Positions 1 to 60,306 of a DNA stretch of 60,306 bases are shown piece after piece. The stretch comes from Chloroflexota bacterium (GTDB taxonomy: Bacteria; Chloroflexota; Limnocylindria; P2-11E). The notes under the pieces were generated by a model. The model did not search any database and was not told where the DNA came from. It saw only the letters and a program-made list of their open reading frames with translations. The position numbers and the translations under genes were made by a program. The stretch covers positions 1-60,306 of the forward strand of contig JACQAT010000022.1 of NCBI GenBank assembly GCA_016194865.1. The letters are read 5' to 3'. Numbering within the stretch: the first letter of the stretch is position 1; each line of letters starts with the position of its first letter.

Positions 1-199
1 CGACGGCCGGATCGGTGGGGCTCGCCGGCTCCTCGTTCGGCGAGCCGAACGCGCCGGAGAAGAACGCGATGACAGCGACGAACACCACCACGCCGACAAC
101 CGCCACCATGCGCAGCGCGGGTGTAGAAGGATCCGGCTGGGTCTCGCGGTAGCGCACGCGCGCATTCTCCGCTCCGGAGCGGGTATGGTCATTCCCCAT
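1..199 (-). CDS. Partial single-pass membrane protein, C-terminus beyond the window
   Basis: An open minus-strand frame begins with ATG at 199 and runs off the left edge with no stop (66 codons visible). A charged N-terminal stretch (MGNDHTRSG...) is followed by one strongly hydrophobic segment (about residues 32-50, VAVVGVVVFVAVIAFF) and then a Pro/Glu/Ser-rich region (GSPNEEPASPTDPA). This is typical of a type II anchored or signal-anchored envelope protein. Its ATG overlaps the start codon of the divergent reductase within a CATG. No family is recognisable from the part that is visible. Confidence 0.55.
   Translation of the reverse strand, partial: MGNDHTRSGAENARVRYRETQPDPSTPALRMVAVVGVVVFVAVIAFFSGAFGSPNEEPASPTDPAV
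184..189 (+). promoter_or_regulatory. -10 element (TATGGT) of the aldo/keto reductase gene
   Basis: TATGGT lies 8 nt before the ATG at 198 and no Shine-Dalgarno sequence fits between them. Transcription would therefore begin at or next to the start codon (leaderless). The same arrangement recurs throughout the window. Confidence 0.5.
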
Positions 200-1115
200 G
201 AAGTACCGGCTGCTCGGTCGTTCAGGCGTTCCGGTCTCGGAGATCGGGCTCGGCGGCAATCAATTCGGCAGCACCTGCGACGCGAGGGCGACGGCGGCGA
301 TCGTCGATCGGGCGCTCGCGCTGGGCGTCACCTTCATCGACACCGCCGAGTCGTACGGCGGCGGCGCCTCCGAGGAGGTGCTCGGCAAGGCGCTCGCGGG
401 CAAGCGGGATCAGGTCGTCCTCGCCAGCAAGACCGGCGCGCCGGATCAGGGTCCGGGCGGCCGGCTCACCCGCGCGCGGCTCATCGCGAGGCTCGAGGGC
501 AGCCTCACGCGGCTCGCGACCGACTACGTCGACGTCTACTACTTCCACTACCCGGATCCAGTGACACCGCTCGAGGAGAGCCTTCGCGCGCTCGACGAGC
601 TCATCCGGAGTGGCAAGGTGCGCTACGCGGCCACGTCGAATCACGCGTCGTGGCAGGTGGCGGAGGCCGCCGGCATCTGCGCGCAGCGTGACTACAGCGC
701 GCCGGTCGCGTCGCAGGTGCAGTACAGCCTCATCGAGCGATCTCCGGAGAACGAGATGATCCCCGCGTGCGAGCGCTTCGGCGTCTCGCTGGTGCCCTAC
801 TCACCCCTCGGGAGCGGCTTCCTCACCGGCAAGTACCGCAAGGGCGCGCCGCTGCCGGAGGGTGCGCGCCTCACGCGCGTCGAACGGGCGCGGACGACGC
901 GCTTCACCGACACGAACTGGGCGGCGCTCGAGCGCTACGACGCGTTCGCGACAAAGCGCGGGCACACCGTGAAGGAGCTCGCGATCAGCTGGCTGCTCGC
1001 GCAGCCGGTCGTGTGCTCCGTCATCGCGGGCGTGACCTCACCCGCGCAGGTCGAGGAGAACGTGAAGGCCGCGGAATGGACGCTGATGCCGGACGAGGTG
1101 CGCGAGCTCGGCTAG
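198..1115 (+). CDS. Aldo/keto reductase family oxidoreductase
   Basis: A 305-aa cytosolic NAD(P)H-dependent carbonyl reductase of the AKR (beta/alpha)8 superfamily. The N-terminus reads KYRLLGRSGVPVSEIGLGG. The catalytic tetrad is visible: Asp and Tyr in FIDTAESYGGG (about residues 45-55), Lys in LASKTG (about 78) and His in YFHYPDP (about 117). The cofactor-binding C-terminal part (SVIAGVTSPAQVEENVKA) is also present. Length is normal for the family. The start at 198 is the first codon giving the conserved N-terminus and has a -10 element just upstream. The substrate cannot be told from sequence. Its stop codon shares a CTAG with the convergent gene. Confidence 0.9.
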   Translation: MKYRLLGRSGVPVSEIGLGGNQFGSTCDARATAAIVDRALALGVTFIDTAESYGGGASEEVLGKALAGKRDQVVLASKTGAPDQGPGGRLTRARLIARLEGSLTRLATDYVDVYYFHYPDPVTPLEESLRALDELIRSGKVRYAATSNHASWQVAEAAGICAQRDYSAPVASQVQYSLIERSPENEMIPACERFGVSLVPYSPLGSGFLTGKYRKGAPLPEGARLTRVERARTTRFTDTNWAALERYDAFATKRGHTVKELAISWLLAQPVVCSVIAGVTSPAQVEENVKAAEWTLMPDEVRELG

Positions 1116-1336
1116 GCGGAGATCTTGTGGCGCGCGTTGTGACCCGCGGCGTACAGGTTCACGACGACCAGCGCGAGCAAGAGCGCGAGCAGCAGCCACC
1201 CCGCGTTCTCGTGGAGCGCCGACCCGCCGTATGTCGCGGCCGCCCAGATGACCACCAGCGAGACGACGATCCCGACGGCGAGCTGCCCATCTTCCACGAG
1301 CAGCCCGTACACGTTCTCCCAGACCCCCTTCAGCAA
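1112..1336 (-). CDS. Small membrane protein with two hydrophobic segments
   Basis: A 74-aa protein with two predicted transmembrane helices (about residues 18-34, LAVGIVVSLVVIWAAA, and 46-63, GWLLLALLLALVVVNLYA) and a basic C-terminus (GHNARHKIS). It lies directly downstream of the FTR1-like permease on the same strand (gap 1 nt after that gene's stop), so it is probably co-transcribed. Its TAG and the TAG of the convergent reductase are the two strands of one CTAG at 1112-1115. Function unknown. Confidence 0.6.
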   Translation of the reverse strand: MLKGVWENVYGLLVEDGQLAVGIVVSLVVIWAAATYGGSALHENAGWLLLALLLALVVVNLYAAGHNARHKISA

Positions 1337-1337
1337 C

Positions 1338-2105
1338 TCAGACGTTGCGCGCGTTCACGTGCGCGCCCTCCGGAAGGATCATCGCGAGCATCCGCGCCGA
1401 GAGATAGCTCACGATCAGGAACGCGCCGATGATCGGCAGCAGCGCCAGCGCGTCGCCGGGCCACTGCACCTCGAGGCCCTCCGCGAACCAGAAGACGCCG
1501 AAGGCGGAGAGCATCGCGCCGACGCCGAACTTCATCCAGTTCTCGGGGACCATCGTCAGCGGGTGGCGCAGCGCGATGCCCAGCAGGATGACGACGATGC
1601 CCGCCGCGATCGCGCCGACGATGGCCGCGTTGAGCGCCTGGGTCCCGCCGGCGCCGAAGGCGATGACGATGAACGCGACCTCGAGCCCCTCGAGGAGCAC
1701 GGCCTTGAACGCGACGACGGCACCGACCTTGTCGAACTCGCTGCGTGAGAGGCCCTGCGCGCGCAGCTCGGCGAGCTCCTTCTGGTAGATGACCTCCTCG
1801 TCGTGCAGCGCGATGATCCCCGCGAATCTCAAAATGGCCTTTCGCAGCCAGCGCAGGCCGAAGAGCAGCAGCAGCGAGCCGACGAACATCTTCAGCGCGT
1901 GCTCGGGCACGACGTTCACGAGCGTCACGCCGAGGAGCGCGATGATCACGGCGAGGGCGACCGCGGCCGCGAGCGTCCCGAGCAGCGGCGCGCGCCAGCC
2001 ACGCGTGACGCCGACCGCGAGGACGATGGTCGTCGCCTCGACGAACTCGACGGCGCTCGCGATGAACGCGGGCGTCGCGGCGATCAAGAGGGAGACGAGG
2101 TCCAT
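1338..2105 (-). CDS. FTR1-like / COG4280-type integral membrane protein
   Basis: A 255-aa polytopic membrane protein (about 6-7 hydrophobic segments). It contains three acidic EXXE motifs inside hydrophobic helices: EFVEATTIV (about residues 18-26), LLEGLEVAFIV (about 140-150) and AEGLEVQW (about 220-227). These resemble the REGLE metal-binding motif of Ftr1 iron permeases, suggesting metal ion transport; that function is inference. The open frame continues upstream of the ATG at 2105, but the extension is low-complexity and unrelated. A TACGAT -10 element sits 9 nt before this ATG, which decides the start. Confidence 0.7.
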   Translation of the reverse strand: MDLVSLLIAATPAFIASAVEFVEATTIVLAVGVTRGWRAPLLGTLAAAVALAVIIALLGVTLVNVVPEHALKMFVGSLLLLFGLRWLRKAILRFAGIIALHDEEVIYQKELAELRAQGLSRSEFDKVGAVVAFKAVLLEGLEVAFIVIAFGAGGTQALNAAIVGAIAAGIVVILLGIALRHPLTMVPENWMKFGVGAMLSAFGVFWFAEGLEVQWPGDALALLPIIGAFLIVSYLSARMLAMILPEGAHVNARNV

Positions 2106-2114
2106 GCGCCTCTC

Positions 2115-2120
2115 ATCGTA
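2115..2120 (-). promoter_or_regulatory. -10 element (TACGAT) of the FTR1-like gene
   Basis: TACGAT on the minus strand ends 9 nt before the ATG at 2105. It supports a short-leader or leaderless transcript and the choice of start codon. Confidence 0.45.
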
Positions 2121-2219
2121 TCGACGCCGGCGCGTGTCTTCAGGGCCACAGGTCGCGATGAACAGGTAGGCGGACCGAACCGTCACCTCCGTAGCGCTGT
2201 CCGCGCACGGGACATCGCG

Positions 2220-2225
2220 TACCGT
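2220..2225 (+). promoter_or_regulatory. -10 element (TACCGT) of the GH57 branching enzyme gene
   Basis: TACCGT ends 6 nt before the ATG at 2232, placing transcription start at the start codon itself. A weak CTGTCC at 2197-2202 could be the -35 element (spacer 17). Confidence 0.45.
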
Positions 2226-2231
2226 GGGGGT

Positions 2232-3860
2232 ATGGGCGACGCGTACGCGCTGGTCCTCCATTCGCATCTGCCCTACTGCCGCGGCGCGGGGCTGTGGCCG
2301 CACGGCGAGGAGTGGATCCACGAGGCCATCCTGGGGACGTACCTGCCCTTGCTTGTCACCCTGCACGATCTGCGCGCGGATCGCGTCCCCTTCCAGCTCA
2401 CCATCGGGATCACGCCGATCCTGCTCGAGCAGCTCGCCGACCCGGACATCGTCGCTCGCTCGCTCGCCTACATCGATGACCAGATCGCGCGCGCCGAATT
2501 CGACGAGGGCGACCTCGCCTCGGCCGGTGCCCGGGAGCGCGCCGGCCTCGCCGCGTTCTACGGCGCGCGCTACCGGATGCTGCGCGACGCGTATGTCGGC
2601 CGATTCCGCCGCGACCTCGTCGGCGCGTTCGCCGACCTTCAGCGCAGCGGGCATGTCGAGCTCCTGACCTCGGCCGCGACGCATGGCTACCTGCCGCTCC
2701 TCGACGAGCCATCCGTGCACGCGCAGCTCGAGAACGGCCTGCGCAGCAGTGAGCGGCTCCTCGGCTTCCGCCCGCGCGGGATCTGGCTACCCGAGTGCGC
2801 GTACGCGCCCGGCCTCGAGCGTGCGCTCGAGGCGCACGGGCTCACGCACTTCTTCACCGACGGGAATCTCATCAGCGGCGCGGAGGTGTCCACCGCGACG
2901 CGCCTTCCCGCATGGGAGGAGCGCCCGTCCGGCGGAGGCACGGCTCGACGCATACCGGTCGTGCTCGAGAGCGGCCTCGAGGCCGACGTGTTCACGCCGT
3001 ACCTGGTCGCCGACTCCGGCGTGGCCGCGGTCGCGCGTCACGGCGACGTGTCGGGCCAGGTGTGGTCGGCGGCGAGCGGGTATCCAGGCGATCCCGCGTA
3101 CCGCGAGTTCCACCGGAAGGACGACCGCACCGGCCTGCGCTACTGGAGCGTGACGGCCACGACGGTCGGGCTGGGCAACAAGGACGACTACGACGTCGAT
3201 CGGGCGCGGGAGCGCGTGCGGACGCACGCCGCGCATTTCGCCGGCGTCGTGCGTGAGTCGCTCGCGGACCATCGACGGCGGACCGGGACGAGCGGACTGC
3301 TCACGACCACATTCGACAGCGAGCTGTTCGGGCACTGGTGGTTCGAGGGCATCGAGTGGCTCGGCCTCGTGCTGCGCGAGCTCGCGAGCGGAACAACGAC
3401 CGTCGAGCGCCACCTCACCGCGGACCCGCCACGCGAACGGGTCACGCTGAGGGAGGGGTCGTGGGGAAAGAACAACGATCACTCCACGTGGCTCTCCGAC
3501 CACACGCGCTGGATGTGGGACGAGCTCGCGCGGCTGGCGGCAGAGGTCGAGCCCATTCGAAAGCTCCCACCGTCCGACCCGTTGCGGGCGCGCGCGGCGC
3601 GACAGGCGGTGCGCGAGCTGCTGCTCACGCAGTCGAGCGATTGGCCGTTCCTGGTCGATACGGGTCAGGCCGGTGACTACGCGGTCGAGCGGTTCGTCGG
3701 CCACGCGAAGCGCATGCGGTCCGCGCTCGAGATCGCGAGGCATGGCGGGAACGCGGATGAGCAGGAGCTGATCGCGATGGAGGGCGCCGACAACCCGTTC
3801 CCGGACGCGAGCCTCGACACGTTCGCCCCGCCGGCGAACGTGCTGGGCGTGCTCTCCTAG
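2232..3860 (+). CDS. GH57 1,4-alpha-glucan branching enzyme (DUF1957 type)
   Basis: A 542-aa glycoside hydrolase family 57 protein of the branching-enzyme subgroup, which introduces alpha-1,6 branches into glycogen. The N-terminus ALVLHSHLPYCR and the motif WPHGEEWIHEA are typical. The nucleophile region is GIWLPECAYAP with Glu188, and the acid/base region is TTFDSELFGHWWFEG with Asp362. Both lie at the spacing expected for archaeal/bacterial GH57 branching enzymes of about 530-560 aa. The frame is open further upstream, but ATG 2232 begins the conserved first strand and has a -10 element just before it. A second GH57 enzyme lies one gene downstream, suggesting a glycogen or alpha-glucan metabolism locus. 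Confidence 0.88.
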   Translation: MGDAYALVLHSHLPYCRGAGLWPHGEEWIHEAILGTYLPLLVTLHDLRADRVPFQLTIGITPILLEQLADPDIVARSLAYIDDQIARAEFDEGDLASAGARERAGLAAFYGARYRMLRDAYVGRFRRDLVGAFADLQRSGHVELLTSAATHGYLPLLDEPSVHAQLENGLRSSERLLGFRPRGIWLPECAYAPGLERALEAHGLTHFFTDGNLISGAEVSTATRLPAWEERPSGGGTARRIPVVLESGLEADVFTPYLVADSGVAAVARHGDVSGQVWSAASGYPGDPAYREFHRKDDRTGLRYWSVTATTVGLGNKDDYDVDRARERVRTHAAHFAGVVRESLADHRRRTGTSGLLTTTFDSELFGHWWFEGIEWLGLVLRELASGTTTVERHLTADPPRERVTLREGSWGKNNDHSTWLSDHTRWMWDELARLAAEVEPIRKLPPSDPLRARAARQAVRELLLTQSSDWPFLVDTGQAGDYAVERFVGHAKRMRSALEIARHGGNADEQELIAMEGADNPFPDASLDTFAPPANVLGVLS

Positions 3861-4582
3861 CCCTTCTTCTCGGCCTTCTCGGGCTTCGCGCCCTTCGCTG
3901 CTTCCGCGGGCGCGGCGGCCGCGCCCTTGGCGGGTGCCGCGCCTTCGGCAGCGGCCTCTCCTTCGGCAGCGACCTCGCCCTCGGCGGCCTCGGCGGCGAC
4001 CGGCGTCGGCTCCGCTTCCGCCTTCACCAGGACGGCGCGGGCAACGAGGTCGTCCAGGTCATTGAGGATGCGCACCGTCGTCGCGTCGTACACGAGGTCT
4101 CGCACGTGGAAGGTGTCCTCGAGCTGTTCGATCTTCGAGAGATCCACCTCGAGGCGCCTCGGCATGTCCTGGGGGAACGCCTCGACGCGCACGTGGTCAA
4201 GCGCGTGCACGAGCACGCCACCGAGCGTCTTCACCGCGGGCGACTCACCGCTGAAGTGGAGCGGCACGTCCGCATGCGTCTTCTCAGTGAGGCTCACGCG
4301 CGCGAAGTCGACGTGGAGGAGCTTGCCGGTGCGGGGGTCGCGCGAGACGCCGTTGATCAGCGCGGGGACGCCCTCTGACGAAAGACCCTCGAGCGAGAGC
4401 AGGGTGGTGTTGCCCCAGCGGCGGTAGCCGAGCTCGAACACGTGCGTGTCGGTCTCGACGGGGGTCGAGTCGGCGCGCCCGCCGAAGATCACGCCCGGCA
4501 GCTTGCCATCCCGGCGAAGCCGGCTGACCTGCTTTCCGAGCACGACACGCGAGCGAACGCTGAGCTTCTGAGCTTCGGCCAA
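3857..4582 (-). CDS. rplY: 50S ribosomal protein bL25 (CTC/TL5 type)
   Basis: A 241-aa two-domain bL25. The N-terminal 5S-rRNA-binding domain (SRVVLGKQVSRLRRDGKLPG, residues 10-29) is followed by the CTC-type beta domain (HVDFARVSLTEKTHADVPLHF, LEVDLSKIEQLEDTFHVRDL) and a long Ala/Glu/Lys-rich disordered tail from about residue 195. It begins with TTG at 4582, preceded by AGGGGG about 8 nt upstream. No ATG or GTG is in frame at the conserved N-terminus. The gene stands alone and its stop overlaps that of the branching enzyme (CTAG at 3857-3860). Confidence 0.92.
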   Translation of the reverse strand: MAEAQKLSVRSRVVLGKQVSRLRRDGKLPGVIFGGRADSTPVETDTHVFELGYRRWGNTTLLSLEGLSSEGVPALINGVSRDPRTGKLLHVDFARVSLTEKTHADVPLHFSGESPAVKTLGGVLVHALDHVRVEAFPQDMPRRLEVDLSKIEQLEDTFHVRDLVYDATTVRILNDLDDLVARAVLVKAEAEPTPVAAEAAEGEVAAEGEAAAEGAAPAKGAAAAPAEAAKGAKPEKAEKKG

Positions 4583-4750
4583 TGTGGGGCCCCCTACACC
4601 ATCGTGCGAACTGACAGTATCTCAGGGCCGCGTCGCCAGGTCCAACTGAACACAAAACCGGTCATCAACGGGCTGAATTCCTCGTCATTTTCCCCTCGAC
4701 TGGGTCGACAGGGATCGTTTGTCGCTCTCAGGCACATGAAGCAGCCTCAC

Positions 4751-4771
4751 TTCGTACGCTGACCGTACGAA
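4751..4771. promoter_or_regulatory. 21-bp operator-like palindrome TTCGTACG-N5-CGTACGAA
   Basis: A perfect inverted repeat with 8-bp arms and a 5-bp spacer (CTGAC). It sits immediately upstream of the -35 position of the GH57 glucanotransferase promoter. The same architecture with one arm change (CTCGTACG-N5-CGTACGAG) occurs at 28220-28240. It is probably a binding site for a dimeric regulator; position upstream of -35 would suit an activator. Confidence 0.55.
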
Positions 4772-4796
4772 ATCGGCGAAACTCAGGCCACTGCGG

Positions 4797-4802
4797 TAGA
4801 AT
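4797..4802 (+). promoter_or_regulatory. -10 element (TAGAAT) of the GH57 glucanotransferase gene
   Basis: TAGAAT, 8 nt before the ATG at 4811; transcript leaderless or nearly so. Confidence 0.5.
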
Positions 4803-4810
4803 GCCCTCAG

Positions 4811-6976
4811 ATGGCCGACCGCCTGCGTTTGGCGCTGGTCTTCCACCAGCACCAGCCGGCCGGGAACTTCCCGAATGTGTACCAAGAAGTGACCGAGCGC
4901 GCGTATGCGCCGCTCGTGGCCGCTCTCTATCGGCATCCCGAAGTGAAGGCGACCCTCCACTTCTCGGGCCCGCTCCTGGACTGGCTCGAGGCGAACCGCC
5001 CGGACGTCATCGGCGACCTTGGCGATCTCCTCAAGCGCGGTCAGGTCGAGCTCCTCACCGCCGGCTACTACGAGCCGATCCTCGTCGGCGTCCCGCGCCG
5101 CGACGCGGTCGCGCAGATCCGCGCGCTGACCGAGCGCGTCGTGAGCCTCTTCGGCCACCGTCCGCTGGGCGCATGGCTGACCGAGCGGGTGTGGGAGCCG
5201 CAGCTGCCGTCGCTCCTCGCGGAGGCCGGTGTCGCGTACACGACGCTCGACGAGGAGCACTTCCTCCAGGCGGGCCTGCGGCGCGACGAGCTCGGCGAAT
5301 CGTTCATCACCGAGGACCAGGGCTTCCCGCTCGTGGTCTTCCCCGGCAGCGAGCGCCTGCGCTACCTCATCCCGTTCCGTGACGTGAACCAATCGATCAA
5401 GGAGCTGCGCGAGCGCCGCGAGGCGGGCGCGAAGCTCGTGGTCTACGCGGACGATGGCGAGAAGTTCGGCGCGTGGCCCGGGACGTACCAGCGCGTCCAC
5501 AAGGACGGCTGGCTCGAGGAGTTCTTCACGACGATCATCGCCCAGGCCGAGTGGCTCGAGACGATCACGCTCGAGAACGCCTGGATCTTCAACAAGCCGA
5601 ACCGCCGCGTGTATTTGCCTGGCGGCTCATATCCCGAGATGAGCGAGTGGGCGCTCGATGCGTCCGCGGCGCGGCGCTTCAGCGCGGCGCGCAACGCGCT
5701 CAAGGATGACCAGAGCGCGCTCGTCGTTTCTCCTCCGTGGCGGAACTTCTTCTCGAAGTACCCCGAGTCGAACGCGCTGCACAAGCGGATGCTCATGGTG
5801 TCGGAGGAGCTCGCGCGACGCAGCATCCTCGACAGCTCGCTCGAGGTGCGGCAGGCGCAGCAGAACCTCTGGCGCGCGCAGGGCAACGACGTGTACTGGC
5901 ACGGGGTCTTCGGCGGGCTGTACCTCCCGCACCTGCGCGCCGACGCGTACGGCGGGCTGCTGAAGGCGGAGCGCATCCTCGCCGAGCGCCGTCTCGCCGC
6001 GGGCGAGCAGCGCGACTACGACGTCGACGGGCACGAGGAGTACCTCTTCCGCGGCAACGCGGGGGCGGTGTTCGTGCACGTGCAGGGCGGCACGGTGACC
6101 GAGTGGGATATCTACGCGTCGGCGACGAACCTCGTCGACACGCTGGCGCGCCGCCCTGAGGCGGGGCACGACCAGCTGCGTCGCGCCGAGAAGGCCGGCA
6201 AGGTGAAGGTCGGCAAGGCCACTGAGAAGGATTCGAAGTCGATCCACGAGGTCGTGCGCGCGAAGGAGCGCGGGCTCGTCAAGCTCCTCGAGTACGACCC
6301 CGCGCGCCGCGCGCTCTTCCAGGACAGCTTCCGCGTCGGCCGCGACGAGCCGGTGAACCTGCACGCGCAGATCTACGGGCTCACGCCGCAGCGCGAGGCG
6401 CGCACGGTGAGCCTGATCCTCGAGCCACCGGCGAAGTCGATCGCGTCGGTCGAAGGGCTCGGCATCCGCAAGGACGTCCGCATCGCGGACGAGGGCCTCG
6501 CCGCCGGCGTGCGCTACCGCATCCGCAACGACGGCGAGGAGTCGATCAGCCTCGTGTTCACCAGCGCGTCGAGCTTCGGCCTGCTGTCCGAGGGCAACGC
6601 TCTCGATGTGATCGCGCTCGGCACGCGCAAGACCGGCCCGGGTAAGGAGCTCACGAACCGCAACGTCGGTGAGATCACGATCCATTCCGAGACGCGTCAC
6701 TTCGACGTGACCATCGCGCTCGATCCGCCCGCCGAGGTGACCTCGAAGCCCGTGTACGCGGTCGCGAACTCGGAGGCGGGGTTCGAGCGGCTGTACGAGC
6801 AGACCGAGATCTCCTGCAGCTGGCTCGTCGAGCTCGAGCCCGACGAGCACATGGACCTCGAGGTCCGAGCGACCGCGGTCGGCCAGATGGTCGAGCCGGA
6901 CGTGCAGCGTCCACCGACGCGCCGCCGCAAGGCGACGACGCCCGCGGCGGAGACACCGGTACGCTCCGTGCGGTAG
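4811..6976 (+). CDS. GH57 4-alpha-glucanotransferase / alpha-amylase with DUF1926-type C-terminal domains
   Basis: A 721-aa GH57 enzyme acting on alpha-1,4-glucans. The N-terminus is LALVFHQHQPAGNFPNV. The nucleophile is Glu125 in WLTERVWEP and the acid/base is Asp214 in VYADDGEKFGAWPGT. These positions nearly coincide with E123/D214 of the Thermococcus litoralis glucanotransferase. Residues from about 400 onward form the beta-rich domains seen in that subgroup (HEEYLFRGNAGAVFVH, TEWDIYASATNLVDTLARRPE). It differs from the gene at 2232, so the locus pairs a branching enzyme with a transferase/amylase. The last 25 residues are basic and Thr/Pro-rich and probably disordered. Confidence 0.88.
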   Translation: MADRLRLALVFHQHQPAGNFPNVYQEVTERAYAPLVAALYRHPEVKATLHFSGPLLDWLEANRPDVIGDLGDLLKRGQVELLTAGYYEPILVGVPRRDAVAQIRALTERVVSLFGHRPLGAWLTERVWEPQLPSLLAEAGVAYTTLDEEHFLQAGLRRDELGESFITEDQGFPLVVFPGSERLRYLIPFRDVNQSIKELRERREAGAKLVVYADDGEKFGAWPGTYQRVHKDGWLEEFFTTIIAQAEWLETITLENAWIFNKPNRRVYLPGGSYPEMSEWALDASAARRFSAARNALKDDQSALVVSPPWRNFFSKYPESNALHKRMLMVSEELARRSILDSSLEVRQAQQNLWRAQGNDVYWHGVFGGLYLPHLRADAYGGLLKAERILAERRLAAGEQRDYDVDGHEEYLFRGNAGAVFVHVQGGTVTEWDIYASATNLVDTLARRPEAGHDQLRRAEKAGKVKVGKATEKDSKSIHEVVRAKERGLVKLLEYDPARRALFQDSFRVGRDEPVNLHAQIYGLTPQREARTVSLILEPPAKSIASVEGLGIRKDVRIADEGLAAGVRYRIRNDGEESISLVFTSASSFGLLSEGNALDVIALGTRKTGPGKELTNRNVGEITIHSETRHFDVTIALDPPAEVTSKPVYAVANSEAGFERLYEQTEISCSWLVELEPDEHMDLEVRATAVGQMVEPDVQRPPTRRRKATTPAAETPVRSVR

Positions 6977-6983
6977 CCCGGCC

Positions 6984-8135
6984 GTGACCGAGGTCCCGAT
7001 GTCCTCCGGCCGGGTACCGCAGGCTCCGCGTCGGTCTTCAGGCGGTCCCGGAACGCTCCTCGTGGGGATCCTCATCGGCGCGATCGTCGGTGGGGGCGCG
7101 GGTGGCTATGTCGCCCGGAGCACGACCCAGGTCCCAGTCAACATCCTGGATACACCAACGACCCTTCCGCCGCCGCCGGCCGTCAGCGCCGCGCCGATCT
7201 CGATCGCGAACGATCAGATCGTCGGCGTCGTCAAGGAGCTCCTGCCGAGCGTCGTCACCGTGGTGAACAAGCTGCCGAACGACACGCCGCAGTCGAGCGG
7301 CTCGGGCTTCGTGATCGACGCGGCGCGGGGGTTCATCGCGACGAACAACCACGTCATCGAGAACGTCAACGACGGCAACGCGAGCACCAACTTCGACGTG
7401 ATCTTCAGCGACGACCGCACCGTCAAGGCCAAGCTCGTCGGCCGGGACCCGCTCACCGACATCGCCGTGCTCCAGGTGCCGAGCCAGGGCCTCAAGGCGG
7501 CGACGCTCGCGAACAGCGATGACGTCCCGGTCGGCGCGACCGTCGTGGCGATCGGCAGCGCGCTCGGCACGTTCCAGAGCACCGTCACGACCGGAGTGGT
7601 CTCCGCGAAGGGCCGCCGCGTCCCGGAGTCCCCAACGGTGTTCCTCGAGGACCTCATCCAGACCGACGCGGCGATCAACTCGGGCAACTCGGGCGGTCCG
7701 CTCATCTGGGCCGCGACGAAGCAGGTCGTCGGCATGAACACATTGGTGACGCGCGCCAACAACGCGGAAGGCCTCGGCTTCAGCATCTCCAGCAACACGA
7801 TCCGGACCATCGCGAATGAGCTCATCGCGAACGGCCGCGTCGAGCGCGGCGTCGTCGGGATCCAGTACCAGGAGGTCACGCCCCGCGCCGCCGTGAGCCT
7901 CGGCCTGCCGCCGCAGACCTCGGGGATCATCATCACGCAGGTCATCAGCGGGTCGCCTGCGGCGCAGGCCGGGCTGCGCCCTCGTGATGTCGTGACCAAG
8001 ATCAACGACCAGCAGATCGACATCCAGCACCCGCTGCAAACGGTCATGGCGAAGTTCAAGCCGGGCCAGAAGGTGGCCCTAACGGTCATCCGCGACGGCA
8101 AGCAGCAGATCGTGGATGTGACGCTCGGCCGCTAG
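6984..8135 (+). CDS. Membrane-anchored S1C (HtrA/DegP-type) serine protease with PDZ domain
   Basis: A 383-aa envelope protease. One transmembrane anchor (about residues 24-46, TLLVGILIGAIVGGGAGGYV) precedes a chymotrypsin-like domain with His123 (TNNHVIEN), Asp159 (DPLTDIAVLQ) and Ser236 (NSGNSGGPL). A single C-terminal PDZ domain follows (about 300-380; SGIIITQVISGSPAAQAGL). It likely degrades or refolds damaged exported proteins. The GTG at 6984 is 7 nt after the GH57 stop; an in-frame ATG at 6999 is an alternative start. Confidence 0.92.
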   Translation: MTEVPMSSGRVPQAPRRSSGGPGTLLVGILIGAIVGGGAGGYVARSTTQVPVNILDTPTTLPPPPAVSAAPISIANDQIVGVVKELLPSVVTVVNKLPNDTPQSSGSGFVIDAARGFIATNNHVIENVNDGNASTNFDVIFSDDRTVKAKLVGRDPLTDIAVLQVPSQGLKAATLANSDDVPVGATVVAIGSALGTFQSTVTTGVVSAKGRRVPESPTVFLEDLIQTDAAINSGNSGGPLIWAATKQVVGMNTLVTRANNAEGLGFSISSNTIRTIANELIANGRVERGVVGIQYQEVTPRAAVSLGLPPQTSGIIITQVISGSPAAQAGLRPRDVVTKINDQQIDIQHPLQTVMAKFKPGQKVALTVIRDGKQQIVDVTLGR

Positions 8136-8172
8136 CAGGCTCGGTGTCGGCCGTCGCGACGCGCGCCTCTAC

Positions 8173-9366
8173 GTGGGCGCGAGCGGCCTCGGCAGCTTCG
8201 GCCTCGGCGTCGCGACCTTCTATCTCAACTTCCTCTATCGCGCCCTTGGGTTCGACGACGTGCGCATCGGCGCGCTGGTCGGGTCGATCGCGATCGGGGC
8301 GGTGATCGGCGCGCTCCCCGCCGCTCTCGCCGCGAAGCGGCTCTCGCGCCGTGCCGCGATCATCGTCGGCGGCTCGATCACGGGCACGGGCATCGTCACG
8401 ATCCTCCTCTTCGAGGCGTTCCCGCTGCTCGCGCTCGCCGCGCTGCTGCTCGGCTGCGGTGGCGTGATCGTCTCGTCCTCGGGCAATGCGCTCGTCGCGG
8501 ACGCGACCGCCGCGACCGACCGGCCCGCGCTCTTCGGCCAGCAGATCGCGCTCGGGACGACCGCGTCGTTCCTCGCGAGCTTCCTCGCGGGCGCCGTCGC
8601 GACGCCGGTGGCCGCGGCCCTCGGCCTTGGCCCGCGGGACCCGCAGGTCATCAGGCTCCTGATCGGGGCCGGTGGCGCCATCGCCGCGGTCTCGGTGATC
8701 CCGATCCTGTTCGTTGGTGCCCCGCGCGTGCGGAGCGGCGGTCACGACGCGCCGCAACGGCGCGCGCTGTTCCTGCGCTTCCTCGCGCTCGAGGTCTGCT
8801 TCGGCTTCGGCGCGGGGAGCTTCCTGCCGTTCGTGAACCTGTTCTTCGCGGACCGCTACGGCCTGAGCCTCACCGCGATCGGCGCGGCGCTCGGCTGCAT
8901 CGCGGTCGGCGGCAGCCTTGGCGCGCTGCTCCATTCGCGAATCGCGGTTCCGAAGTTGGGCCAGCTGCGCGCGATCGTGCTCGTCGAGCTCGCCTCGCTG
9001 CCGTTCGCGCTGGTCGCGGCGATCGTGTTCGACCCGGTGGTCGCCGTGGTCGCGCTCGCCATGCGCAGCTTCCTCATGTACGGCGCGTCCGCGACCATGA
9101 CCGCGTTCCAGCAATCGAGCTTCGCGCCGGCCGAGCGAGCGGGCGCGCACGCGGGCTTCCTGATCGCCTGGAACGCCGCGAGCGCGGTCGCGGCGTATCT
9201 GTCGGGCGTTGTTCGCGGCTCCGCCGGATCCAGCGGGTACCAGATCAACCTGCTCACGCTCATCGCGGCGTACCTCGTGGCCGCGCTGCTCACGCTGTTC
9301 CTGCTCCGCTCGCATCAGCCGCGCGGCGACGCGATCGCGCGCGCTGCGTCAGACTCGGCGGCGTGA
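8173..9366 (+). CDS. Major facilitator superfamily transporter
   Basis: A 397-aa permease with about 12 hydrophobic segments, an MFS loop signature after helix 2 (ALAAKRLSRRAAIIVGG) and a central loop near residue 195 (RVRSGGHDAPQRRALF). The substrate is unknown. The GTG at 8173 is the first canonical start, but the frame continues upstream as RRDARLYVGASGLGSFG. That RDARLY stretch often precedes helix 1 in such proteins, so the true start may lie a few codons upstream at a non-canonical codon. Its stop overlaps the argS start (GTGA). Confidence 0.85.
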   Translation: MGASGLGSFGLGVATFYLNFLYRALGFDDVRIGALVGSIAIGAVIGALPAALAAKRLSRRAAIIVGGSITGTGIVTILLFEAFPLLALAALLLGCGGVIVSSSGNALVADATAATDRPALFGQQIALGTTASFLASFLAGAVATPVAAALGLGPRDPQVIRLLIGAGGAIAAVSVIPILFVGAPRVRSGGHDAPQRRALFLRFLALEVCFGFGAGSFLPFVNLFFADRYGLSLTAIGAALGCIAVGGSLGALLHSRIAVPKLGQLRAIVLVELASLPFALVAAIVFDPVVAVVALAMRSFLMYGASATMTAFQQSSFAPAERAGAHAGFLIAWNAASAVAAYLSGVVRGSAGSSGYQINLLTLIAAYLVAALLTLFLLRSHQPRGDAIARAASDSAA

Positions 9367-11048
9367 CGACCGCGGAGCTGATCCAGGGTCTCCTGCGCGA
9401 CGCGCTCGCGCGCGCGGCGAGCGAGCTCGGCTGGCCCGCGTCCGACGCGACGCTGGAGGTCGAGCATCCCGCGGATCCCGCGCACGGCGACTACGCGACG
9501 AGCGTCGCGCTCAAGCTCGCGCGCCCGCTGCGCAAGCCGCCGCTCGAGATCGCCACGGCGATCCGCGATCGCGTCGCGCCGCACGAGGCCGTGAGCGCGG
9601 TCACCGTGGCGAAGCCGGGATTCGTCAACGTCGCCCTGAACGACGCCTGGGTCGCGGCGCAGGTCGAGGTCATCGCGCGCGCCGGTACTGATTTCGGCCG
9701 AACGAAGGCGCTCGCCGGCAGCAGGATCCAGGTCGAGTTCGTCTCGGCCAATCCGACCGGCCCGGTCACCGTCGCGAACGCGCGCGGCGGCCCGCTGGGC
9801 GACGTGATCGCGAGCCTGCTCGCCTTCCACGGCGCCGACGTGCAGCGCGAGTACTACGTCGAGGACACCGGCACGCAGGTCGATCGCTTCGGCATGTCGA
9901 TCGCCGTCCGCTACCGGCAGCTGTTCGGCGAGGAGATCGAGCTGCCTCCCGACGGGTACCCGAGCGACTACATCAAGGACATCGCGCGGCTGCTCGGGGA
10001 TCGTGACGGGGACGCGCATCTGCGGCTGCCGCTCGACGAGCAGGCGAAGCTGTTCGTGCCGTTCGGGATCGAGTGGGTCGTCGGCGAGGCGAAGCGCGTG
10101 ACGGTCAAGCTCGGGATCGCGTTCGACGTCTGGTTCATGCAGCACACGCTGCTCACAAGCGGCTACTTCGACGAGACGATGACGAAGCTGCGCGAGAAGG
10201 GCTACCTCGTCGAGCGCGACGGAGCCGTCTGGTTCGATTCACCCGACGTGCCGCGGGACAAGGCCCGAGACGGTGAGGACAAGGAGGAGGGCTGGGTCGT
10301 CGTCCGCTCGAACGGCGACCCGACCTACCTCGGCAAGGACATCGCGTACCACCGGCTGTGCCTCGAGCAGCGCGGCCTCGATCGCAAGATCAATGTCTGG
10401 GGCGCGAACACGCAGTACCACCTGCTCCAGATGAAGATCGCGCTGCCGGCGCTCGGCATCCCGGACGACCGGTGGCGCGTCGTGCTCTATCAGTACGTGC
10501 GCTTCGTGCACGAGGGCGTGCTGCAGCGGATGGGCAAGCGCACCGGGCAGTTCCTGCTGCTCGAGGACGTGCTCGACGCCGTTGGAAAGGACGCGACGCG
10601 GTTCTTCCTGCTGCAATCGAGCGCCGACCGGCAGCTCGACTTCGACTTCGAGCTCGCGCTCCAGCAGTCGAACGAGAATCCCGTCTACTACGTCCAGTAC
10701 GCGCACGCTCGCATCGCGAGCATCTTCCGCACGGCGAGCGAGAAGGACCTGTCGAGCGCCGATGCCGATGTCTCGCTCCTGACCGACGCCGCCGAGCTGC
10801 AGCTCGTCCGCCACTGCCTGCGCTTCCCCGAGCTCGTCGCCGAGCTGCGCGAGACGCTGGGCGTGCACGCGCTCACCACCTACGCGATGGAGCTGGCGGG
10901 TCTCTTCCACGGCTTCTACAAGGGAAACCGCGTCGTGGGCGACGATGCCGCGCGGTCGAAGGCGCGGCTGCGACTCGTCGAGGCGGTGCAGCTGACGCTT
11001 CGGCAGGTCCTGACACTGCTCGGGGTCAGCGCCCCCGACCAGATGTAG
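9363..11048 (+). CDS. argS: Arginyl-tRNA synthetase
   Basis: A 561-aa class Ia synthetase. It has the N-terminal tRNA-binding domain (residues 1-100), the catalytic Rossmann fold with EFVSANPTGP (about 127-136), and the C-terminal all-alpha anticodon-binding DALR domain (ELVRHCLRFPELVAEL, ALTTYAMELAGLFHGFY). Two class signatures are degenerate. The HIGH box reads TVAN (about 136-139) in place of HVGH, and the KMSKS region reads RMGKRTGQ (about 389-396). The start is GTG at 9363 in a GTGA overlap with the MFS gene. Identity is secure from the flanking catalytic-core and DALR motifs. Confidence 0.93.
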   Translation: MTTAELIQGLLRDALARAASELGWPASDATLEVEHPADPAHGDYATSVALKLARPLRKPPLEIATAIRDRVAPHEAVSAVTVAKPGFVNVALNDAWVAAQVEVIARAGTDFGRTKALAGSRIQVEFVSANPTGPVTVANARGGPLGDVIASLLAFHGADVQREYYVEDTGTQVDRFGMSIAVRYRQLFGEEIELPPDGYPSDYIKDIARLLGDRDGDAHLRLPLDEQAKLFVPFGIEWVVGEAKRVTVKLGIAFDVWFMQHTLLTSGYFDETMTKLREKGYLVERDGAVWFDSPDVPRDKARDGEDKEEGWVVVRSNGDPTYLGKDIAYHRLCLEQRGLDRKINVWGANTQYHLLQMKIALPALGIPDDRWRVVLYQYVRFVHEGVLQRMGKRTGQFLLLEDVLDAVGKDATRFFLLQSSADRQLDFDFELALQQSNENPVYYVQYAHARIASIFRTASEKDLSSADADVSLLTDAAELQLVRHCLRFPELVAELRETLGVHALTTYAMELAGLFHGFYKGNRVVGDDAARSKARLRLVEAVQLTLRQVLTLLGVSAPDQM

Positions 11049-11052
11049 GTGG

Positions 11053-11475
11053 TCAGCTGAGGTAGATCACGCGCGGCACGCGGTCGAGTGATGCGAGACG
11101 CTCCCACTCCCGGTCGGCCGTCACGAGCGCACCTACGCCCGCGCGGATACCGGTCGCCACGATCAGCGCATCCGCAGGGGCGAGACGTGCCACCGCTCGC
11201 AGCAGCGCCGCTTCATAGGCGACGTCCTCACTGACCGCGTGCACGACCAGGTTCGGGCACTCGCGGAGGAATTCACGGATGGTGCGGGCGATGTCATCGC
11301 GTCCGTTGCGCAGCGGCCCGACCAAGAGCTCCATCTCGGTGACCGTCGAGACGACCGCCGTGATGCGTCCCGACGCTACATGGCGCTCGACCAGGGTCGC
11401 CGCCAGGCCGGACTCGGCTCGGCCACCCTCGAGGTAGGCGATCAGCGTCGAGGTGTCGAGCAGGAGGCTGCTGAC
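11053..11475 (-). CDS. PIN-domain ribonuclease (VapC-like toxin)
   Basis: About 140 aa of PIN fold. The acidic metal-binding residues are visible: Asp in LLLDTSTLI, Glu in TEMELLVG, Asp in APADALIVATG and Asp in VTADREWERL. VapC toxins cleave specific RNAs. The gene follows the AbrB-domain protein with a short gap (11476-11497). The conserved N-terminus has no ATG, GTG or TTG: the candidates are GTC at 11475 (giving a typical MSSLLLDTS start), CTG at 11463, or an ATG far upstream at 11607 that would overlap the antitoxin by about 110 nt. The start is therefore uncertain. Confidence 0.8.
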   Translation of the reverse strand, partial: VSSLLLDTSTLIAYLEGGRAESGLAATLVERHVASGRITAVVSTVTEMELLVGPLRNGRDDIARTIREFLRECPNLVVHAVSEDVAYEAALLRAVARLAPADALIVATGIRAGVGALVTADREWERLASLDRVPRVIYLS

Positions 11476-11497
11476 ACCAACGAGGTCGGCGTCGAGG

Positions 11498-12076
11498 TCA
11501 GCGACGTCCAGCGCTCTTGCGCTTTCGCGCTCTCGTCGCGACGTACTTCGCCACTCGTTCGCGGGAGCGCTGCCGCTGCGTCGCGTCCGTTCGCTCGCCC
11601 TTGGCACCGATCAAGCCATCCCGGTGCTTCACGTCGTGCTCGTTCATGCGAGCGAGCCGGCGCCCGCACACAGCGCAGCGACGCCAGCGGAGCCACGGCT
11701 CCCGTTCGTAGCGGGAGCGCGTGACCTCCGTCTCCGGGTGGGCGCGTACCGACTCCTCGAACGTGAGGTACGGCGTGCCGTCGCTGGCCTTGTCCGCGCT
11801 GGCGTCGGTCTCCTGCCACGCGGAGCGCTCCTCGCGCAGATAGCGGTCGGGGTCGTCGCCGTATGCGCCTCGGGCGATCCCCGCCCAGCTCTGCCGGACC
11901 GCGCGCACGGTCGCCAGATCCCCGGAAGCCTCGCCGATCGCGAAGACGAGGGTCGATCCCGGGCGAAGGCCGAGCCGGTCAGCGATCCGCTCCGGAAGCG
12001 TCAGCTGATTGCGCTCGCGGAGGACCGCCCGCGCCTCGAGATGCTCCGCTCCGTCATATCTTGTATTCGTATTCAT
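11498..12076 (-). CDS. AbrB/SpoVT-type DNA-binding protein with C-terminal zinc-finger-like segment (putative antitoxin)
   Basis: A 192-aa protein. Residues 16-50 match the swapped-hairpin AbrB/MazE/VapB DNA-binding fold (AVLRERNQLTLPERIADRLG). The middle is acidic and Tyr/Trp-rich. Residues about 132-150 carry CAVCGRRLARMNEHDVKH, a CxxC...HxxxH arrangement that could bind zinc, followed by a very basic tail (RARKRKSAGRR). Being next to a PIN-domain gene, it is probably the antitoxin and autoregulator. At 192 aa it is much longer than usual VapB (about 80 aa). The start is ATG 12076 with TATCGT 10 nt upstream. Confidence 0.72.
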   Translation of the reverse strand: MNTNTRYDGAEHLEARAVLRERNQLTLPERIADRLGLRPGSTLVFAIGEASGDLATVRAVRQSWAGIARGAYGDDPDRYLREERSAWQETDASADKASDGTPYLTFEESVRAHPETEVTRSRYEREPWLRWRRCAVCGRRLARMNEHDVKHRDGLIGAKGERTDATQRQRSRERVAKYVATRARKRKSAGRR

Positions 12077-12086
12077 TTTGATGAGT

Positions 12087-12092
12087 ACGATA
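12087..12092 (-). promoter_or_regulatory. -10 element (TATCGT) of the AbrB/PIN pair
   Basis: TATCGT on the minus strand, 10 nt before the ATG at 12076, in a short locally AT-rich stretch (about 12050-12110). An AbrB-type autoregulatory site could overlap it. Confidence 0.4.
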
Positions 12093-12155
12093 ACAAGAAC
12101 CTGGGCGAGAAATCAACGCCCTCAGCCGATAGGCTCGGCTCGCGGGAGGGCACAG

Positions 12156-14132
12156 ATGGCCGAGCTGGCGCGGCGGGTGGGGCTGGGTCTGGCGGCACGG
12201 GGCGACGTCGAGGACACGATCGGCTGGGTCGAGCGCGCACGCTCGGCGGGCCTCGAGTCCGTGTGGTTCCACGACTCGTACTTCGAGCGCGACGCCGTCA
12301 CCTATGCGACCGCGATCGCGGCGCGCGTCGCCGACATCCGCGTCGGCCTCGGCGCGCTGAACCCGTTCACGCGCCACCCCGTCCTCATCGCGATGACGGT
12401 CAGCGCGCTCGACGAGATCGCGCCGGAGCGCATCTCGCTCGCGCTGGGCTCCGCGCTGCCGCTCCGCCTCGCGCAGATGCAGATCCCGTACAAGCCGGAC
12501 GACGCGGTCGTTCGAGTCAGCGATGCCATCGATGTCTGCCGTGCGCTCTGGCGCGGGGAGCGCCTGCCGCGTGAAGGGATGCCGCCGCTGCAGCCGATGT
12601 TCGCGCCCGTGCATCGCGTGCCGATCTTCGTCGCTGGCTACCGCTCGCCGATGATGACGATGGCGGGTCAGAAGGCCGACGGCTACATCGCGCGGCCCGC
12701 CGAATCGATCGCCGGATTCCGCAAGCTCGTGCGCGTCATGCGCACGGCCTCCGTCGCGGCAGGACGCGACGAGCGCGCGGTCGAGACCACCGGCTACCTG
12801 CTGACGCTCGTCGACGCGACGCGGCGGACGGCGCTCGATCGCGCGAAGCGCGAGCCGTTCGTCATCTACATGATGTCGATCCTCTCCGAGATCACCTTGA
12901 AGCGCGCCGGCTTCGAGACGGAGCTGCGCGACCGGATCGCGGCGGCCTGGCGCGCGGAGAAGTTCACGGAGGCCGCGGCGCTCATCCCCGACGAGCTCCT
13001 CGACGCGTTCCTGGTCGTCGGCACGCGCGAGGAGGTGGCGGCGCGTGCCTACGAGTACCACGAGGCGGGGATGGACGTCCCGCTGCTCCAGCCGATCGTG
13101 CAGGACGAGGCGCAGACGAGCGCGGTCATCGATGCGGCCGCGATCTACGGCGGCGCGACCGAGCGCGCGCTGTCCGGTCGCCAGCGCGCGTCGCTCGAGG
13201 CGCAGCGCCTGGGCGGCGGCTCCCGGCTGTGGCGGACGCTGCGGGGCACGGGCGAGATCGTGCGCCCGTTCAGCTTCACCGCGTCGATCGTCCCGGTCGC
13301 GGTCGGCGGCGCGCTCGCCGCGATGGACGGCGCGTTCTCGTGGGCGCTCTTCGCGCTCGCGCTCCTCGCGAACGTCGCGCTGCACATCGGGACGAACGTG
13401 GTCAACGAGGTCTATGACGTGCGCAAGGGGGTCGACACGATCGCCTCGCCGCGCGCGAGCCACGCGATCGTGACCGGCCGCGTCACCGAGCGCGGCGCCT
13501 TCGCCCTCGCGTACAGCGCCTTTGCCGCCGCGGCCATCGTCGGTCTCGCGCTCGTGGCCGTGCGCGGCTGGCCCGTCGTCGCGCTCGGCGTCGCCGGCCT
13601 CATCGGCGGCTACGCCTACACCGCGCCGCCGTTCGAGTACAAGTTCCGCGCGCTCGGGCTCCCGCTCGTGTTCGTCCTGTTCGGGCCGCTCGCGGTCGCC
13701 GGCACGCAATACGTCGTCTCCGGCTTCCTCGACCCGCGCGCGCTCATCATCTCGCTCCCGATCGGCCTCCTCGTCACGGCGATCCTGCACGGCAACGAGT
13801 GGCGCGACATCAGCGACGACGCGCGCGTCGTCGGTGACGCGACGTTCTCGGTCCGCGCGGGGCGCAGCACCGCGCACGTGGTCTACGTCGGGCTGATCGT
13901 CGCGGCCTACATGGCGCTCGCGGTCTCGGTCGTGCTCGGCACCATCCCGCCGTACACGCTGCTCGCCGTGCTCTCGCTGCCGCTCCTGGTCCGCTCGCTG
14001 CGCTCCGCCGAGCTCGGCGCGAGCGGGCAGCAGCGGGCCATCGCGATGATCGATCTCGAGACCGCGCAGCTTCACGCCGCGTTCGGCGCGCTGCTCGTCA
14101 TCGGGCTGGTCCTCGCCACCGTCCTCCGTTGA
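12156..14132 (+). CDS. Fusion protein: luciferase-like (F420-type) oxidoreductase + UbiA/MenA-like prenyltransferase
   Basis: A 658-aa two-domain protein. Residues 1 to about 335 are a luciferase-like monooxygenase TIM barrel (ARRVGLGLAARGDVEDTIGW, ADIRVGLGALNPFTRHPV, ISLALGSALPLRLAQM, GQKADGYIARPAESI). Residues about 356-658 are an integral membrane UbiA-family prenyltransferase with eight or nine hydrophobic segments. Both Asp-rich motifs are present: NEVYDVRKGVDT (Asn417, Asp421, Asp427) and NEWRDISDDARVVGD. The first is closest to MenA (1,4-dihydroxy-2-naphthoate prenyltransferase). The junction has no stop or start signal, so this is one reading frame. The start is ATG 12156 with GGGAGGG 5 nt upstream. 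The joint function is unknown, possibly quinone formation. Confidence 0.8.
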   Translation: MAELARRVGLGLAARGDVEDTIGWVERARSAGLESVWFHDSYFERDAVTYATAIAARVADIRVGLGALNPFTRHPVLIAMTVSALDEIAPERISLALGSALPLRLAQMQIPYKPDDAVVRVSDAIDVCRALWRGERLPREGMPPLQPMFAPVHRVPIFVAGYRSPMMTMAGQKADGYIARPAESIAGFRKLVRVMRTASVAAGRDERAVETTGYLLTLVDATRRTALDRAKREPFVIYMMSILSEITLKRAGFETELRDRIAAAWRAEKFTEAAALIPDELLDAFLVVGTREEVAARAYEYHEAGMDVPLLQPIVQDEAQTSAVIDAAAIYGGATERALSGRQRASLEAQRLGGGSRLWRTLRGTGEIVRPFSFTASIVPVAVGGALAAMDGAFSWALFALALLANVALHIGTNVVNEVYDVRKGVDTIASPRASHAIVTGRVTERGAFALAYSAFAAAAIVGLALVAVRGWPVVALGVAGLIGGYAYTAPPFEYKFRALGLPLVFVLFGPLAVAGTQYVVSGFLDPRALIISLPIGLLVTAILHGNEWRDISDDARVVGDATFSVRAGRSTAHVVYVGLIVAAYMALAVSVVLGTIPPYTLLAVLSLPLLVRSLRSAELGASGQQRAIAMIDLETAQLHAAFGALLVIGLVLATVLR

Positions 14133-14761
14133 GCGGACCGCGGGCGCGCGACTCGCTGGCGGGCATCGGCCTCGCCGCGCTGCTGTTCACGCGCACGTTC
14201 GGGGGTCCGCGCGAGCGCTTCTGGCAGCGCATGACCGAGACCGGCGCGGTGCTGGGCGCGATGGCGCTCGCCGAGGATCGCCGCTCGCGTTCGACGCGCA
14301 TCGGATTGCGCGACGCCGTGCTCGGTCTCGGCATCGCGGCCGGCCTCTACGCCGTCTTCCAGCAGGGCGACCGCATGGCGCGTCGCGCCATACCGGGCGG
14401 CGATCGGCAGATCGGCGAGATCTACGAGCTGCGCGCGCTGCGCCCGGAGCGGGAGATCGCCGCGCGGCTCGCGCTCGTCATCGGGCCGGCAGAGGAGCTG
14501 TTCTGGCGCGGCCTCATTCAGCGCGGGCTCGCCTCGCGTCTCGGTCCGGTCGGCGGCTGGCTCGGCGCGTCCGCCGCGTACGGCGGGGTCCACCTCGCCT
14601 CGCGGAACGTCACGCTCATCGCCGCCGCCGCGACGGCGGGGCTCTATTGGGGCGCGCTCGCGATGATCGGGGCGCCGATGTCCGCGCTCATCGCGAGCCA
14701 CGTCATCTGGGACGTGTGGATCTTCCTCGTGCGTCCCACCGAGGAGCGCGCGACGACCTAG
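14129..14761 (+). CDS. CPBP-family (CAAX protease and bacteriocin-processing) intramembrane protein
   Basis: A 210-aa polytopic membrane protein. It carries the family motifs PAEELFWRGLIQRGL (Glu-Glu and Arg, about residues 121-135) and a later conserved His (SHVIWDVWIF, about 191). The EExxxR-like motif reads EELFWR. Starts with TTG in a TTGA overlap with the fusion gene, so the two are translationally coupled and co-expressed. Substrate unknown; prenylated or membrane partners of the neighbouring prenyltransferase are an unproven possibility. Confidence 0.78.
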   Translation: MSGPRARDSLAGIGLAALLFTRTFGGPRERFWQRMTETGAVLGAMALAEDRRSRSTRIGLRDAVLGLGIAAGLYAVFQQGDRMARRAIPGGDRQIGEIYELRALRPEREIAARLALVIGPAEELFWRGLIQRGLASRLGPVGGWLGASAAYGGVHLASRNVTLIAAAATAGLYWGALAMIGAPMSALIASHVIWDVWIFLVRPTEERATT

Positions 14762-14770
14762 AGGTCGGCC

Positions 14771-15307
14771 CTACCGAGTGGGGCTGGGTCGTGGTGACCC
14801 GGTGCCGATCGGCGCCGCGCTGCCCCGGGCGCCGCCGCCGAGGACCTGCTGGAGCGCGTTGCCGCCGACGACGATCGCCTGGGCGCTCACCGTGCCGGTC
14901 TCGCTGTCGGAGGCACCCACCACGGTGACCTGATCGTTCGCCTTGATGTCGGCGATCTTGATGTCGGTCTCCGAGGTGCGCACCACGCGGGTGTTGTTCC
15001 CGACGAGGACGATGGTCGACGTGATCGTCGGCGACGCGGCGTTCGCGCCGCCCTGGCGGACCTCGATGGTGATCGAGTCCGCGTTCACCGAGATGACGCG
15101 GCCGTTGACCGCGCCGCCGAAGGCGCCCTGACCACCACCCTGGCCCTGCACGCGCGCGCCACCGGCGCCGCCCGCGCCCGCGGTGCCCGTCTGCACGACG
15201 GCCGCCGGTGCCGGCGCCGCGTCGGCCGTGATGCGTCCCGCCGCGAAGCCGACGCCCGCGAGCGCGAGCGCGGCGACGAAGCCGACGAGGATCTGTGAGC
15301 TCTTCAT
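14771..15307 (-). CDS. Secreted or anchored protein with DUF5666-like beta domain
   Basis: A 178-aa exported protein. A signal or anchor sequence (residues 6-24, ILVGFVAALALAGVGFAAG) is followed by a Gly/Ala/Gln-rich linker. A small beta-rich domain then runs from about residue 65 (GRVISVNADSITIEV, IKANDQVTVVG), resembling DUF5666/OB-like repeats. It is the last gene of the exporter operon, 12 nt downstream of the permease. No catalytic residues are apparent; an accessory role in the exporter is inference from position. Confidence 0.65.
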   Translation of the reverse strand: MKSSQILVGFVAALALAGVGFAAGRITADAAPAPAAVVQTGTAGAGGAGGARVQGQGGGQGAFGGAVNGRVISVNADSITIEVRQGGANAASPTITSTIVLVGNNTRVVRTSETDIKIADIKANDQVTVVGASDSETGTVSAQAIVVGGNALQQVLGGGARGSAAPIGTGSPRPSPTR

Positions 15308-15319
15308 GTGGGACGCCTC

Positions 15320-16582
15320 CTATTCGTAGCGCAGGGCCTGGATCGGGTGCAGGCTCGCCGCGCGCATGGCCGGGTAGAGACCGAACACGACACCGATCGC
15401 GACCGACACGCCGACGGCGACGGCGACCGTGCCGATCGTGATGATCACGAGGAGCCCCGACTGGATCTGCTGCACCACCTGCGTGATGCCGTAGCCGAGC
15501 AGGATGCCGAGGATGCCACCCAGACCCGTGAGCGCGACCGCCTCGATGAGGAACTGGGTGAGGATGTCCATCTTGCGGGCGCCGACCGCCTTGCGGATGC
15601 CGATCTCGCGCGTCCGCTCGTTCACCGACACCAGCATGATGTTCATGATCCCGATGCCGCCGACGAGCAGCGAGATGCCGCCGATCGCGCCGAGCAGCAG
15701 CGTGAACGTCGCGGTGATGTTGCTGAGCGCGGCAAGCGTGTCGTTCTGGTTCGTCACCGTGAAGTCCGGCGTCGCGCCCTCCGCGATCTTGTGGCGCTGC
15801 AACAGCACGTTGCGCACGTCCTCGGTCGTCGCGTCCATCGTGTCGCTCGACGCGGCCTTCACCACGATGGTGTCGACGGTCTTCGTCTGACCCTGGAGCA
15901 CGCGCTGGGCCGTGGTCGTCGGCACGAGGATCTGATCGTCGCGGCTGAAGCCGAAGGTCGAGCCCTTCGTGTCGAGCAGGCCGATCACCCGGAAGTTGAT
16001 GATCCGCGCGCGCGCGAAGGGCCCCGTGCCGAAGACCTGGCGGAATTGGATCGTCTGGCCCACCGGGTCCGCCTCGCCGAAGAGCTGCTGTGACGTCATG
16101 GCACCGATGACCGCCACCTGGGCGAAGATGTTGAGGTCGGACTCGGTGAAGAAGTCGCCGCTCGTCAGCGGCCAGTCGCGCACGATCGGGTAGTCGGGCG
16201 ACACTCCCGTGACCTGGGTGTTCCAATTCTGTCCCGCGTAGACCACCTGCCAGCGACCGGTGCGCTGCTCCGCGTCGACCGCCTTGATCGTGGGCCCAAG
16301 CTGGGTCTGGATCGCGCGCATGTCGTCGAGCGTGAGCGTCTGGATGGTCGGCCCCGCGCCGCGCAGGCCCGCATCGGTCTGCGAGCCGGGCGTGACGCTG
16401 ACGAGGTTCGAGCCGAGGGCCAACACCGAGGACTGGACCGACTGCGACGCGCCGTTGCCGACCGCGACCATCGCGATCACCGCGGCGACGCCGATGATGA
16501 CGCCAAGCATCGTGAGCGCCGACCGGAGCTTGTTGACGACGACGGATTGGAGCGCGGAGCGGAACGAATCGAGGATCTTCAT
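15320..16582 (-). CDS. MacB-type ABC transporter permease
   Basis: A 420-aa type VII ABC permease. It has an N-terminal transmembrane helix ([21 protein letters not shown]), a large extracytoplasmic MacB_PCD domain (about 50-280) and three C-terminal helices of the FtsX-like domain. The characteristic coupling segment is [21 protein letters not shown]. It works with the ATPase and adaptor upstream to move substrate across the envelope by mechanotransmission. Start ATG 16582 in an ATGA overlap with the ATPase gene. Confidence 0.9.
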
Positions 16583-17316
16583 GACGCGGCCACCATCGTC
16601 GCGAGGTGCTCCTCCGCGCGAAGCGGCTGCTCGACGATCTCGTCGCCGGCCACGACGCCGTCGCGCATGCGGACGATGCGCTTCGCGTGCTGCGCGACGT
16701 CCTGCTCGTGCGTGACCATGACGACGGTCTTCCCCTCGTCGTTGAGGCGCTGGAAGATCGAGAGGATCTCGGCGGTGGAGCGCGAGTCGAGGTTCCCGGT
16801 GGGCTCGTCCGCGAGGATCATGGCGGGATCGTTGAGGAGCGCGCGCGCGATCGCGACGCGCTGCTGCTGGCCGCCGGAGAGCTCGCTGGGGCGGTGATGG
16901 ATGCGCTCGCCGAGGCCGACGGACTCGAGCGCGCGCTGTGCCCGCTCACGCCGCTCGTGCCGGTCTCCTCCGTAGATGAGCGGCAGCTCGACGTTCTCGA
17001 GCGCGTTGAGACGGGGGAGCAGGTTGAACGTCTGGAAGACGAACCCGATGTGCTTGTTGCGTATCGCGGCGAGCTCGTCATCGGTGAGGCTCGCGACGTC
17101 CTCGTTGGCGAGGATGTACGTGCCCGTATCCGGCACGTCGAGGCACCCGAGCACGTTCATCATCGTCGACTTCCCGGAGCCCGACGGACCCATGAGGGCC
17201 ACGAACTCACCGGCGCGGACGTCGAGGTCGGCCCCACGGAGGGCGTGGACGATGTTGTCCTTGCCCATGCGGTACGTCTTCGTCACGCCGCGGAGATGGA
17301 TGACCGAGTCGGTCAT
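16579..17316 (-). CDS. MacB/LolD-type ABC transporter ATP-binding protein
   Basis: A 245-aa ATPase with Walker [10 protein letters not shown] (about residues 42-50), Q-loop [19 protein letters not shown], signature LSGGQQQR, Walker [14 protein letters not shown] and switch His in MVTHEQD. Subfamily features ([16 protein letters not shown]) place it with the MacB/LolD exporters. It overlaps the adaptor gene upstream and the permease downstream by ATGA, so all three subunits are translationally coupled. Confidence 0.93.
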
Positions 17317-19448
17317 CGGCCGAAGCCGCCGCCCGGAGGTGGTCCACCGATCTGCACGGGGCGACCCGAGCCGGAGGCCGACGCGCGCGGCTGGGGCAGG
17401 ACGACGAGGTCGCCCTCCTTGAGGCCGTTCGTCACCTCGGTCACCGAGTCCGTCGCGATGCCGAAGGTCACGTCGGTCACATCGACGGCGTTGCCGTCGC
17501 GCAGGACCTGGACGATGCGGCGGCCACCCTGGCTGCGAATGGCGAGGTTCGGGATGGTGAGCACGCCCTGCTTGCTGGCGATGATCACGTTGGCGGTCCC
17601 GCTCATGCCCGGCCGCACCTGCTCGTTGGGGATATCGATCGTGACGTCGATGCCGTAGACCGGCACACCCTGCTGCAGCGTGGCGAGCGGGTCCAGACCG
17701 GTGACCTTGCCGGTCATGCGCGTTCCTGCGCCGACCGCGTCCACGGTGATCGTCGCGACCTGGCCCAGCCGGAGCTTCGCGACCTCGGCCTCGCCGACCG
17801 TGCCGTGCAGGGCGATGGAGGTCGTGTTCGCGAGGAGGATGAACGTGTTCGTGGTGTTCACCGCGGTGCCGGTCGACGTCGTCGCGGTGACGGCGCCGCC
17901 GCCGCTCACGTTCTCGCCCACGTTCCCGTTCACCTGCGCGATGAGCCCCGTCGTCGGAGCGAGCAGCGTCGCGTAGCCGAGGTTGTTGGTCGCCGTGTCG
18001 ACGCTGGCCTGGGCGGTCAGCATCCCCGCGTACGCCGCGGCGATGTCGTAATCCTTCGGCGGCGCCGCGACCTTGGACAGCGACAACTGGGCGTTCTGCA
18101 ACGCGCTCTGCGACGAGGAGATCGAAGGCCCGACCTTCGACTGGGTCGCGTTGTAGGACTGCTGCGCGTTGACCAGCGTGTTCTGCGCGCCCACGTACCC
18201 ACTGACGATGAAGTCGGTGAAGGTCGAGACCGCGCTGGTGCTCTGCGCGATGCGTGCCTTCATGCTGTTGTACGTCGACACCGCGCCCGCCAGCTGGAGG
18301 CTCAGCGCCGTCGCGTCCGTTCGCGCCGAATCGAGATCCGTGTAGTTCTTCGCGGTCGCTCCGTTCAGAGCGGCGACCGCGTCGTTCGAGGAGCTTGCCG
18401 CCGCGCTCACACCGGTGTTGACGCTGGCAAGCGCGTCCGTGAAGCGGCTCTGCGCGGTATTGAACGCGACCAGGGTGGTCTGGTAGCTCTGGACGGCCGC
18501 AGCCGCGCCGGCGCCCGTGGTGTTGCGGTCAAAGAAGGCGACGGCCGCCAGCAGGTTGTCACTCTGCGTCGCGTATTCGGTGTACGCGGCCTGGAGCGGG
18601 TCGAGCAGGGCAATGGCCCCGGTGAGCGAGCCGTTCACCGAGTTCAAGGCGTTCTTCGCGGCCGTGACGTCGGAGCCCGTGCGCCCCGACGTCTGGATGT
18701 CGCTCAGCGCAGCGCTCGTAAGGTCCTTCGCGCGGCCGACCACGCCTCGCAGCGCGGCCGTGTCGGCGGAGATGCCGCTGGCGATCGTCGAGAAATTCGT
18801 CCGTGCCGCGCTGTATGTCGCACTCAGGCGAAGCAGGGACTGCTCCGCGTTGTCGACGGCCTGCTTCGCCGACGTCAGGTCATTGCTCGTCGAGGTCTGG
18901 GTCGATTCGAGGGAGCGCTGCGCGTTATCGACCGCGAGGCGCGCCTGCGCGATATCGGCGGGGTCGGCGCCCGCGACGACCTGGCCGTAGCGCGCCGCGG
19001 CGGAGGCGAGGTTCGCCTTCGCCTGATTGAGCGCGACCTGCAGGTCGGATGTGTCGAGCTTCGCGAGGGGCTGGCCCGCGGTCACCTTCTGGCCGACCGA
19101 GACATATACGTCGGACAGCTTCCCGGCGAGCTGGAAGTTGAGCTTGGTCTGGGCGGCCGCGCTGACGGAGCCGGAGACGGCGACGGTCTGGGTCACGCCG
19201 CCGACCGCGACGGGCTGCGTTCGCAGCTCGACCTTCGGCGGAGCGCTCGTCGCGCGTGACGCGACGACCGCGCCGCCCGCGACCAGGGCCACGAGACCGA
19301 CCACGATCAGCTTTCGGGCCGGCGTCCCGAGGAAGCCCTTCTTGAGGACGGCCGCCGCGGCCCCGCCCCTCGTCACCGTCTTCACCGCGCCTGCAGGCGC
19401 GGTGGTCGAGAGTCCCTTTTGCACGATCGACCCCTTTCCCAGTACCAC
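17313..19448 (-). CDS. HlyD/MacA-type periplasmic adaptor with very long coiled coil
   Basis: A 711-aa membrane fusion protein. One transmembrane anchor (about residues 45-63, LIVVGLVALVAGGAVVA) precedes a first lipoyl half (VSVGQKVTAGQPLAKLDTSD). A very long Ala/Ser/Thr/Gln-rich helical hairpin follows (about 130-480), then the second lipoyl half (APTTGLIAQVNGNVGENVSG) and the beta-barrel and membrane-proximal domains (TGKVTGLDPLATLQQGVPVYG). MacA is usually about 370-400 aa; the extra length is almost all in the hairpin. It is the first gene of the operon adaptor-ATPase-permease-DUF5666. No TolC-like gene is in the window. Confidence 0.87.
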   Translation of the reverse strand: MVLGKGSIVQKGLSTTAPAGAVKTVTRGGAAAAVLKKGFLGTPARKLIVVGLVALVAGGAVVASRATSAPPKVELRTQPVAVGGVTQTVAVSGSVSAAAQTKLNFQLAGKLSDVYVSVGQKVTAGQPLAKLDTSDLQVALNQAKANLASAAARYGQVVAGADPADIAQARLAVDNAQRSLESTQTSTSNDLTSAKQAVDNAEQSLLRLSATYSAARTNFSTIASGISADTAALRGVVGRAKDLTSAALSDIQTSGRTGSDVTAAKNALNSVNGSLTGAIALLDPLQAAYTEYATQSDNLLAAVAFFDRNTTGAGAAAAVQSYQTTLVAFNTAQSRFTDALASVNTGVSAAASSSNDAVAALNGATAKNYTDLDSARTDATALSLQLAGAVSTYNSMKARIAQSTSAVSTFTDFIVSGYVGAQNTLVNAQQSYNATQSKVGPSISSSQSALQNAQLSLSKVAAPPKDYDIAAAYAGMLTAQASVDTATNNLGYATLLAPTTGLIAQVNGNVGENVSGGGAVTATTSTGTAVNTTNTFILLANTTSIALHGTVGEAEVAKLRLGQVATITVDAVGAGTRMTGKVTGLDPLATLQQGVPVYGIDVTIDIPNEQVRPGMSGTANVIIASKQGVLTIPNLAIRSQGGRRIVQVLRDGNAVDVTDVTFGIATDSVTEVTNGLKEGDLVVLPQPRASASGSGRPVQIGGPPPGGGFGR

Positions 19449-19452
19449 CCGA

Positions 19453-20256
19453 CTACAAGGATGACGTTATGGCGCGTTCGTGTGTGTGCCCCAGGCGGGC
19501 GGTGATGGCCACCCCGAGGGCGTAGGCGACGGCGAGCAGCCAGACCGCGGGCCCGATGAACGGCACCTGGGCCGCCAGATAGACCAGCGTGGAGCCCAGA
19601 AGCGCCGTGAGTGGTGTCGGCAGCGAGGTGGCCCAGCGCCGTAGCGGGCGGAGCCCGAGGATCAGGTCGCCAAGACGCCACGCCGCCGCGCTGAACCCGA
19701 CGAGTGCGACGAGGGCGACGAACACCATGGCGACCGTCACCGCCGTGAAGCCGCTCTGCAGGAAGGGTTGGAAGAGGAACGCCTGGGGCGAGCCGAATGG
19801 GCCGTTGCGACCGAACGGCCCAACCGTCGCGGCGCTCAGCATGATCACCGTCACGAGGAAGGCTGCGGAAGCGGCCAGCGCCACGACCGCGAGCCCGGTC
19901 CCGACGATGCTGACCTGCGCGCGTCGATCGCCCTGCGCCGCGTGGTAGCTGGCGAGGACGGGCTCGCGCGCGAGCACGAGCGCGGCGGAGACGCCGAGCA
20001 TGACGAGGAGGTAGCCCGCCGCGTCGCGCGCGCCGTCGGAGACGCCACGCTGCAATGGCACGATCGGCCGGATCGCGTCCGGCGCGCGCTGCGCGTTCTC
20101 GACGCGCTGCGGCGCGACGCGCGTCTGTCCGAAGAAGAACGCGGGCCGGCCCTCGTTGCGCTCCGGCGCGCTGAGGGTGCCGACGAGGAACACGGCGGTG
20201 ATGCCGACGGCCAGGAGGACGGCGCCGAGAACGAGGATCGCGTCACGCTGCTTCAA
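19453..20256 (-). CDS. Polytopic membrane protein, third gene of the sigma-factor operon
   Basis: A 267-aa protein with an N-terminal hydrophobic segment (AILVLGAVLLAVGITAVFLVG), a soluble loop of about 60 residues, and five or so further membrane segments. The start is TTG 20256 in a TTGA overlap with the preceding 131-aa gene, so it is coupled to the ECF sigma factor cluster. No family recognised. It may take part in sigma-factor control or be its target. Confidence 0.6.
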   Translation of the reverse strand: MKQRDAILVLGAVLLAVGITAVFLVGTLSAPERNEGRPAFFFGQTRVAPQRVENAQRAPDAIRPIVPLQRGVSDGARDAAGYLLVMLGVSAALVLAREPVLASYHAAQGDRRAQVSIVGTGLAVVALAASAAFLVTVIMLSAATVGPFGRNGPFGSPQAFLFQPFLQSGFTAVTVAMVFVALVALVGFSAAAWRLGDLILGLRPLRRWATSLPTPLTALLGSTLVYLAAQVPFIGPAVWLLAVAYALGVAITARLGHTHERAITSSL

Positions 20257-20648
20257 TGCGCGATGATCCGATCGCGCCGCTCGCCACCGAACAGCAGTGC
20301 ATGCGTCGCGATGAGGCTGCCGAGTCCGAGGAGCGCGACCGCGAGCACGATCGTGCCGTCGACGAAGAAGAGGTCGTCGGCCGTCGCATTCTGCGCAGCG
20401 ATGAAGGCATTGCCCAGCGCCTCGCTGAAGTCAGCGCCACGCGTCGCGACCTCCCAGATCAGGAACAGCAACGACGGCACGGCGAGCGCGGCCGCGATGA
20501 CCCATTCGACAAGGCCCAAACGGCGCGTGGCGCCGACCTGCTGCATCACGGCGTCGCGGAAGCCGAACGGTGGGGCGACAGGCGCCACCGCCGACAGCAG
20601 GCGATGCACACCGCGCTCCTCGGGCGCGAGATCCGGCAGGCGGTCCAT
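20253..20648 (-). CDS. Membrane protein, putative anti-sigma factor
   Basis: A 131-aa protein with a short soluble N-terminal region (residues 1-42, MDRLPDLAPEERGVHRLLSA) and two transmembrane helices (about 48-66 and 100-118). Position immediately downstream of an ECF sigma gene (TGATG overlap) suggests an anti-sigma factor. However, the HxxxCxxC zinc motif of classical ZAS anti-sigma factors is absent, as there is no Cys in the protein. Role inferred from context only. Confidence 0.5.
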   Translation of the reverse strand: MDRLPDLAPEERGVHRLLSAVAPVAPPFGFRDAVMQQVGATRRLGLVEWVIAAALAVPSLLFLIWEVATRGADFSEALGNAFIAAQNATADDLFFVDGTIVLAVALLGLGSLIATHALLFGGERRDRIIAH

Positions 20649-21253
20649 CAGTGACGCTCCTTCCCGCGCGCGGCGAGTCGTGCCTTGAGCGCCGCGCGCG
20701 CCCTGTGCAGATGCGTCTTCACCGTGCCCATCGGGAGATCGAGGGCGTCCGCGACCTCCTGATAGGAGAGCTGTTGCATGTGGCGCAGCGTCAGCGCGGC
20801 TCGGTACGCCGGCTGGAGCTCGGCCAGCGCGGCGAGGACCTCGTCGAGCTCCTCGCGCCGCACGACGGACTGCTCGGGTCCGGTCTCCAGTGCCTCGGGG
20901 GAATCCGGGAGCTCGTCGACGGTGACCTCGTGAGCCCCCCAGCGCCGCACGTGGTTGAGGCTGGCGTTCGTCGTGATCCGGTAGAGCCAGGGGCCGAACG
21001 GCAAGGTCGGGTCGTACTGATGGAGTGCGCGGTACGCGCGGATGAAGGCCTCCTGGGAGCAGTCGTTGGCGCTGTCGCCGTCCCCCGTGATCCTCAGCGC
21101 GATGTTGTACACGCGGCCTCCATATCGTTCGACCAGGACGGCGTAGGCGTTCGCGTCACCGGAGAGGCACGCCTGCACGATCTCCTGATCGGTCCTGGTC
21201 AGGCGGCCCTCCCTGAGGAAGCGCCCAGGGTGGTGCGCACCATCAATACACAC
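20648..21253 (-). CDS. ECF-subfamily RNA polymerase sigma factor
   Basis: A 201-aa sigma-70 family protein with region 2 (DCSQEAFIRAYRALHQYD, then FGPWLYRITTNASLNHVRR) and region 4 (LSYQEVADALDLPMGTVKTHLHRAR), as in SigE/RpoE-type ECF factors. GTG 21253 is the first canonical start. However, AGGGAGGG followed by CTG at about 21202 (LTRTDQEIV...) would begin the protein at its usual N-terminus, so the first 17 residues are doubtful. It heads a three-gene operon with two membrane proteins. Confidence 0.9.
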   Translation of the reverse strand: MCIDGAHHPGRFLREGRLTRTDQEIVQACLSGDANAYAVLVERYGGRVYNIALRITGDGDSANDCSQEAFIRAYRALHQYDPTLPFGPWLYRITTNASLNHVRRWGAHEVTVDELPDSPEALETGPEQSVVRREELDEVLAALAELQPAYRAALTLRHMQQLSYQEVADALDLPMGTVKTHLHRARAALKARLAARGKERH

Positions 21254-21278
21254 CCCGGCGCTGCTGGGTTTCGCTCAT

Positions 21279-21284
21279 TAGACT
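21279..21284 (+). promoter_or_regulatory. -10 element (TAGACT) of the MBL-fold gene
   Basis: TAGACT, 11 nt before the ATG at 21296; the intervening bases contain no clear ribosome-binding site. Confidence 0.4.
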
Positions 21285-21295
21285 CCACCTTCTCC

Positions 21296-21931
21296 ATGGA
21301 CCTCACCTGGCTCGGACACGCCTGCTTCCGCCTGCGCGGGCGGGAAGGTGTGGTCCTCACCGACCCGCCGGACCCCCGGTCGGGCCACGCCATCCCGAAG
21401 ACCGAGGCGAACCTCGTCACCATCTCCAACGACGACCCCGCGCACAACAGCCTGCGCTCCGTCGGCGGGGATCCGGTGGTCCTCAGCGGGGCCGGCGAGT
21501 ACGAGGTCCGGGAGATCCTGGTCACCGGCATCGCGACCTACCGCGACGACGAAAAGGGCGCCAAGCGCGGTCGCAACACGATCTTCACGATCCGCCTCGA
21601 CGACCTCGTGATCTGCCACCTGGGGTCGCTCGGCCACAGCCTGCCGAGCGAGGACCTGGAGCGGATCGGCGACGTCGACATCGCGCTCGTCCCGGTCGGC
21701 GGCGATGGCATCTCCGCGGCGGTCGCCGCGGAGGTCATCCACCAGCTCGAGCCGAAGGTCGTCGTCCCCATGTCCTACGACCCCGATACGACGGCGAAGG
21801 ACGGCGGCTTTCAGCGTCTGCTCCACGAGCTCGGCGTCAAGGAGCTGACCCCCCAGCCGAAGCTCTCCGTCACGCGCTCGTCGCTGCCCGAGAACATCCA
21901 GGTGGTCGCGCTCGACTCACGCGCTCGCTAA
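21296..21931 (+). CDS. MBL-fold metal-dependent hydrolase (UlaG/COG2220-like)
   Basis: A 211-aa protein beginning MDLTWLGHACFRLRG, the typical first strand of the UlaG-like metallo-beta-lactamase group. The usual HxHxDH motif is replaced by ISNDDPAHNS (about residues 43-52), and later positions read CHLGSLGH and PVGGDG. This matches the divergent MBL subfamily whose metal-site residues are often altered. Substrate unknown. An upstream open frame exists, but ATG 21296 gives the conserved start. Confidence 0.8.
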   Translation: MDLTWLGHACFRLRGREGVVLTDPPDPRSGHAIPKTEANLVTISNDDPAHNSLRSVGGDPVVLSGAGEYEVREILVTGIATYRDDEKGAKRGRNTIFTIRLDDLVICHLGSLGHSLPSEDLERIGDVDIALVPVGGDGISAAVAAEVIHQLEPKVVVPMSYDPDTTAKDGGFQRLLHELGVKELTPQPKLSVTRSSLPENIQVVALDSRAR

Positions 21932-21937
21932 GACGAG

Positions 21938-22600
21938 TTAGAGCGGGCACGCGAGGTCGTCCGGGACGCGGGCGATGTTGAACCCCAGCTCGGTCGTGCG
22001 GGTGCCCTCGTAACGGCGCGTCAGCTCGTCGCCGCTGACGCGGTCCTCGAGGAAGACGCAGGGGATCTGATCCGGCCGCGCGTAGTTGGCCCACCACACG
22101 ATCCACAGATCGCCATTCGGGACCGCGTGCATCGGGTGGAGCGTGTCGTCGATCGCGGTCGGCTCGCCGCGGCGCAGCGGCAGCACGCGCCCGGTGAGCA
22201 TCGAGGTGTCGGCCATGAGGTCCTCTCCGTCGACGCGTACCAGGATGGTCGCGTGCCCGGGATAGCGGGCCGGGTACATCATCGAGCAGACCGCGGCGCG
22301 CGCGTCGAATCCGAGGTGCCGCGCGAGCTCGAGCAGCGCGTTCGACGTGGGCCAGCACATCCCACCCGTGCCGTGCGCGAGGTAGTTCCGGAAGAACTCG
22401 GGCGCGGTGCCGCCGCTCAGGTGGTCGTGCTCCTCGGCGATGCTGATGCGCTTCTGCGCGTTGTCGAAGGGGACGCTGCGGCACCACGCCGCATAGAGCG
22501 CGTCGAGACCGGCGCGATCGGCCGCGGGTACCCGATCGAGGCCGAAACGCTCCAGAACCACGGTCACAAGGTCGTCCGAGAGGCTGCTCACAGAGCGCAC
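21938..22600 (-). CDS. Arylamine N-acetyltransferase family protein
   Basis: A 220-aa protein with the NAT superfamily triad: Cys in GGMCWPTSNALLELA (about residue 81), His in GHATILV (about 115) and Asp in MADTSM (about 129). It is shorter than canonical NAT (about 270-280 aa) and lacks most of the C-terminal domain. It likely transfers an acyl group from an acyl-CoA to an amine. Starts with GTG at 22600, divergent from the rplU operon. Confidence 0.8.
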   Translation of the reverse strand: MRSVSSLSDDLVTVVLERFGLDRVPAADRAGLDALYAAWCRSVPFDNAQKRISIAEEHDHLSGGTAPEFFRNYLAHGTGGMCWPTSNALLELARHLGFDARAAVCSMMYPARYPGHATILVRVDGEDLMADTSMLTGRVLPLRRGEPTAIDDTLHPMHAVPNGDLWIVWWANYARPDQIPCVFLEDRVSGDELTRRYEGTRTTELGFNIARVPDDLACPL

Positions 22601-22605
22601 TCTGC

Positions 22606-22611
22606 TACACT
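22606..22611 (+). promoter_or_regulatory. -10 element (TACACT) of the rplU-rpmA-rpmE operon
   Basis: TACACT precedes a leader of about 50 nt before the rplU GTG. Unlike most promoters here it is followed by an untranslated leader with a hairpin. Confidence 0.5.
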
Positions 22612-22619
22612 TTGCTCAC

Positions 22620-22648
22620 GTCGCGCATCGGGCGCGGCGACTTTTTCT
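22620..22648 (+). terminator. Intrinsic terminator-like hairpin in the rplU leader
   Basis: GTCGC/GCGAC-based hairpin (22620-22641, 7 bp with one bulged G, 7-nt loop) followed directly by TTTTTCT. It lies between the promoter and rplU, so it would act as an attenuator of the ribosomal protein operon. Leaders bound by L21 are known upstream of rplU in many bacteria; whether this one belongs to that class cannot be decided here. Confidence 0.5.
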
Positions 22649-22668
22649 GTTCAAGGGTGGTCGTCTCC

Positions 22669-22968
22669 GTGTACGCAGTCGTCCAAAGCGGCGGGAAGCA
22701 ATACAAGGTCGAGCCGGGCGCGCTCGTGACCGTCGGTCTCCTCACTGGTGATCCCGGCAGTGCTGTCACGTTCGACGGCGTCCTGCTGGTCGCGGACGGC
22801 GACAGGCTCGAGACGAGCGGCGCGGGCAAGGTCACGGCGGAGATCGTCTCCCACGGCAAGGGCGAGAAGATCCACGTCTTCCGTTACAAGAACAAGACCC
22901 GCTCGCGCAAGCTCACCGGCTCGCGTGCGAAGAACACGACCATCAAGATCACAGGGATCGAGGCATAG
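22669..22968 (+). CDS. rplU: 50S ribosomal protein bL21
   Basis: A 99-aa protein beginning (M)YAVVQSGGKQYKVEPGALVTV and ending with the KTRSRKLTGSRAKNTTIKI-type RNA-binding tail. The start is GTG 22669, with AGGGTGG 8-9 nt upstream. The frame is open further upstream through the leader hairpin, but this is not conserved coding sequence. First gene of the operon with rpmA and rpmE. Confidence 0.96.
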   Translation: MYAVVQSGGKQYKVEPGALVTVGLLTGDPGSAVTFDGVLLVADGDRLETSGAGKVTAEIVSHGKGEKIHVFRYKNKTRSRKLTGSRAKNTTIKITGIEA

Positions 22969-22971
22969 GGA

Positions 22972-23232
22972 ATGGCCCACAAGAAAGGCGCGGGTTCCAC
23001 CCGCAACGGTCGTGACTCCGCCGGGCAACGGCTCGGTGTGAAGGAGTACGCCGGCGCGAACGTCCACGCCGGTACGGTGCTCGTCCGCCAGCGCGGCACG
23101 AAGCTGCTGCCCGGTCTGAACGTCGGCGTCGGCAAGGACCACACCCTCTTCGCTCTCGTGACCGGCACGGTCAGCTACAAGCCCGCGCGCGACGACCGTC
23201 GTCAGGTCAACGTCATCCCAGCGTCCAACTAA
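22972..23232 (+). CDS. rpmA: 50S ribosomal protein bL27
   Basis: An 86-aa protein with the diagnostic N-terminus [16 protein letters not shown] and core [20 protein letters not shown]. It binds near the peptidyl transferase centre. Starts 3 nt after rplU; GGGA at the rplU stop can act as ribosome-binding site. No N-terminal cleavable extension of the Firmicutes type. Confidence 0.97.
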
Positions 23233-23250
23233 AGAGGAGTCGAGCGTCCC

Positions 23251-23490
23251 ATGAAAGAGAAGATCCACCCCAAGTACGTCGCGGCGAAGGTCACCTGCGC
23301 CTGCGGCAATACGTTCGTCACCGGCTCGACCAAGCCCGAGCTGCATGTCGAGGTCTGCGCGAAATGCCACCCATTCTTCACCGGCAAGCAGCACCTGATG
23401 GACATCCAGGGCCGGGTCGATCGCTTCAACAAGCGCTACGCAAAGAAAGCGGAGCCGGCCGCGACTTCCGAGGCCGCCACAGCTCATTAG
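23251..23490 (+). CDS. rpmE: 50S ribosomal protein bL31, zinc-binding form
   Basis: A 79-aa protein beginning [19 protein letters not shown]. Cysteines in TCACGN and [12 protein letters not shown] give the zinc-binding (C+) type. The family motif [20 protein letters not shown] is complete. GAGGAG-type ribosome-binding site upstream (about 23233-23239). Third gene after rplU-rpmA. Confidence 0.96.
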
Positions 23491-24382
23491 CGCTTCGCCG
23501 GCGATCACGCCGGCGACGTATGGCGGGCAGGCGGTCATCGAGGGCGTGCTCATCCGAGGGCAGCGCACGCTCGCGCTCGCGTGCCGCCGGCCGAATGGCG
23601 AGATCTATCGCTATCGAGAGCCGCTTCGCTCGCCGCTGCAGCGACCGGGTGCCGCGCGCCTGCCATTCGCGCGCGGCGTCGTCGTCCTCTGGGAGTCGCT
23701 GTCGCACGGCATGCGCATGCTGATGCGCTCCGCCGAGGTGCAGCTCGAGGACGAGCCCGGCGCGAAGCTCGGCAGCCGCGGCAACGGCGCCGTGATGGCA
23801 GTCGCGCTCATGGGAGGGCTCCTGCTCTTCGTCGGCCTCCCGTACCTGGTCTCGCAGCTGCTGCGCGCGGCCATCGAGTCCGTCACCGTCGTCAACATCC
23901 TCGAAGGGCTGCTGCGCCTCGCGCTGCTCGTCGGGTACCTGTTCGCCATCTCCTTCATGCCCGACATCAGGCGCGTCTTCGCGTATCACGGCGCCGAGCA
24001 CATGACGATCCACGCGTTCGAGCACGGCGAGCCGCTCGATCCCGCGCACGTGGCGCCCTACCCGACCGCGCACCCGCGCTGCGGGACGGCGTTCCTGCTG
24101 TTCGTGGTGTTCGTCACGATCGTGCTGTTCGCGTTCCTGCCGCGCGTGAGCTTCGCCGTCGATCTCGTCGCGCGCCTCGCGCTCGTGATCCCGGTCGCCG
24201 CGCTCTCCTACGAGCTCCTCAAGCTCGGCGCGAAGCACGAGCGGAACCCGCTCATGCGCGCCGTGATCGCGCCCGGCCTGCTCCTCCAGCGCATCACGAC
24301 GAGACGACCGGATGAATCGATGATCGAGGTCGCCATCGCTTCGCTCGAAGAGGCGCTCGCCGGCGATCGGATGGTGGCCTGA
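23486..24382 (+). CDS. DUF1385 family membrane protein
   Basis: The product is a multi-pass membrane protein of the family found beside prfA in many bacteria (function unknown). Motifs are [15 protein letters not shown] near the N-terminus, [26 protein letters not shown] and [15 protein letters not shown]. The conserved YGGQAVIEG lies upstream of the first canonical codon (GTG 23546). The frame upstream has no ATG, GTG or TTG, so translation probably begins at a non-canonical codon: ATT 23486 (overlapping the rpmE stop as ATTAG) or ATC 23504. The former gives 298 aa. Confidence 0.85.
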
Positions 24383-24383
24383 C

Positions 24384-25481
24384 GTGGAGCTGTCCACCGG
24401 TCTGCGCAAGCGGCTGGCGAACGTCGAGGAGCGGCACGCCGAGCTCGGCCGCTTGATGTCCGACCCGTCAGTGACGAGCGATCGCAACCGCATCCGCGAG
24501 GTGGGACGGGAGTACGCGTCCCTCGAGCCGGTCGTCGCGACGCTTGGGTCGCTGCGGACCGCGGAGCAGAAGATGGCGGAGGCGAAGGAGCTCGTGAACG
24601 GCGATGACGCCGACCTGCGCGACCTCGCCCGCGAGGAGCTGGCCGAAGCGACGCAGGCCGTCTCGACGCTCACCGACACGCTGCGTACCCAACTGGTGCC
24701 ACGGGATCCGCTCGACGACAAGAACGTCATCGTCGAGATCCGCGCCGGCGAAGGTGGCGAGGAGGCCGCGCTCTTCGCGCTCGATCTCTATCAGATGTAC
24801 GCGCGCTATGCGGAGCGCAGGGGTTGGAAGATCGAGATCCTCTCGCGCAGCATGGCCGAAAAGGGCGGCTTCAAGGAGGTCGTCTTCCGCATCGTCGGCG
24901 ACGGCGCCTATAGCCGGCTCAAGTACGAATCAGGCGTGCACCGCGTGCAGCGCGTGCCGAAGACCGAGGCGCAGGGCCGCCTCCACACCTCGACCGCGAC
25001 CGTCGCCGTACTGCCTGAGGCCGACGAGGTCGATGTGCAGATCAACGACGACGACCTCGAGATCGACCTCTACCGCGCCGGGGGGAAGGGCGGCCAGGGC
25101 GTCAACACGACCGACTCCGCCGTGCGCATCACGCACAAGCCCACGGGGATCATCGTCACCAACCAGGACGAGCGCTCGCAGCTCAAGAACAAGAACAAGG
25201 CGATGACGCACCTCCGCGCGCGCCTGCTCGCATACGAGCAGGAGAAGCGCGACACCGAGATGGGTACCTTGCGGCGCGAGCAGATCGGGAGCGGCTCGCG
25301 CGCGGAGAAGATGCGCACCTACAACTTCCCGCAGGATCGCCTGACCGATCGGCGCATCGGGCACAACATCTCGGGCCTCGAGCGCCGGATGGACGGCGAT
25401 ATCGACGACATGATCGAGGGGCTCATCCAGCAGGACACGACGGACCGCCTCGCCCGCCTCGAGGAAGGCGAAGAGGAGTGA
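24384..25481 (+). CDS. prfA: Peptide chain release factor 1
   Basis: A 365-aa class I release factor. The GGQ peptidyl-hydrolysis motif is in AGGKGGQGVNTTDSAVR (about residues 232-248). The preceding RF1 region is GVHRVQRVPKTEAQGRLHTS, with HTSTATVAVLPE as in RF1 rather than RF2. Recognises UAG and UAA. Starts with GTG 24384 directly after the DUF1385 stop. The usual partner prmC is not next; a different methyltransferase follows. Confidence 0.95.
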   Translation: MELSTGLRKRLANVEERHAELGRLMSDPSVTSDRNRIREVGREYASLEPVVATLGSLRTAEQKMAEAKELVNGDDADLRDLAREELAEATQAVSTLTDTLRTQLVPRDPLDDKNVIVEIRAGEGGEEAALFALDLYQMYARYAERRGWKIEILSRSMAEKGGFKEVVFRIVGDGAYSRLKYESGVHRVQRVPKTEAQGRLHTSTATVAVLPEADEVDVQINDDDLEIDLYRAGGKGGQGVNTTDSAVRITHKPTGIIVTNQDERSQLKNKNKAMTHLRARLLAYEQEKRDTEMGTLRREQIGSGSRAEKMRTYNFPQDRLTDRRIGHNISGLERRMDGDIDDMIEGLIQQDTTDRLARLEEGEEE

Positions 25482-26497
25482 GCGGCCCCGATCGCGCGAC
25501 CCAGATGACCAAGCTCTACGAGATCATCGGCGGGTATCACGCGACACAGCTGCTGGAGGTCGGACGCGCGCTCGGCGTCTGGGAGGCGATCGCCGAGTCG
25601 CCGAGCATCACGTCCGACGGGCTGAGCGCACAGCTCGGTACGGATCGCTTCTACACGGATGTCCTGCTGCGCACGGCGTTCGCCTTCGAGCTCATCGACC
25701 GCGACGGCGACGGCTGGCGGATGGCGGCGCACTTCGACGAGATCCTCGGCCGGCCCGATGCCACGTTCTACCTCGGGAACGTCGCGCGCATCCACCTGCT
25801 GCTCGGCCGGGACTACGAGGACTACGCGACGCGCTTCCGCGACGGTTCGCTGTTCTCCTTCCAGGCGCACGACAGGGAGTTCATCGAGGCCGTCGCCGAC
25901 GGGCTCAAGACGCTGCCGCGCATCTTCAGCGAGGTCGTCCTACCAAAGCTCCCCGCGCTACGGGCGAAGCTCGAGCGCGGTGGCACGCTGCTCGACGTCG
26001 GCTGCGGCGGTGGCTGGGCCCTGGTCACGTTCGCCGAGCGGTTCCCGAAGCTGCGCTGCATCGGAGTCGACATCGAGCGGCGCTCGATCGACATGGCGAA
26101 CGCGCTGCTGCGCGAGCGCGGGCTCGCCGACCGCTGCGAGGCGCGGCTGCTCGGCGTCGAAGGGCTGACGGAGCGCGACGCCTACGACGTCGCGACGACG
26201 TTCCTCGTCGTCCACGAGCTCGAGCCGCGCATCAAGCCCGCGGTGTTCGAAGCGGTCGCGCGCTCGCTGAAGCCCGGCGGCTCATTCGTCATCTTCGACG
26301 AGACCTACCCGGAGACCGAGGAGGCGCTGCGCACCATGCCGTCGCGCTTCGCGGCGCTCGCGCAGTGGTTCGAGCTCACCTGGGGGAATCGCGTGGACAC
26401 CCGGACCGCGTTGCTGAAGCTCCTCGCTGACGCGGGCCTCGCGGTCGCCGAGGAGACGATGCTTTCGCGCTTCACGATCATCGTCGCGACGAAGTAG
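25478..26497 (+). CDS. Class I SAM-dependent methyltransferase with N-terminal winged-helix domain
   Basis: A 339-aa protein. Residues 1-80 resemble the dimerisation/winged-helix domain of small-molecule methyltransferases (YHATQLLEVGRALGVWEAIAE). Residues about 160-280 form the SAM-binding fold: motif I LLDVGCGGGWALVTFAERFP, then CIGVDIERRSIDMANA and LKPGGSFVIFDET. It lacks the NPPY motif, so it is not the PrmC release-factor methylase expected after prfA. Starts with GTG in a GTGA overlap with prfA. Substrate unknown. Confidence 0.82.
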   Translation: MSGPDRATQMTKLYEIIGGYHATQLLEVGRALGVWEAIAESPSITSDGLSAQLGTDRFYTDVLLRTAFAFELIDRDGDGWRMAAHFDEILGRPDATFYLGNVARIHLLLGRDYEDYATRFRDGSLFSFQAHDREFIEAVADGLKTLPRIFSEVVLPKLPALRAKLERGGTLLDVGCGGGWALVTFAERFPKLRCIGVDIERRSIDMANALLRERGLADRCEARLLGVEGLTERDAYDVATTFLVVHELEPRIKPAVFEAVARSLKPGGSFVIFDETYPETEEALRTMPSRFAALAQWFELTWGNRVDTRTALLKLLADAGLAVAEETMLSRFTIIVATK

Positions 26498-27054
26498 ATC
26501 GCGCGGTGAGGACCTGGAGCGGCGCGGTCGCAACCGCGTCGGAATCGCCCACCGTCCAACGGAGCGTATCGGGACCGAGCGCGTCCGAAGGAACGCGCAG
26601 CTTCATCTCCCGACCGAGGCGCCCTGGCAGGCCGGGCTCGCCGCGAACGACCTCGCGACCTATGCGTCGACGAATGTCAGCGTCGTGTAGCCATGGGGCA
26701 GGCACGGAGCGGAAAGCGTGTTCGTCAGGATCGCAGCGCCCACCCGGAAGGCTCCGGCGCCCTGCGCAAATCCGTCGGTCGCGCGAAGAGCGCGCGCTCG
26801 GCAGGCCGGCACGTCAGTCGGCATCGGCTCCGGCGTCGGTGTATTCACCGGCGTGAACGACGGCGCCGTGTCGAGCCATGGCATGACCGACGCGGCGGGC
26901 GGCGCGGTCGACGACCCGATCGTCCCTACGGACGAAGGGTCCGGCGCGCCAGCGAACGAGGCCCTTCCCAAGGCTCTCCGCATGCCAGGCTGAGCATCAC
27001 GATCAGGCTCGCGAGGACGGCGCGCGCTCCGGCGACCGCCGGCACCGCGCTCAT
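26478..27054 (-). pseudogene. Frameshifted DUF4232-like lipoprotein gene
   Basis: Three minus-strand frames together make one recognisable lipoprotein. Frame A starts at ATG 27054 (TGATG overlap with the upstream gene) and encodes a signal peptide with a Cys (LIVMLSLACGEPW), then hits a stop near 26928. Frame B continues with a Thr/Pro linker (TPTPEPMPTDVPAC) and the first half of a DUF4232-like domain (LRATDGFAQGAGAFRVG, PHGYTTLTFVDA), stopping at 26660. Frame C (to 26478) supplies the rest (GREVVRGEPGLPGRLG, LGPDTLRWTVGD). Both shifts are in the same direction. Either a decayed gene or sequence errors. Confidence 0.55.
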
Positions 27055-28166
27055 CAGCCGAAGGTACGGTCGACGCTCACGAGCGAGAGATCGTTGCCCG
27101 ACGCCCAGACGCCGGGCTCGAACGTCTCGTCGATGATCATCCAGCCGCCGCCGACCGACCGGAGCGCGCGCAGCTCTCGTGTAAACGACGTCTCGCGGGT
27201 GCCGAGCGCGGTCGTCGTGCGCAGGAGCGCGACGACCTGGACGGTCACGATCCCGTCCCCGAGGTAGCTGAACGCGTCGAACCGCTCGATCCGCGCGGTG
27301 AGCGAGCGCACGCTCCGCGCATATATCGCCGCGCGATCGAGCGACGCCAGATAGCCCGCCCTCGCCTTCGCGTACGGAGTGTTCGTGACCGGGCCCTGCA
27401 CAGCGAGCGGCCAGCTCGTTGACGTGTAGCTCTCGCCGATGAAGTGCCAGCCAAGCGTCGTCGCGGCCTCCGTCTCGAGCACGGCCCGAGTGACGCGCTG
27501 CGCTTGTCCGGCCAACCAATCGCGCTTCGCGTCGTCCCACGCATCGAGGATGCGGTAGCCGATGCCAGGCTGCGACTGCACGCGGACGCGCATGGCGGTG
27601 CGTCGCGCGTCGCCGCCGATCAGCTGGTCGACGAGCGTGAGCGAGGCGTCGAAATAGGCCAGCGCGCCCCACGGCTTCTCATACACGCTGTCGGCGCGCA
27701 CCCCCTCGACCGAGAATCGCCGCTGCTGGCCGGACGCGCGGTCGCGCACGAGCGCCGCGAAGAGCCGGTCGTAGTACGGCCCGGGCGCGATCACGACCTC
27801 GAGTCCGATGCCCTTGGGGCGCATCCCGCGGGCCCCGTCGAGGGCCTCGGCGAGCATCCCGTTCGCCCAGATCTGGAAAGGGATCGTCTGGGGCGAGCGA
27901 TCGGAGATACCGAGGGTGGTCGTCGTGACGATGGGGAAAGGCACCGACAGCACTTGGACGGGTGGCGCTACCGGCAACGGTTCCGCGCTGGGTGGCGCCG
28001 GTCGGACCCGCGGCTCCCGTATGTCCATCGGAACAGGCCCGGCGAGCTCGAGCGGCTCGGCGGTCGGTGAGACGGTCGCCGCCGGTCGTGTGCTCGCGCT
28101 CGTGGTGCACGCACAGGCGACGATCAGCGCGATTCGGAGGAAGACCTGGATCGCCTTCCGAGCCAT
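27054..28166 (-). CDS. Exported protein of unknown function
   Basis: A 370-aa protein with an N-terminal signal sequence (IQVFLRIALIVACACTTSAS; a Cys near residue 20 could be lipidated). A Pro/Val-rich linker and a region of mixed alpha/beta character follow, and the C-terminal about 110 residues (IERFDAFSYLGDGIVTVQVV, GGGWMIIDETFEPGVW) resemble an NTF2/Tim44-like fold. The start is ATG 28166, because further upstream sequence is not conserved-looking and includes the divergent promoter region. It appears co-transcribed with the broken lipoprotein gene. No catalytic motif seen. Confidence 0.65.
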   Translation of the reverse strand: MARKAIQVFLRIALIVACACTTSASTRPAATVSPTAEPLELAGPVPMDIREPRVRPAPPSAEPLPVAPPVQVLSVPFPIVTTTTLGISDRSPQTIPFQIWANGMLAEALDGARGMRPKGIGLEVVIAPGPYYDRLFAALVRDRASGQQRRFSVEGVRADSVYEKPWGALAYFDASLTLVDQLIGGDARRTAMRVRVQSQPGIGYRILDAWDDAKRDWLAGQAQRVTRAVLETEAATTLGWHFIGESYTSTSWPLAVQGPVTNTPYAKARAGYLASLDRAAIYARSVRSLTARIERFDAFSYLGDGIVTVQVVALLRTTTALGTRETSFTRELRALRSVGGGWMIIDETFEPGVWASGNDLSLVSVDRTFG

Positions 28167-28219
28167 GACGCCATCCTGCTGCCGCGTTGTCGAGTCCGCG
28201 TCAGCGAAGAGACGCGTAT

Positions 28220-28240
28220 CTCGTACGCCGCTCGTACGAG
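28220..28240. promoter_or_regulatory. Operator-like palindrome CTCGTACG-N5-CGTACGAG
   Basis: A perfect inverted repeat with 8-bp arms and 5-bp spacer (CCGCT), 10 nt upstream of the DinB gene and about 54 nt upstream of the divergent exported-protein gene. It has the same arms (one base changed at the outer end) and the same spacing as the palindrome at 4751-4771, suggesting one regulator binds both. Confidence 0.55.
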
Positions 28241-28250
28241 TTGGCGCACA

Positions 28251-28727
28251 ATGGAGATCGTGGCCGAGCTGCTCACCTACGACGAGGACACCGCGTTCAT
28301 GCTCGCGGACGACGCCGCGACGATCTCGGCGATCGTGCGGCGGACCCCGGTCGAGAAGCTGCGGGCGCACAAGGTGGGCGATTGGACGGCGGTCGAGGTG
28401 ATCGGTCACCTCGCGGACGGATCGGAGATCTTCGCGGACCGCGTCGGGCGCTGTATCGAGGAAGAGCAGCCGACGCTGCGGGCGTTCGACCAGGACAGGC
28501 TCGCGCGCGATCGGCGTAACGCGGAGCGCGACCCCATGGAGCTCAGTCGCCGGCTGCAGCGCGCGCACCAACAGATCGTCCAGCTGCTCCAGCGGCCCGG
28601 AGCGACGCTGCGCACCGGTGTCCACACCCAGCTGGGCGTCGTGACCGCCGGCCACTGCGGCGCATACGAGGCGAAGCACGCGCACGAGCACACCCTCGAG
28701 CTCGCGAAGGCCTTCCCGCCGTCATAG
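28251..28727 (+). CDS. DinB-superfamily protein
   Basis: A 158-aa four-helix-bundle protein. Candidate metal-binding His residues lie in VEVIGHLADG (about 53) and in CGAYEAKHAHEHT (about 144-148), the usual helix-2/helix-4 arrangement of DinB/YfiT-like thiol-dependent enzymes. Reaction unknown. An adjacent palindrome suggests specific regulation. Followed after 1 nt by the TPR/HTH regulator, so probably co-transcribed. Confidence 0.75.
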   Translation: MEIVAELLTYDEDTAFMLADDAATISAIVRRTPVEKLRAHKVGDWTAVEVIGHLADGSEIFADRVGRCIEEEQPTLRAFDQDRLARDRRNAERDPMELSRRLQRAHQQIVQLLQRPGATLRTGVHTQLGVVTAGHCGAYEAKHAHEHTLELAKAFPPS

Positions 28728-28728
28728 C

Positions 28729-30240
28729 GTGACCTCGACCCGCGATATCGCCCTCGCGCCCCTCTCCCGCAGCGACGCCGAGCGGCTGCTGCCGAGCCTC
28801 TCCACCGGTCGCCTCAGCCTCGAGCGGCGCGTCCTGCGCGCCCGCTGCCTCAAGTACCTCGAGTCGTTCGACGTCGCGTGGGCGGAGCTCAACGAGGTCC
28901 TCCCCCAGATCCGAGACCCACTGCTCGCCGCGCGCGTCCGTGTCGACCTCGTGCACCTCGCGTACTACCTCGTGCGCGGCGGCGAGGTCGACAGGCTGCA
29001 CGCGCTCGCCGAGGCCCAGGCCGCCAGCGATCCGCTGATGCTCGCCGAGCTTCGTCTCGGCCGCTCCATCAACGAGACCGCCGCGAATATGGTGAACGAC
29101 GCGCTGCGCGACGCGCGCTGGGCCGAGGACGCGCTCGCCGCGGCGCCGCGCGGTCGCGGGCGGGATCTCGTCACGACGCGCGTGCAGCGCCAGCTCGCGC
29201 ACCTGCTGTCGCACTCCGGCGATTACCTCGCGGCGCAGACCGCCGCGGAGGCGACCGTGCGCTCCGCGGCGCGCGTCGGCGATCCGTGGGAGGCCGCGTG
29301 GGCCACGTACACCGCGGGCTTCGTGCATTGGTACGCGGGGCGCAACGACCGCGCGATCGAGGAGCTCGCGAGGGCCGAGGCCGCGCTGCGGAGCTACGGA
29401 TCGTCCGTCTGGCGCTACACGCTGCTGTGTCTCGCGCGCGCGAAGCTCGAGCGCGGCGAGCTCGCGGATGGTGATCGGCTCGCACGGCAGAGCGCGACCG
29501 GTGCGCCCGAGGATCAGGCGCACATCGCGCTGCTCCGCGGGGAGGCCGAGGTCGCGGAGCGGATCCTCAAGCGCGCGCCGAAGGGATTCCCGGCCGACGA
29601 GCACTTCCGCGATTTCGTGCGCGGCATCGTCCGCGGCCAGCGCGGCGATCCGCGTGGCGCCGTGCGCTTGCTCGACGAGGCCGCGAAAGAGTTCGAGTCG
29701 CGAGGCATGGCCCACTGGGCGCTGGGGGCGGCGATCCACTCCGCGTACTGGCGCGAACGACTCACGCGTGGCGCGGGCGCCGCGCGTGCATCGCACATCG
29801 CGCGCGACATCGCGACGCGCGGCGGCGAGGGATTCGCGTACTACCTGCCGGAGGTCGCGGCATGGCTCGGCCGGGCCGCGGAGCGCGATCCCGGCGCGCA
29901 CGAGGTCGCGCGTCTCCTGCGGACGCGCGCCGACGCCGCACTGCGGCGCGCGAAGACCGACGCCGACGCGTCGGTCGGCGCATCCGCGCTCGATGAGGCG
30001 ACCTTCCACCTACGCGCGCTCGGCCTCACCTGGCGCGAGCTCGGGATCCTGCGCGTGATGGAGACCCTGTCACGCGAGGGCGCGCATCTCGACCGCGCCA
30101 CGCTCGCCGGCCGGCTCAGCGTCTCCCCGAACACGCTTCGCGTGCACCTCACGCGCATCCGAGCGAAGCTGGACGTCGGCGACAGGCGCGGCGACGAGGT
30201 CGTGCTCGAGGCGGCGTTGGCGCATACGCCGCCGGGCTAG
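28729..30240 (+). CDS. TPR-repeat protein with C-terminal helix-turn-helix (putative transcriptional regulator)
   Basis: A 503-aa protein. Most of it is helical TPR-like repeats (for example ARVRVDLVHLAYYLVRGGEVD and EAAWATYTAGFVHWYAGRN). The last about 70 residues look like a winged or LuxR-like HTH (LDRATLAGRLSVSPNTLRVHLTRIRAKL). Such TPR-HTH proteins act as signal-responsive regulators. It may regulate its neighbours; the 21-bp palindromes are candidate sites, but this link is speculative. Its stop shares a CTAG with the convergent nuclease gene. Confidence 0.72.
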   Translation: MTSTRDIALAPLSRSDAERLLPSLSTGRLSLERRVLRARCLKYLESFDVAWAELNEVLPQIRDPLLAARVRVDLVHLAYYLVRGGEVDRLHALAEAQAASDPLMLAELRLGRSINETAANMVNDALRDARWAEDALAAAPRGRGRDLVTTRVQRQLAHLLSHSGDYLAAQTAAEATVRSAARVGDPWEAAWATYTAGFVHWYAGRNDRAIEELARAEAALRSYGSSVWRYTLLCLARAKLERGELADGDRLARQSATGAPEDQAHIALLRGEAEVAERILKRAPKGFPADEHFRDFVRGIVRGQRGDPRGAVRLLDEAAKEFESRGMAHWALGAAIHSAYWRERLTRGAGAARASHIARDIATRGGEGFAYYLPEVAAWLGRAAERDPGAHEVARLLRTRADAALRRAKTDADASVGASALDEATFHLRALGLTWRELGILRVMETLSREGAHLDRATLAGRLSVSPNTLRVHLTRIRAKLDVGDRRGDEVVLEAALAHTPPG

Positions 30241-31784
30241 GGCAGCTCCACCGCCTGCCGCCAATGAGGCACCAGCACGTCGAGGCCGAGGGAGCGAACC
30301 TTCGGCTCGAGCGCGGCCTGCGCGGGAGGATCGCCATGCACGAGGAACACGCGCTTCGTGCGACCCGTGCCCGCGAAATGCTTCAGCCAGGCGAGCAGCT
30401 CCGGCTCGTCCGCGTGCGCCGAGAAGCCGCTGATCGAGCGGATCCTGCAGCGCACCTCGAACGGCTGGCCTTCGATGCTCACGTTCGTCGCACCGGCCTG
30501 AAGCTGCGCGCCGAGCGTGCCCTGTCCCTGGTATCCGACGAAGAGGATCACCGCGCTCGGGTCGCCGACGAGCTCTCGCAGATGCCCGACCACGCGCCCG
30601 CCGGTGAGCATGCCGTTCGACGCGACGAGGAGGTACGGGCGCGGCTTGCTCGCGATCGCGCTTGAGTCGCCCGGATCGTTCGTGATGTGCGCATCGGGGT
30701 AGTCGAGCGGAGCGTGGCGTGCCTCGACGAGCTTCCGCGTCTCCTCGTCGTAGTAATCGGTGAAACGTCGATAGACATCGGTCGCCTTCGAGGCCATCGG
30801 AGAGTCCAGGTACAGCGGGAGCTTCGGGATCGCGCCAGCCTCGATGAGACGATCGAGCTCCCACACGACCTCCTGCGTGCGGCCGATCGCGAACGACGGC
30901 ACGAGCAGCACGCCCTTCGCGTCGGCCACCATCCGGACCGCTTCCGTCAAGAGCCGGATCGCTTCGGCGTGCGGCTCGTGCTCGCGCCCGCCGTAGGTGG
31001 ACTCGACGACGACGTAATCGGCATCGGTGACGACCGTGGGGTCGCGGATGATCGGCGTGTCGTTCCGGCCGAGGTCACCGGAGAACACGACGACCAGCCG
31101 AGGGGCGTTGCCCTCCGTCGACCCCCCAGGCTCGATCTCCAGCCGGATGATCGACGAGCCGAGGATGTGGCCCGCGTCGAGGAAGGTCGCGCGAATGCCG
31201 GGCGCGACCTCGAGCTCCTTGTCGTATTCGATGCCACGGAATCGCTCCAAAGAGCGACGCGCCTGCTCCTGGTCATACAGCGGTTCATCGATCGAGAGCG
31301 CCACCTGCGGAGGCTGTGCGCGTAAGGCCTCCTCGGGATCTCTGATGTCATCTCGGACGTCATCTCGCGCCTCCGCCATCGCGGCATCGAGGGCGGCCTG
31401 GTCCTTCGTGTGCTCTCGCGCGGCGCGATCGGGGTGACGCTTCACGAACCGATCGTGCCGCTGCGAGAACTCCTCCTGCAGCTTCCCGGAGTCCAGCAGC
31501 ACGAGCGTCGCGAGCTCGACGGTGCCGCGGGTCGCGTAGATCGGCCCCTTGAAGCCCTCGGCCACGAGGTGGGGGATGAGGCCGCAATGATCGAGGTGCG
31601 CGTGCGTCAGCAGCAGCGCGTCGAGCGTGGCCGGGTCGTAGGCGAAGGGGACGCGGTTGCGGGCGACATCGTGCGGGTTGCCCTGGAACATCCCGCAGTC
31701 GATGAGGATCTTCGCGCCGTCGGTCTCGAGGAGCATCTGCGAGCCGGTCACCGTGGTCGCGGCGCCGAGGAAGTGCAGTCGCAC
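30237..31784 (-). CDS. Beta-CASP metallo-beta-lactamase RNA-processing nuclease
   Basis: A 515-aa protein of the CPSF73/YSH1-like family. It has MBL motif 2 THAHLDHCGLIPHL (about residues 58-71), motif 1 LIDCGMFQG, FSGDLGRNDTPI (motif 4) and the beta-CASP region with VPSFAIGRTQEV and ASNGMLTGGRVVGHL. The C-terminal motif is SGFSAHADEPELLAW. It probably acts as an endo- or exoribonuclease in RNA maturation. A 75-residue Arg/Glu-rich insertion lies between about 110 and 185. The GTG at 31784 gives the conserved MRLHFLGAATTVTGS start; the longer open frame upstream is not conserved. Confidence 0.88.
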   Translation of the reverse strand: MRLHFLGAATTVTGSQMLLETDGAKILIDCGMFQGNPHDVARNRVPFAYDPATLDALLLTHAHLDHCGLIPHLVAEGFKGPIYATRGTVELATLVLLDSGKLQEEFSQRHDRFVKRHPDRAAREHTKDQAALDAAMAEARDDVRDDIRDPEEALRAQPPQVALSIDEPLYDQEQARRSLERFRGIEYDKELEVAPGIRATFLDAGHILGSSIIRLEIEPGGSTEGNAPRLVVVFSGDLGRNDTPIIRDPTVVTDADYVVVESTYGGREHEPHAEAIRLLTEAVRMVADAKGVLLVPSFAIGRTQEVVWELDRLIEAGAIPKLPLYLDSPMASKATDVYRRFTDYYDEETRKLVEARHAPLDYPDAHITNDPGDSSAIASKPRPYLLVASNGMLTGGRVVGHLRELVGDPSAVILFVGYQGQGTLGAQLQAGATNVSIEGQPFEVRCRIRSISGFSAHADEPELLAWLKHFAGTGRTKRVFLVHGDPPAQAALEPKVRSLGLDVLVPHWRQAVELP

Positions 31785-31800
31785 GACCCAATCATGCCGG

Positions 31801-31806
31801 TATCCT
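31801..31806 (+). promoter_or_regulatory. -10 element (TATCCT) of the GNAT gene
   Basis: TATCCT, 9 nt before the ATG at 31816, in the 31-bp gap between divergent genes. Confidence 0.45.
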
Positions 31807-31815
31807 GACCGTCCC

Positions 31816-32367
31816 ATGTTCGGACCGGTCCTCGAAGGCCGTCGCGTGACGCTGCGTCCACCGCGAGAGAGCGACCTGCCGCGCTTCGTCGAATGGCTGA
31901 GCGACAGGGAGGTCACGCGCTTCCTCGGTCAGGGCGCGCGCGCCTTCGCGCTCGTCCAGGAGGAGGAGTGGCACAAGCGCGTCGGCGAGTCGAAGGACGA
32001 CGTCGTCTGGGCGATCGCGATCGAGGACGACCGAACGATCGGGGTGATCGGGATCCATCGCATCGACTGGATCCACGCGCACGCGATCACCGGGATCCTG
32101 ATCGGCGACAAGAAGGAGTGGCGCAAGGGCTACGCCACGGAGGCGATGGCGCTGCGGACCGACTACGCGTTCGCCCAGCTGAACCTGCACAAGCTGTCCA
32201 CCCAGGTCTTCATGGACAACGAGGCAAGCAGGCACGCGCTCAGGAGGTCCGGCTATCGGCAGATCGGGACGCAGCGCGAGGAGCTCTGGCAGGGTGGCCG
32301 CTGGCACGACGCCTGGCTCGCCGAGGTGCTGCGCGCGGATTGGGAGCGGGCGAAAGCCTCTCGCTAG
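31816..32367 (+). CDS. GNAT-family (RimJ/RimL-like) N-acetyltransferase
   Basis: A 183-aa acetyltransferase with VTLRPPRESDLPRFVEWL at the start and the acetyl-CoA-binding motif GDKKEWRKGYATEAMALRT (about residues 97-115). HKLSTQVFMDNEASRHALRRSGY is typical of RimJ/RimL-type proteins. Substrate unknown. The ATG is chosen from the -10 element 9 nt upstream and agreement with the family's first strand. Confidence 0.85.
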   Translation: MFGPVLEGRRVTLRPPRESDLPRFVEWLSDREVTRFLGQGARAFALVQEEEWHKRVGESKDDVVWAIAIEDDRTIGVIGIHRIDWIHAHAITGILIGDKKEWRKGYATEAMALRTDYAFAQLNLHKLSTQVFMDNEASRHALRRSGYRQIGTQREELWQGGRWHDAWLAEVLRADWERAKASR

Positions 32368-32404
32368 GAGAGGCCCTCTGCTAACCTGCTCGCCGGGTGA
32401 CCAA

Positions 32405-33844
32405 GTGAAACGCATCGTCGGTCTATCGATCGTCGTGCTGATCGTCGCCGGCGCGATCGTGCTCTTCCTGCCAAAGGGCGGGGTGAGCGCGGCGAATGCC
32501 GCCACCATCTCGGTGCTCAACGGCGACGTTACCGCGCAGCACGGCAGCGCGCCCTTCGGTCCCGCGATCGACGGCGACATCATGTCGACCGGCGATGTGG
32601 TGCGCGCGGACCGCGCCGGACGCGCGGTGCTCGCCTTCTTCGACGGCAGCACGCTCTCGATCGAGCCGGGCTCCGAGGTGAAGGTCGTCAGCCTCGCGCG
32701 CGTCGGCGGTGACGGTATCCAGGTCACCATCGAGCAGACGCTCGGGCGCACCTGGGCATCCGTCTCGAAGCTGAAGACCCCGGATTCGAAGTTCGAGCTG
32801 AAGACGCCTACCTCCACCGCCGTCGTGCGCGGGACCACGTTCGAGACCCTCGTTGAGGTCGTGAACGGGCAGACGGTCACGACGATCAAGACGGATGAGG
32901 GCGAAGTGCTCGTTCAGGCGGTCGCTGGTGGGCAGACGACCGTGGGGGCGGGACAGCAGGTGCAGAACCAGCAGAATCAGCCGGCACCGAACAGCCCGAC
33001 GCCGCAGCCCCCGACGCCGCGCATCCGCTTCGGCGCCGCGACGGGCACCGGGATCACCGTCATCGATCCGAACAACCGCAAGTGCGGCGGCGAGCTGCGT
33101 CAGATCCCGCACTGCGACACCACCGGCGGCGGCGCCAGCATCGGCGAGGTCGTTGGAGGCTCGTACACGGTCATGATGACCGCGGCGCAGGCTGTTCCCG
33201 ATGCGCAGCTGACGGCCGTCGGAACGCGCGGCGCGACGCAGGACTTCTCGATCACGCTGCCGCGCGCACTGGGGATCGGCGACCTCATCCGTACGACGAC
33301 GACGGTCGCCATCGCGTCAGACGGCAAGCTCTCCGCCGGCGCATTCGCCCCTCCGGTACAGATCTCCAGCGTCTGTGGTGCGGAAGCGACCGGCCGCGTC
33401 TTCTCCTCGGGCACGCTCGACGAGCGCTCGAGCGCGCTGAAGGCGTTCGCCGCGAGCAACAAGGGCCAGCCAGCGGCCATCGTCGTGACCGAGTCCGAGG
33501 TCTCGAAGGTCGCGCAGGACGGGGTGAAGAGCCTCAATGGCCCGGCGGCGATCTCCGACGTCAACGTGAAGATCGACGGTGCGGGCCTGCATCTCGGCGC
33601 GAAGGCCGCCGCGGGGCCGATCACCGTCGACGCGAACGGCGATGTGATCGCCGGGACCTCGAATGGCCAGCTCCTCATGAAGGTACGCGGCCTGGATCTC
33701 GGCCCGCTGCCCGGGGCGATCAAGGATCAGCTCGTCGCCGCGCTCGATAAGCAGCTCGGCGAGTTCGCGCAGAGCTTCCCGCTCAAGGTGGATCGCGTCG
33801 CGCTGCGAACCGGCTGCCTCGCGATCATCGGCACGGCGAAGTAG
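32405..33844 (+). CDS. FecR-domain membrane-anchored protein
   Basis: A 479-aa protein. A signal anchor (IVGLSIVVLIVAGAIVLFL, residues 4-22) is followed by a FecR domain (about 40-190: STGDVVRADRAGRAVLAFFDG, TPTSTAVVRGTTFETLVE). A Pro/Gln-rich linker leads to a C-terminal domain with IITLP-like beta strands (DQLVAALDKQLGEFAQSFPLKVDRV), reminiscent of LmeA/DUF2993 lipid-binding folds. The GTG at 32405 is 17 nt after a TAACCT -10 element. FecR domains outside iron systems are common as envelope sensor or scaffold modules; the role here is unknown. Confidence 0.75.
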   Translation: MKRIVGLSIVVLIVAGAIVLFLPKGGVSAANAATISVLNGDVTAQHGSAPFGPAIDGDIMSTGDVVRADRAGRAVLAFFDGSTLSIEPGSEVKVVSLARVGGDGIQVTIEQTLGRTWASVSKLKTPDSKFELKTPTSTAVVRGTTFETLVEVVNGQTVTTIKTDEGEVLVQAVAGGQTTVGAGQQVQNQQNQPAPNSPTPQPPTPRIRFGAATGTGITVIDPNNRKCGGELRQIPHCDTTGGGASIGEVVGGSYTVMMTAAQAVPDAQLTAVGTRGATQDFSITLPRALGIGDLIRTTTTVAIASDGKLSAGAFAPPVQISSVCGAEATGRVFSSGTLDERSSALKAFAASNKGQPAAIVVTESEVSKVAQDGVKSLNGPAAISDVNVKIDGAGLHLGAKAAAGPITVDANGDVIAGTSNGQLLMKVRGLDLGPLPGAIKDQLVAALDKQLGEFAQSFPLKVDRVALRTGCLAIIGTAK

Positions 33845-33847
33845 GTA

Positions 33848-33876
33848 GTCACAGCACCGCTTCGCGGTGCCGTGAC
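33848..33876. repeat. Strong hairpin after the FecR-domain gene
   Basis: GTCAC-A-GCACCGC-TTC-GCGGTGC-C-GTGAC: two helices of 5 and 7 bp separated by one A/C mismatch, with a 3-nt loop. It lies 4 nt after a stop codon and before the AcuC promoter. A transcription terminator is possible, but there is no U-tract. Confidence 0.45.
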
Positions 33877-33914
33877 CGTCCTGCTCCTCCGCCTTCGGCT
33901 CCGTAGTAGCGACA

Positions 33915-33920
33915 TAGACT
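33915..33920 (+). promoter_or_regulatory. -10 element (TAGACT) of the AcuC-like gene
   Basis: TAGACT, 8 nt before GTG 33929. It decides the start in favour of 33929 over the open-frame start at 33872. Confidence 0.45.
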
Positions 33921-33928
33921 CGGCGCTC

Positions 33929-34993
33929 GTGAGCGCCGGTTTCGTCTGGGACCCGCGGCTCGCGTCCCACGTCTACCGAGCGGACCATCCTCTCAAGCCG
34001 AAGCGCCTCATCGGCGTGCACGACACGCTGCGCGCGCTCGGTGCGTTCGAGCGAGAGGGCGCGCGCGTGCTCGCGCCGCGCGAAGCGACGCGCGCCGAGC
34101 TCGAGCGCGTGCACCGACCGGACTACATCGAGGCGGTCAGGCGCGCCTCCGCCGATCCGGACGACGACCACTCCGCGTGGGGGCTCACGGAGTGGGGCGA
34201 CACCCCGCCGTTCCGCGGCATGCACGAGATCTCGCTCCTCACCACCGGTGCGAGCATCGCCGGGATGGAGGAGGTGCTCGCCGGACGCGTGCGCGTCGCG
34301 TTCAACGGGTCCGGCGGTCTCCACCACGCCATGGCCGCGCGCGCCTCAGGCTTCTGCATCTACAACGACCCCGCGATCGTCTGCGGCTTGCTTGCCGACC
34401 GCGGGATGAAGGTCGCATACGTCGACATCGACGCGCACCACGGCGACGGCGTGCAAGCCGCGTTCTACGACACCGACCAGGTCCTCACGATCTCGCTGCA
34501 CGAGACTGGGCGCACGCTGTTCCCCGGCACCGGCTTCGCCGACGAGCGCGGCACAGGCGCGGGCGCCGGATACAGCGTGAACGTCGCGCTGCCCGCCGGG
34601 ACGGACGACCCCGCGTATGTCCGTGCCTTCGACGAGGTCGTCCCACCGCTCCTCGCGCGCTACGCGCCGGACGTGCTCGTCACGCAGCAGGGCATCGACT
34701 CGCACTATTTGGACCCGCTGACCCACCTTCGCGTGAGCACGCACGCGCGCGAGCACATGATCCGCGCGTTCACGACATTGCCCCACCCGTGGGTCGCGAT
34801 GGGTGGTGGCGGCTACGACCTCGACGTCGTGCGGCGCACGTGGTCGATGGAGTACCTGATCATGCTCGGCGCGCCGGTCCCCTCCGAGCTGCACGACGCC
34901 GACCCGCAGGGTGCTCCGGCATCGGCCCGTGAGGTCGTGGATCGCGCGACCGACCAGGCCGTCCGCGACGCTCTTGGCGCCGCGTTCCGATGA
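33929..34993 (+). CDS. Histone-deacetylase-family protein, AcuC-like
   Basis: A 354-aa arginase/deacetylase-fold protein. The zinc site and charge relay are visible: DIDAHHGDGVQAAFYDT (about residues 168-184), FNGSGGLHHAMAARASGFCIYND, TQQGIDSHYLDPLTHL and GGGGYDLDVVRR. It resembles AcuC, which deacetylates acetyl-CoA synthetase in Bacillus; an acyl-CoA synthetase gene lies 2 kb downstream (37121), which fits such a pairing. Overlaps the Yip1-like gene by ATGA. Deacetylation of a protein substrate is inferred from family. Confidence 0.85.
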   Translation: MSAGFVWDPRLASHVYRADHPLKPKRLIGVHDTLRALGAFEREGARVLAPREATRAELERVHRPDYIEAVRRASADPDDDHSAWGLTEWGDTPPFRGMHEISLLTTGASIAGMEEVLAGRVRVAFNGSGGLHHAMAARASGFCIYNDPAIVCGLLADRGMKVAYVDIDAHHGDGVQAAFYDTDQVLTISLHETGRTLFPGTGFADERGTGAGAGYSVNVALPAGTDDPAYVRAFDEVVPPLLARYAPDVLVTQQGIDSHYLDPLTHLRVSTHAREHMIRAFTTLPHPWVAMGGGGYDLDVVRRTWSMEYLIMLGAPVPSELHDADPQGAPASAREVVDRATDQAVRDALGAAFR

Positions 34994-35652
34994 ACGAGCT
35001 GGTCGCGCTGGCGCGTTCGCCGCGCGCTGGCGCCGCGGCCGTGCTGGCCCGAGGCACGATGCCGGCCGCGGCGCTGCTGATGATCGCGTCGACGCTCGTC
35101 GCGACGCTCGCGGCAGCGGCATTCGCGACCGTCGCGCCGATCGATGACGTGCTGTTCGGCGGCGAGCGAAGCCCGCTGATCACCGCGTCGCTCGACGCGT
35201 TGGGCCGCGACCGCACCGCGATCGTCCTGTATCTGTTCCAGCGCGCGTATCCGGCGCTCATCGTCGCGAGCGCGTTCACGCCCCTCTTCTTCTGGCTGCT
35301 CGGCTCGACCGCGGTCCACGCCGCCGCGCGGTTGGGCGGCGCACGCAGCTCATTCATGCCGATATTGGTCTTGTTCGCCTACACGACCGCGCTCACGCGT
35401 GTACCTGTGGATCTCGTCGCATTGGCGCTGCCGAGGAGCGGGATCAGCGGTCTCGTCGGCACGCTCGCGACGATCTGGCTGGCGCTCATCGCGTACCGCG
35501 GCATCGAGTCGCACTACGGCCTCATCGGTGGGCGCGCCGTGACGACGCTCGTCATCGCGCTCGTCTTCTTCTACGCGATCCCATTCGTCGTCATCGTGCT
35601 GGCTGGGGTCGCCATCCTGATCGCGGCGATCGTGCTCGAATACACGCCATAG
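34990..35652 (+). CDS. Yip1-like polytopic membrane protein
   Basis: A 220-aa protein with five hydrophobic segments (about residues 24-46, 83-106, 120-135, 150-166 and 185-215), matching the length and spacing of bacterial Yip1-domain proteins. The short N-terminal part (MNELVALARSPRAGAAAVLARG) is amphipathic. Translationally coupled to the AcuC-like gene (ATGA). Function unknown. Confidence 0.65.
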   Translation: MNELVALARSPRAGAAAVLARGTMPAAALLMIASTLVATLAAAAFATVAPIDDVLFGGERSPLITASLDALGRDRTAIVLYLFQRAYPALIVASAFTPLFFWLLGSTAVHAAARLGGARSSFMPILVLFAYTTALTRVPVDLVALALPRSGISGLVGTLATIWLALIAYRGIESHYGLIGGRAVTTLVIALVFFYAIPFVVIVLAGVAILIAAIVLEYTP

Positions 35653-35745
35653 CCAAGCCGCGGGGAGCGGCCGGCGGTGCCGCGCCGGCCGGCCAGCGCG
35701 GCCCCGCCGTCCACTCCTGTGGCCATGAGGCGCGACAATCACCTT

Positions 35746-36627
35746 GTGCGCCAGTACCTGGATGTGCTCCGGAAGGCGATAGATGCCGGCGTCGATCGCG
35801 ACGATCGGACGGGCGTCGGGACGCGCGCGATCTTCGGCGAGGTCATGCGGTTCAAGATGCGCGACGGATTCCCGGCGGTGACGACGAAGCGGCTCGCGTT
35901 CCGCGCTGTTGTCGCCGAGCTGCTGTGGTTCATCGCTGGAAGCTCCGACGTCAACGAGCTTCACGCGCTCGGCGTGAAGATCTGGGACGGCAACGCGTAC
36001 GCGCCCTCTTGGGTCGAGCGCGCGCGCTTCGACGGTGACGCGGGCAGGAACTACGGGCAGCAGTGGCGTGACTGGATCGCTCCGGACGGGCGGCGCATCG
36101 ATCAGCTCGCGGACGTCATCGCCAGGATCAAGAAGGATCCGGCGAGCCGGCGGCACGTGGTGATGGCGTGGAATCCCGGCGAGCTCGAGCAGACCTCGTT
36201 GCCCGCGTGCCACGCGCTGTTCCAATTCTTCTCCGCCGACGGGAAGCTGTCGCTCATGATGTATCAGCGCTCGTGCGATCTGTTCCTGGGCGTGCCGTTC
36301 AACATGGCCGAATACGCGCTGCTGCTGCAGCTCGTCGCCACGTTCACCGGGCTCGAGGCCGACGAATTCATTCACGTGCTCGCCGACGCGCACGTGTATC
36401 GCGATCACTTCGACGCGGCGCGCGAGCAGCTCGCGCGCGAGCCGTACCCGTCGCCGACGCTGCGCGTCGATCCGTCGCTGCGCGGCCTCGACGATGTCGT
36501 CCTGCGCTACCGCGACATCGTCTCGCGCGCGAAGGCCGGCGAGAGACCGGGTCCGCTGCTCGACGCGATCGCGAGCCTCGGGAGCTACCGGTATCACCCG
36601 TCGATCAAGGCAGAGATGGCCGTATGA
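35746..36627 (+). CDS. thyA: Thymidylate synthase (ThyA type)
   Basis: A 293-aa folate-dependent thymidylate synthase converting dUMP to dTMP. It has DRTGVGTRAIFGEVMRF, the catalytic Cys in QTSLPACHALFQFF, the dUMP-binding QRSCDLFLGVPFNMA and HVLADAHVYRDHFD. GTG 35746 gives the family N-terminus (M)RQYLDVLRKAID and is preceded by a GACAAT -10-like hexamer. An in-frame ATG at 35725 would add 7 residues. Overlaps folA by ATGA, forming the classical thyA-folA pair. Confidence 0.94.
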   Translation: MRQYLDVLRKAIDAGVDRDDRTGVGTRAIFGEVMRFKMRDGFPAVTTKRLAFRAVVAELLWFIAGSSDVNELHALGVKIWDGNAYAPSWVERARFDGDAGRNYGQQWRDWIAPDGRRIDQLADVIARIKKDPASRRHVVMAWNPGELEQTSLPACHALFQFFSADGKLSLMMYQRSCDLFLGVPFNMAEYALLLQLVATFTGLEADEFIHVLADAHVYRDHFDAAREQLAREPYPSPTLRVDPSLRGLDDVVLRYRDIVSRAKAGERPGPLLDAIASLGSYRYHPSIKAEMAV

Positions 36628-37124
36628 CCGAAAAGAGCAGGATCTCGTTCGTCCTCGCGTACGACCGTGACCGGGCGATCGGCAAGGACAACAAGCTGCC
36701 CTGGCGCGCGCCCGCGGACATGAGGCGATTCCGAGACCTGACTCGCGGCAAGCCCGTCGTCATGGGCAGGCGCACGTACGAGTCGATCGGCAAGCCCTTG
36801 CCGAAGCGCGTCAACATCGTGATGACGCGCGACGCCGATTTCCATCCCGATGGCGTGCTCGTCGCGCGCACTGCTGACGAGGCGGTCGCGCTGGCGGGCG
36901 ACGTGCCCGAGATCGCGGTGATCGGCGGCTCGCAGGTGTTCTCGGAATTCCTTCCTCGCGCGGACGTCCTCTATCTGACGGAGATCGAGGGCCGGTTCCA
37001 CGGCGACCGCTTCTTCCCGGCGCTCGACCTGACGGAGTGGCGCCAGACGGAGCACAGCGTCCACGAGCCCGAAGCGGACGACCCGCTGCGCTATCGCTAC
37101 CTGACGCTGGAGCGCATCCGCTGA
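36624..37124 (+). CDS. folA: Dihydrofolate reductase
   Basis: A 166-aa DHFR that regenerates tetrahydrofolate consumed by ThyA. Motifs: VLAYDRDRAIGKDNKLPWRAP, catalytic Asp in PADMRRFRDLT (about 31), NADPH-binding VMGRRTYESIGKPLPKR and EIAVIGGSQVFSEFLPRAD. Starts ATG 36624 in an ATGA overlap with thyA, and ends in a CTGA with the acyl-CoA synthetase gene. Confidence 0.95.
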   Translation: MTEKSRISFVLAYDRDRAIGKDNKLPWRAPADMRRFRDLTRGKPVVMGRRTYESIGKPLPKRVNIVMTRDADFHPDGVLVARTADEAVALAGDVPEIAVIGGSQVFSEFLPRADVLYLTEIEGRFHGDRFFPALDLTEWRQTEHSVHEPEADDPLRYRYLTLERIR

Positions 37125-39043
37125 GCTCGGCCTGGGAGCCGTCCGCGCGGTATCTCGAGCGCAGCCGGCTGAAGCGATTCGCAGCGGCTCACGGGCTCAC
37201 TGACTACGACGCGTTCCTGAAGTGGTCGATCGACGACATCGAGCGATTCTGGCGCGCGGTCGATGCCGATCTCGGGCTCGTGTGGTCGAAGCCGTACACC
37301 CGCGCCCTCGACACCTCCCGCGGCAAGGAATGGACGCGCTGGTGGATCGACGGACACATGAACTACGTCGCGACCGCCCTGCAGGGCGATCCCGCGCAGG
37401 TCGTCGTGGTCGCTGAAGGAGAGGAGGGGAACGTCGAGCGTCTGACGCGCGCCGAGCTGCGGCACCGCGTGAGCCGCTTCGCGTCCGGCCTCGAGTCGCT
37501 CGGAGTGGGCAAGGGCGATCGCGTCGCGATCTACATGCCGCTCACCGCGGATTGCGTCGTCGCCGTCCTCGCCGTCGGGCTGCTCGGCGCGGTCTACATG
37601 CCGATCTTCTCCGGCTACGGCGCCGGCGCGATCGCGGATCGCCTTCGCGACTGCGAGGCGAGCGTGCTCGTCTGTGCCGACGGCTTCCACCGGCGCGGGC
37701 AGGTCGTGCCCATGAAGGAGACGGCGGACGCCGCGGTGGCCGGCCTTCCTTCGATCGAGCATGTCGTCGTCTCGAAGCGCACGGGCACTGCCTACGCGCG
37801 TCAGGCGCGCGACGTGACCTGGGCCGAGGTGCTCGAGCGCGCCAGCGGCGATCGCGCGATGACAGAGACCGACGCGGAGGACCCGATGATGGTCATCTAC
37901 ACCTCGGGGACCACCGGCAGGCCGAAGGGCGCGGTCCACGCGCACGGCGGGTTCCCGGTGAAGGCCGCGCAGGATCTGGCGCACTGCTTCGATCTGCAGC
38001 GCGGCGACGTGATCCTCTGGGCGACCGATATCGGCTGGATGATGGGCCCCTGGCTCATCGCGGGCGGGCTCATGCTCGGCGCGACGATCGTGCTCTACGA
38101 CGGGACGCCGGACTTTCCCGACGCGGGACGCCTCTGGTCGCTCGTCGACCGCCACCGCGTCACGCATCTGGGGATCTCGCCGACCGCGATCCGCGGGCTC
38201 ATGCGCTCGGGCGAAGGGCCGGTCCGCGCACATGACCTCTCGTCGCTCCTCGTGCTCGGATCGACGGGCGAGCCGTGGAATCCGGATCCCTGGTGGTGGT
38301 ACTTCCGCGAGGTCGGCGGATCGCGCTGCCCGATCATCAACTACTCCGGCGGCACCGAGATCTCCGGTGGCATCGTCGGCTGCACGACGTGGACGCCGAT
38401 CCAGCCGGGCTCGTTCCGCGGGCCCGTCCCGGGGATGGATGCGGACGTGGTGGATGACGCGGGCCATTCGGTCCGCGGCGCCGTCGGCGAGCTCGTCGTG
38501 CGCGAGCCCTGGCCCGGGATGACGCGCGGGTTCTGGAAGGACCCCGAGCGCTATCTCGAAACGTACTGGCGGCGCCTCCCTGGCATCTGGGTGCACGGCG
38601 ACTGGGCGCGCATCGATGAAGACGGCTTCTGGTACATCGAGGGCCGCAGCGACGACACGCTGAAGATCGCGGGAAAGCGTGTCGGTCCGGCAGAGGTCGA
38701 GTCCGCCGCGGTCGCGCATCCGGCCGTGTCTGAGGCTGCGGCCATCGGGATCCCGCACGAGCTGAAGGGCGAGGCCATCGTCGTGTTCGCGATCCTTCGC
38801 CCCGGCCACAGCGCGTCCGCGGCGCTCGCGCAGGCCGTCAGCGCCACGATCGTGGAGCAGCTCGGGAAGCCGCTCAAGCCGGAAACGATCCGCTTCGTCA
38901 CGCAGCTGCCGAAAACGCGCAACGCGAAGATCATGCGGCGCGTCATCCGCGGTGCGTACCTGGGCAAGACCGACCTCGGCGACCTGTCGGCGCTCGAGGA
39001 CCCGAACGCCGTGGAGGAGATCCGCCGGGCGCGCTCGGGATGA
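37121..39043 (+). CDS. AMP-dependent acyl-CoA synthetase, acetyl-CoA synthetase family
   Basis: A 640-aa adenylate-forming enzyme activating a short-chain carboxylate to its CoA thioester. It has the ACAS_N-type region (YDAFLKWSIDDIERFWRAV), P-loop-like motif VIYTSGTTGRPKGAVHAHGG (about 260-279), INYSGGTEISGG, the hinge GRSDDTLKIAGKRVGPAEVE and the catalytic Lys near the C-terminus (TRNAKIMRRVIR). The conserved N-terminus lacks ATG, GTG and TTG; the nearest canonical start is 84 nt back inside folA. CTG 37121, overlapping the folA stop as CTGA, is the likely start. AcuC-type deacetylase nearby suggests control by acylation. Confidence 0.87.
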   Translation: MSSAWEPSARYLERSRLKRFAAAHGLTDYDAFLKWSIDDIERFWRAVDADLGLVWSKPYTRALDTSRGKEWTRWWIDGHMNYVATALQGDPAQVVVVAEGEEGNVERLTRAELRHRVSRFASGLESLGVGKGDRVAIYMPLTADCVVAVLAVGLLGAVYMPIFSGYGAGAIADRLRDCEASVLVCADGFHRRGQVVPMKETADAAVAGLPSIEHVVVSKRTGTAYARQARDVTWAEVLERASGDRAMTETDAEDPMMVIYTSGTTGRPKGAVHAHGGFPVKAAQDLAHCFDLQRGDVILWATDIGWMMGPWLIAGGLMLGATIVLYDGTPDFPDAGRLWSLVDRHRVTHLGISPTAIRGLMRSGEGPVRAHDLSSLLVLGSTGEPWNPDPWWWYFREVGGSRCPIINYSGGTEISGGIVGCTTWTPIQPGSFRGPVPGMDADVVDDAGHSVRGAVGELVVREPWPGMTRGFWKDPERYLETYWRRLPGIWVHGDWARIDEDGFWYIEGRSDDTLKIAGKRVGPAEVESAAVAHPAVSEAAAIGIPHELKGEAIVVFAILRPGHSASAALAQAVSATIVEQLGKPLKPETIRFVTQLPKTRNAKIMRRVIRGAYLGKTDLGDLSALEDPNAVEEIRRARSG

Positions 39044-39067
39044 GCGGCAGCGGGCGCGGTCCGGTTG

Positions 39068-39457
39068 TTACGCAGTCCGACTTGAGATCGCTCGCACGAG
39101 CGCGACGATCAACGCCGCGACGAGGAACAGGAACACGATCGCCATGAGCGCCGCGATGTCGACGATCGGCGGACTCGTGGGCTCGGGGAAGATCCCCTGG
39201 AACGGCGCGACGAGGCGGTCCGTAACGCCGTGGAGACCGGCGACGAGCGGCTGGTCGGCGTTCGCGCCGAGGAGCTTCAGCAGGAAGCGGATCAGCAGGA
39301 GCACCTCGAGCACCGTGAAGAACAGCGTCACCACGCGCGTGACCGTCCACACGGGGCTCGCGGGCGCGGTGCTCACATTCGTCTGCGCCACAGGAGCGAG
39401 CGGCGGCTCCTCGCGATGTTCGATCCGCACGGTCGTATCTGGTCGGCGAACGGCCAT
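39068..39457 (-). CDS. YggT-like small membrane protein
   Basis: A 129-aa protein with a soluble, charged N-terminus (residues 1-35) and two or three hydrophobic segments (TRVVTLFFTVLEVLLLIRFL and DIAALMAIVFLFLVAALIVALV). A connecting loop contains LVAPFQGIFPEPTSP, which fits the YggT-type repeat (P-F-x-x-x-x-P). Function unknown in most bacteria. Convergent with the acyl-CoA synthetase gene. Confidence 0.65.
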   Translation of the reverse strand: MAVRRPDTTVRIEHREEPPLAPVAQTNVSTAPASPVWTVTRVVTLFFTVLEVLLLIRFLLKLLGANADQPLVAGLHGVTDRLVAPFQGIFPEPTSPPIVDIAALMAIVFLFLVAALIVALVRAISSRTA

Positions 39458-39502
39458 GCCCTCCGCGCGAGCAGAGGACGTGCCAGCCCCGTTATTGCGT
39501 GC

Positions 39503-39667
39503 TTATTGTCTCGGGTTCTGCGTGAACGCGGGAGTCGGTGGCAAGCTCGGACGCGGTGTCGGCGTCGGTAGGGGCGTCCGCTGGGTCGGCTGCACGGTCG
39601 GGGTGAGGAGTGCGCGGAGGCCGACCCCGGCTCCGACGCTGCCCGTGACTCTTTCAACGATCTTCAC
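39503..39667 (-). CDS. Short Pro/Thr-rich leaderless ORF (54 aa)
   Basis: GTG 39667 opens a 54-codon frame ending with TAA at 39503. The product begins MKIVERVTGSVGAGVGLRAL and continues into a Thr/Pro-rich tail (TPTVQPTQRTPLPTPTPRPS). TAGCCT on the minus strand ends exactly 6 nt before the GTG, so transcription would start on the GTG. It lies in the otherwise empty interval between the YggT-like gene and the thioesterase gene. No homologue recognised; coding status rests on the promoter fit and composition. Confidence 0.4.
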   Translation of the reverse strand: MKIVERVTGSVGAGVGLRALLTPTVQPTQRTPLPTPTPRPSLPPTPAFTQNPRQ

Positions 39668-39673
39668 GCGAAC

Positions 39674-39679
39674 AGGCTA
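39674..39679 (-). promoter_or_regulatory. -10 element (TAGCCT) of the 54-aa ORF
   Basis: TAGCCT with a 6-nt gap to GTG 39667, the spacing expected for a fully leaderless mRNA. Confidence 0.4.
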
Positions 39680-39715
39680 CCCCTGAGACGGACGTCCGCT
39701 CCCCCTCATTGGCGG

Positions 39716-39721
39716 TACCCT
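39716..39721 (+). promoter_or_regulatory. -10 element (TACCCT) of the thioesterase operon
   Basis: TACCCT, 8 nt before GTG 39730; supports that start over the open-frame start at 39709. Confidence 0.45.
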
Positions 39722-39729
39722 TCGCGCCC

Positions 39730-40146
39730 GTGCCTGATTTTCCCTTCATTCACCGCCAGCGTGTGCGCTTCGGTGAGACCGACCTGCAAGGTGTCGTCTA
39801 CTACGCGAACTACCTGCTGTTCGCCGAGATCGGCCGCGTGGCCTACCTCCGTGCCCTCGACATCGACTACCGGCGCGATCTGCTCGCGCGCGGAGTCGAC
39901 TTCACGATCGGCGAGGCGAGCGTCCGTTACCGGGCGCCGCTCCACTTCGACGAGGAGTACGACATCCGTGTCCGCGTCGGCGAGATCAAGGGCTCCTCGT
40001 GGACGTTCGAGTACTCGATCGATCGCGCGGATGGCACCCAATGCGCCGATGTCTCCACGACCCAGGTGATGATCGACGCCGGCACGAAGCGCCCGATGCG
40101 GATGCCCGAGGAGCTCCGCGCGACCCTCACCGCAGCCAAGGGCTGA
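39730..40146 (+). CDS. Acyl-CoA thioesterase, hotdog fold (YbgC/4HBT type)
   Basis: A 138-aa single-hotdog protein. It has the family signature FGETDLQGVVYYANYLLFAE (about residues 12-31, with the active-site Asp in ETD and the conserved YYANY) and later SVRYRAPLHFDEEYDIRVRV. It hydrolyses acyl-CoA thioesters. Overlaps the acyl-CoA dehydrogenase gene (TGATG), consistent with a small fatty acid or acyl-CoA catabolic operon. Confidence 0.87.
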   Translation: MPDFPFIHRQRVRFGETDLQGVVYYANYLLFAEIGRVAYLRALDIDYRRDLLARGVDFTIGEASVRYRAPLHFDEEYDIRVRVGEIKGSSWTFEYSIDRADGTQCADVSTTQVMIDAGTKRPMRMPEELRATLTAAKG

Positions 40147-41291
40147 TGGATCCGACACTGCCCGAGGAGCTCGTGCTTCTCCAGAGAACGGTGCGCCGCT
40201 TCGTCGAAGAGCGGCTTGAGCCTCTGTCGCGCTCGATCGAGGAGAGCGACGCGATCCCGCGCGGGGCGATCGATGCCATGGCAGGCGCGGGCCTGTTCGG
40301 TATCGGAGTCCCGGAGGAGCAGGGCGGCGCGGGGTTCGGCAAGCTGGGGTACTGCGTCGCGGTAGAGCAGCTCGCGCGCACGAATGCCTCGCTTTGGAAC
40401 GTGATCGGCGGATCATCGGGTCTCTGCGGCACCGCGATCGCGATCGGCGCGTCTGACGAGCTCCGCTCGCGCTATCTGCCCGACCTTCTCGGCGCGAGGC
40501 GTCTCGGCGCGTACGCGCTCTCGGAGCCCGGCGCTGGCAGCGACGCGGGCAGCCTGCGGACGGCGGCGAAGCGCGACGGCGATGACTACGTCGTCGATGG
40601 CGCGAAGACCTTCATCACGAACGCACCGATCGCCGATCTGTTCATCGTGTTCGCCACCGTCGATGCGGCCCGAGGCGCGAAGGGGATCACGGCGTTCGTC
40701 GTCGATCGCGACACACCCGGCCTCACCGTCGGAAAGAACGACGAGAAGATGGGACTGCATGGCTCGACGACGGCGCAGCTCTTCTTCACGGCCTGTCGCG
40801 TGCCCTCGCGTCAGCGGATCGGCGCGGAGGGCACGGGCTTCACGCTCGCGCTGCGCACGCTGGATCTGGCTCGGGTCGGTCTCGCCGCGCACGCGGTCGG
40901 CGCGGCGCAGAAGCTGCTCGAGGCGAGCGTCGTCCACGCGAAGTCGCGCACCCAATTCGGCAGACCCATTGCGACGAACCAGGCCATCCAGTGGCTTCTC
41001 GCCGACGCGGAGATCGGCATCCATGGTGCGCGCCTGATGGTCTACGACGCCGCGTCGCGTGCCGATCGCGGCGAGCGGATCACGCAGCGCGCGGCGATCA
41101 CGAAGCTCTACGCGACGGAGCTTCTGGGTCGCGTGGCGGACGCCGCGGTGCAGATCCATGGCGGGATCGGCTACATGCGCGAGCACTGGATCGAGCGTGC
41201 CTACCGCGACGCGCGTATCTACCGTATCTACGAGGGGACCAGCGAGATCCAGCGCCTGGTGATCGCCTCCGGATTGCTCGCTGACGCCTGA
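40146..41291 (+). CDS. Acyl-CoA dehydrogenase
   Basis: A 381-aa FAD-dependent acyl-CoA dehydrogenase. Motifs: YALSEPGAGSDAGSLRT (substrate/FAD loop), FITNAPIADLFIVFA, QAIQWLLADAEIGIHGARL, HGGIGYMREHWIERAYRDAR and the catalytic-base region IYEGTSEIQRLVIA with Glu at about 363. Chain-length specificity cannot be read. Coupled to the thioesterase. A second paralogue lies at 42556 on the other strand. Confidence 0.92.
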   Translation: MDPTLPEELVLLQRTVRRFVEERLEPLSRSIEESDAIPRGAIDAMAGAGLFGIGVPEEQGGAGFGKLGYCVAVEQLARTNASLWNVIGGSSGLCGTAIAIGASDELRSRYLPDLLGARRLGAYALSEPGAGSDAGSLRTAAKRDGDDYVVDGAKTFITNAPIADLFIVFATVDAARGAKGITAFVVDRDTPGLTVGKNDEKMGLHGSTTAQLFFTACRVPSRQRIGAEGTGFTLALRTLDLARVGLAAHAVGAAQKLLEASVVHAKSRTQFGRPIATNQAIQWLLADAEIGIHGARLMVYDAASRADRGERITQRAAITKLYATELLGRVADAAVQIHGGIGYMREHWIERAYRDARIYRIYEGTSEIQRLVIASGLLADA

Positions 41292-41340
41292 AATGGCCGC
41301 GCCATCCGCGCGCGCGCGCCCGGAACGGGTCGCACCCGAA

Positions 41341-41411
41341 CGTGGATAACCCCCTGTTTTGCGTGGATAAGTGCCCCTCCCGAGGCTGTTTGATGCCAAT
41401 GCTGTGGACAA
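41341..41411 (+). promoter_or_regulatory. Cluster of three DnaA-box-like sequences
   Basis: CGTGGATAA at 41341-41349, CGTGGATAA at 41362-41370 and TGTGGACAA at 41403-41411 all lie in the same orientation. The reverse complements are TTATCCACG twice and TTGTCCACA; each is within one base of TTATCCACA. Offsets are 21 and 41 bp, close to two and four helical turns. They span the start of the next gene. There are no dnaA, dnaN or gyrB genes nearby, so a regulatory or titration site is more likely than oriC. Confidence 0.45.
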
Positions 41412-42267
41412 GCCCACTGTGCTGAGAGCGTCCACTCCGGGCGGCCACCCCCTCATCAACCTCGCTTGGCTGGCCTCCATGGCCCTCGTTCTGGGGTCCT
41501 TTTTCGGAGGCCCGCCGGCCGGCTGGGGAGCCGCTCTGGCAGCCGCCGCGCTGGCCTTCTACCTCGTCCGGCACCGCGTCTTTCTGCGGACGGTGGCCGC
41601 GGCGGATCGCGCGCTGGACGTCGCCGACATCGACCGCGCCCGGTCGCTCGTCGCGCCTTTGCTCGCACGGTTTCCGGACGTCGCCCTCGTCCAGAAGGCG
41701 AGCGCGGCGGTCGCGTACTCCGGCGGCGACCCACTCTCGGCCGCGACGCTGTACGAGCGTGCGGCCCGAACGCTTGACAAGGATCCCGATGTGAGCGTTG
41801 GGCTCGTCGCCGCATATGCGGCGCTCAACAAGGCAAGCGATGCGCGACGCGCGGCCGCGCGAGACCCGCGATCGATCGACGTGCGGCTCGCGCTCGCGTG
41901 GGCCGAGCTCGTCGCGCTCGGCGGCGATCGCGAGCGAGGCGCGGCGCTCGCTCGCGAGATCTTCAGCGCGTTGGATGCGACGTCGGGTGCGGAGCGGCTC
42001 GCGATGGGGGAGGCGCTCGTCGCGATCGCCGCGGCGCGCGGCGGCGATCAGCGCGGCGCGCGCTCGGCGCTCGCGCAGGTCGAGAGGCAGCGCGAGCATC
42101 TGTCGATCTCTGATCGGGCGTTCATCGATTTCCTCGCGGGGGTCGCGCTGCGCGAGTGCGGTGCTCCGGAGGAGGCGCGGGCCTTGTTCGATCGCGGGGT
42201 GGCCACGGCACCGGGCACGATAGGTGGAGCGCTCTCACGGCGCGAGAGGACGCACCTGGTCAGCTGA
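41371..42267 (+). CDS. Membrane-anchored TPR-like protein
   Basis: A 298-aa protein. Two hydrophobic segments (about residues 30-45, LAWLASMALVLGSFFGG, and 50-65, GAALAAAALAFYLV) anchor a cytoplasmic helical region with TPR-type helices (ADIDRARSLVAPLLARFPDVALVQ; AATLYERAARTLDKDPDVSVG). GTG 41371 is the first possible start and abuts a DnaA-box-like sequence. In-frame GTGs at 41404 and 41419 are alternatives. Function unknown. Its last 8 bases overlap the convergent PCP_red-like gene. Confidence 0.6.
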   Translation: MPLPRLFDANAVDKPTVLRASTPGGHPLINLAWLASMALVLGSFFGGPPAGWGAALAAAALAFYLVRHRVFLRTVAAADRALDVADIDRARSLVAPLLARFPDVALVQKASAAVAYSGGDPLSAATLYERAARTLDKDPDVSVGLVAAYAALNKASDARRAAARDPRSIDVRLALAWAELVALGGDRERGAALAREIFSALDATSGAERLAMGEALVAIAAARGGDQRGARSALAQVERQREHLSISDRAFIDFLAGVALRECGAPEEARALFDRGVATAPGTIGGALSRRERTHLVS

Positions 42268-42559
42268 GCTCGTCGTCCCCTTCGCCCCAGCCCTCGTCGG
42301 ATTGAAGGTCGTCGGCAAAGGGCTCGGGGTCGAAGCCGAGGTCCTCGATGACCGCGACGAGGCTGTTGCGCTGCTCGGGTGGGGTGGTGCGGATCCACCC
42401 GCGCACCACGTCGTCGCTCTCGACCTCTTCCGCGCCGCGTTCCGACGCGAGCTGTTCTCCCTCGTCGTGTGCCGAGGCCCGTGCGAGATCGCGCATGACC
42501 TCGGGCACCATCGCGCAGAACGCGTCGAGCGTCTGCTCGGCCTCGCCGGACCAGTTCAA
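42260..42559 (-). CDS. Small acidic protein resembling the PCP_red domain
   Basis: A 99-aa protein. WSGEAEQTLDAFCAMVPEVMRDLARASAHDEGEQLA followed later by VVRGWIRTTPPEQR resembles the about 45-residue domain found at the C-terminus of light-independent protochlorophyllide reductase subunit B and in small stand-alone proteins (pattern W-x-EAE-x2-L-x3-P-x2-R-x3-R). The C-terminal 30 residues are acidic. Starts with TTG in a TTGA overlap with the acyl-CoA dehydrogenase. No chlorophyll genes are visible, so the role is unknown. Confidence 0.55.
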   Translation of the reverse strand: MNWSGEAEQTLDAFCAMVPEVMRDLARASAHDEGEQLASERGAEEVESDDVVRGWIRTTPPEQRNSLVAVIEDLGFDPEPFADDLQSDEGWGEGDDELS

Positions 42560-43710
42560 GACATCGCGTCCACGCCGGTCGTGAATCGGCCGATGATCAG
42601 CTTCTGGATCTGCGTCGTTCCTTCATACAGACGGTTCACCCGCGCGTCGCGCCAGTAGCGTTCGACGGGGAATTCGTCCGAGAAGCCGTAGCCACCGTGG
42701 ATCTGGATCGCGTTGTCGGCGGCGCGCTGCGCGGCCTCGCTCGCGTACAGCTTCGCGAGGCTCGTCTCGCGCGTGCTCGGGCGTCCCTTGTTCTTGAGGT
42801 CGCCGGCGCGCCACACGAGGAGCCGCGCCGCCTCGGTCTCTACGACCATGTCCGCGATCATCTCCTGCACGAGCTGATGTCCCGCGATCGGTTTGCCGAA
42901 CGACTGGCGCTGCGTCGAGTACGTCACGGCCGCGTCGATGCAGGCCTGTGCCACACCGACCGCTCCCGCGGCGACCGAGTAACGGCCCGAATCGAGCGCG
43001 CTCATGGCGATCTTGAAGCCCTCGCCGACCTCGCCCAGGACCGCGTCGGCGGGCACGCGGACGTCGTCGAGGATGAGCTCGCTCGAGTCCGACGAGCGCA
43101 GGCCGAGCTTCCCGTGCAGCCCCTGGCTGCCGTAGGGGCTCTCCTCGCGGTCGATGAGGAAGGCGGTGATCCCGCGATGCCCCTTGGCCGGGTCCGCCTG
43201 CGCGAAGACCAGCGCCATCCCGCTGACGCTGCCGTTCGAGATCCACATCTTGCGGCCGCGGAGGATCCAATCCCTGCCGTCGCGCTTCGCGCTCGTTCTG
43301 ATCTTCGTCGCATCCGACCCCGCCTCGGGCTCCGTGAGGCCGAAGCAGCCGAGGGTCTCGCCCGAACACAGCTTCGGCAGGTAGCGCCTCTTCTGGGCCT
43401 CGGTCCCGAACTTGAGGATCGTGAGCTCGACGAGCGAGATCTGGACCGACAGCGTCGTGCGGACCGACGAATCCGCACGGCCGATCTCTTCGGTCACCAG
43501 CGCGTGACCGATGAAGTCGAGCCCGATGCCGCCGTACTCCTCGGGTACCGGTCCGCCGAGCAGACCGAGCGGCGCCATCTTCTTGAGGACATCCGCGGGG
43601 AAGGTCTCGTTCCTGTCGCGCTCGCGCGCGCCGGGTGCGATCTCGCGATCCGCGAAGTCGCGCGCGAGCTTGCGGACCTGTTCCTGGTCGCTGGTGAGGT
43701 CGAAATCCAT
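42556..43710 (-). CDS. Acyl-CoA dehydrogenase (second copy)
   Basis: A 384-aa flavoenzyme with DFDLTSDQEQVRKLARDFAD at the start, GCFGLTEPEAGSDATKIRT, MWISNGSVSGMALVFAQ, YSTQRQSFGKPIAGHQLVQE, HGGYGFSDEFPVERYWRDAR and catalytic RLYEGTTQIQKLIIGR. It resembles short-chain acyl-CoA dehydrogenases (butyryl-CoA type), but specificity is not certain. It is followed by the PCP_red-like gene in the same operon. Confidence 0.92.
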   Translation of the reverse strand: MDFDLTSDQEQVRKLARDFADREIAPGARERDRNETFPADVLKKMAPLGLLGGPVPEEYGGIGLDFIGHALVTEEIGRADSSVRTTLSVQISLVELTILKFGTEAQKRRYLPKLCSGETLGCFGLTEPEAGSDATKIRTSAKRDGRDWILRGRKMWISNGSVSGMALVFAQADPAKGHRGITAFLIDREESPYGSQGLHGKLGLRSSDSSELILDDVRVPADAVLGEVGEGFKIAMSALDSGRYSVAAGAVGVAQACIDAAVTYSTQRQSFGKPIAGHQLVQEMIADMVVETEAARLLVWRAGDLKNKGRPSTRETSLAKLYASEAAQRAADNAIQIHGGYGFSDEFPVERYWRDARVNRLYEGTTQIQKLIIGRFTTGVDAMS

Positions 43711-43722
43711 ATCGCTCGGAGT

Positions 43723-44157
43723 CTACGGATTCGCGCGGTACGGTCTGAGGATGCGCATGTAGCGCTGCTGCCCCTCGATGACCTCGAAGCCGTAACGCGC
43801 GTAGAGGCCGTGCGCGTCACGCGTCGCGAGCAGGAAACTGCGCAGAGCCTGGAGATCGGGGTGCGCCATGACCGCGTCCATCATCAGCTTCGAGACGCCG
43901 TTCCCCCGGTGCTCCGCGATCACGAACACGTCGCACAGCCACGCGAACGTCGCGCGATCCGTGACCACACGCAGGAACCCGACCTGCGCGCCGTCGCGGT
44001 ACGCGCCGAAGCACAGCGAGTTCGCGATCGCGCGACGCACGACGTCCTCGGACACACCGGCCGCCCAGTACGACTCGTCGCGCAGCCAGCGCGCGATCAA
44101 TGGAACATCGAGGTGGTCCGGTCTGTCACTTACGACATATCCGCCGGCATCCGACAT
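43723..44157 (-). CDS. GNAT-family N-acetyltransferase
   Basis: A 144-aa acetyltransferase with FAWLCDVFVIAEHRGNGVSKLMMDAV (acetyl-CoA-binding RGNG loop, about residues 84-87) and RDAHGLYARYGFEVIEG. The layout resembles small GNATs of the phosphinothricin/YjgM type. It shares a 19-bp promoter region with the divergent EamA transporter; both would be leaderless. Confidence 0.82.
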   Translation of the reverse strand: MSDAGGYVVSDRPDHLDVPLIARWLRDESYWAAGVSEDVVRRAIANSLCFGAYRDGAQVGFLRVVTDRATFAWLCDVFVIAEHRGNGVSKLMMDAVMAHPDLQALRSFLLATRDAHGLYARYGFEVIEGQQRYMRILRPYRANP

Positions 44158-44163
44158 CGCACA

Positions 44164-44170
44164 TATTGTC
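44164..44170. promoter_or_regulatory. Overlapping divergent -10 elements (TATTGT / GACAAT)
   Basis: The plus strand reads TATTGT at 44164-44169, 7 nt before the EamA ATG (44177). The minus strand reads GACAAT at 44170-44165, 7 nt before the GNAT ATG (44157). The two hexamers overlap by five base pairs and the gaps are equal, so one near-symmetric element appears to serve both genes. Confidence 0.5.
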
Positions 44171-44176
44171 TGTGAG

Positions 44177-45076
44177 ATGGTCTGGATCGCGCTCGCGACC
44201 GTGTACGTGGTGTGGGGCTCGACCTACCTCGCGATCGCGTTCCAGGTGCGCTCGCTCCCGCCGCTGACGAGCGCCGGTGTCCGCTTCCTGGTCGCGGGCG
44301 CGATCGTCGTCGCCTGGCTCGTGGTGCGCGGGCGTCCGGACGCGCTGCGCGTGACACGCCGCGAGCTTCTCGGCGCGGCGGGGATCGGCTGCCTGCTGCT
44401 CGTTGGCGGCAACGCGCTCGTCGTGCTCGCGGAGCGCAGCGTCCCCAGCGGCCTCGCGGCGCTCATTGTCGCCTCGGTCCCTCTCTGGGTCGTGCTGTGG
44501 CGACGTGTCGCGGGCGAGCGCATACCGCGCCTGAGCGCCACCGGCGTCGCGGTCGGATTCAGCGGCGTGCTCCTGCTTGTGGTCCCGCGCGGCATCGCGG
44601 GCGGGACCGATCCGCTGGGGATCGTGTTCGCGGTGGCCGCGCCGTTCTGTTGGTCCGCCGGCTCGTTCCTCTCACGGCGCGTGTCGCTGCCGCGCGACCC
44701 GCTGGCGTCGACCGGTGTGCAAATGCTGTTCGCCGGCGTGCTGGCGGTGTGCATCGGCCTCGTGACCGATGGCCCGATCGTGCCGTCGTCCTTCACCGCG
44801 GAGTCGCTGCTGGCCCTTGGCTACCTGATCGTGTTCGGCTCGGTCGTCGCCTTCACGGCCTACACATGGCTGCTGCAGCACGCGCCGGTGTCACAGGTCG
44901 CGACCTACGCCTACGTGAATCCGGTCATCGCGCTGTTCCTCGGGGCGCTCGTGCTCGGCGAGCCGATCACGCCGCTCATCCTCGCCGGCGCCGCCATCAT
45001 CGTCGTCGCCGTCGCCATCGTCGTGACCCAGGAGGGTCGCGCCAGGACGGCGCGAAACGCGGAGGAGCGCGCCTAG
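44177..45076 (+). CDS. EamA-family (drug/metabolite) transporter
   Basis: A 299-aa inner-membrane exporter with ten hydrophobic segments arranged as two EamA repeats. The first is WIALATVYVVWGSTYLAIAF with PPLTSAGVRFLVAGA; the second is FGSVVAFTAYTWLLQHAPVS with ATYAYVNPVIALFLGALVLGE. Close relatives include YedA/RhaT-like exporters of amino acids and metabolites. Substrate unknown; amino acid efflux would fit the neighbouring branched-chain cluster but is not shown. Confidence 0.87.
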   Translation: MVWIALATVYVVWGSTYLAIAFQVRSLPPLTSAGVRFLVAGAIVVAWLVVRGRPDALRVTRRELLGAAGIGCLLLVGGNALVVLAERSVPSGLAALIVASVPLWVVLWRRVAGERIPRLSATGVAVGFSGVLLLVVPRGIAGGTDPLGIVFAVAAPFCWSAGSFLSRRVSLPRDPLASTGVQMLFAGVLAVCIGLVTDGPIVPSSFTAESLLALGYLIVFGSVVAFTAYTWLLQHAPVSQVATYAYVNPVIALFLGALVLGEPITPLILAGAAIIVVAVAIVVTQEGRARTARNAEERA

Positions 45077-45088
45077 AAGGAATTCGCC

Positions 45089-46267
45089 TTAGAGGCGCTC
45101 GAAGATCGCGGCGACCCCCTGGCCGCCGCCGATGCACAGGGACGCCAGGCCGTAGCGCTTGTTCCTCTTGCGCAGCTCCGTGATGAGGGTGAGCGCCAGC
45201 CGCGCGCCGGAAGCGCCCAGCGGATGGCCGAGCGCGATCGCCCCGCCGTTGACGTTCGTGCGCTCGCGGTCGAGACCGAGCTCCTTCTCGACCGCGAGGT
45301 ACTGCGTCGCGAAGGCCTCGTTGATCTCGACGAGATCCAGCTCCTCGACCTTCAGGCCCGCGCGACCCAATGCCTGGCGGCTCGCGGGCGCTGGCCCGAT
45401 GCCCATGATGTCAGGGTCCACACCGCAGACACCGCCCGACACGATGCGCGCGAGCGGCGTGAGTCCGGCCTTCGCGGCGGCATCGGCCGAGGCGACGATC
45501 ACCGCGGCCGCGCCGTCGTTGATGCCGCTCGCGTTCCCCGCGGTGACGGTGCCGTCCTTCTCGAAGCGCGCGACCAGCTTCGCGAGCGCCTCGCGCGTCG
45601 TGTCCGGCCGGATGTGCTCGTCCTTGTCGACGACCACGTCGCCCCTTCGCGTCTTCACCGTGACGGGCACGATCTCGTCCGAGAAGCGGCAGTCCGCGCG
45701 CGCCTTCGCGGCGAGCATGTGGCTGCGGTACGCGAATTCGTCCGCCTCGTCGCGCGTGACGCCGTACTTGCGCGCCAGGTTCTCCGCGGTGTTCGCCATG
45801 CCGAGGCCGTTGTACGAATCCACGAGCGCGACCCACAGGTAGTCCTCGAGCTTCTGCTCGCCGAGGGAAAGTCCCCAGCGCGCGCCGCGGATCTGGTGCG
45901 GGGCCATGCTCATCGCCTCGGCGCCGCCCGCGAGCACGAAGTCCGCCTGCCCGAGCTGGACCTCCTGCATGCCGAGCAGGATGGCCGTCAGGCCCGAGCC
46001 GCACAGCCGGTTCACGGTGAGGGCGGGGACCTCCTTGGGCACACCCGACTTCAGCCCGACGTGACGCGCGTGATAGACGGCGTCGCCGGAGGTCTGGAGC
46101 ACGTTGCCGAAGATGACGTGGTCGATCTCGGCGGCCGGCACGCCCGAGCGCTCGAGCGCGCCCTTCGCCGCGACGACGCCGAGGTCGGTCGCGGAGAGAT
46201 CGCGCAGCGCGCCGCCGTAGGTGCCGAACGCGGTTCGCGCGCCGCCGAGGATGACGACGTCCTTCAT
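45089..46267 (-). CDS. Acetyl-CoA acetyltransferase (thiolase)
   Basis: A 392-aa thiolase. The acylated Cys is in TVNRLCGSGLTAILLG (about residue 88), the His in NVNGGAIALGHPLGASGAR (about 346) and the second Cys in SLCIGGGQG (about 377). It catalyses acetoacetyl-CoA formation or cleavage of beta-ketoacyl-CoA. The frame stays open upstream over leuB, but ATG 46267 starts MKDVVILGGARTAFG and a GACAAT hexamer ends 6 nt before it, suggesting its own leaderless promoter although leuB lies 23 nt upstream on the same strand. Confidence 0.92.
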   Translation of the reverse strand: MKDVVILGGARTAFGTYGGALRDLSATDLGVVAAKGALERSGVPAAEIDHVIFGNVLQTSGDAVYHARHVGLKSGVPKEVPALTVNRLCGSGLTAILLGMQEVQLGQADFVLAGGAEAMSMAPHQIRGARWGLSLGEQKLEDYLWVALVDSYNGLGMANTAENLARKYGVTRDEADEFAYRSHMLAAKARADCRFSDEIVPVTVKTRRGDVVVDKDEHIRPDTTREALAKLVARFEKDGTVTAGNASGINDGAAAVIVASADAAAKAGLTPLARIVSGGVCGVDPDIMGIGPAPASRQALGRAGLKVEELDLVEINEAFATQYLAVEKELGLDRERTNVNGGAIALGHPLGASGARLALTLITELRKRNKRYGLASLCIGGGQGVAAIFERL

Positions 46268-46290
46268 GTCTCCATTGTCCCACGCGGGTC

Positions 46291-47358
46291 TTAGGCCCAG
46301 CGGCCTCGCGACACCGCTTCGGCGACGCCCTTCGCGACATCGAGCGTGCGCCCGCTGCCGGCGTCGGCGCCCTTGATGTATCCACCGCGGAATCCCTCGC
46401 GCAGCGCCTTCTCGATCGCGGTGTACGACTCGCGCTCGCCGAGGTGATCGAGCATCAGACCGACCGCGCCCATCGTGCCGACCGGGCTCGCGACGCCCTG
46501 ACCCGTGTACTTCGGGGCCGACCCGTGGATCGGCTCGAATACCGAGACCTTGCCGGGATGGATGTTCCCTGACGCGCCGGTACCGAGACCTCCGACGAGC
46601 GCGGCGCCGAGGTCCGTGAGGATGTCGCCGAAGAGGTTCGTGGTGAGCACGACGTCGAAGCGCTCGGGGTGCTGGACGAACCACATCGACGCGGCATCGA
46701 CATACATGGCGTCGCGCTCGACGTCGGGGTACCCGGCGCCGATCTCGTCCAAGATGGTGCGCCAGAGGCCCTGCACCGGGATGGCGTTCGCCTTGTCCAC
46801 GAGCGTCAGCTTCTTGCGCGGCCGGGCGCGTGCCCGTTCGAACGCGTAACGCGTGACGCGCTCGATGCCCGGTCGCGTGAACGACATCTCGACGCGCGCG
46901 ACCTCGTCCTTCCCGGTGCCCGTGATCGCGCCCGCGTTCACGTAGACGTCCTCGGTGTTCTCGCGCACGACGAGGATGTCGATGTCCTCCGCCCTCTTGC
47001 CCTTGAGAGGGCAGAGCCGCTCGTCGTAGAGGACCAGCGGGCGGAGGTTCACGTAGAGGTCGAGGCCGATGCGGAGCCCGATGATGATGTCGCGCTCCAT
47101 CATCCCGCGCGGCGCGTCGGGATGGCCGATGGCGCCGAGGAGCACGGCGTCGAACCGGCGAAGGCCCTCGATCATCTGGCGCGTGACGCGCTCCTGGTGC
47201 TCGATGTAACGGGCGCTGCTCCAGTTGACGACTTCCCGGGTGGTGCGGAAGCCGAATCGCGCCTCGGCGGCGTCGAGCACGAGCAGCGCGGCCTCGGTCA
47301 CCTCGGGACCGATGCCGTCGCCGCCGATGACCCCCAGCCGGTACTTCCGCTCTGCGAT
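46291..47358 (-). CDS. leuB: 3-isopropylmalate dehydrogenase-like enzyme (isocitrate/isopropylmalate dehydrogenase family)
   Basis: About 355 aa. An NAD-dependent beta-decarboxylating dehydrogenase with VIGGDGIGPEV at the N-terminus, VVRENTEDVYV, TLVDKANAIPVQGLW, the catalytic/metal Asp region and GSAPKYTGQGVASPVGTM. The RENTED motif is more isocitrate-like, but the neighbouring leuA, leuC and leuD favour LeuB. The first canonical codon (GTG 47301) would remove the nucleotide-binding GDGIGPE loop, and a TAG lies in frame just upstream (47370-47368). Only ATC 47358 (giving MAERKYRLG...) or CTG 47337 can start the full protein. ATC 47358 falls exactly at the predicted transcription start. Confidence 0.82.
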   Translation of the reverse strand: MAERKYRLGVIGGDGIGPEVTEAALLVLDAAEARFGFRTTREVVNWSSARYIEHQERVTRQMIEGLRRFDAVLLGAIGHPDAPRGMMERDIIIGLRIGLDLYVNLRPLVLYDERLCPLKGKRAEDIDILVVRENTEDVYVNAGAITGTGKDEVARVEMSFTRPGIERVTRYAFERARARPRKKLTLVDKANAIPVQGLWRTILDEIGAGYPDVERDAMYVDAASMWFVQHPERFDVVLTTNLFGDILTDLGAALVGGLGTGASGNIHPGKVSVFEPIHGSAPKYTGQGVASPVGTMGAVGLMLDHLGERESYTAIEKALREGFRGGYIKGADAGSGRTLDVAKGVAEAVSRGRWA

Positions 47359-47364
47359 GGGTCG

Positions 47365-47374
47365 ATGCTACTGT
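47365..47374. promoter_or_regulatory. Back-to-back -10 elements for leuB and the regulator leader
   Basis: TAGCAT on the minus strand (47370-47365) ends 6 nt before the leuB ATC. TACTGT on the plus strand (47369-47374) ends 9 nt before the leader peptide ATG at 47384. The hexamers overlap by two bases, linking leuB expression to that of the PucR-like regulator unit. Confidence 0.5.
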
Positions 47375-47383
47375 TACAGGGTC

Positions 47384-47464
47384 ATGCGCGGACTCATCCG
47401 CCTCGCAACGATCTCGAACCTCCCGATGTGTGCCGGGGGGCATTCGTCGCTGGGAGGCGCGTAG
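47384..47464 (+). CDS. Leader peptide (26 aa) of the PucR-like regulator gene
   Basis: ATG 47384 to TAG 47462-47464. The N-terminal part MRGLIRLATISNLPMC alternates Leu and Ile codons (CTC ATC ... CTC ... ATC ... CTC), and the C-terminus is SSLGGA. The last codons contain TGGGAGGC (47451-47458), which is exactly complementary to the 5' arm of the terminator downstream. A ribosome finishing the peptide would cover this segment; one stalled at the Leu/Ile codons would leave it free to form an antiterminator. Confidence 0.6.
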   Translation: MRGLIRLATISNLPMCAGGHSSLGGA

Positions 47465-47492
47465 CGCACAGGTCACATGGCACAGCGGTCGC

Positions 47493-47518
47493 AGAGCCTC
47501 CCACAACAGGGAGGCTCT
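47493..47518 (+). terminator. Attenuator terminator before the PucR-like gene
   Basis: AGAGCCTCCC (47493-47502) pairs over 10 bp with GGGAGGCTCT (47509-47518) around a 6-nt loop, followed by TCTGGTTTC. The 5' arm GCCTCCCA (47496-47503) alternatively pairs with TGGGAGGC at the end of the leader ORF. Confidence 0.6.
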
Positions 47519-47542
47519 TCTGGTTTCTAGAGGAGGAACACG

Positions 47543-48190
47543 GTGGATAGCGCAAGCGTCGTCGCAGTGGCACTCGGATCCAGCGCGGCATCGCTCGGAT
47601 CGCTCCGAGCGGCGGCGACGCGAGCGCTCCCGAACGGCTCCCGCCTGACCCGCAGTCGCGCGGGTGTCGTGGTCGCGCTCGTCCCCGCGATCGAGGGCGA
47701 CATGCGCGAGATCGCGGAGTCCGCGCGTCAGCGCGTGGCCGACGCGCTCGGCGATCCGGAGACCGCCGCGGGCGCGGGCGGCCCGCGCGACACCGCCGTC
47801 GGCGCGCACGTCGCGATGCTGCAGGCGGAGCACGCGCTCGTCGTCGGTCGCGCCATGCGCGGCAGCGGTCGCACCACCGCGTTCCAGGACCTCGGCGCGT
47901 TCTGCTTCGTGCTCGGGCAGCCCACACGCGACATCCGCGACTTCAGCGAGCGCGTCCTCGGCCCGCTCACCGAGGACGACGATCTCGTGCGGACGCTCGA
48001 GGTCTACCTCCAGGCGCACGGCAGCCTGAACGAGGTCGCGCGCAAGCTTTCCCTGCACCGGAACACCGTCCGGCTGCGCCTGCGGCGCATCGCCAAGCTC
48101 ACCGGTGCCGACCTGGCCGACGCGGATCAGCGCCTGGCCCTGCACCTGGCGCTGCTGGGCCGCCAGGCGCTGGAGCAGCTGGCCTCGTAA
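47543..48190 (+). CDS. PucR/CdaR-type helix-turn-helix regulator
   Basis: A 215-aa protein. The C-terminal about 55 residues are a PucR_HTH_30-type domain (YLQAHGSLNEVARKLSLHRNTVRLRLRRI, then LADADQRLALHLALL). The region before it (VGAHVAMLQAEHALVVGRAM; FQDLGAFCFVLG) resembles the GGDEF-like middle domain of CdaR/PucR proteins; the usual N-terminal sensor domain is absent. GTG 47543 has AGGAGG 6 nt upstream. It is placed between leuB and ilvB and has its own attenuator, suggesting a regulator of branched-chain amino acid synthesis whose level follows the amino acid supply. This role is inference. Confidence 0.7.
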   Translation: MDSASVVAVALGSSAASLGSLRAAATRALPNGSRLTRSRAGVVVALVPAIEGDMREIAESARQRVADALGDPETAAGAGGPRDTAVGAHVAMLQAEHALVVGRAMRGSGRTTAFQDLGAFCFVLGQPTRDIRDFSERVLGPLTEDDDLVRTLEVYLQAHGSLNEVARKLSLHRNTVRLRLRRIAKLTGADLADADQRLALHLALLGRQALEQLAS

Positions 48191-48208
48191 TAGCGCTCAG
48201 AACGGGGG

Positions 48209-48238
48209 TTGACGCCAAAGGCTCCGGATGAGTATGGT
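48209..48238 (+). promoter_or_regulatory. Promoter of the ilvB leader (TTGACG-N18-TATGGT)
   Basis: TTGACG at 48209-48214 and TATGGT at 48233-48238 are separated by 18 bp. The predicted start of transcription is about 48245, only 2 nt before the leader peptide ATG at 48247. Confidence 0.65.
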
Positions 48239-48246
48239 CTGACCAG

Positions 48247-48321
48247 ATGAACGGCCGGGGCCTCCTTCCGCTTCTTATCGTCGTCCTCCTTGAGGGGACG
48301 GGAAGGCGCCTGGGAGGGTAG
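48247..48321 (+). CDS. ilv leader peptide (24 aa) with Leu/Ile/Val control codons
   Basis: ATG 48247 to TAG 48319-48321. The centre of the peptide reads LLPLLIVVLL: six Leu, one Ile and two Val in ten codons, the signature of ilv-type leader peptides known from other bacteria. The C-terminus is RRLGG. Its last codons contain TGGGAGG (48311-48317), complementary over 7 bp to the 5' arm of the terminator (48358-48364). It would report charging of all three branched-chain tRNAs by ribosome stalling. Confidence 0.85.
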   Translation: MNGRGLLPLLIVVLLEGTGRRLGG

Positions 48322-48353
48322 CGGCCACACACACGCGACGCGGAACCAGCGAA

Positions 48354-48377
48354 AGAGCCTCCCAACCGGGAGGCTTT
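48354..48377 (+). terminator. Attenuator terminator before ilvB
   Basis: AGCCTCCC (48356-48363) pairs with GGGAGGCT (48368-48375) around the loop AACC, extendable by two further pairs, and is followed by TTTCG. The alternative pairing of the 5' arm with 48311-48317 would prevent it. A 12-base sequence ACACGCGACGCG (48331-48342) between leader and terminator recurs at the identical offset in the aminotransferase leader. Confidence 0.7.
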
Positions 48378-48403
48378 CGTAGTTCATAGGGGAGAACGCA
48401 GAC

Positions 48404-50119
48404 ATGGCGATGCCGGCACTTCGCGAAGCGACGGTGACACAGGCCACGACCGCGCGGGGCGCGGACCTGGTCCTGATCGCCCTGCAGCGTGCTGGCACCG
48501 ACGTGGTGTTCGGGTATCCGGGCGGCGCGTGCCTCCCGATCTACGACGCGCTCCCTGACCACCCCTGGCTGAAGCACATCCTCGTGCGCCACGAGCAGGG
48601 CGCCGCGCACATGGCCGATGGCTACGCGCGCGTCGCGGGCCGTCCCGGCGTCGTCATGGTGACGAGCGGTCCCGGCGCGACGAACCTCGTGACCGGCCTC
48701 GCCTCCGCGTACATGGACTCGATCCCGATGATCGCGATCACCGGTCAGGTGTCGACCGCGCTCATGGGACGCGATGCGTTCCAGGAGACCGACGTCATCG
48801 GCATGGTCACGCCGGTCACGAAGCACGCGTTCCTGATCCAGCGCACCGAGGACATCCTTCCCGTGATCGCTCGCGCGTTCCAGGTCTCGATGGAAGGCCG
48901 TCCGGGGCCCGTGGTGGTCGACATCCCGAAGGACGTGCAGATCAGCGAGGGGTCCACGCGCGCGGGCGAGCCGCGCCTGCGTGGCGGCCACGCGATGCGT
49001 GACCTCGACGAGCGTGCCTTCGACGAGGCGGCCGAGCTGCTGGCCAAGGCGCGCAAGCCGATGATCATCGCCGGTCACGGCGTGCGGATCGGGCGCGCGC
49101 ACGCGGGCCTGCGCGAGCTGGCGGAGCGCCTCGACGCGCCGGTCGCGATGACCCTGCTAGGCATCGGCGTGATCCCCGACGAGCATCCGCTCGCGGCCGG
49201 CATGATCGGCATGCACGGCTCGCCTCGCACCAACCGCGCGATCAACGCCGCGGACGTGATCCTCGGGATCGGCCTGCGCTTCGACGACCGCGTGACCGGC
49301 AAGCTGTCGGCCTTCGCGCCGAACGCGAAGATCATCCACATCGACATCGACGAGACGCAGATCGGCAAGAACGTGCCGACCGCGATCGGGATCGCCGCCG
49401 ACTCCAAGTCCGCCATCGACGCGCTGCTCGCGCGCGTCCAGAAGAAGACCCACCCGGAGTGGCGCGCCGCCCTCGACGCGGACCGCGCCAAGCCGAAGCT
49501 CGCCCAGTTCGAGGACCGCATGGAGCTCGCCCCTCGGCCGGTCGTGCGCGCGATCCGCGAGATCGCGAGCCCCGACGCGTACTTCGTCGCGGACGTGGGT
49601 CAGCACCAGATGTGGGCCGCGCAGCACCTCGGCTTCACCGATCCGGACCGCTTCCTGACGTCCGGCGGCCTCGGCGCGATGGGCTACGCGCTGCCGGCCG
49701 CGCTCGGTGCGCAGGTCGGCGCGCCGGACAAGGAGGTCTGGGCGCTGGTCGGCGACGGCGGCGCGCAGATGACGATCCAGGAGATCGGCACCGCGGTCCA
49801 GGAGGACCTGCCGGTGAAGATGATCATCCTCAACAACGGCTACCTCGGCATGGTGCGGCAGTGGCAGCAGCTGTTCTTCAACGGCCGCATCTCGCAGACG
49901 CCGATCACCAGCCCCGACTACGTCAAGCTCGCCGACGCGTACGGCGCGCGCGGCTTCACCGTCGAGCGCAGAGGGGAGCTGCGCCCGGCGCTCGAAGCCG
50001 CGAAGCGCGCCACCGGGCCCGTCATCGTCGACGTGCGCATCGAGCGCGAGGCCAACGTGTGGCCGATCGTGCCGCCGGGCGGCGCGAACGCGGATCTCAT
50101 CGAGGGGCCGAGCTCGTGA
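48404..50119 (+). CDS. ilvB: Acetolactate synthase, large (catalytic) subunit
   Basis: A 571-aa thiamine-diphosphate enzyme condensing pyruvate with pyruvate or 2-oxobutyrate. It has VRHEQGAAHMADGYARVAG with the cofactor-activating Glu (about residue 64), SGPGATNLVTG, FQETDVIGMVTPVTKH, the FAD-domain motif and the ThDP motif VGDGGAQMTIQEIGTA through LNNGYLGMVRQWQQLF. The MVRQWQ segment is typical of true AHAS rather than other ThDP enzymes. RBS AGGGGAG at 48388-48394. First structural gene of ilvB-ilvN-ilvC-orf62-leuA-ilvD. Confidence 0.96.
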   Translation: MAMPALREATVTQATTARGADLVLIALQRAGTDVVFGYPGGACLPIYDALPDHPWLKHILVRHEQGAAHMADGYARVAGRPGVVMVTSGPGATNLVTGLASAYMDSIPMIAITGQVSTALMGRDAFQETDVIGMVTPVTKHAFLIQRTEDILPVIARAFQVSMEGRPGPVVVDIPKDVQISEGSTRAGEPRLRGGHAMRDLDERAFDEAAELLAKARKPMIIAGHGVRIGRAHAGLRELAERLDAPVAMTLLGIGVIPDEHPLAAGMIGMHGSPRTNRAINAADVILGIGLRFDDRVTGKLSAFAPNAKIIHIDIDETQIGKNVPTAIGIAADSKSAIDALLARVQKKTHPEWRAALDADRAKPKLAQFEDRMELAPRPVVRAIREIASPDAYFVADVGQHQMWAAQHLGFTDPDRFLTSGGLGAMGYALPAALGAQVGAPDKEVWALVGDGGAQMTIQEIGTAVQEDLPVKMIILNNGYLGMVRQWQQLFFNGRISQTPITSPDYVKLADAYGARGFTVERRGELRPALEAAKRATGPVIVDVRIEREANVWPIVPPGGANADLIEGPSS

Positions 50120-50355
50120 CGGGACAACGCTTCCGCCTCGTCGTCGAGCGTGAGGTCGGCGCGCTGGAGCGCGTGCTCGGCGTCGCTCGCCGTCGCAACC
50201 TCGGCGTCGAGAGCCTGTCCGTCACGTCCACGGACCCGCAGACCTGGAACGTCCAGCTGCACGCGCGCGAGGTCGCGCCCGCCGAGGCGTCGCTCGCGCT
50301 GCGTCAGTTCTCCGCGCTCACGAACGTCCGGCTCGCGCGCATCGAGGAGGTTTGA
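50116..50355 (+). CDS. ilvN: Acetolactate synthase small subunit, ACT domain only
   Basis: A 79-aa protein consisting of one ACT domain ([42 protein letters not shown]). Usual IlvN/IlvH subunits are about 160 aa with a second C-terminal domain; this one is the size of the short IlvM type of enterobacteria, which is poorly sensitive to valine. Starts with GTG in a GTGA overlap with ilvB. It is expected to stabilise and activate IlvB. Confidence 0.85.
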
Positions 50356-50357
50356 TC

Positions 50358-51407
50358 GTGGCCGCCACCGTCTACTACGACAAGGACGTCGATCCGAACG
50401 CACTGCGTGGCAAGACCATCGCCGTGATCGGCTATGGCAGCCAGGGTCACGCGCACGCGCAGAACCTGCGCGACAGCGGCCACCAGGTCGTCATCGGGCT
50501 CGCCGAGGGCAGCGGGAGCAGGGAGCGCGCGACGAAGGACGGCTTCGAGGTCCGCGCCGTCGCCGACGCGGCGCGCAACGCCGACGTCGTCGTCATCCTC
50601 GCACCCGACCCGACGCACCGGAAGATCTGGGAGCAGATCGCGCCGTCGATGGGCAAGGGTCGCACGCTGATCGTCGCGCACGCGTTCTCCGTCCACTTCG
50701 GCGAGGTCAAGGCGGGCCCCGATGTCGACGTCGTGCTCGTCGCGCCGAAGGCGCCGGGTCACCGGATGCGCGAGGTCTTCACCGAGGGCAAGGGCGTGCC
50801 CGCGCTGCTCGCCGTGCAGCAGGATCCGAGCGGCACGGCCTGGGCGACCGGTCTCGCGTACGCGCAGGCGATCGGCGCCACGCGCGCCGGCGTGATCCGC
50901 ACGACGTTCGCGGAGGAGGTCGAGACGGACCTCTTCGGCGAGCAAACGGTGCTCTGCGGCGGCGTCTCCGAGCTCATCAAGGCCGGGTTCGACACGCTCG
51001 TCGAGGCCGGGTACCAGCCTGAGGTCGCGTACTTCGAGTGCATGAACGAGATGAAGCTGATCGTCGACCTCATGTACGAGGGCGGCCTCAGCTACATGCG
51101 CTATTCCGTCAGCGACACCGCCGAGTTCGGCGACTACACGTCCGGCCAGCGGATCATCGACTCGCGCGTCCGCGCCACGATGAAGCAGGTCCTCGCCGAG
51201 ATCAAGGACGGCAGCTGGGCGAAGCGCTGGATCGAGGAGGCGCGTCGCGGCTCACCCGAGCTGTATCGCCGCCGCGAAGAGGAGCAGCAGGGCCAGATCG
51301 AGAAGGTCGGGCGCCAGCTGCGCGAGATGATGCCGTGGCTTCCGAAGCGCACGGTGCCGAAGGTGTCGAGCGCGCGGCCGCGTGAAGCCGTCACGGCCGC
51401 GAAATAG
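50358..51407 (+). CDS. ilvC: Ketol-acid reductoisomerase (class I)
   Basis: A 349-aa NADPH enzyme. It has [23 protein letters not shown] (Rossmann motif, about residues 15-37), [19 protein letters not shown], the knotted helical domain [42 protein letters not shown] and [16 protein letters not shown] 50358 has GGAGG 7 nt upstream; a TTG at 50352 overlapping the ilvN stop is the alternative. Standard class I length plus a short basic tail. Confidence 0.96.
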
Positions 51408-51418
51408 GGAGGGCGAGA

Positions 51419-51607
51419 ATGTCGGTGAAAGAGCTCCTGCGTTCGAGACTGGCACGGCTGGGGATGCATTTCGACGACGAGATGCTCGGCCGCGCCGAGG
51501 CGATCGTGGACGCGCACTCCGAGCGGCCCGAGTCGCTGCACGACATCCAGCTGATGTCCATCGCGGTCGAGGCGTACCGCCGCCCCGAGTCGCCGGAGAT
51601 CGTCTGA
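51419..51607 (+). CDS. Conserved-position small protein of the ilv operon (62 aa)
   Basis: ATG 51419 with GGGAGGGCGAG just upstream; 62 residues, mostly helical and charged ([52 protein letters not shown]). No Cys, no membrane segment, no recognisable domain. It sits between ilvC and leuA, and its TGA overlaps the likely CTG start of leuA (CTGA). Reinitiation from this ORF would control leuA translation, so it may be needed for coupling, as an enzyme partner, or both. Confidence 0.6.
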   Translation: MSVKELLRSRLARLGMHFDDEMLGRAEAIVDAHSERPESLHDIQLMSIAVEAYRRPESPEIV

Positions 51608-52773
51608 GCCGCAGGGTCCGCGTTTTCGACACGACGCTCCGGGACGGGGAGCAGGCGCCGGGCGCCTCGCTCGTCGGCGCCGACAAGCTGCGCATCGCGC
51701 ACGCGCTCGCGGAGCTCGGCGTCGACATCATCGAGGCGGGCTTCGCCGCGGCGTCGGAGGGCGAGCACGAGGCGGTCTCCACGATCGCCCGCGAGGTCCG
51801 GGGCCCCGCGATCGCGACCCTGGCGCGCGCCGCGGATCGGGACATCGATGAGGCGGCCCGCGCGCTGTCCGCCGCGGAGCGCTCGGTCCTGCACGTGTTC
51901 ATCGCGACGAGCGACGTCCACCTCGAGAAGAAGCTCAAGATCGATCGCGACGAATGTCTCTCGCGCGTGCACCGCGCGGTCAGCCGCGCCGTCGAGCGCG
52001 CCGCGCGCGTCGAGTTCTCCGCGGAGGATGCCACGCGCACGGATCCGGCGTTCCTGGCGCGGGTCTACGGCGTCGCGGCGAAGGCCGGCGCCACGAGCGT
52101 CAACATCCCGGATACGGTCGGGTACGTGCTGCCGAGCGAGTTCGCGGCGCTGATGCGCTCGATGCGCGCGGTCCTCCCCGCGCACGTCGCCATCTCGGTG
52201 CATTGCCACAACGACCTCGGCCTCGCCGTGGCGAACACGCTGTCGGCCGTCGAGGCGGGCGTCGACCAGGTCCATGTCACGGTCAACGGGCTCGGCGAGC
52301 GCGGCGGAAACGCGTCGCTCGAGGAGACGGTGATGGCGCTGCGCATGCGCCGCGACCATTACGACGCCGAGACGAGCGTCGTCAGCGAGGGCCTCGTCCC
52401 GATCAGCCGTCTCGTCTCGGAGCTCACCGGCATCCCGGTGCAGCCGAACAAGGCCATCGTCGGCGCGAACGCGTTCGCGCACGCCTCGGGCGTCCATCAG
52501 GACGGCGTGCTGAAGGACCCGCGGACCTACGAGATCATGACCCCGGAGTCGGTCGGCTGGGAGGCGCGGCGCATCGTCGTCGGGAAGCTGTCCGGCCGGC
52601 GCGGGCTCGCCGCGCGCCTCGTCGCCCTCGGGGTGCCCCTGGATGGGGACGCCCTGGAGCGCGCCTACGCGCTCGCGATGCGGCGCGGCGAAGAGGTCCA
52701 CGCGCTCGACGATCACGACCTGGTCACCATCGCCGCCACCGCGCGGCGCACCGCTCCGCAGCCCGTCGCGTGA
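51604..52773 (+). CDS. leuA: 2-isopropylmalate synthase lacking the C-terminal regulatory domain
   Basis: A 389-aa HMGL-like TIM-barrel enzyme condensing 2-oxoisovalerate with acetyl-CoA. Motifs: [69 protein letters not shown] and [17 protein letters not shown] (subdomain I of LeuA). It ends right after the subdomain II region, so the about 120-residue leucine-sensing domain is missing. No ATG, GTG or TTG exists near the conserved N-terminus; CTG 51604 overlapping the orf62 stop as CTGA gives (M)[12 protein letters not shown] related homocitrate- or citramalate-type activity is a less likely alternative. Confidence 0.88.
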
Positions 52774-54449
52774 CCGACGCGAGCGAGGACACGCGGGCCA
52801 ATAGCCGCGTCCTCGTCGATGGACCGGATCGCGCGCCCGCGCGCGCGATGCTGCGCGGCGCGGGCTACAGCGCGGAGGATCTCAAGAGGCCGCTGATCGG
52901 TGTCGCGCACAGCTGGATCGAGGTCATGCCCTGCACCATGCACCTGCGCGAGATCGCGAAATGGGTGAAGGAGGGGATCCGCGAGGCGGGCGGCACGCCG
53001 GTCGAGTGCAACACGATCGCCGTCTCCGACGGCATCGCGATGGGCACCGAGGGCATGAAGTCGTCGCTCATCTCGCGTGAGATCGTCGCGGACTCCATCG
53101 AGCTCGTGGTCCGCGGTCATCTCCTGGACGGACTCGTCGCGATCAGCGGCTGCGACAAGACCATCCCCGGCTGCGTGATGGCGCTCGCACGGCTCGACGT
53201 CCCGGGGCTGATGCTCTACGGCGGCTCGATCATGCCGGGCCGCTTCGAGGGGAAGGACGTCACGATCGGCGACGTCTTCGAGGCCGTCGGCAGGCACGCC
53301 GCGGGCACCATGAGCGACGCGCGCCTCGAGGAGCTCGAGAGCGTGGCCTGCCCCGGCGCGGGCGCGTGCGGCGGCCAGTTCACCGCGAACACGATGGCGA
53401 CCGCCTTCGAGGCGCTCGGCATCTCGCCCGCCGGCTCGAGCGGCGTGCCCGCGCTCGATCCGCGGCGCCGCGAGGTCGCGCGCGCGGCCGGCCGGCGCGT
53501 CATGACGCTGCTTCGCGAAGGCGTGAAGCCGCGCTCGATCATCACGCGTCCGGCGCTCGAGAACGCGATCGCCGCGGTGATGGCGACCGGTGGCTCGACG
53601 AACGCGGTGCTGCATCTGCTGGCCGTCGCGCGCGACGCGGGCGTGGACCTCACGCTCGCCGACTTCGACCGCATCAGCGCGCGCACCCCGCTGCTCGCGG
53701 ACATGAAGCCGTGGGGCCGCTTCACCGCGCCCGACATGGATCACGCGGGCGGCATCATGCTCGTCCTGCGGCGTCTTCTTGACGCGGGGCTCCTCAACGC
53801 GGACGCGCCGACCGTGAGCGGCCGCACCATCGGCGAAGAGGCGCGCGACGCGAAGGAGACCAGGGGCCAGGAGGTCGTGAAGGCGCTGGCGACCCCGATC
53901 GCCGCGAGCGGCGGCATGGTCATCCTGGGCGGCTCCCTCGCGCCCGAGGGCTGCGTCATGAAGGTGGCGGGCCACCTCATGAGCGCGCGTACCTTCACCG
54001 CGCGCGTCTTCGAGTGCGAGGAGGACGCGTTCGCGGCGGTCGTGGGTGGGAAGATCAGAGAGGGAGACGTGCTCGTCATCCGCTACGAGGGGCCGAAGGG
54101 CGGACCCGGCATGCGCGAGATGCTCGGGGTCACGGGCGCGATCGTGGGCGCCGGTCTGGGGGAGAAGGTCGCGCTCATCACCGATGGGCGCTTCTCGGGC
54201 GCGACCCACGGTCACATGGTCGGCCACGTCGCGCCGGAGGCCGCGACCGGCGGGCCCATCGCGCTCGTGCGTGACGGCGACGCGATCGTCGTCGATCCCG
54301 TGAAGCGGCGGCTCGATCTCGACGTACCCGCCGGCGAGCTCGCGAGGCGCAGGGCGTCGTGGCGCGAGCCGGCGCCTCGCTATCGGACGGGCGCGCTCGC
54401 GAAGTACGCGAAGCTGGTGTCCAGCGCCGCTGACGGCGCGGTCACTTGA
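52770..54449 (+). CDS. ilvD: Dihydroxy-acid dehydratase
   Basis: A 559-aa iron-sulfur dehydratase forming 2-oxoisovalerate and 2-oxo-3-methylvalerate. It has [20 protein letters not shown], cluster Cys residues in SGCDKTIPG and [40 protein letters not shown] and the C-terminal [21 protein letters not shown]. Starts with GTG in a GTGA overlap with leuA. Last gene of the ilv operon. Its TGA is embedded in the -35 box of the next promoter. Confidence 0.96.
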
Positions 54450-54475
54450 CCGCCGCGAGCGCCGTTGGGTACAGT
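54446..54475 (+). promoter_or_regulatory. Promoter of the aminotransferase leader (TTGACC-N18-TACAGT)
   Basis: TTGACC at 54446-54451 (overlapping the ilvD stop codon) and TACAGT at 54470-54475, spacer 18 bp, the same as for the ilvB promoter. Predicted transcription start about 54482, 3 nt before GTG 54485. Confidence 0.65.
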
Positions 54476-54484
54476 GAACGGGAC

Positions 54485-54559
54485 GTGATGTACGGCCTCC
54501 CGATCCCGCCGGCCCCGATCAGCCCCATTCTCGGGGCTCGTATCGCTTTGGGGGGATAG
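54485..54559 (+). CDS. Ile-rich leader peptide (24 aa) of the aminotransferase-ilvA-leuCD operon
   Basis: GTG 54485 and ATG 54488 are in frame; TAG at 54557-54559. The peptide reads YGLPIPPAPISPILGARI before ending ALGG: four Ile, three Leu and several Pro codons. Its last codons contain GGGGGG (54550-54555), which can pair with CCTCCC of the terminator 5' arm (one G-U). The operon it heads includes threonine deaminase (isoleucine branch) and leuCD, matching Ile/Leu sensing. Confidence 0.75.
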   Translation: MMYGLPIPPAPISPILGARIALGG

Positions 54560-54593
54560 CAGGCAGGTACACGCGACGCGCACAGCAGCCAGA

Positions 54594-54625
54594 AGGCCTC
54601 CCGGAACGGGAGGCCTCTTCATTTT
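54594..54625 (+). terminator. Attenuator terminator before the aminotransferase gene
   Basis: AGGCCTCCCG (54594-54603) pairs over 10 bp with CGGGAGGCCT (54607-54616), loop GAA, followed by CTTCATTTT. ACACGCGACGCG (54569-54580) lies 10 nt after the leader stop and 14 nt before the stem, exactly as in the ilvB leader. Confidence 0.7.
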
Positions 54626-54641
54626 CGGAGAGGAGGGCGAG

Positions 54642-55871
54642 ATGGCGATGACGACACCGATGGTGAGCCGCGACCCGCAGAGCAACGATCGCGACCGTTT
54701 GAACGCCGTGCATGGCTCGTTCATCGACGAGACCATCGGCATCGTCGCCCGGCAGACGCGCGACACCGTCTCCTTCGCCGTCGGCGCGCCGGCGCACGAG
54801 GCGCTCGACCTCGTTGGGGCCGCCGACCTGGTCTCGACCGTCATCCATCGCGAAGGCGCGAGCGCCCTCGGCTACGCGATCACCGAGGGGGAGCCCGAGC
54901 TGCGCGACATCGTCGCGCACGATGCGCGCGCGCGCGGCCTCAACGTCAAGCACGAGGACGTGCTCGTGAGCGCCGGCGCCCTGCAGGCCGTCGATCTCGT
55001 GTGCCGCGTGTTCCTCAAGCCAGGCGACGTGGTCGTCGCCGAGTCGCCCGGATTCGCGAACGCGCTCTCCGCGTTCCGCAACCACGGCGCGCGCGTGCTC
55101 GAGGTCCCCGTGGACAGCGAGGGCCTCGACGTCGCCGCCGCGGCTCGCCTGCTCCGCGCCGGTGGCATCCGGCCGCGGATGTTCTTCGTGGTCCCGAACT
55201 TCCAGAACCCGACCGGCGAGACGCTATCGCACGCGCGTCGCGACGCGCTCGTCGCGCTGGCCGCGAGCCACGGCGCCATCGTCGTCGAGGACGATCCCTA
55301 CGGCCTGCTGCGCTACCGCGGCAAGGAGATCCCCGCGATCGCCGCGCTTCATCCCCACAGCGGCGTCGTCAGCATCGGGACCTTCTCCAAGACGTTCCTC
55401 CCGGGCCTGCGCGTCGGCTGGGTCATCAGCGACCACGAGGTCATCAAGCGGATGGCCGCGGCGAAGCAGACGATGGACTCGAGCACCGGGACGCTCGGGC
55501 AGCGCGTCGTCGTCGAGTTCCATCGCCGCGGCGGCGTCGCGGCGCACGTCGACAAGCTGCGCGCGCTCTACGGCGCGAAGCAGGCACGCGGTCGCGCCGC
55601 GCTCCAACGCGTCTTCGGCGACGCGAAGGGGGTGTCGTGGAACGATCCCCAGGGGGGGTTCTACTTCTGGCTCAAGCTGCCGCAGGGCATGAGCGCACGC
55701 ACGCTGCTCGGCCTCGCGCTCGAAGAGGGCGTTGCGTTCGTGCCGGGTGACGCGTTCGCGATCGAGCAGGATCACGGCTCGGCGCTGCGGTTCTCGATCA
55801 GCGCGCCGACGCTCGACCGGATCGACGAGGGCGTGACGCGTCTGCGTCGCGCGTACGACCGGCTCGCATGA
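54642..55871 (+). CDS. PLP-dependent aminotransferase (fold type I, ARO8/LysN-like)
   Basis: A 409-aa class I/II aminotransferase. It has VTFAVGAPAHEALDL-type N-terminal binding region, GYAITEGEPELRDIVAHDAR, FFVVPNFQNPTGETLS, VVEDDPYGLLRYRG and the PLP-binding Lys in SIGTFSKTFLPGLRVGWV (about residue 250). The subgroup acts on 2-aminoadipate, aromatic or branched-chain amino acids. No ilvE is in the window, and an Ile-rich leader heads this operon, so final transamination to Ile/Leu/Val is a reasonable inference. RBS GGAGAGGAGGG upstream of ATG 54642. Confidence 0.85.
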   Translation: MAMTTPMVSRDPQSNDRDRLNAVHGSFIDETIGIVARQTRDTVSFAVGAPAHEALDLVGAADLVSTVIHREGASALGYAITEGEPELRDIVAHDARARGLNVKHEDVLVSAGALQAVDLVCRVFLKPGDVVVAESPGFANALSAFRNHGARVLEVPVDSEGLDVAAAARLLRAGGIRPRMFFVVPNFQNPTGETLSHARRDALVALAASHGAIVVEDDPYGLLRYRGKEIPAIAALHPHSGVVSIGTFSKTFLPGLRVGWVISDHEVIKRMAAAKQTMDSSTGTLGQRVVVEFHRRGGVAAHVDKLRALYGAKQARGRAALQRVFGDAKGVSWNDPQGGFYFWLKLPQGMSARTLLGLALEEGVAFVPGDAFAIEQDHGSALRFSISAPTLDRIDEGVTRLRRAYDRLA

Positions 55872-57109
55872 CCGTCACCACGAGGCGTCTCGATGCCGGC
55901 GCGGTCGCCGAGGCCGCGGAGCTCATCCGGCCGCATGTGTATCGGACGCCGACGGAGCGCTCGAGCGCGCTCAGCGAGCTGACCGGGCGCGAGGTCTTCC
56001 TCAAGCTCGAGAACCTCCAGCGCACCGGCGCGTTCAAGATCCGCGGGGCGCTCCACGCGATCCTCCGTCTCGATCCGAAGGTCCGCGCGAGCGGCGTGGC
56101 CACCGCATCCGCCGGCAACCACGGGCAGGGCGTGGCGTTCGCGGCCCAGCTCGTCGGCGTGCGCGCGACCGTCGTCGTGCCGCACGGCGTGCCACTGGCG
56201 AAGCTGGCCGCGATCCAGCGCACCGGCGCCGAGGCGGTGCTCGAGGGCGCGAACTACGACGAATCGCATGCCACCGCGCTGACGCTCGCGCGGGAGCGCG
56301 GCCTCACCTACGTCCATGCGTTCGACGACGACGACGTGATCGCGGGGCAGGGGACGCTCGCCCTCGAGATGCTGGACGACGTCGACGACCTCGACGTGCT
56401 CGTCGTCGCCATGGTCGGTGGCGGTCTCATCTCCGGTGTCGCGCTCGCGGCGAGCGGCCGCGAGAAGCGCCCGCGCATCGTCGGCGTGCAGGCATCCGGC
56501 GCGTCCGCGCTCGCCGAGTCGTTCAGGGCGGGGAAGATCGTCGAGCGTCCCGTGTCGACCATCGCCGACGGCATCGCGGTCCGCACGCCGGTCGAGCGCA
56601 CGTTCGGTCTCGTGAAGCGGCTGGTCGACGACGTAGTGACCGTGAGCGACGAGGCGATCGCGCGCGCGATCGTCGTGCTGCTCGAGCGCCAGAAGCTGCT
56701 CGCCGAGGGCGCGGGCGCCGCGGCGCTCGCCGCGGTCCTCGAGAACGGCGCCATCAAGGGCAAGCGCGTCGGCGTCGTCATCAGCGGCGGCAACATCGAT
56801 CCGAACCTGCTCGGCAAGGTCCTGCAGCAGGGTCTCGCCTCGGCGGGACGCTACCTCGCGCTGCGCACCTGGCTCGACGACCGACCCGGCGCGCTCCACG
56901 ACCTCACCGGGCTGCTCGCCGCGGAGCGCATCAACATCGTGCACATCGGCATCCATCGGGTCGGTCCGTACGCCGCGCTCGGCCGCGTCGGACTCGACGT
57001 GATCGTCGAGACGCGCGATCGCGCGCACGCGGATTCCGTGCTCGCGCTGCTGCATGCGCGCGGCTTCCCGGCGGACGAGCTGCTCGACACCGTCCCGACG
57101 GCGTCGTAG
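55868..57109 (+). CDS. ilvA: Threonine ammonia-lyase with C-terminal ACT-like domain
   Basis: A 413-aa PLP enzyme deaminating threonine to 2-oxobutyrate, the first step of isoleucine synthesis. The PLP Lys is in TGAFKIRGALHAI (about residue 58), followed by ASAGNHGQGVAFAA, the phosphate-binding MVGGGLISGVALA and SGGNIDPNLLGKVL. The last about 75 residues form one ACT-like unit (LDDRPGALHDLTGLLA). This is the short form found as catabolic TdcB or as single-ACT IlvA; the context favours a biosynthetic role. ATGA overlap with the aminotransferase gene. Confidence 0.92.
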   Translation: MTVTTRRLDAGAVAEAAELIRPHVYRTPTERSSALSELTGREVFLKLENLQRTGAFKIRGALHAILRLDPKVRASGVATASAGNHGQGVAFAAQLVGVRATVVVPHGVPLAKLAAIQRTGAEAVLEGANYDESHATALTLARERGLTYVHAFDDDDVIAGQGTLALEMLDDVDDLDVLVVAMVGGGLISGVALAASGREKRPRIVGVQASGASALAESFRAGKIVERPVSTIADGIAVRTPVERTFGLVKRLVDDVVTVSDEAIARAIVVLLERQKLLAEGAGAAALAAVLENGAIKGKRVGVVISGGNIDPNLLGKVLQQGLASAGRYLALRTWLDDRPGALHDLTGLLAAERINIVHIGIHRVGPYAALGRVGLDVIVETRDRAHADSVLALLHARGFPADELLDTVPTAS

Positions 57110-57125
57110 CGAATGAAGCAAGGTC

Positions 57126-57197
57126 GCCGAGTTGGCGCATCATTCGAGGGCCGAGTTAGCGCATCATTCGAGGGCCGAGTTAGCGCATCATTCGAGG
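57126..57197 (+). repeat. Three tandem copies of a 24-bp unit before leuC
   Basis: Three head-to-tail 24-bp copies at 57126-57149, 57150-57173 and 57174-57197, the first differing at one base (G134/A). Each contains GCGCATCATTCGAGGG and so carries a GAGGG Shine-Dalgarno-like core; the third copy's GAGG (57194-57197) is followed 3 nt later by the leuC ATG. The unit is a multiple of three with no in-frame stop, so it also reads as AELAHHSR repeats in the leuC frame from TTG 57132. Confidence 0.85.
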
Positions 57198-57200
57198 GCA

Positions 57201-58583
57201 ATGGGAACCACGCTTTCTAATAAGGTCTGGGACCGGCACGTCGTGCGCTCCGCGCCCGGTGAGCCGGACCTCGTCTACGTGGACCTGCACCTCGTCCATG
57301 AGGTGACGAGCCCGCAGGCATTCGACGGACTGCGCCTCGCCGGCCGCCGCGTGCGCCGGCCCGACCTGACGCTCGCGACCATGGACCACAACGTCGCGAC
57401 GAACGACATCGCTCCGGAGCCGATCTCCGCGATCCAGATCGACACGATGGGACGCAACGCGAAGGAGTTCGGCCTCGTGTGCTTCCCGACGGGCCACCCG
57501 GACCAGGGCATCGTCCACGTCATCGCGCCGCAGCTCGGCCTGACCGAGCCGGGGATGACGATCGTCTGCGGCGACAGCCACACCGCGACCCACGGCGCGT
57601 TCGGCTCGATCGCCTGGGGCATCGGCACCAGCGAGGTCGAGCACGTCCTGGCCACACAGACGATCTGGCAGACGCGCCCGGGCACGATGGCCGTCACGGT
57701 CGACGGCGACCTCCCGCGCGGCGTGTGGGCGAAGGACGTGATCCTCGGGATCATCTCGCGCATCGGCGTGAGCGGCGGCGTCGGCGCGATCATCGAGTAC
57801 CGCGGCTCCACGATCCGCGCGCTCTCGATGGAAGGGCGCATGACGGTCTGCAACATGTCGATCGAGGCCGGCGCGCGCGCGGGCATGATCGCCCCGGACG
57901 ACACGACCTTCGCGTACGTCGAGCAGCGCAAGCACGCACCGAAGGGCGCGGAGTGGCAGCGGGCCCTCGACGACTGGCGCTCGCTCGCGACGGACCCCGA
58001 TGCGAAGTTCGACCGCGAGATCCGCATCGACGCGCGCGACCTGCGCCCGTACGTCTCGTGGGGGACGAATCCCGCGCAGACCGTGACGATCGACGACCGC
58101 GTGCCCGATCCGGCGGCGCTCGGCGAGGGCGCCGAGGCGGCCGCGCGGGCGCTGACCTACATGGACCTCAAGGCGGGCACGCCGATCCGCGATATCCCGG
58201 TGGACGCGGTCTTCCTCGGCTCGTGCACGAACTCGCGCATCGAGGATCTGCGCGTCGCGAGCGACGTCGTGCGCGGGAAGCACGTCCGCAAGGGAGTCCG
58301 CGCGATGGTCGTGCCCGGCTCGATGCTCGTGAAGCTCGAGGCGGAGCGCGAGGGCCTCGACCGTGTCTTCGCCGAGGCCGGGTTCGAATGGCGCTCGGCC
58401 GGCTGCTCGATGTGCCTCGGCATGAACCCCGATGTCCTGAGCCCCGGTGAGCGCTGCGCCTCGACGTCGAACCGCAATTTCGAGGGCCGGCAGGGCCCGG
58501 GCGGTCGTACCCATCTCGTGTCGCCGGCCGTCGCCGCGGCCACCGCGATCGCCGGGCACTTCGCGATCCCGGAGGACTTGTGA
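57201..58583 (+). CDS. leuC: 3-isopropylmalate dehydratase large subunit
   Basis: A 460-aa aconitase-family subunit isomerising 2- to 3-isopropylmalate with LeuD. It has [19 protein letters not shown], the substrate motif [19 protein letters not shown], 4Fe-4S Cys ligands in [13 protein letters not shown] (about residue 338) and [13 protein letters not shown] (about 398 and 401), and [21 protein letters not shown] 57201 gives the usual (M)[14 protein letters not shown] start. A longer form from TTG 57132 through the tandem repeats cannot be excluded. Confidence 0.95.
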
Positions 58584-59173
58584 GGCAGACGACACGCATC
58601 ACGGGTCGTGCCATGCCGGTCGACCGCGCCAACGTCGACACGGATCAGATCATCCCGGCGCACTGGCTCAAGAACGTCGGGCGCACCGGGTACGGCGCGG
58701 GTCTGTTCGAGGCCTGGCGCAAGGATCCGTCGTTTGTCATCAACGACCCGCGCTACAAGGGCGCGACGATCCTCGTCGCCGGCCCGAACTTCGGCAGCGG
58801 CTCGTCGCGCGAGCACGCCGTGTGGGCGCTCGACGAATACGGGTTCCGCGCGGTGATCTCGTCGAAGCTCGCCGACATCTTCAAGGGCAACTCGCTGAAG
58901 ATGGGACTGGTGCCCGTCGAGCTCCCGGCGGAGGTCGTGACCAAGCTGTTGCGTGCGGTCGAGAAGGACCCCTCGCTCGAGATCACCATCGACGTCGAGC
59001 GCGCGACCGTCGAGGCGCCGGCGATCGGCGTGCGCGAGACGCTGCGGCTCGACGAATTCACGCGCACGCGCCTGCGCGAGGGGCTGGACGACATCGCGCT
59101 CACCCTTCGCTACAGCGACGACATCGCGCGATTCGAGGCGAAGCGGCCGGGGTGGCTTCCGCGGGTCAGCTGA
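58580..59173 (+). CDS. leuD: 3-isopropylmalate dehydratase small subunit
   Basis: A 197-aa swivelling-domain subunit pairing with LeuC. It has [46 protein letters not shown] and [16 protein letters not shown]. Starts with GTG in a GTGA overlap with leuC; last biosynthetic gene of the operon. Confidence 0.95.
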
Positions 59174-60093
59174 GACCCTTCCGCCTCGCGATCACGGCGA
59201 CCACGGCAGCGAGCGCGACCGAGTGGCGCGCCAAGGCGCGACGGGTCGAAGAGCTCGGCTACTCGACCCTCCTCATCACCGACCACCTGACCGCGCAGCT
59301 CGCGCCGCTTCCCGCCCTCGCCGCCGCCGCCGACGCGACGACGACGCTTCGGCTCGGCACATTCGTGCTCGCGAACGACTATCGCAATCCCGTGATGCTC
59401 GCGAAGGAGGCGGCGACGCTCGACGTGCTCTCAGGAGGCCGGCTCGAGCTCGGCATCGGCGCGGGCTGGGCGACGCGTGACTACGAGATGCTCGGGATCC
59501 CGTACGACCCGCCGGCAAAGCGCGTCGAGCGGCTGCGCGAGGCGATCGTCCTCATGAAGCGGCTCTGGACCGAGGATCGCGTCGAGCACAGCGGCCGCCA
59601 CTACACCGTGCGTGCCGCGAACGTGCTGCCGAAGCCGGTGCAACGACCGCACCCGCCGCTGATGATCGGTGGCGGCGGACCCGTCATGCTGCGGCTCGCC
59701 GTGAAGCACGCCGACATCGTCGCCTTCGCGCCGCAGGTGAATCAGGACGGCAAGGGGCAGCTGACGCATCTCAGCGCCGGCGCTACGGATGAGAAGGTGC
59801 GCCTGGTGCGTGCCGCCGCGGGCGACCGCCTCGATCGGCTCGAACTCAATGCGATCGTGTTCGACGCCGGCGTCGCCGACGATCCGAGCTCGCTCCTCGC
59901 GCACGCGGCGACGCGCTTCAAGGGCGCCGTCGCCGGGGTCGTCGACAGCCCCTACTTCCTGTACGGCTCGCTCGGACAGCTGCGCACGCAGCTGCTCGCG
60001 CGCCGCGAGCGCTTCGGGATCAGCTATTACGCGATCCCCGAGAAGGTCATGGAGCCGTTCGCGCCGCTCGCGCGGGAGTTGAGCGCGCTCTAG
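59170..60093 (+). CDS. Luciferase-like (F420-type) oxidoreductase
   Basis: A 307-aa luciferase-like monooxygenase-fold protein of the F420-dependent oxidoreductase type: FRLAITATTAASATEWRAKA, EELGYSTLLITDHLTAQ, LRLGTFVLANDYRNPVMLAK, LSGGRLELGIGAGWATRDYE and LPKPVQRPHPPLMIGGGGP. Substrate unknown. Two starts are possible: CTG 59170 overlapping the leuD stop (CTGA), giving RPFRLAITA at the N-terminus, or GTG 59152, which overlaps leuD by 22 nt. Tight linkage suggests co-transcription with leuD. Confidence 0.82.
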   Translation: MRPFRLAITATTAASATEWRAKARRVEELGYSTLLITDHLTAQLAPLPALAAAADATTTLRLGTFVLANDYRNPVMLAKEAATLDVLSGGRLELGIGAGWATRDYEMLGIPYDPPAKRVERLREAIVLMKRLWTEDRVEHSGRHYTVRAANVLPKPVQRPHPPLMIGGGGPVMLRLAVKHADIVAFAPQVNQDGKGQLTHLSAGATDEKVRLVRAAAGDRLDRLELNAIVFDAGVADDPSSLLAHAATRFKGAVAGVVDSPYFLYGSLGQLRTQLLARRERFGISYYAIPEKVMEPFAPLARELSAL

Positions 60094-60306
60094 CGCTTCA
60101 GGCCGCTTCCCTTTCAAGAAGTCGGAGAGCGTTCAGGCAGCCTCCGGGCCGAGCATCTGGCGCCATCGTCTGATATAGCTCGCGTCGCAGGTCGCACACT
60201 GCAGGCGACCTGAGCGGGGAGTCCGGAGCTCGTCTATACGGCCAGTCCGTTGCCGCTAGTCTCCGGCCCTCGCGCTTCGCCTTCGTGCGGTGATGCGGGA
60301 CCCGTC
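60094..60306. other. Window end without a supported gene
   Basis: No clear coding region. On the minus strand a short frame encodes CATCDASYIRRWRQMLG before a stop near 60136, which could be the end of a zinc-containing protein starting beyond the window. There is not enough sequence to call it. Confidence 0.3.

Follow-up and report, generated by a model that had tools for sequence, protein, structure and literature searches.

Introduction

Classical amino-acid attenuators (ilvL, leuL, trpL and hisL) and actinobacterial ilvB leaders combine a short leader ORF carrying control codons with mutually exclusive antiterminator and terminator structures, and genes for branched-chain amino acids (BCAA) adjoin them (PMC1262725, PMC10272879). 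In actinobacterial surveys such leaders are described for genes of enzymes and tRNA synthetases; searched by term, one of these papers (PMC1262725) returned no regulator gene. Few DNA-binding regulators are known under ribosome-mediated attenuation. The main precedent we found is whiB7/wblC of actinomycetes, a transcription-factor gene with uORF-mediated attenuation, a Rho-independent terminator and a reported response to amino-acid starvation (review PMC11550727). In Bacillus subtilis, anti-TRAP (rtpA) is likewise a regulator that is made upon shortage of a charged tRNA and relays starvation to biosynthetic genes, but a T-box senses the uncharged tRNA-Trp and the product binds the TRAP protein, not DNA (PMC11255114).

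Here we describe a compact PucR-type regulator gene from a Chloroflexota bacterium, located in a stretch of 60,306 nucleotides (hereafter the window). Between 47384 and 47542, directly 5' of this PucR/HTH_30-type gene, lie a 26-codon leader, an 8-bp antiterminator and a 10-bp terminator, and BCAA genes adjoin the locus as in the classical systems. The controlled gene differs, being a transcription factor, and a single GGGAGG/CCTCCC/GGGAGG core serves many pathways. The whiB7/wblC genes belong to another regulator family and have an antibiotic-resistance regulon, whereas the leaders described here are rich in BCAA or Cys/Met codons and the neighbours are amino-acid genes. The open-access literature yielded no report of a PucR-family regulator under a leader-peptide attenuator.

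Results

Elements of the attenuator and its neighbourhood

An earlier note on this DNA had described the 26-aa leader, the perfect 8-bp antiterminator and the 10-bp terminator, and all three are in the sequence at the positions given there (Table 1). The antiterminator and terminator are mutually exclusive, the strand 47496-47502 being common to both. The terminator folds with -20.7 kcal/mol (z = -4.5) and the antiterminator stretch with z = -2.8. The T-rich tail of the terminator (47519-47528, TCTGGTTTCT) is interrupted, and the regulator gene starts with GTG, 3' of its Shine-Dalgarno sequence. Two features set the locus apart from classical attenuators: the leader ATG lies only about 9 nt downstream of the -10 element, and no Rfam family was matched up to E=1 in positions 40000-60306. 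A T-box riboswitch was rejected on the same search. Since transcription would start some 6-7 nt after the -10 element, the RNA probably begins a few bases 5' of the ATG and the regulator leader transcript is probably nearly leaderless. The -35 element is weak in the window; relatives have TTGAC at the same place.

In most leaders the predicted fold includes a leader-internal hairpin; 87% of the GGGAGG bases have an upstream partner (mean z -1.4; -1.8 over 21 PucR leaders). The pairing of region 1 with region 2 was no better than in shuffled sequence, reaching P<=0.05 in 2 of 61 leaders, and we therefore make no claim of a protector for this hairpin.

Table 1. Coordinates of the regulator attenuator, the neighbouring genes and the two other attenuators in the window.
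Feature	Position	Strand	Basis
leuB, divergent from regulator	46291..47301	-	Pfam Iso_dh; pair with regulator conserved in relatives
-10 element of leader promoter, TACTGT	47369..47374	+	sequence; promoter comparison with relatives
Leader peptide ORF, 26 aa, MRGLIRLATISNLPMCAGGHSSLGGA	47384..47464	+	ATG 47384, TAG 47462-47464; counterparts before 23/23 homologous genes
5' arm CGCCTC of leader-internal hairpin (region 1)	47399..47404	+	predicted fold only, z = -1.6; partner GAGGCG 47455-47460 (region 2)
Antiterminator 5' strand TGGGAGGC (region 2), within leader ORF	47451..47458	+	sequence; covariation; 8 perfect pairs with 3' strand
Antiterminator 3' strand GCCTCCCA (region 3), also part of terminator 5' arm	47496..47503	+	sequence, fold, covariation
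Intrinsic terminator hairpin (regions 3 and 4), 10 bp, AGAGCCTCCC-ACAACA-GGGAGGCTCT	47493..47518	+	sequence, fold, covariation
Shine-Dalgarno GAGGAGG of regulator gene	47530..47536	+	sequence
Compact PucR-type regulator, 215 aa	47543..48190	+	Pfam PF13556 E=3e-21, PF17853 E=5e-5
ilvB promoter TTGACG-N18-TATGGT	48209..48238	+	sequence
ilvB leader MNGRGLLPLLIVVLLEGTGRRLGG	48248..48322	+	sequence
GGGAGG antiterminator strand, ilvB attenuator	48312..48317	+	sequence
Terminator hairpin of ilvB attenuator, AGCCTCCC-AACC-GGGAGGCT	48356..48375	+	sequence
ilvB, acetolactate synthase large subunit	48404..50119	+	TIGR00118 E=5e-209
Aminotransferase promoter TTGACC-N18-TACAGT	54446..54475	+	sequence
Aminotransferase leader MYGLPIPPAPISPILGARIALGG	54488..54559	+	sequence
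Terminator hairpin, aminotransferase attenuator	54594..54616	+	sequence
PLP-dependent aminotransferase, class I/II	54642..55871	+	profile matches

In the window, leuB on the - strand is followed on the + strand by the PucR-like gene, ilvB, ilvN, ilvC, a leuA/cimA-like gene, ilvD, the aminotransferase gene, ilvA, leuC and leuD (ilvD, leuC and leuD named from their translations). The leaders of ilvB and of the aminotransferase have the same promoter-to-ATG geometry as the regulator leader, but good promoters. The aminotransferase attenuator (54488-54616) has a Pro/Ile/Leu leader whose Pro codons fall in an RNA hairpin and perhaps have a structural role. We did not take the enrichment of Pro in the leaders of aminotransferase and thrC genes as a signal, since the Pro codons form a CCCC/GGGG hairpin. 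The leuB reading frame continues upstream to about 47363, its codons extending back to a TAG beside the divergent promoter. It has no in-frame ATG, GTG or TTG at the expected start (47301-47384, - strand) and may use an unusual one, either ATC near 47363 or an internal CTG.

Conservation in the order

Among 29 draft genomes of the order, that of the window included, 20 carry homologous genes for the compact regulator, 23 in total. Other matches of the regulator search (longer remote PucR proteins, a fragment and a weak partial match) were left out. A leader ORF and a CCTCCC-type terminator precede all 23 genes, directly so in 22. A small ORF sits between the attenuator and the regulator gene in genome G001, and the terminator hairpin has a variant form in genomes G023 and G024. 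The neighbour pair of leuB and the regulator gene is conserved in relatives.

Covariation was computed on the 21 regulator attenuators with an exact core; these sequences are related, and the counts that follow are not independent events. In the antiterminator 95.2% of cells are paired, compared to at most 63% when the strands are slid, and the covariation score is 0.195 compared to 0.116 in shuffles (0/500). Ten sequences have C-G at the outer antiterminator pair and nine have U-A. In the terminator 97.6% of cells are paired, with a covariation score of 0.201 compared to 0.134 in shuffles (0/500). Compensatory changes are thus present in both alternative helices. Together with the same arrangement at 23/23 homologous genes in 20 genomes, they exclude chance as the origin of the attenuator. 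The proposal that the PucR-like gene at 47543 stands under its own ribosome-dependent attenuator is supported, the arrangement being conserved through the order.

GC-rich terminators with such a sequence are frequent where genomic GC content is high, and the hairpin could be an ordinary terminator that takes no part in switching, for example one that serves an upstream gene. However, leuB, the neighbour upstream, lies on the opposite strand, which leaves no + strand gene there that needs the hairpin, and the complementary strand inside the leader ORF is conserved with covariation. We already disfavour this explanation and consider it highly improbable.

The regulator protein

The C-terminal HTH_30 domain of the regulator matches PF13556 at 75 bits against a cutoff of 27. 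The N-terminal GGDEF-like part scores 23.9 bits with PF17853, just below the cutoff of 24.5. A C-terminal HTH_30 with a remnant GGDEF-like part is common to PucR/CdaR-type regulators such as AdeR and CdaR. In contrast to the NCBIfam profiles of those longer regulators (about 385-470 aa), which match through their C-terminal parts only, the window protein has 215 aa, and the long N-terminal sensor region typical of the family is not present. No full-length orthologue was found in 44 mostly near-complete genomes from the rest of the class, and a search of genome contigs returned only remote actinobacterial HTH matches. The window protein forms a long branch in the regulator tree. Its recognition helix reads LHRNTVR-L, whereas the other proteins have LHRNTVR-Q (or -H); this Gln-to-Leu difference would be consistent with an altered DNA specificity.

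Codon content of the leaders

A fixed rule selected the leaders: the start had to lie 52-86 nt 5' of GGGAGG, with preference given to ATG. Their residue content was compared with that of the downstream proteins. In 12 single-copy orthologous regulator leaders, with that of the window left out, Ile, Val and Leu account for 103 of 232 residues (P=7e-15). Since these codons dominate, BCAA are likely a signal for the regulator attenuator across the order. Cys and Met are also enriched in the same 12 leaders.

Two kinds of regulator paralogue were found in genus g3. Leaders of the BCAA kind are pure BCAA, for example MAQPIVIVVPVLVLATSQTALGGGS, with Ile, Val and Leu at 39 of 79 residues in four leaders. 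The four leaders of the Cys/Met kind, for example MKRCWCPMAMRETRRACVCAAGPTVSGGGV, have Cys at 16 of 95 residues (P=3e-14) and no BCAA enrichment. The Cys/Met copies form one supported clade in the tree, and the paralogue beside leuB is of this kind.

In the window leader itself, only 5 of the 19 residues counted are Leu or Ile (P=0.4), and control codons do not occur in a run. It resembles the orthologous regulator leaders beyond shuffles (P=0.003) and the leaders of ilv enzymes with P=0.017. With so weak a bias of its own, a Leu/Ile reading of this leader is credible only through its orthologues, and from these BCAA sensing in the window species appears likely. The supply of Leu and Ile had been named earlier as the signal. 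This fits the orthologous leaders in so far as BCAA codons dominate them; it is too narrow given their Cys/Met enrichment and the Cys/Met-rich paralogue.

The weak codon bias, the weak -35 element, the interrupted T tail and the long branch of the protein would also fit a leader that has lost its amino-acid specificity in the window species, so that a fixed partial terminator sets the regulator level. Against such a loss, the leader frame, both helices and their spacing are intact, with eight perfect antiterminator pairs and a 10-bp terminator, and the leader's likeness to its orthologues exceeds that of shuffles. We regard this explanation as unlikely.

A shared attenuator module in amino-acid operons

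The pattern GGGAGG-N20-50-CCTCCC-N3-12-GGGAGG has 62 matches in the order, and its reversed control has 3. Across 148 genomes from the rest of the class it occurs at about control level, and the matches shown there are unlike the module. In the order the module precedes ilvB, an ilvB-like TPP enzyme, thrC, hisZ, ilvE, aminotransferase, leuA and gltB genes as well as the regulator gene. The strict pattern undercounts it, since the ilvB attenuators of genus g6 (L042, L048, L049 and L050) have CCTCTC/GAGAGG terminators. GGGAGG and CCTCCC are spaced 35-48 nt apart in 65 of 66 attenuators, and the same two flanking pairs covary over all 66 (P=0.0004 and 0.0065).

The hisZ leaders have His at 14 of 65 residues (P=1e-10). 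Leu, Ile and Val codons occur in the leaders before ilvB, the TPP enzyme and ilvE, and Leu codons before leuA. These pathway-matched codons fit amino-acid-specific stalling of the ribosome.

This bears on the possibility that the regulator attenuator is a general sensor of translation stress, as in whiB7/wblC, in which whatever slows the leader ribosome, such as a ribosome-targeting antibiotic, would open the switch and the identity of the amino acid would be minor. In whiB7/wblC there is a precedent, the uORF attenuator of a regulator gene answering both antibiotics and amino-acid starvation (PMC11550727), and the codon bias of the window leader is weak. However, the strong Ile/Val/Leu enrichment in the orthologous leaders and that of Cys/Met in the paralogue, the His codons in the same module on hisZ, and the neighbouring leuB and ilvB genes all speak for specific amino acids. 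A general stress sensor seems to us rather improbable.

Several further observations were made on the module. The thrC leaders (L045 (8097, -), L046 (3747), L060, L088, L090 and others) are rich in Met (27 of 161 residues, P=9e-23) with Ile, and not in Thr; in genus g3 Met dominates them (MAQRISMAMPMAPMAGPATRLGG). A conserved ORF of 64-74 aa (MDPRRELARRLARLGMHFEGERLDHAERIVHLHAPHHGSLSDLVLMTICVEAYRKADVDLPAWV) lies directly 3' of such an attenuator in L077 (1610), L098 and L039 (attenuator at 6611), and the ORF between the attenuator and the PucR-like gene in G001 is similar to it. In several genomes, from genera g2 and g3, the position that ilvB has in the window genome and in genera g6 and g8 is taken by a divergent TPP enzyme of about 590 aa, itself attenuated. 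This enzyme scores far below acetolactate synthase cutoffs and adjoins ilvC and/or the PucR-like gene (L043:10580-12352; same gene in L037, L040, L041, L044, L045 and L046).

A candidate operator

In relatives, the palindrome GTGCA-N3-TGCAC is found upstream of many attenuated operons. Its centre lies 50-53 or 61-64 nt before the leader ATG, two positions one helical turn apart, and just 5' of the -35 element, a placement as for an activator site. With a strict downstream TTGAC the palindrome has 19 matches in the 29 genomes of the order compared to 3 in controls, and all 19 precede attenuated thrC, hisZ, TPP or ilvB genes. In the 44 mostly near-complete genomes from the rest of the class there were 3 matches compared to 13 in controls, and all 3 look intragenic. 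A looser pattern, TGCANNNTGCAC-N12-32-TTG, showed no excess (14 compared to 27 for the control), and the signal thus depends on the strict form at its fixed position. In the regulator promoters the half-site TGTGC[AG] occurs in 11 of 23 (shuffles: mean 2.7, at most 7/23), mainly between the -35 and -10 elements or across the start, a placement that would suit autorepression. With the full operator PWM, only 2 of these 23 promoters reached P<=0.05.

From this co-occurrence and position, GTGCA-N3-TGCAC may be the operator of the PucR-like regulator. Its presence before BCAA, Thr and His operons in relatives suggests a wider amino-acid regulon. Binding of the regulator at 47365, 48209 and 54446 had been proposed and found no support here. 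All three are core promoter positions (48209 and 54446 being -35 hexamers) at which we found no shared operator, and the candidate operator of relatives was not found convincingly at the window's three promoters or in the rest of the 60 kb.

Discussion

Collectively, these results suggest that the regulator gene is, with good probability, controlled by a ribosome-mediated transcription attenuator that follows the classical trp/ilv logic and acts here on a transcription-factor gene. We infer the following switch from the conserved elements. Transcription would begin a few bases before the leader ATG. When BCAA aminoacyl-tRNAs, and probably those of Cys and Met too, are plentiful, the ribosome would reach the stop codon and cover TGGGAGGC; GCCTCCC would then pair with GGGAGGC, and RNA polymerase would halt at 47518. 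If the ribosome stalled early in the leader, TGGGAGGC would stay exposed and pair with GCCTCCCA, and transcription would continue into the regulator gene. The regulator would then adjust amino-acid genes, most plausibly by binding beside their promoters.

More tentatively, and at less than even chances, we propose a two-tier amino-acid starvation circuit that would be a bacterial counterpart of the yeast GCN4 logic. In this circuit the compact regulator would be made only when the leader ribosome stalls at BCAA codons (Cys/Met codons for the duplicated copy); it would bind GTGCA-N3-TGCAC, activate amino-acid operons with attenuators of this type, and restrain its own promoter. The operator of the window species would have changed in step with the Gln-to-Leu difference in the recognition helix.

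The regulator attenuator is conserved across the order and has been duplicated into what appear to be sensors for different amino acids. The system yields testable predictions on its signal, operator and regulon. The regulator attenuator belongs to a system in which a single RNA core serves BCAA, Thr, His and Glu genes, and the starvation signal seems to be relayed to the regulator as well as directly to the enzymes.
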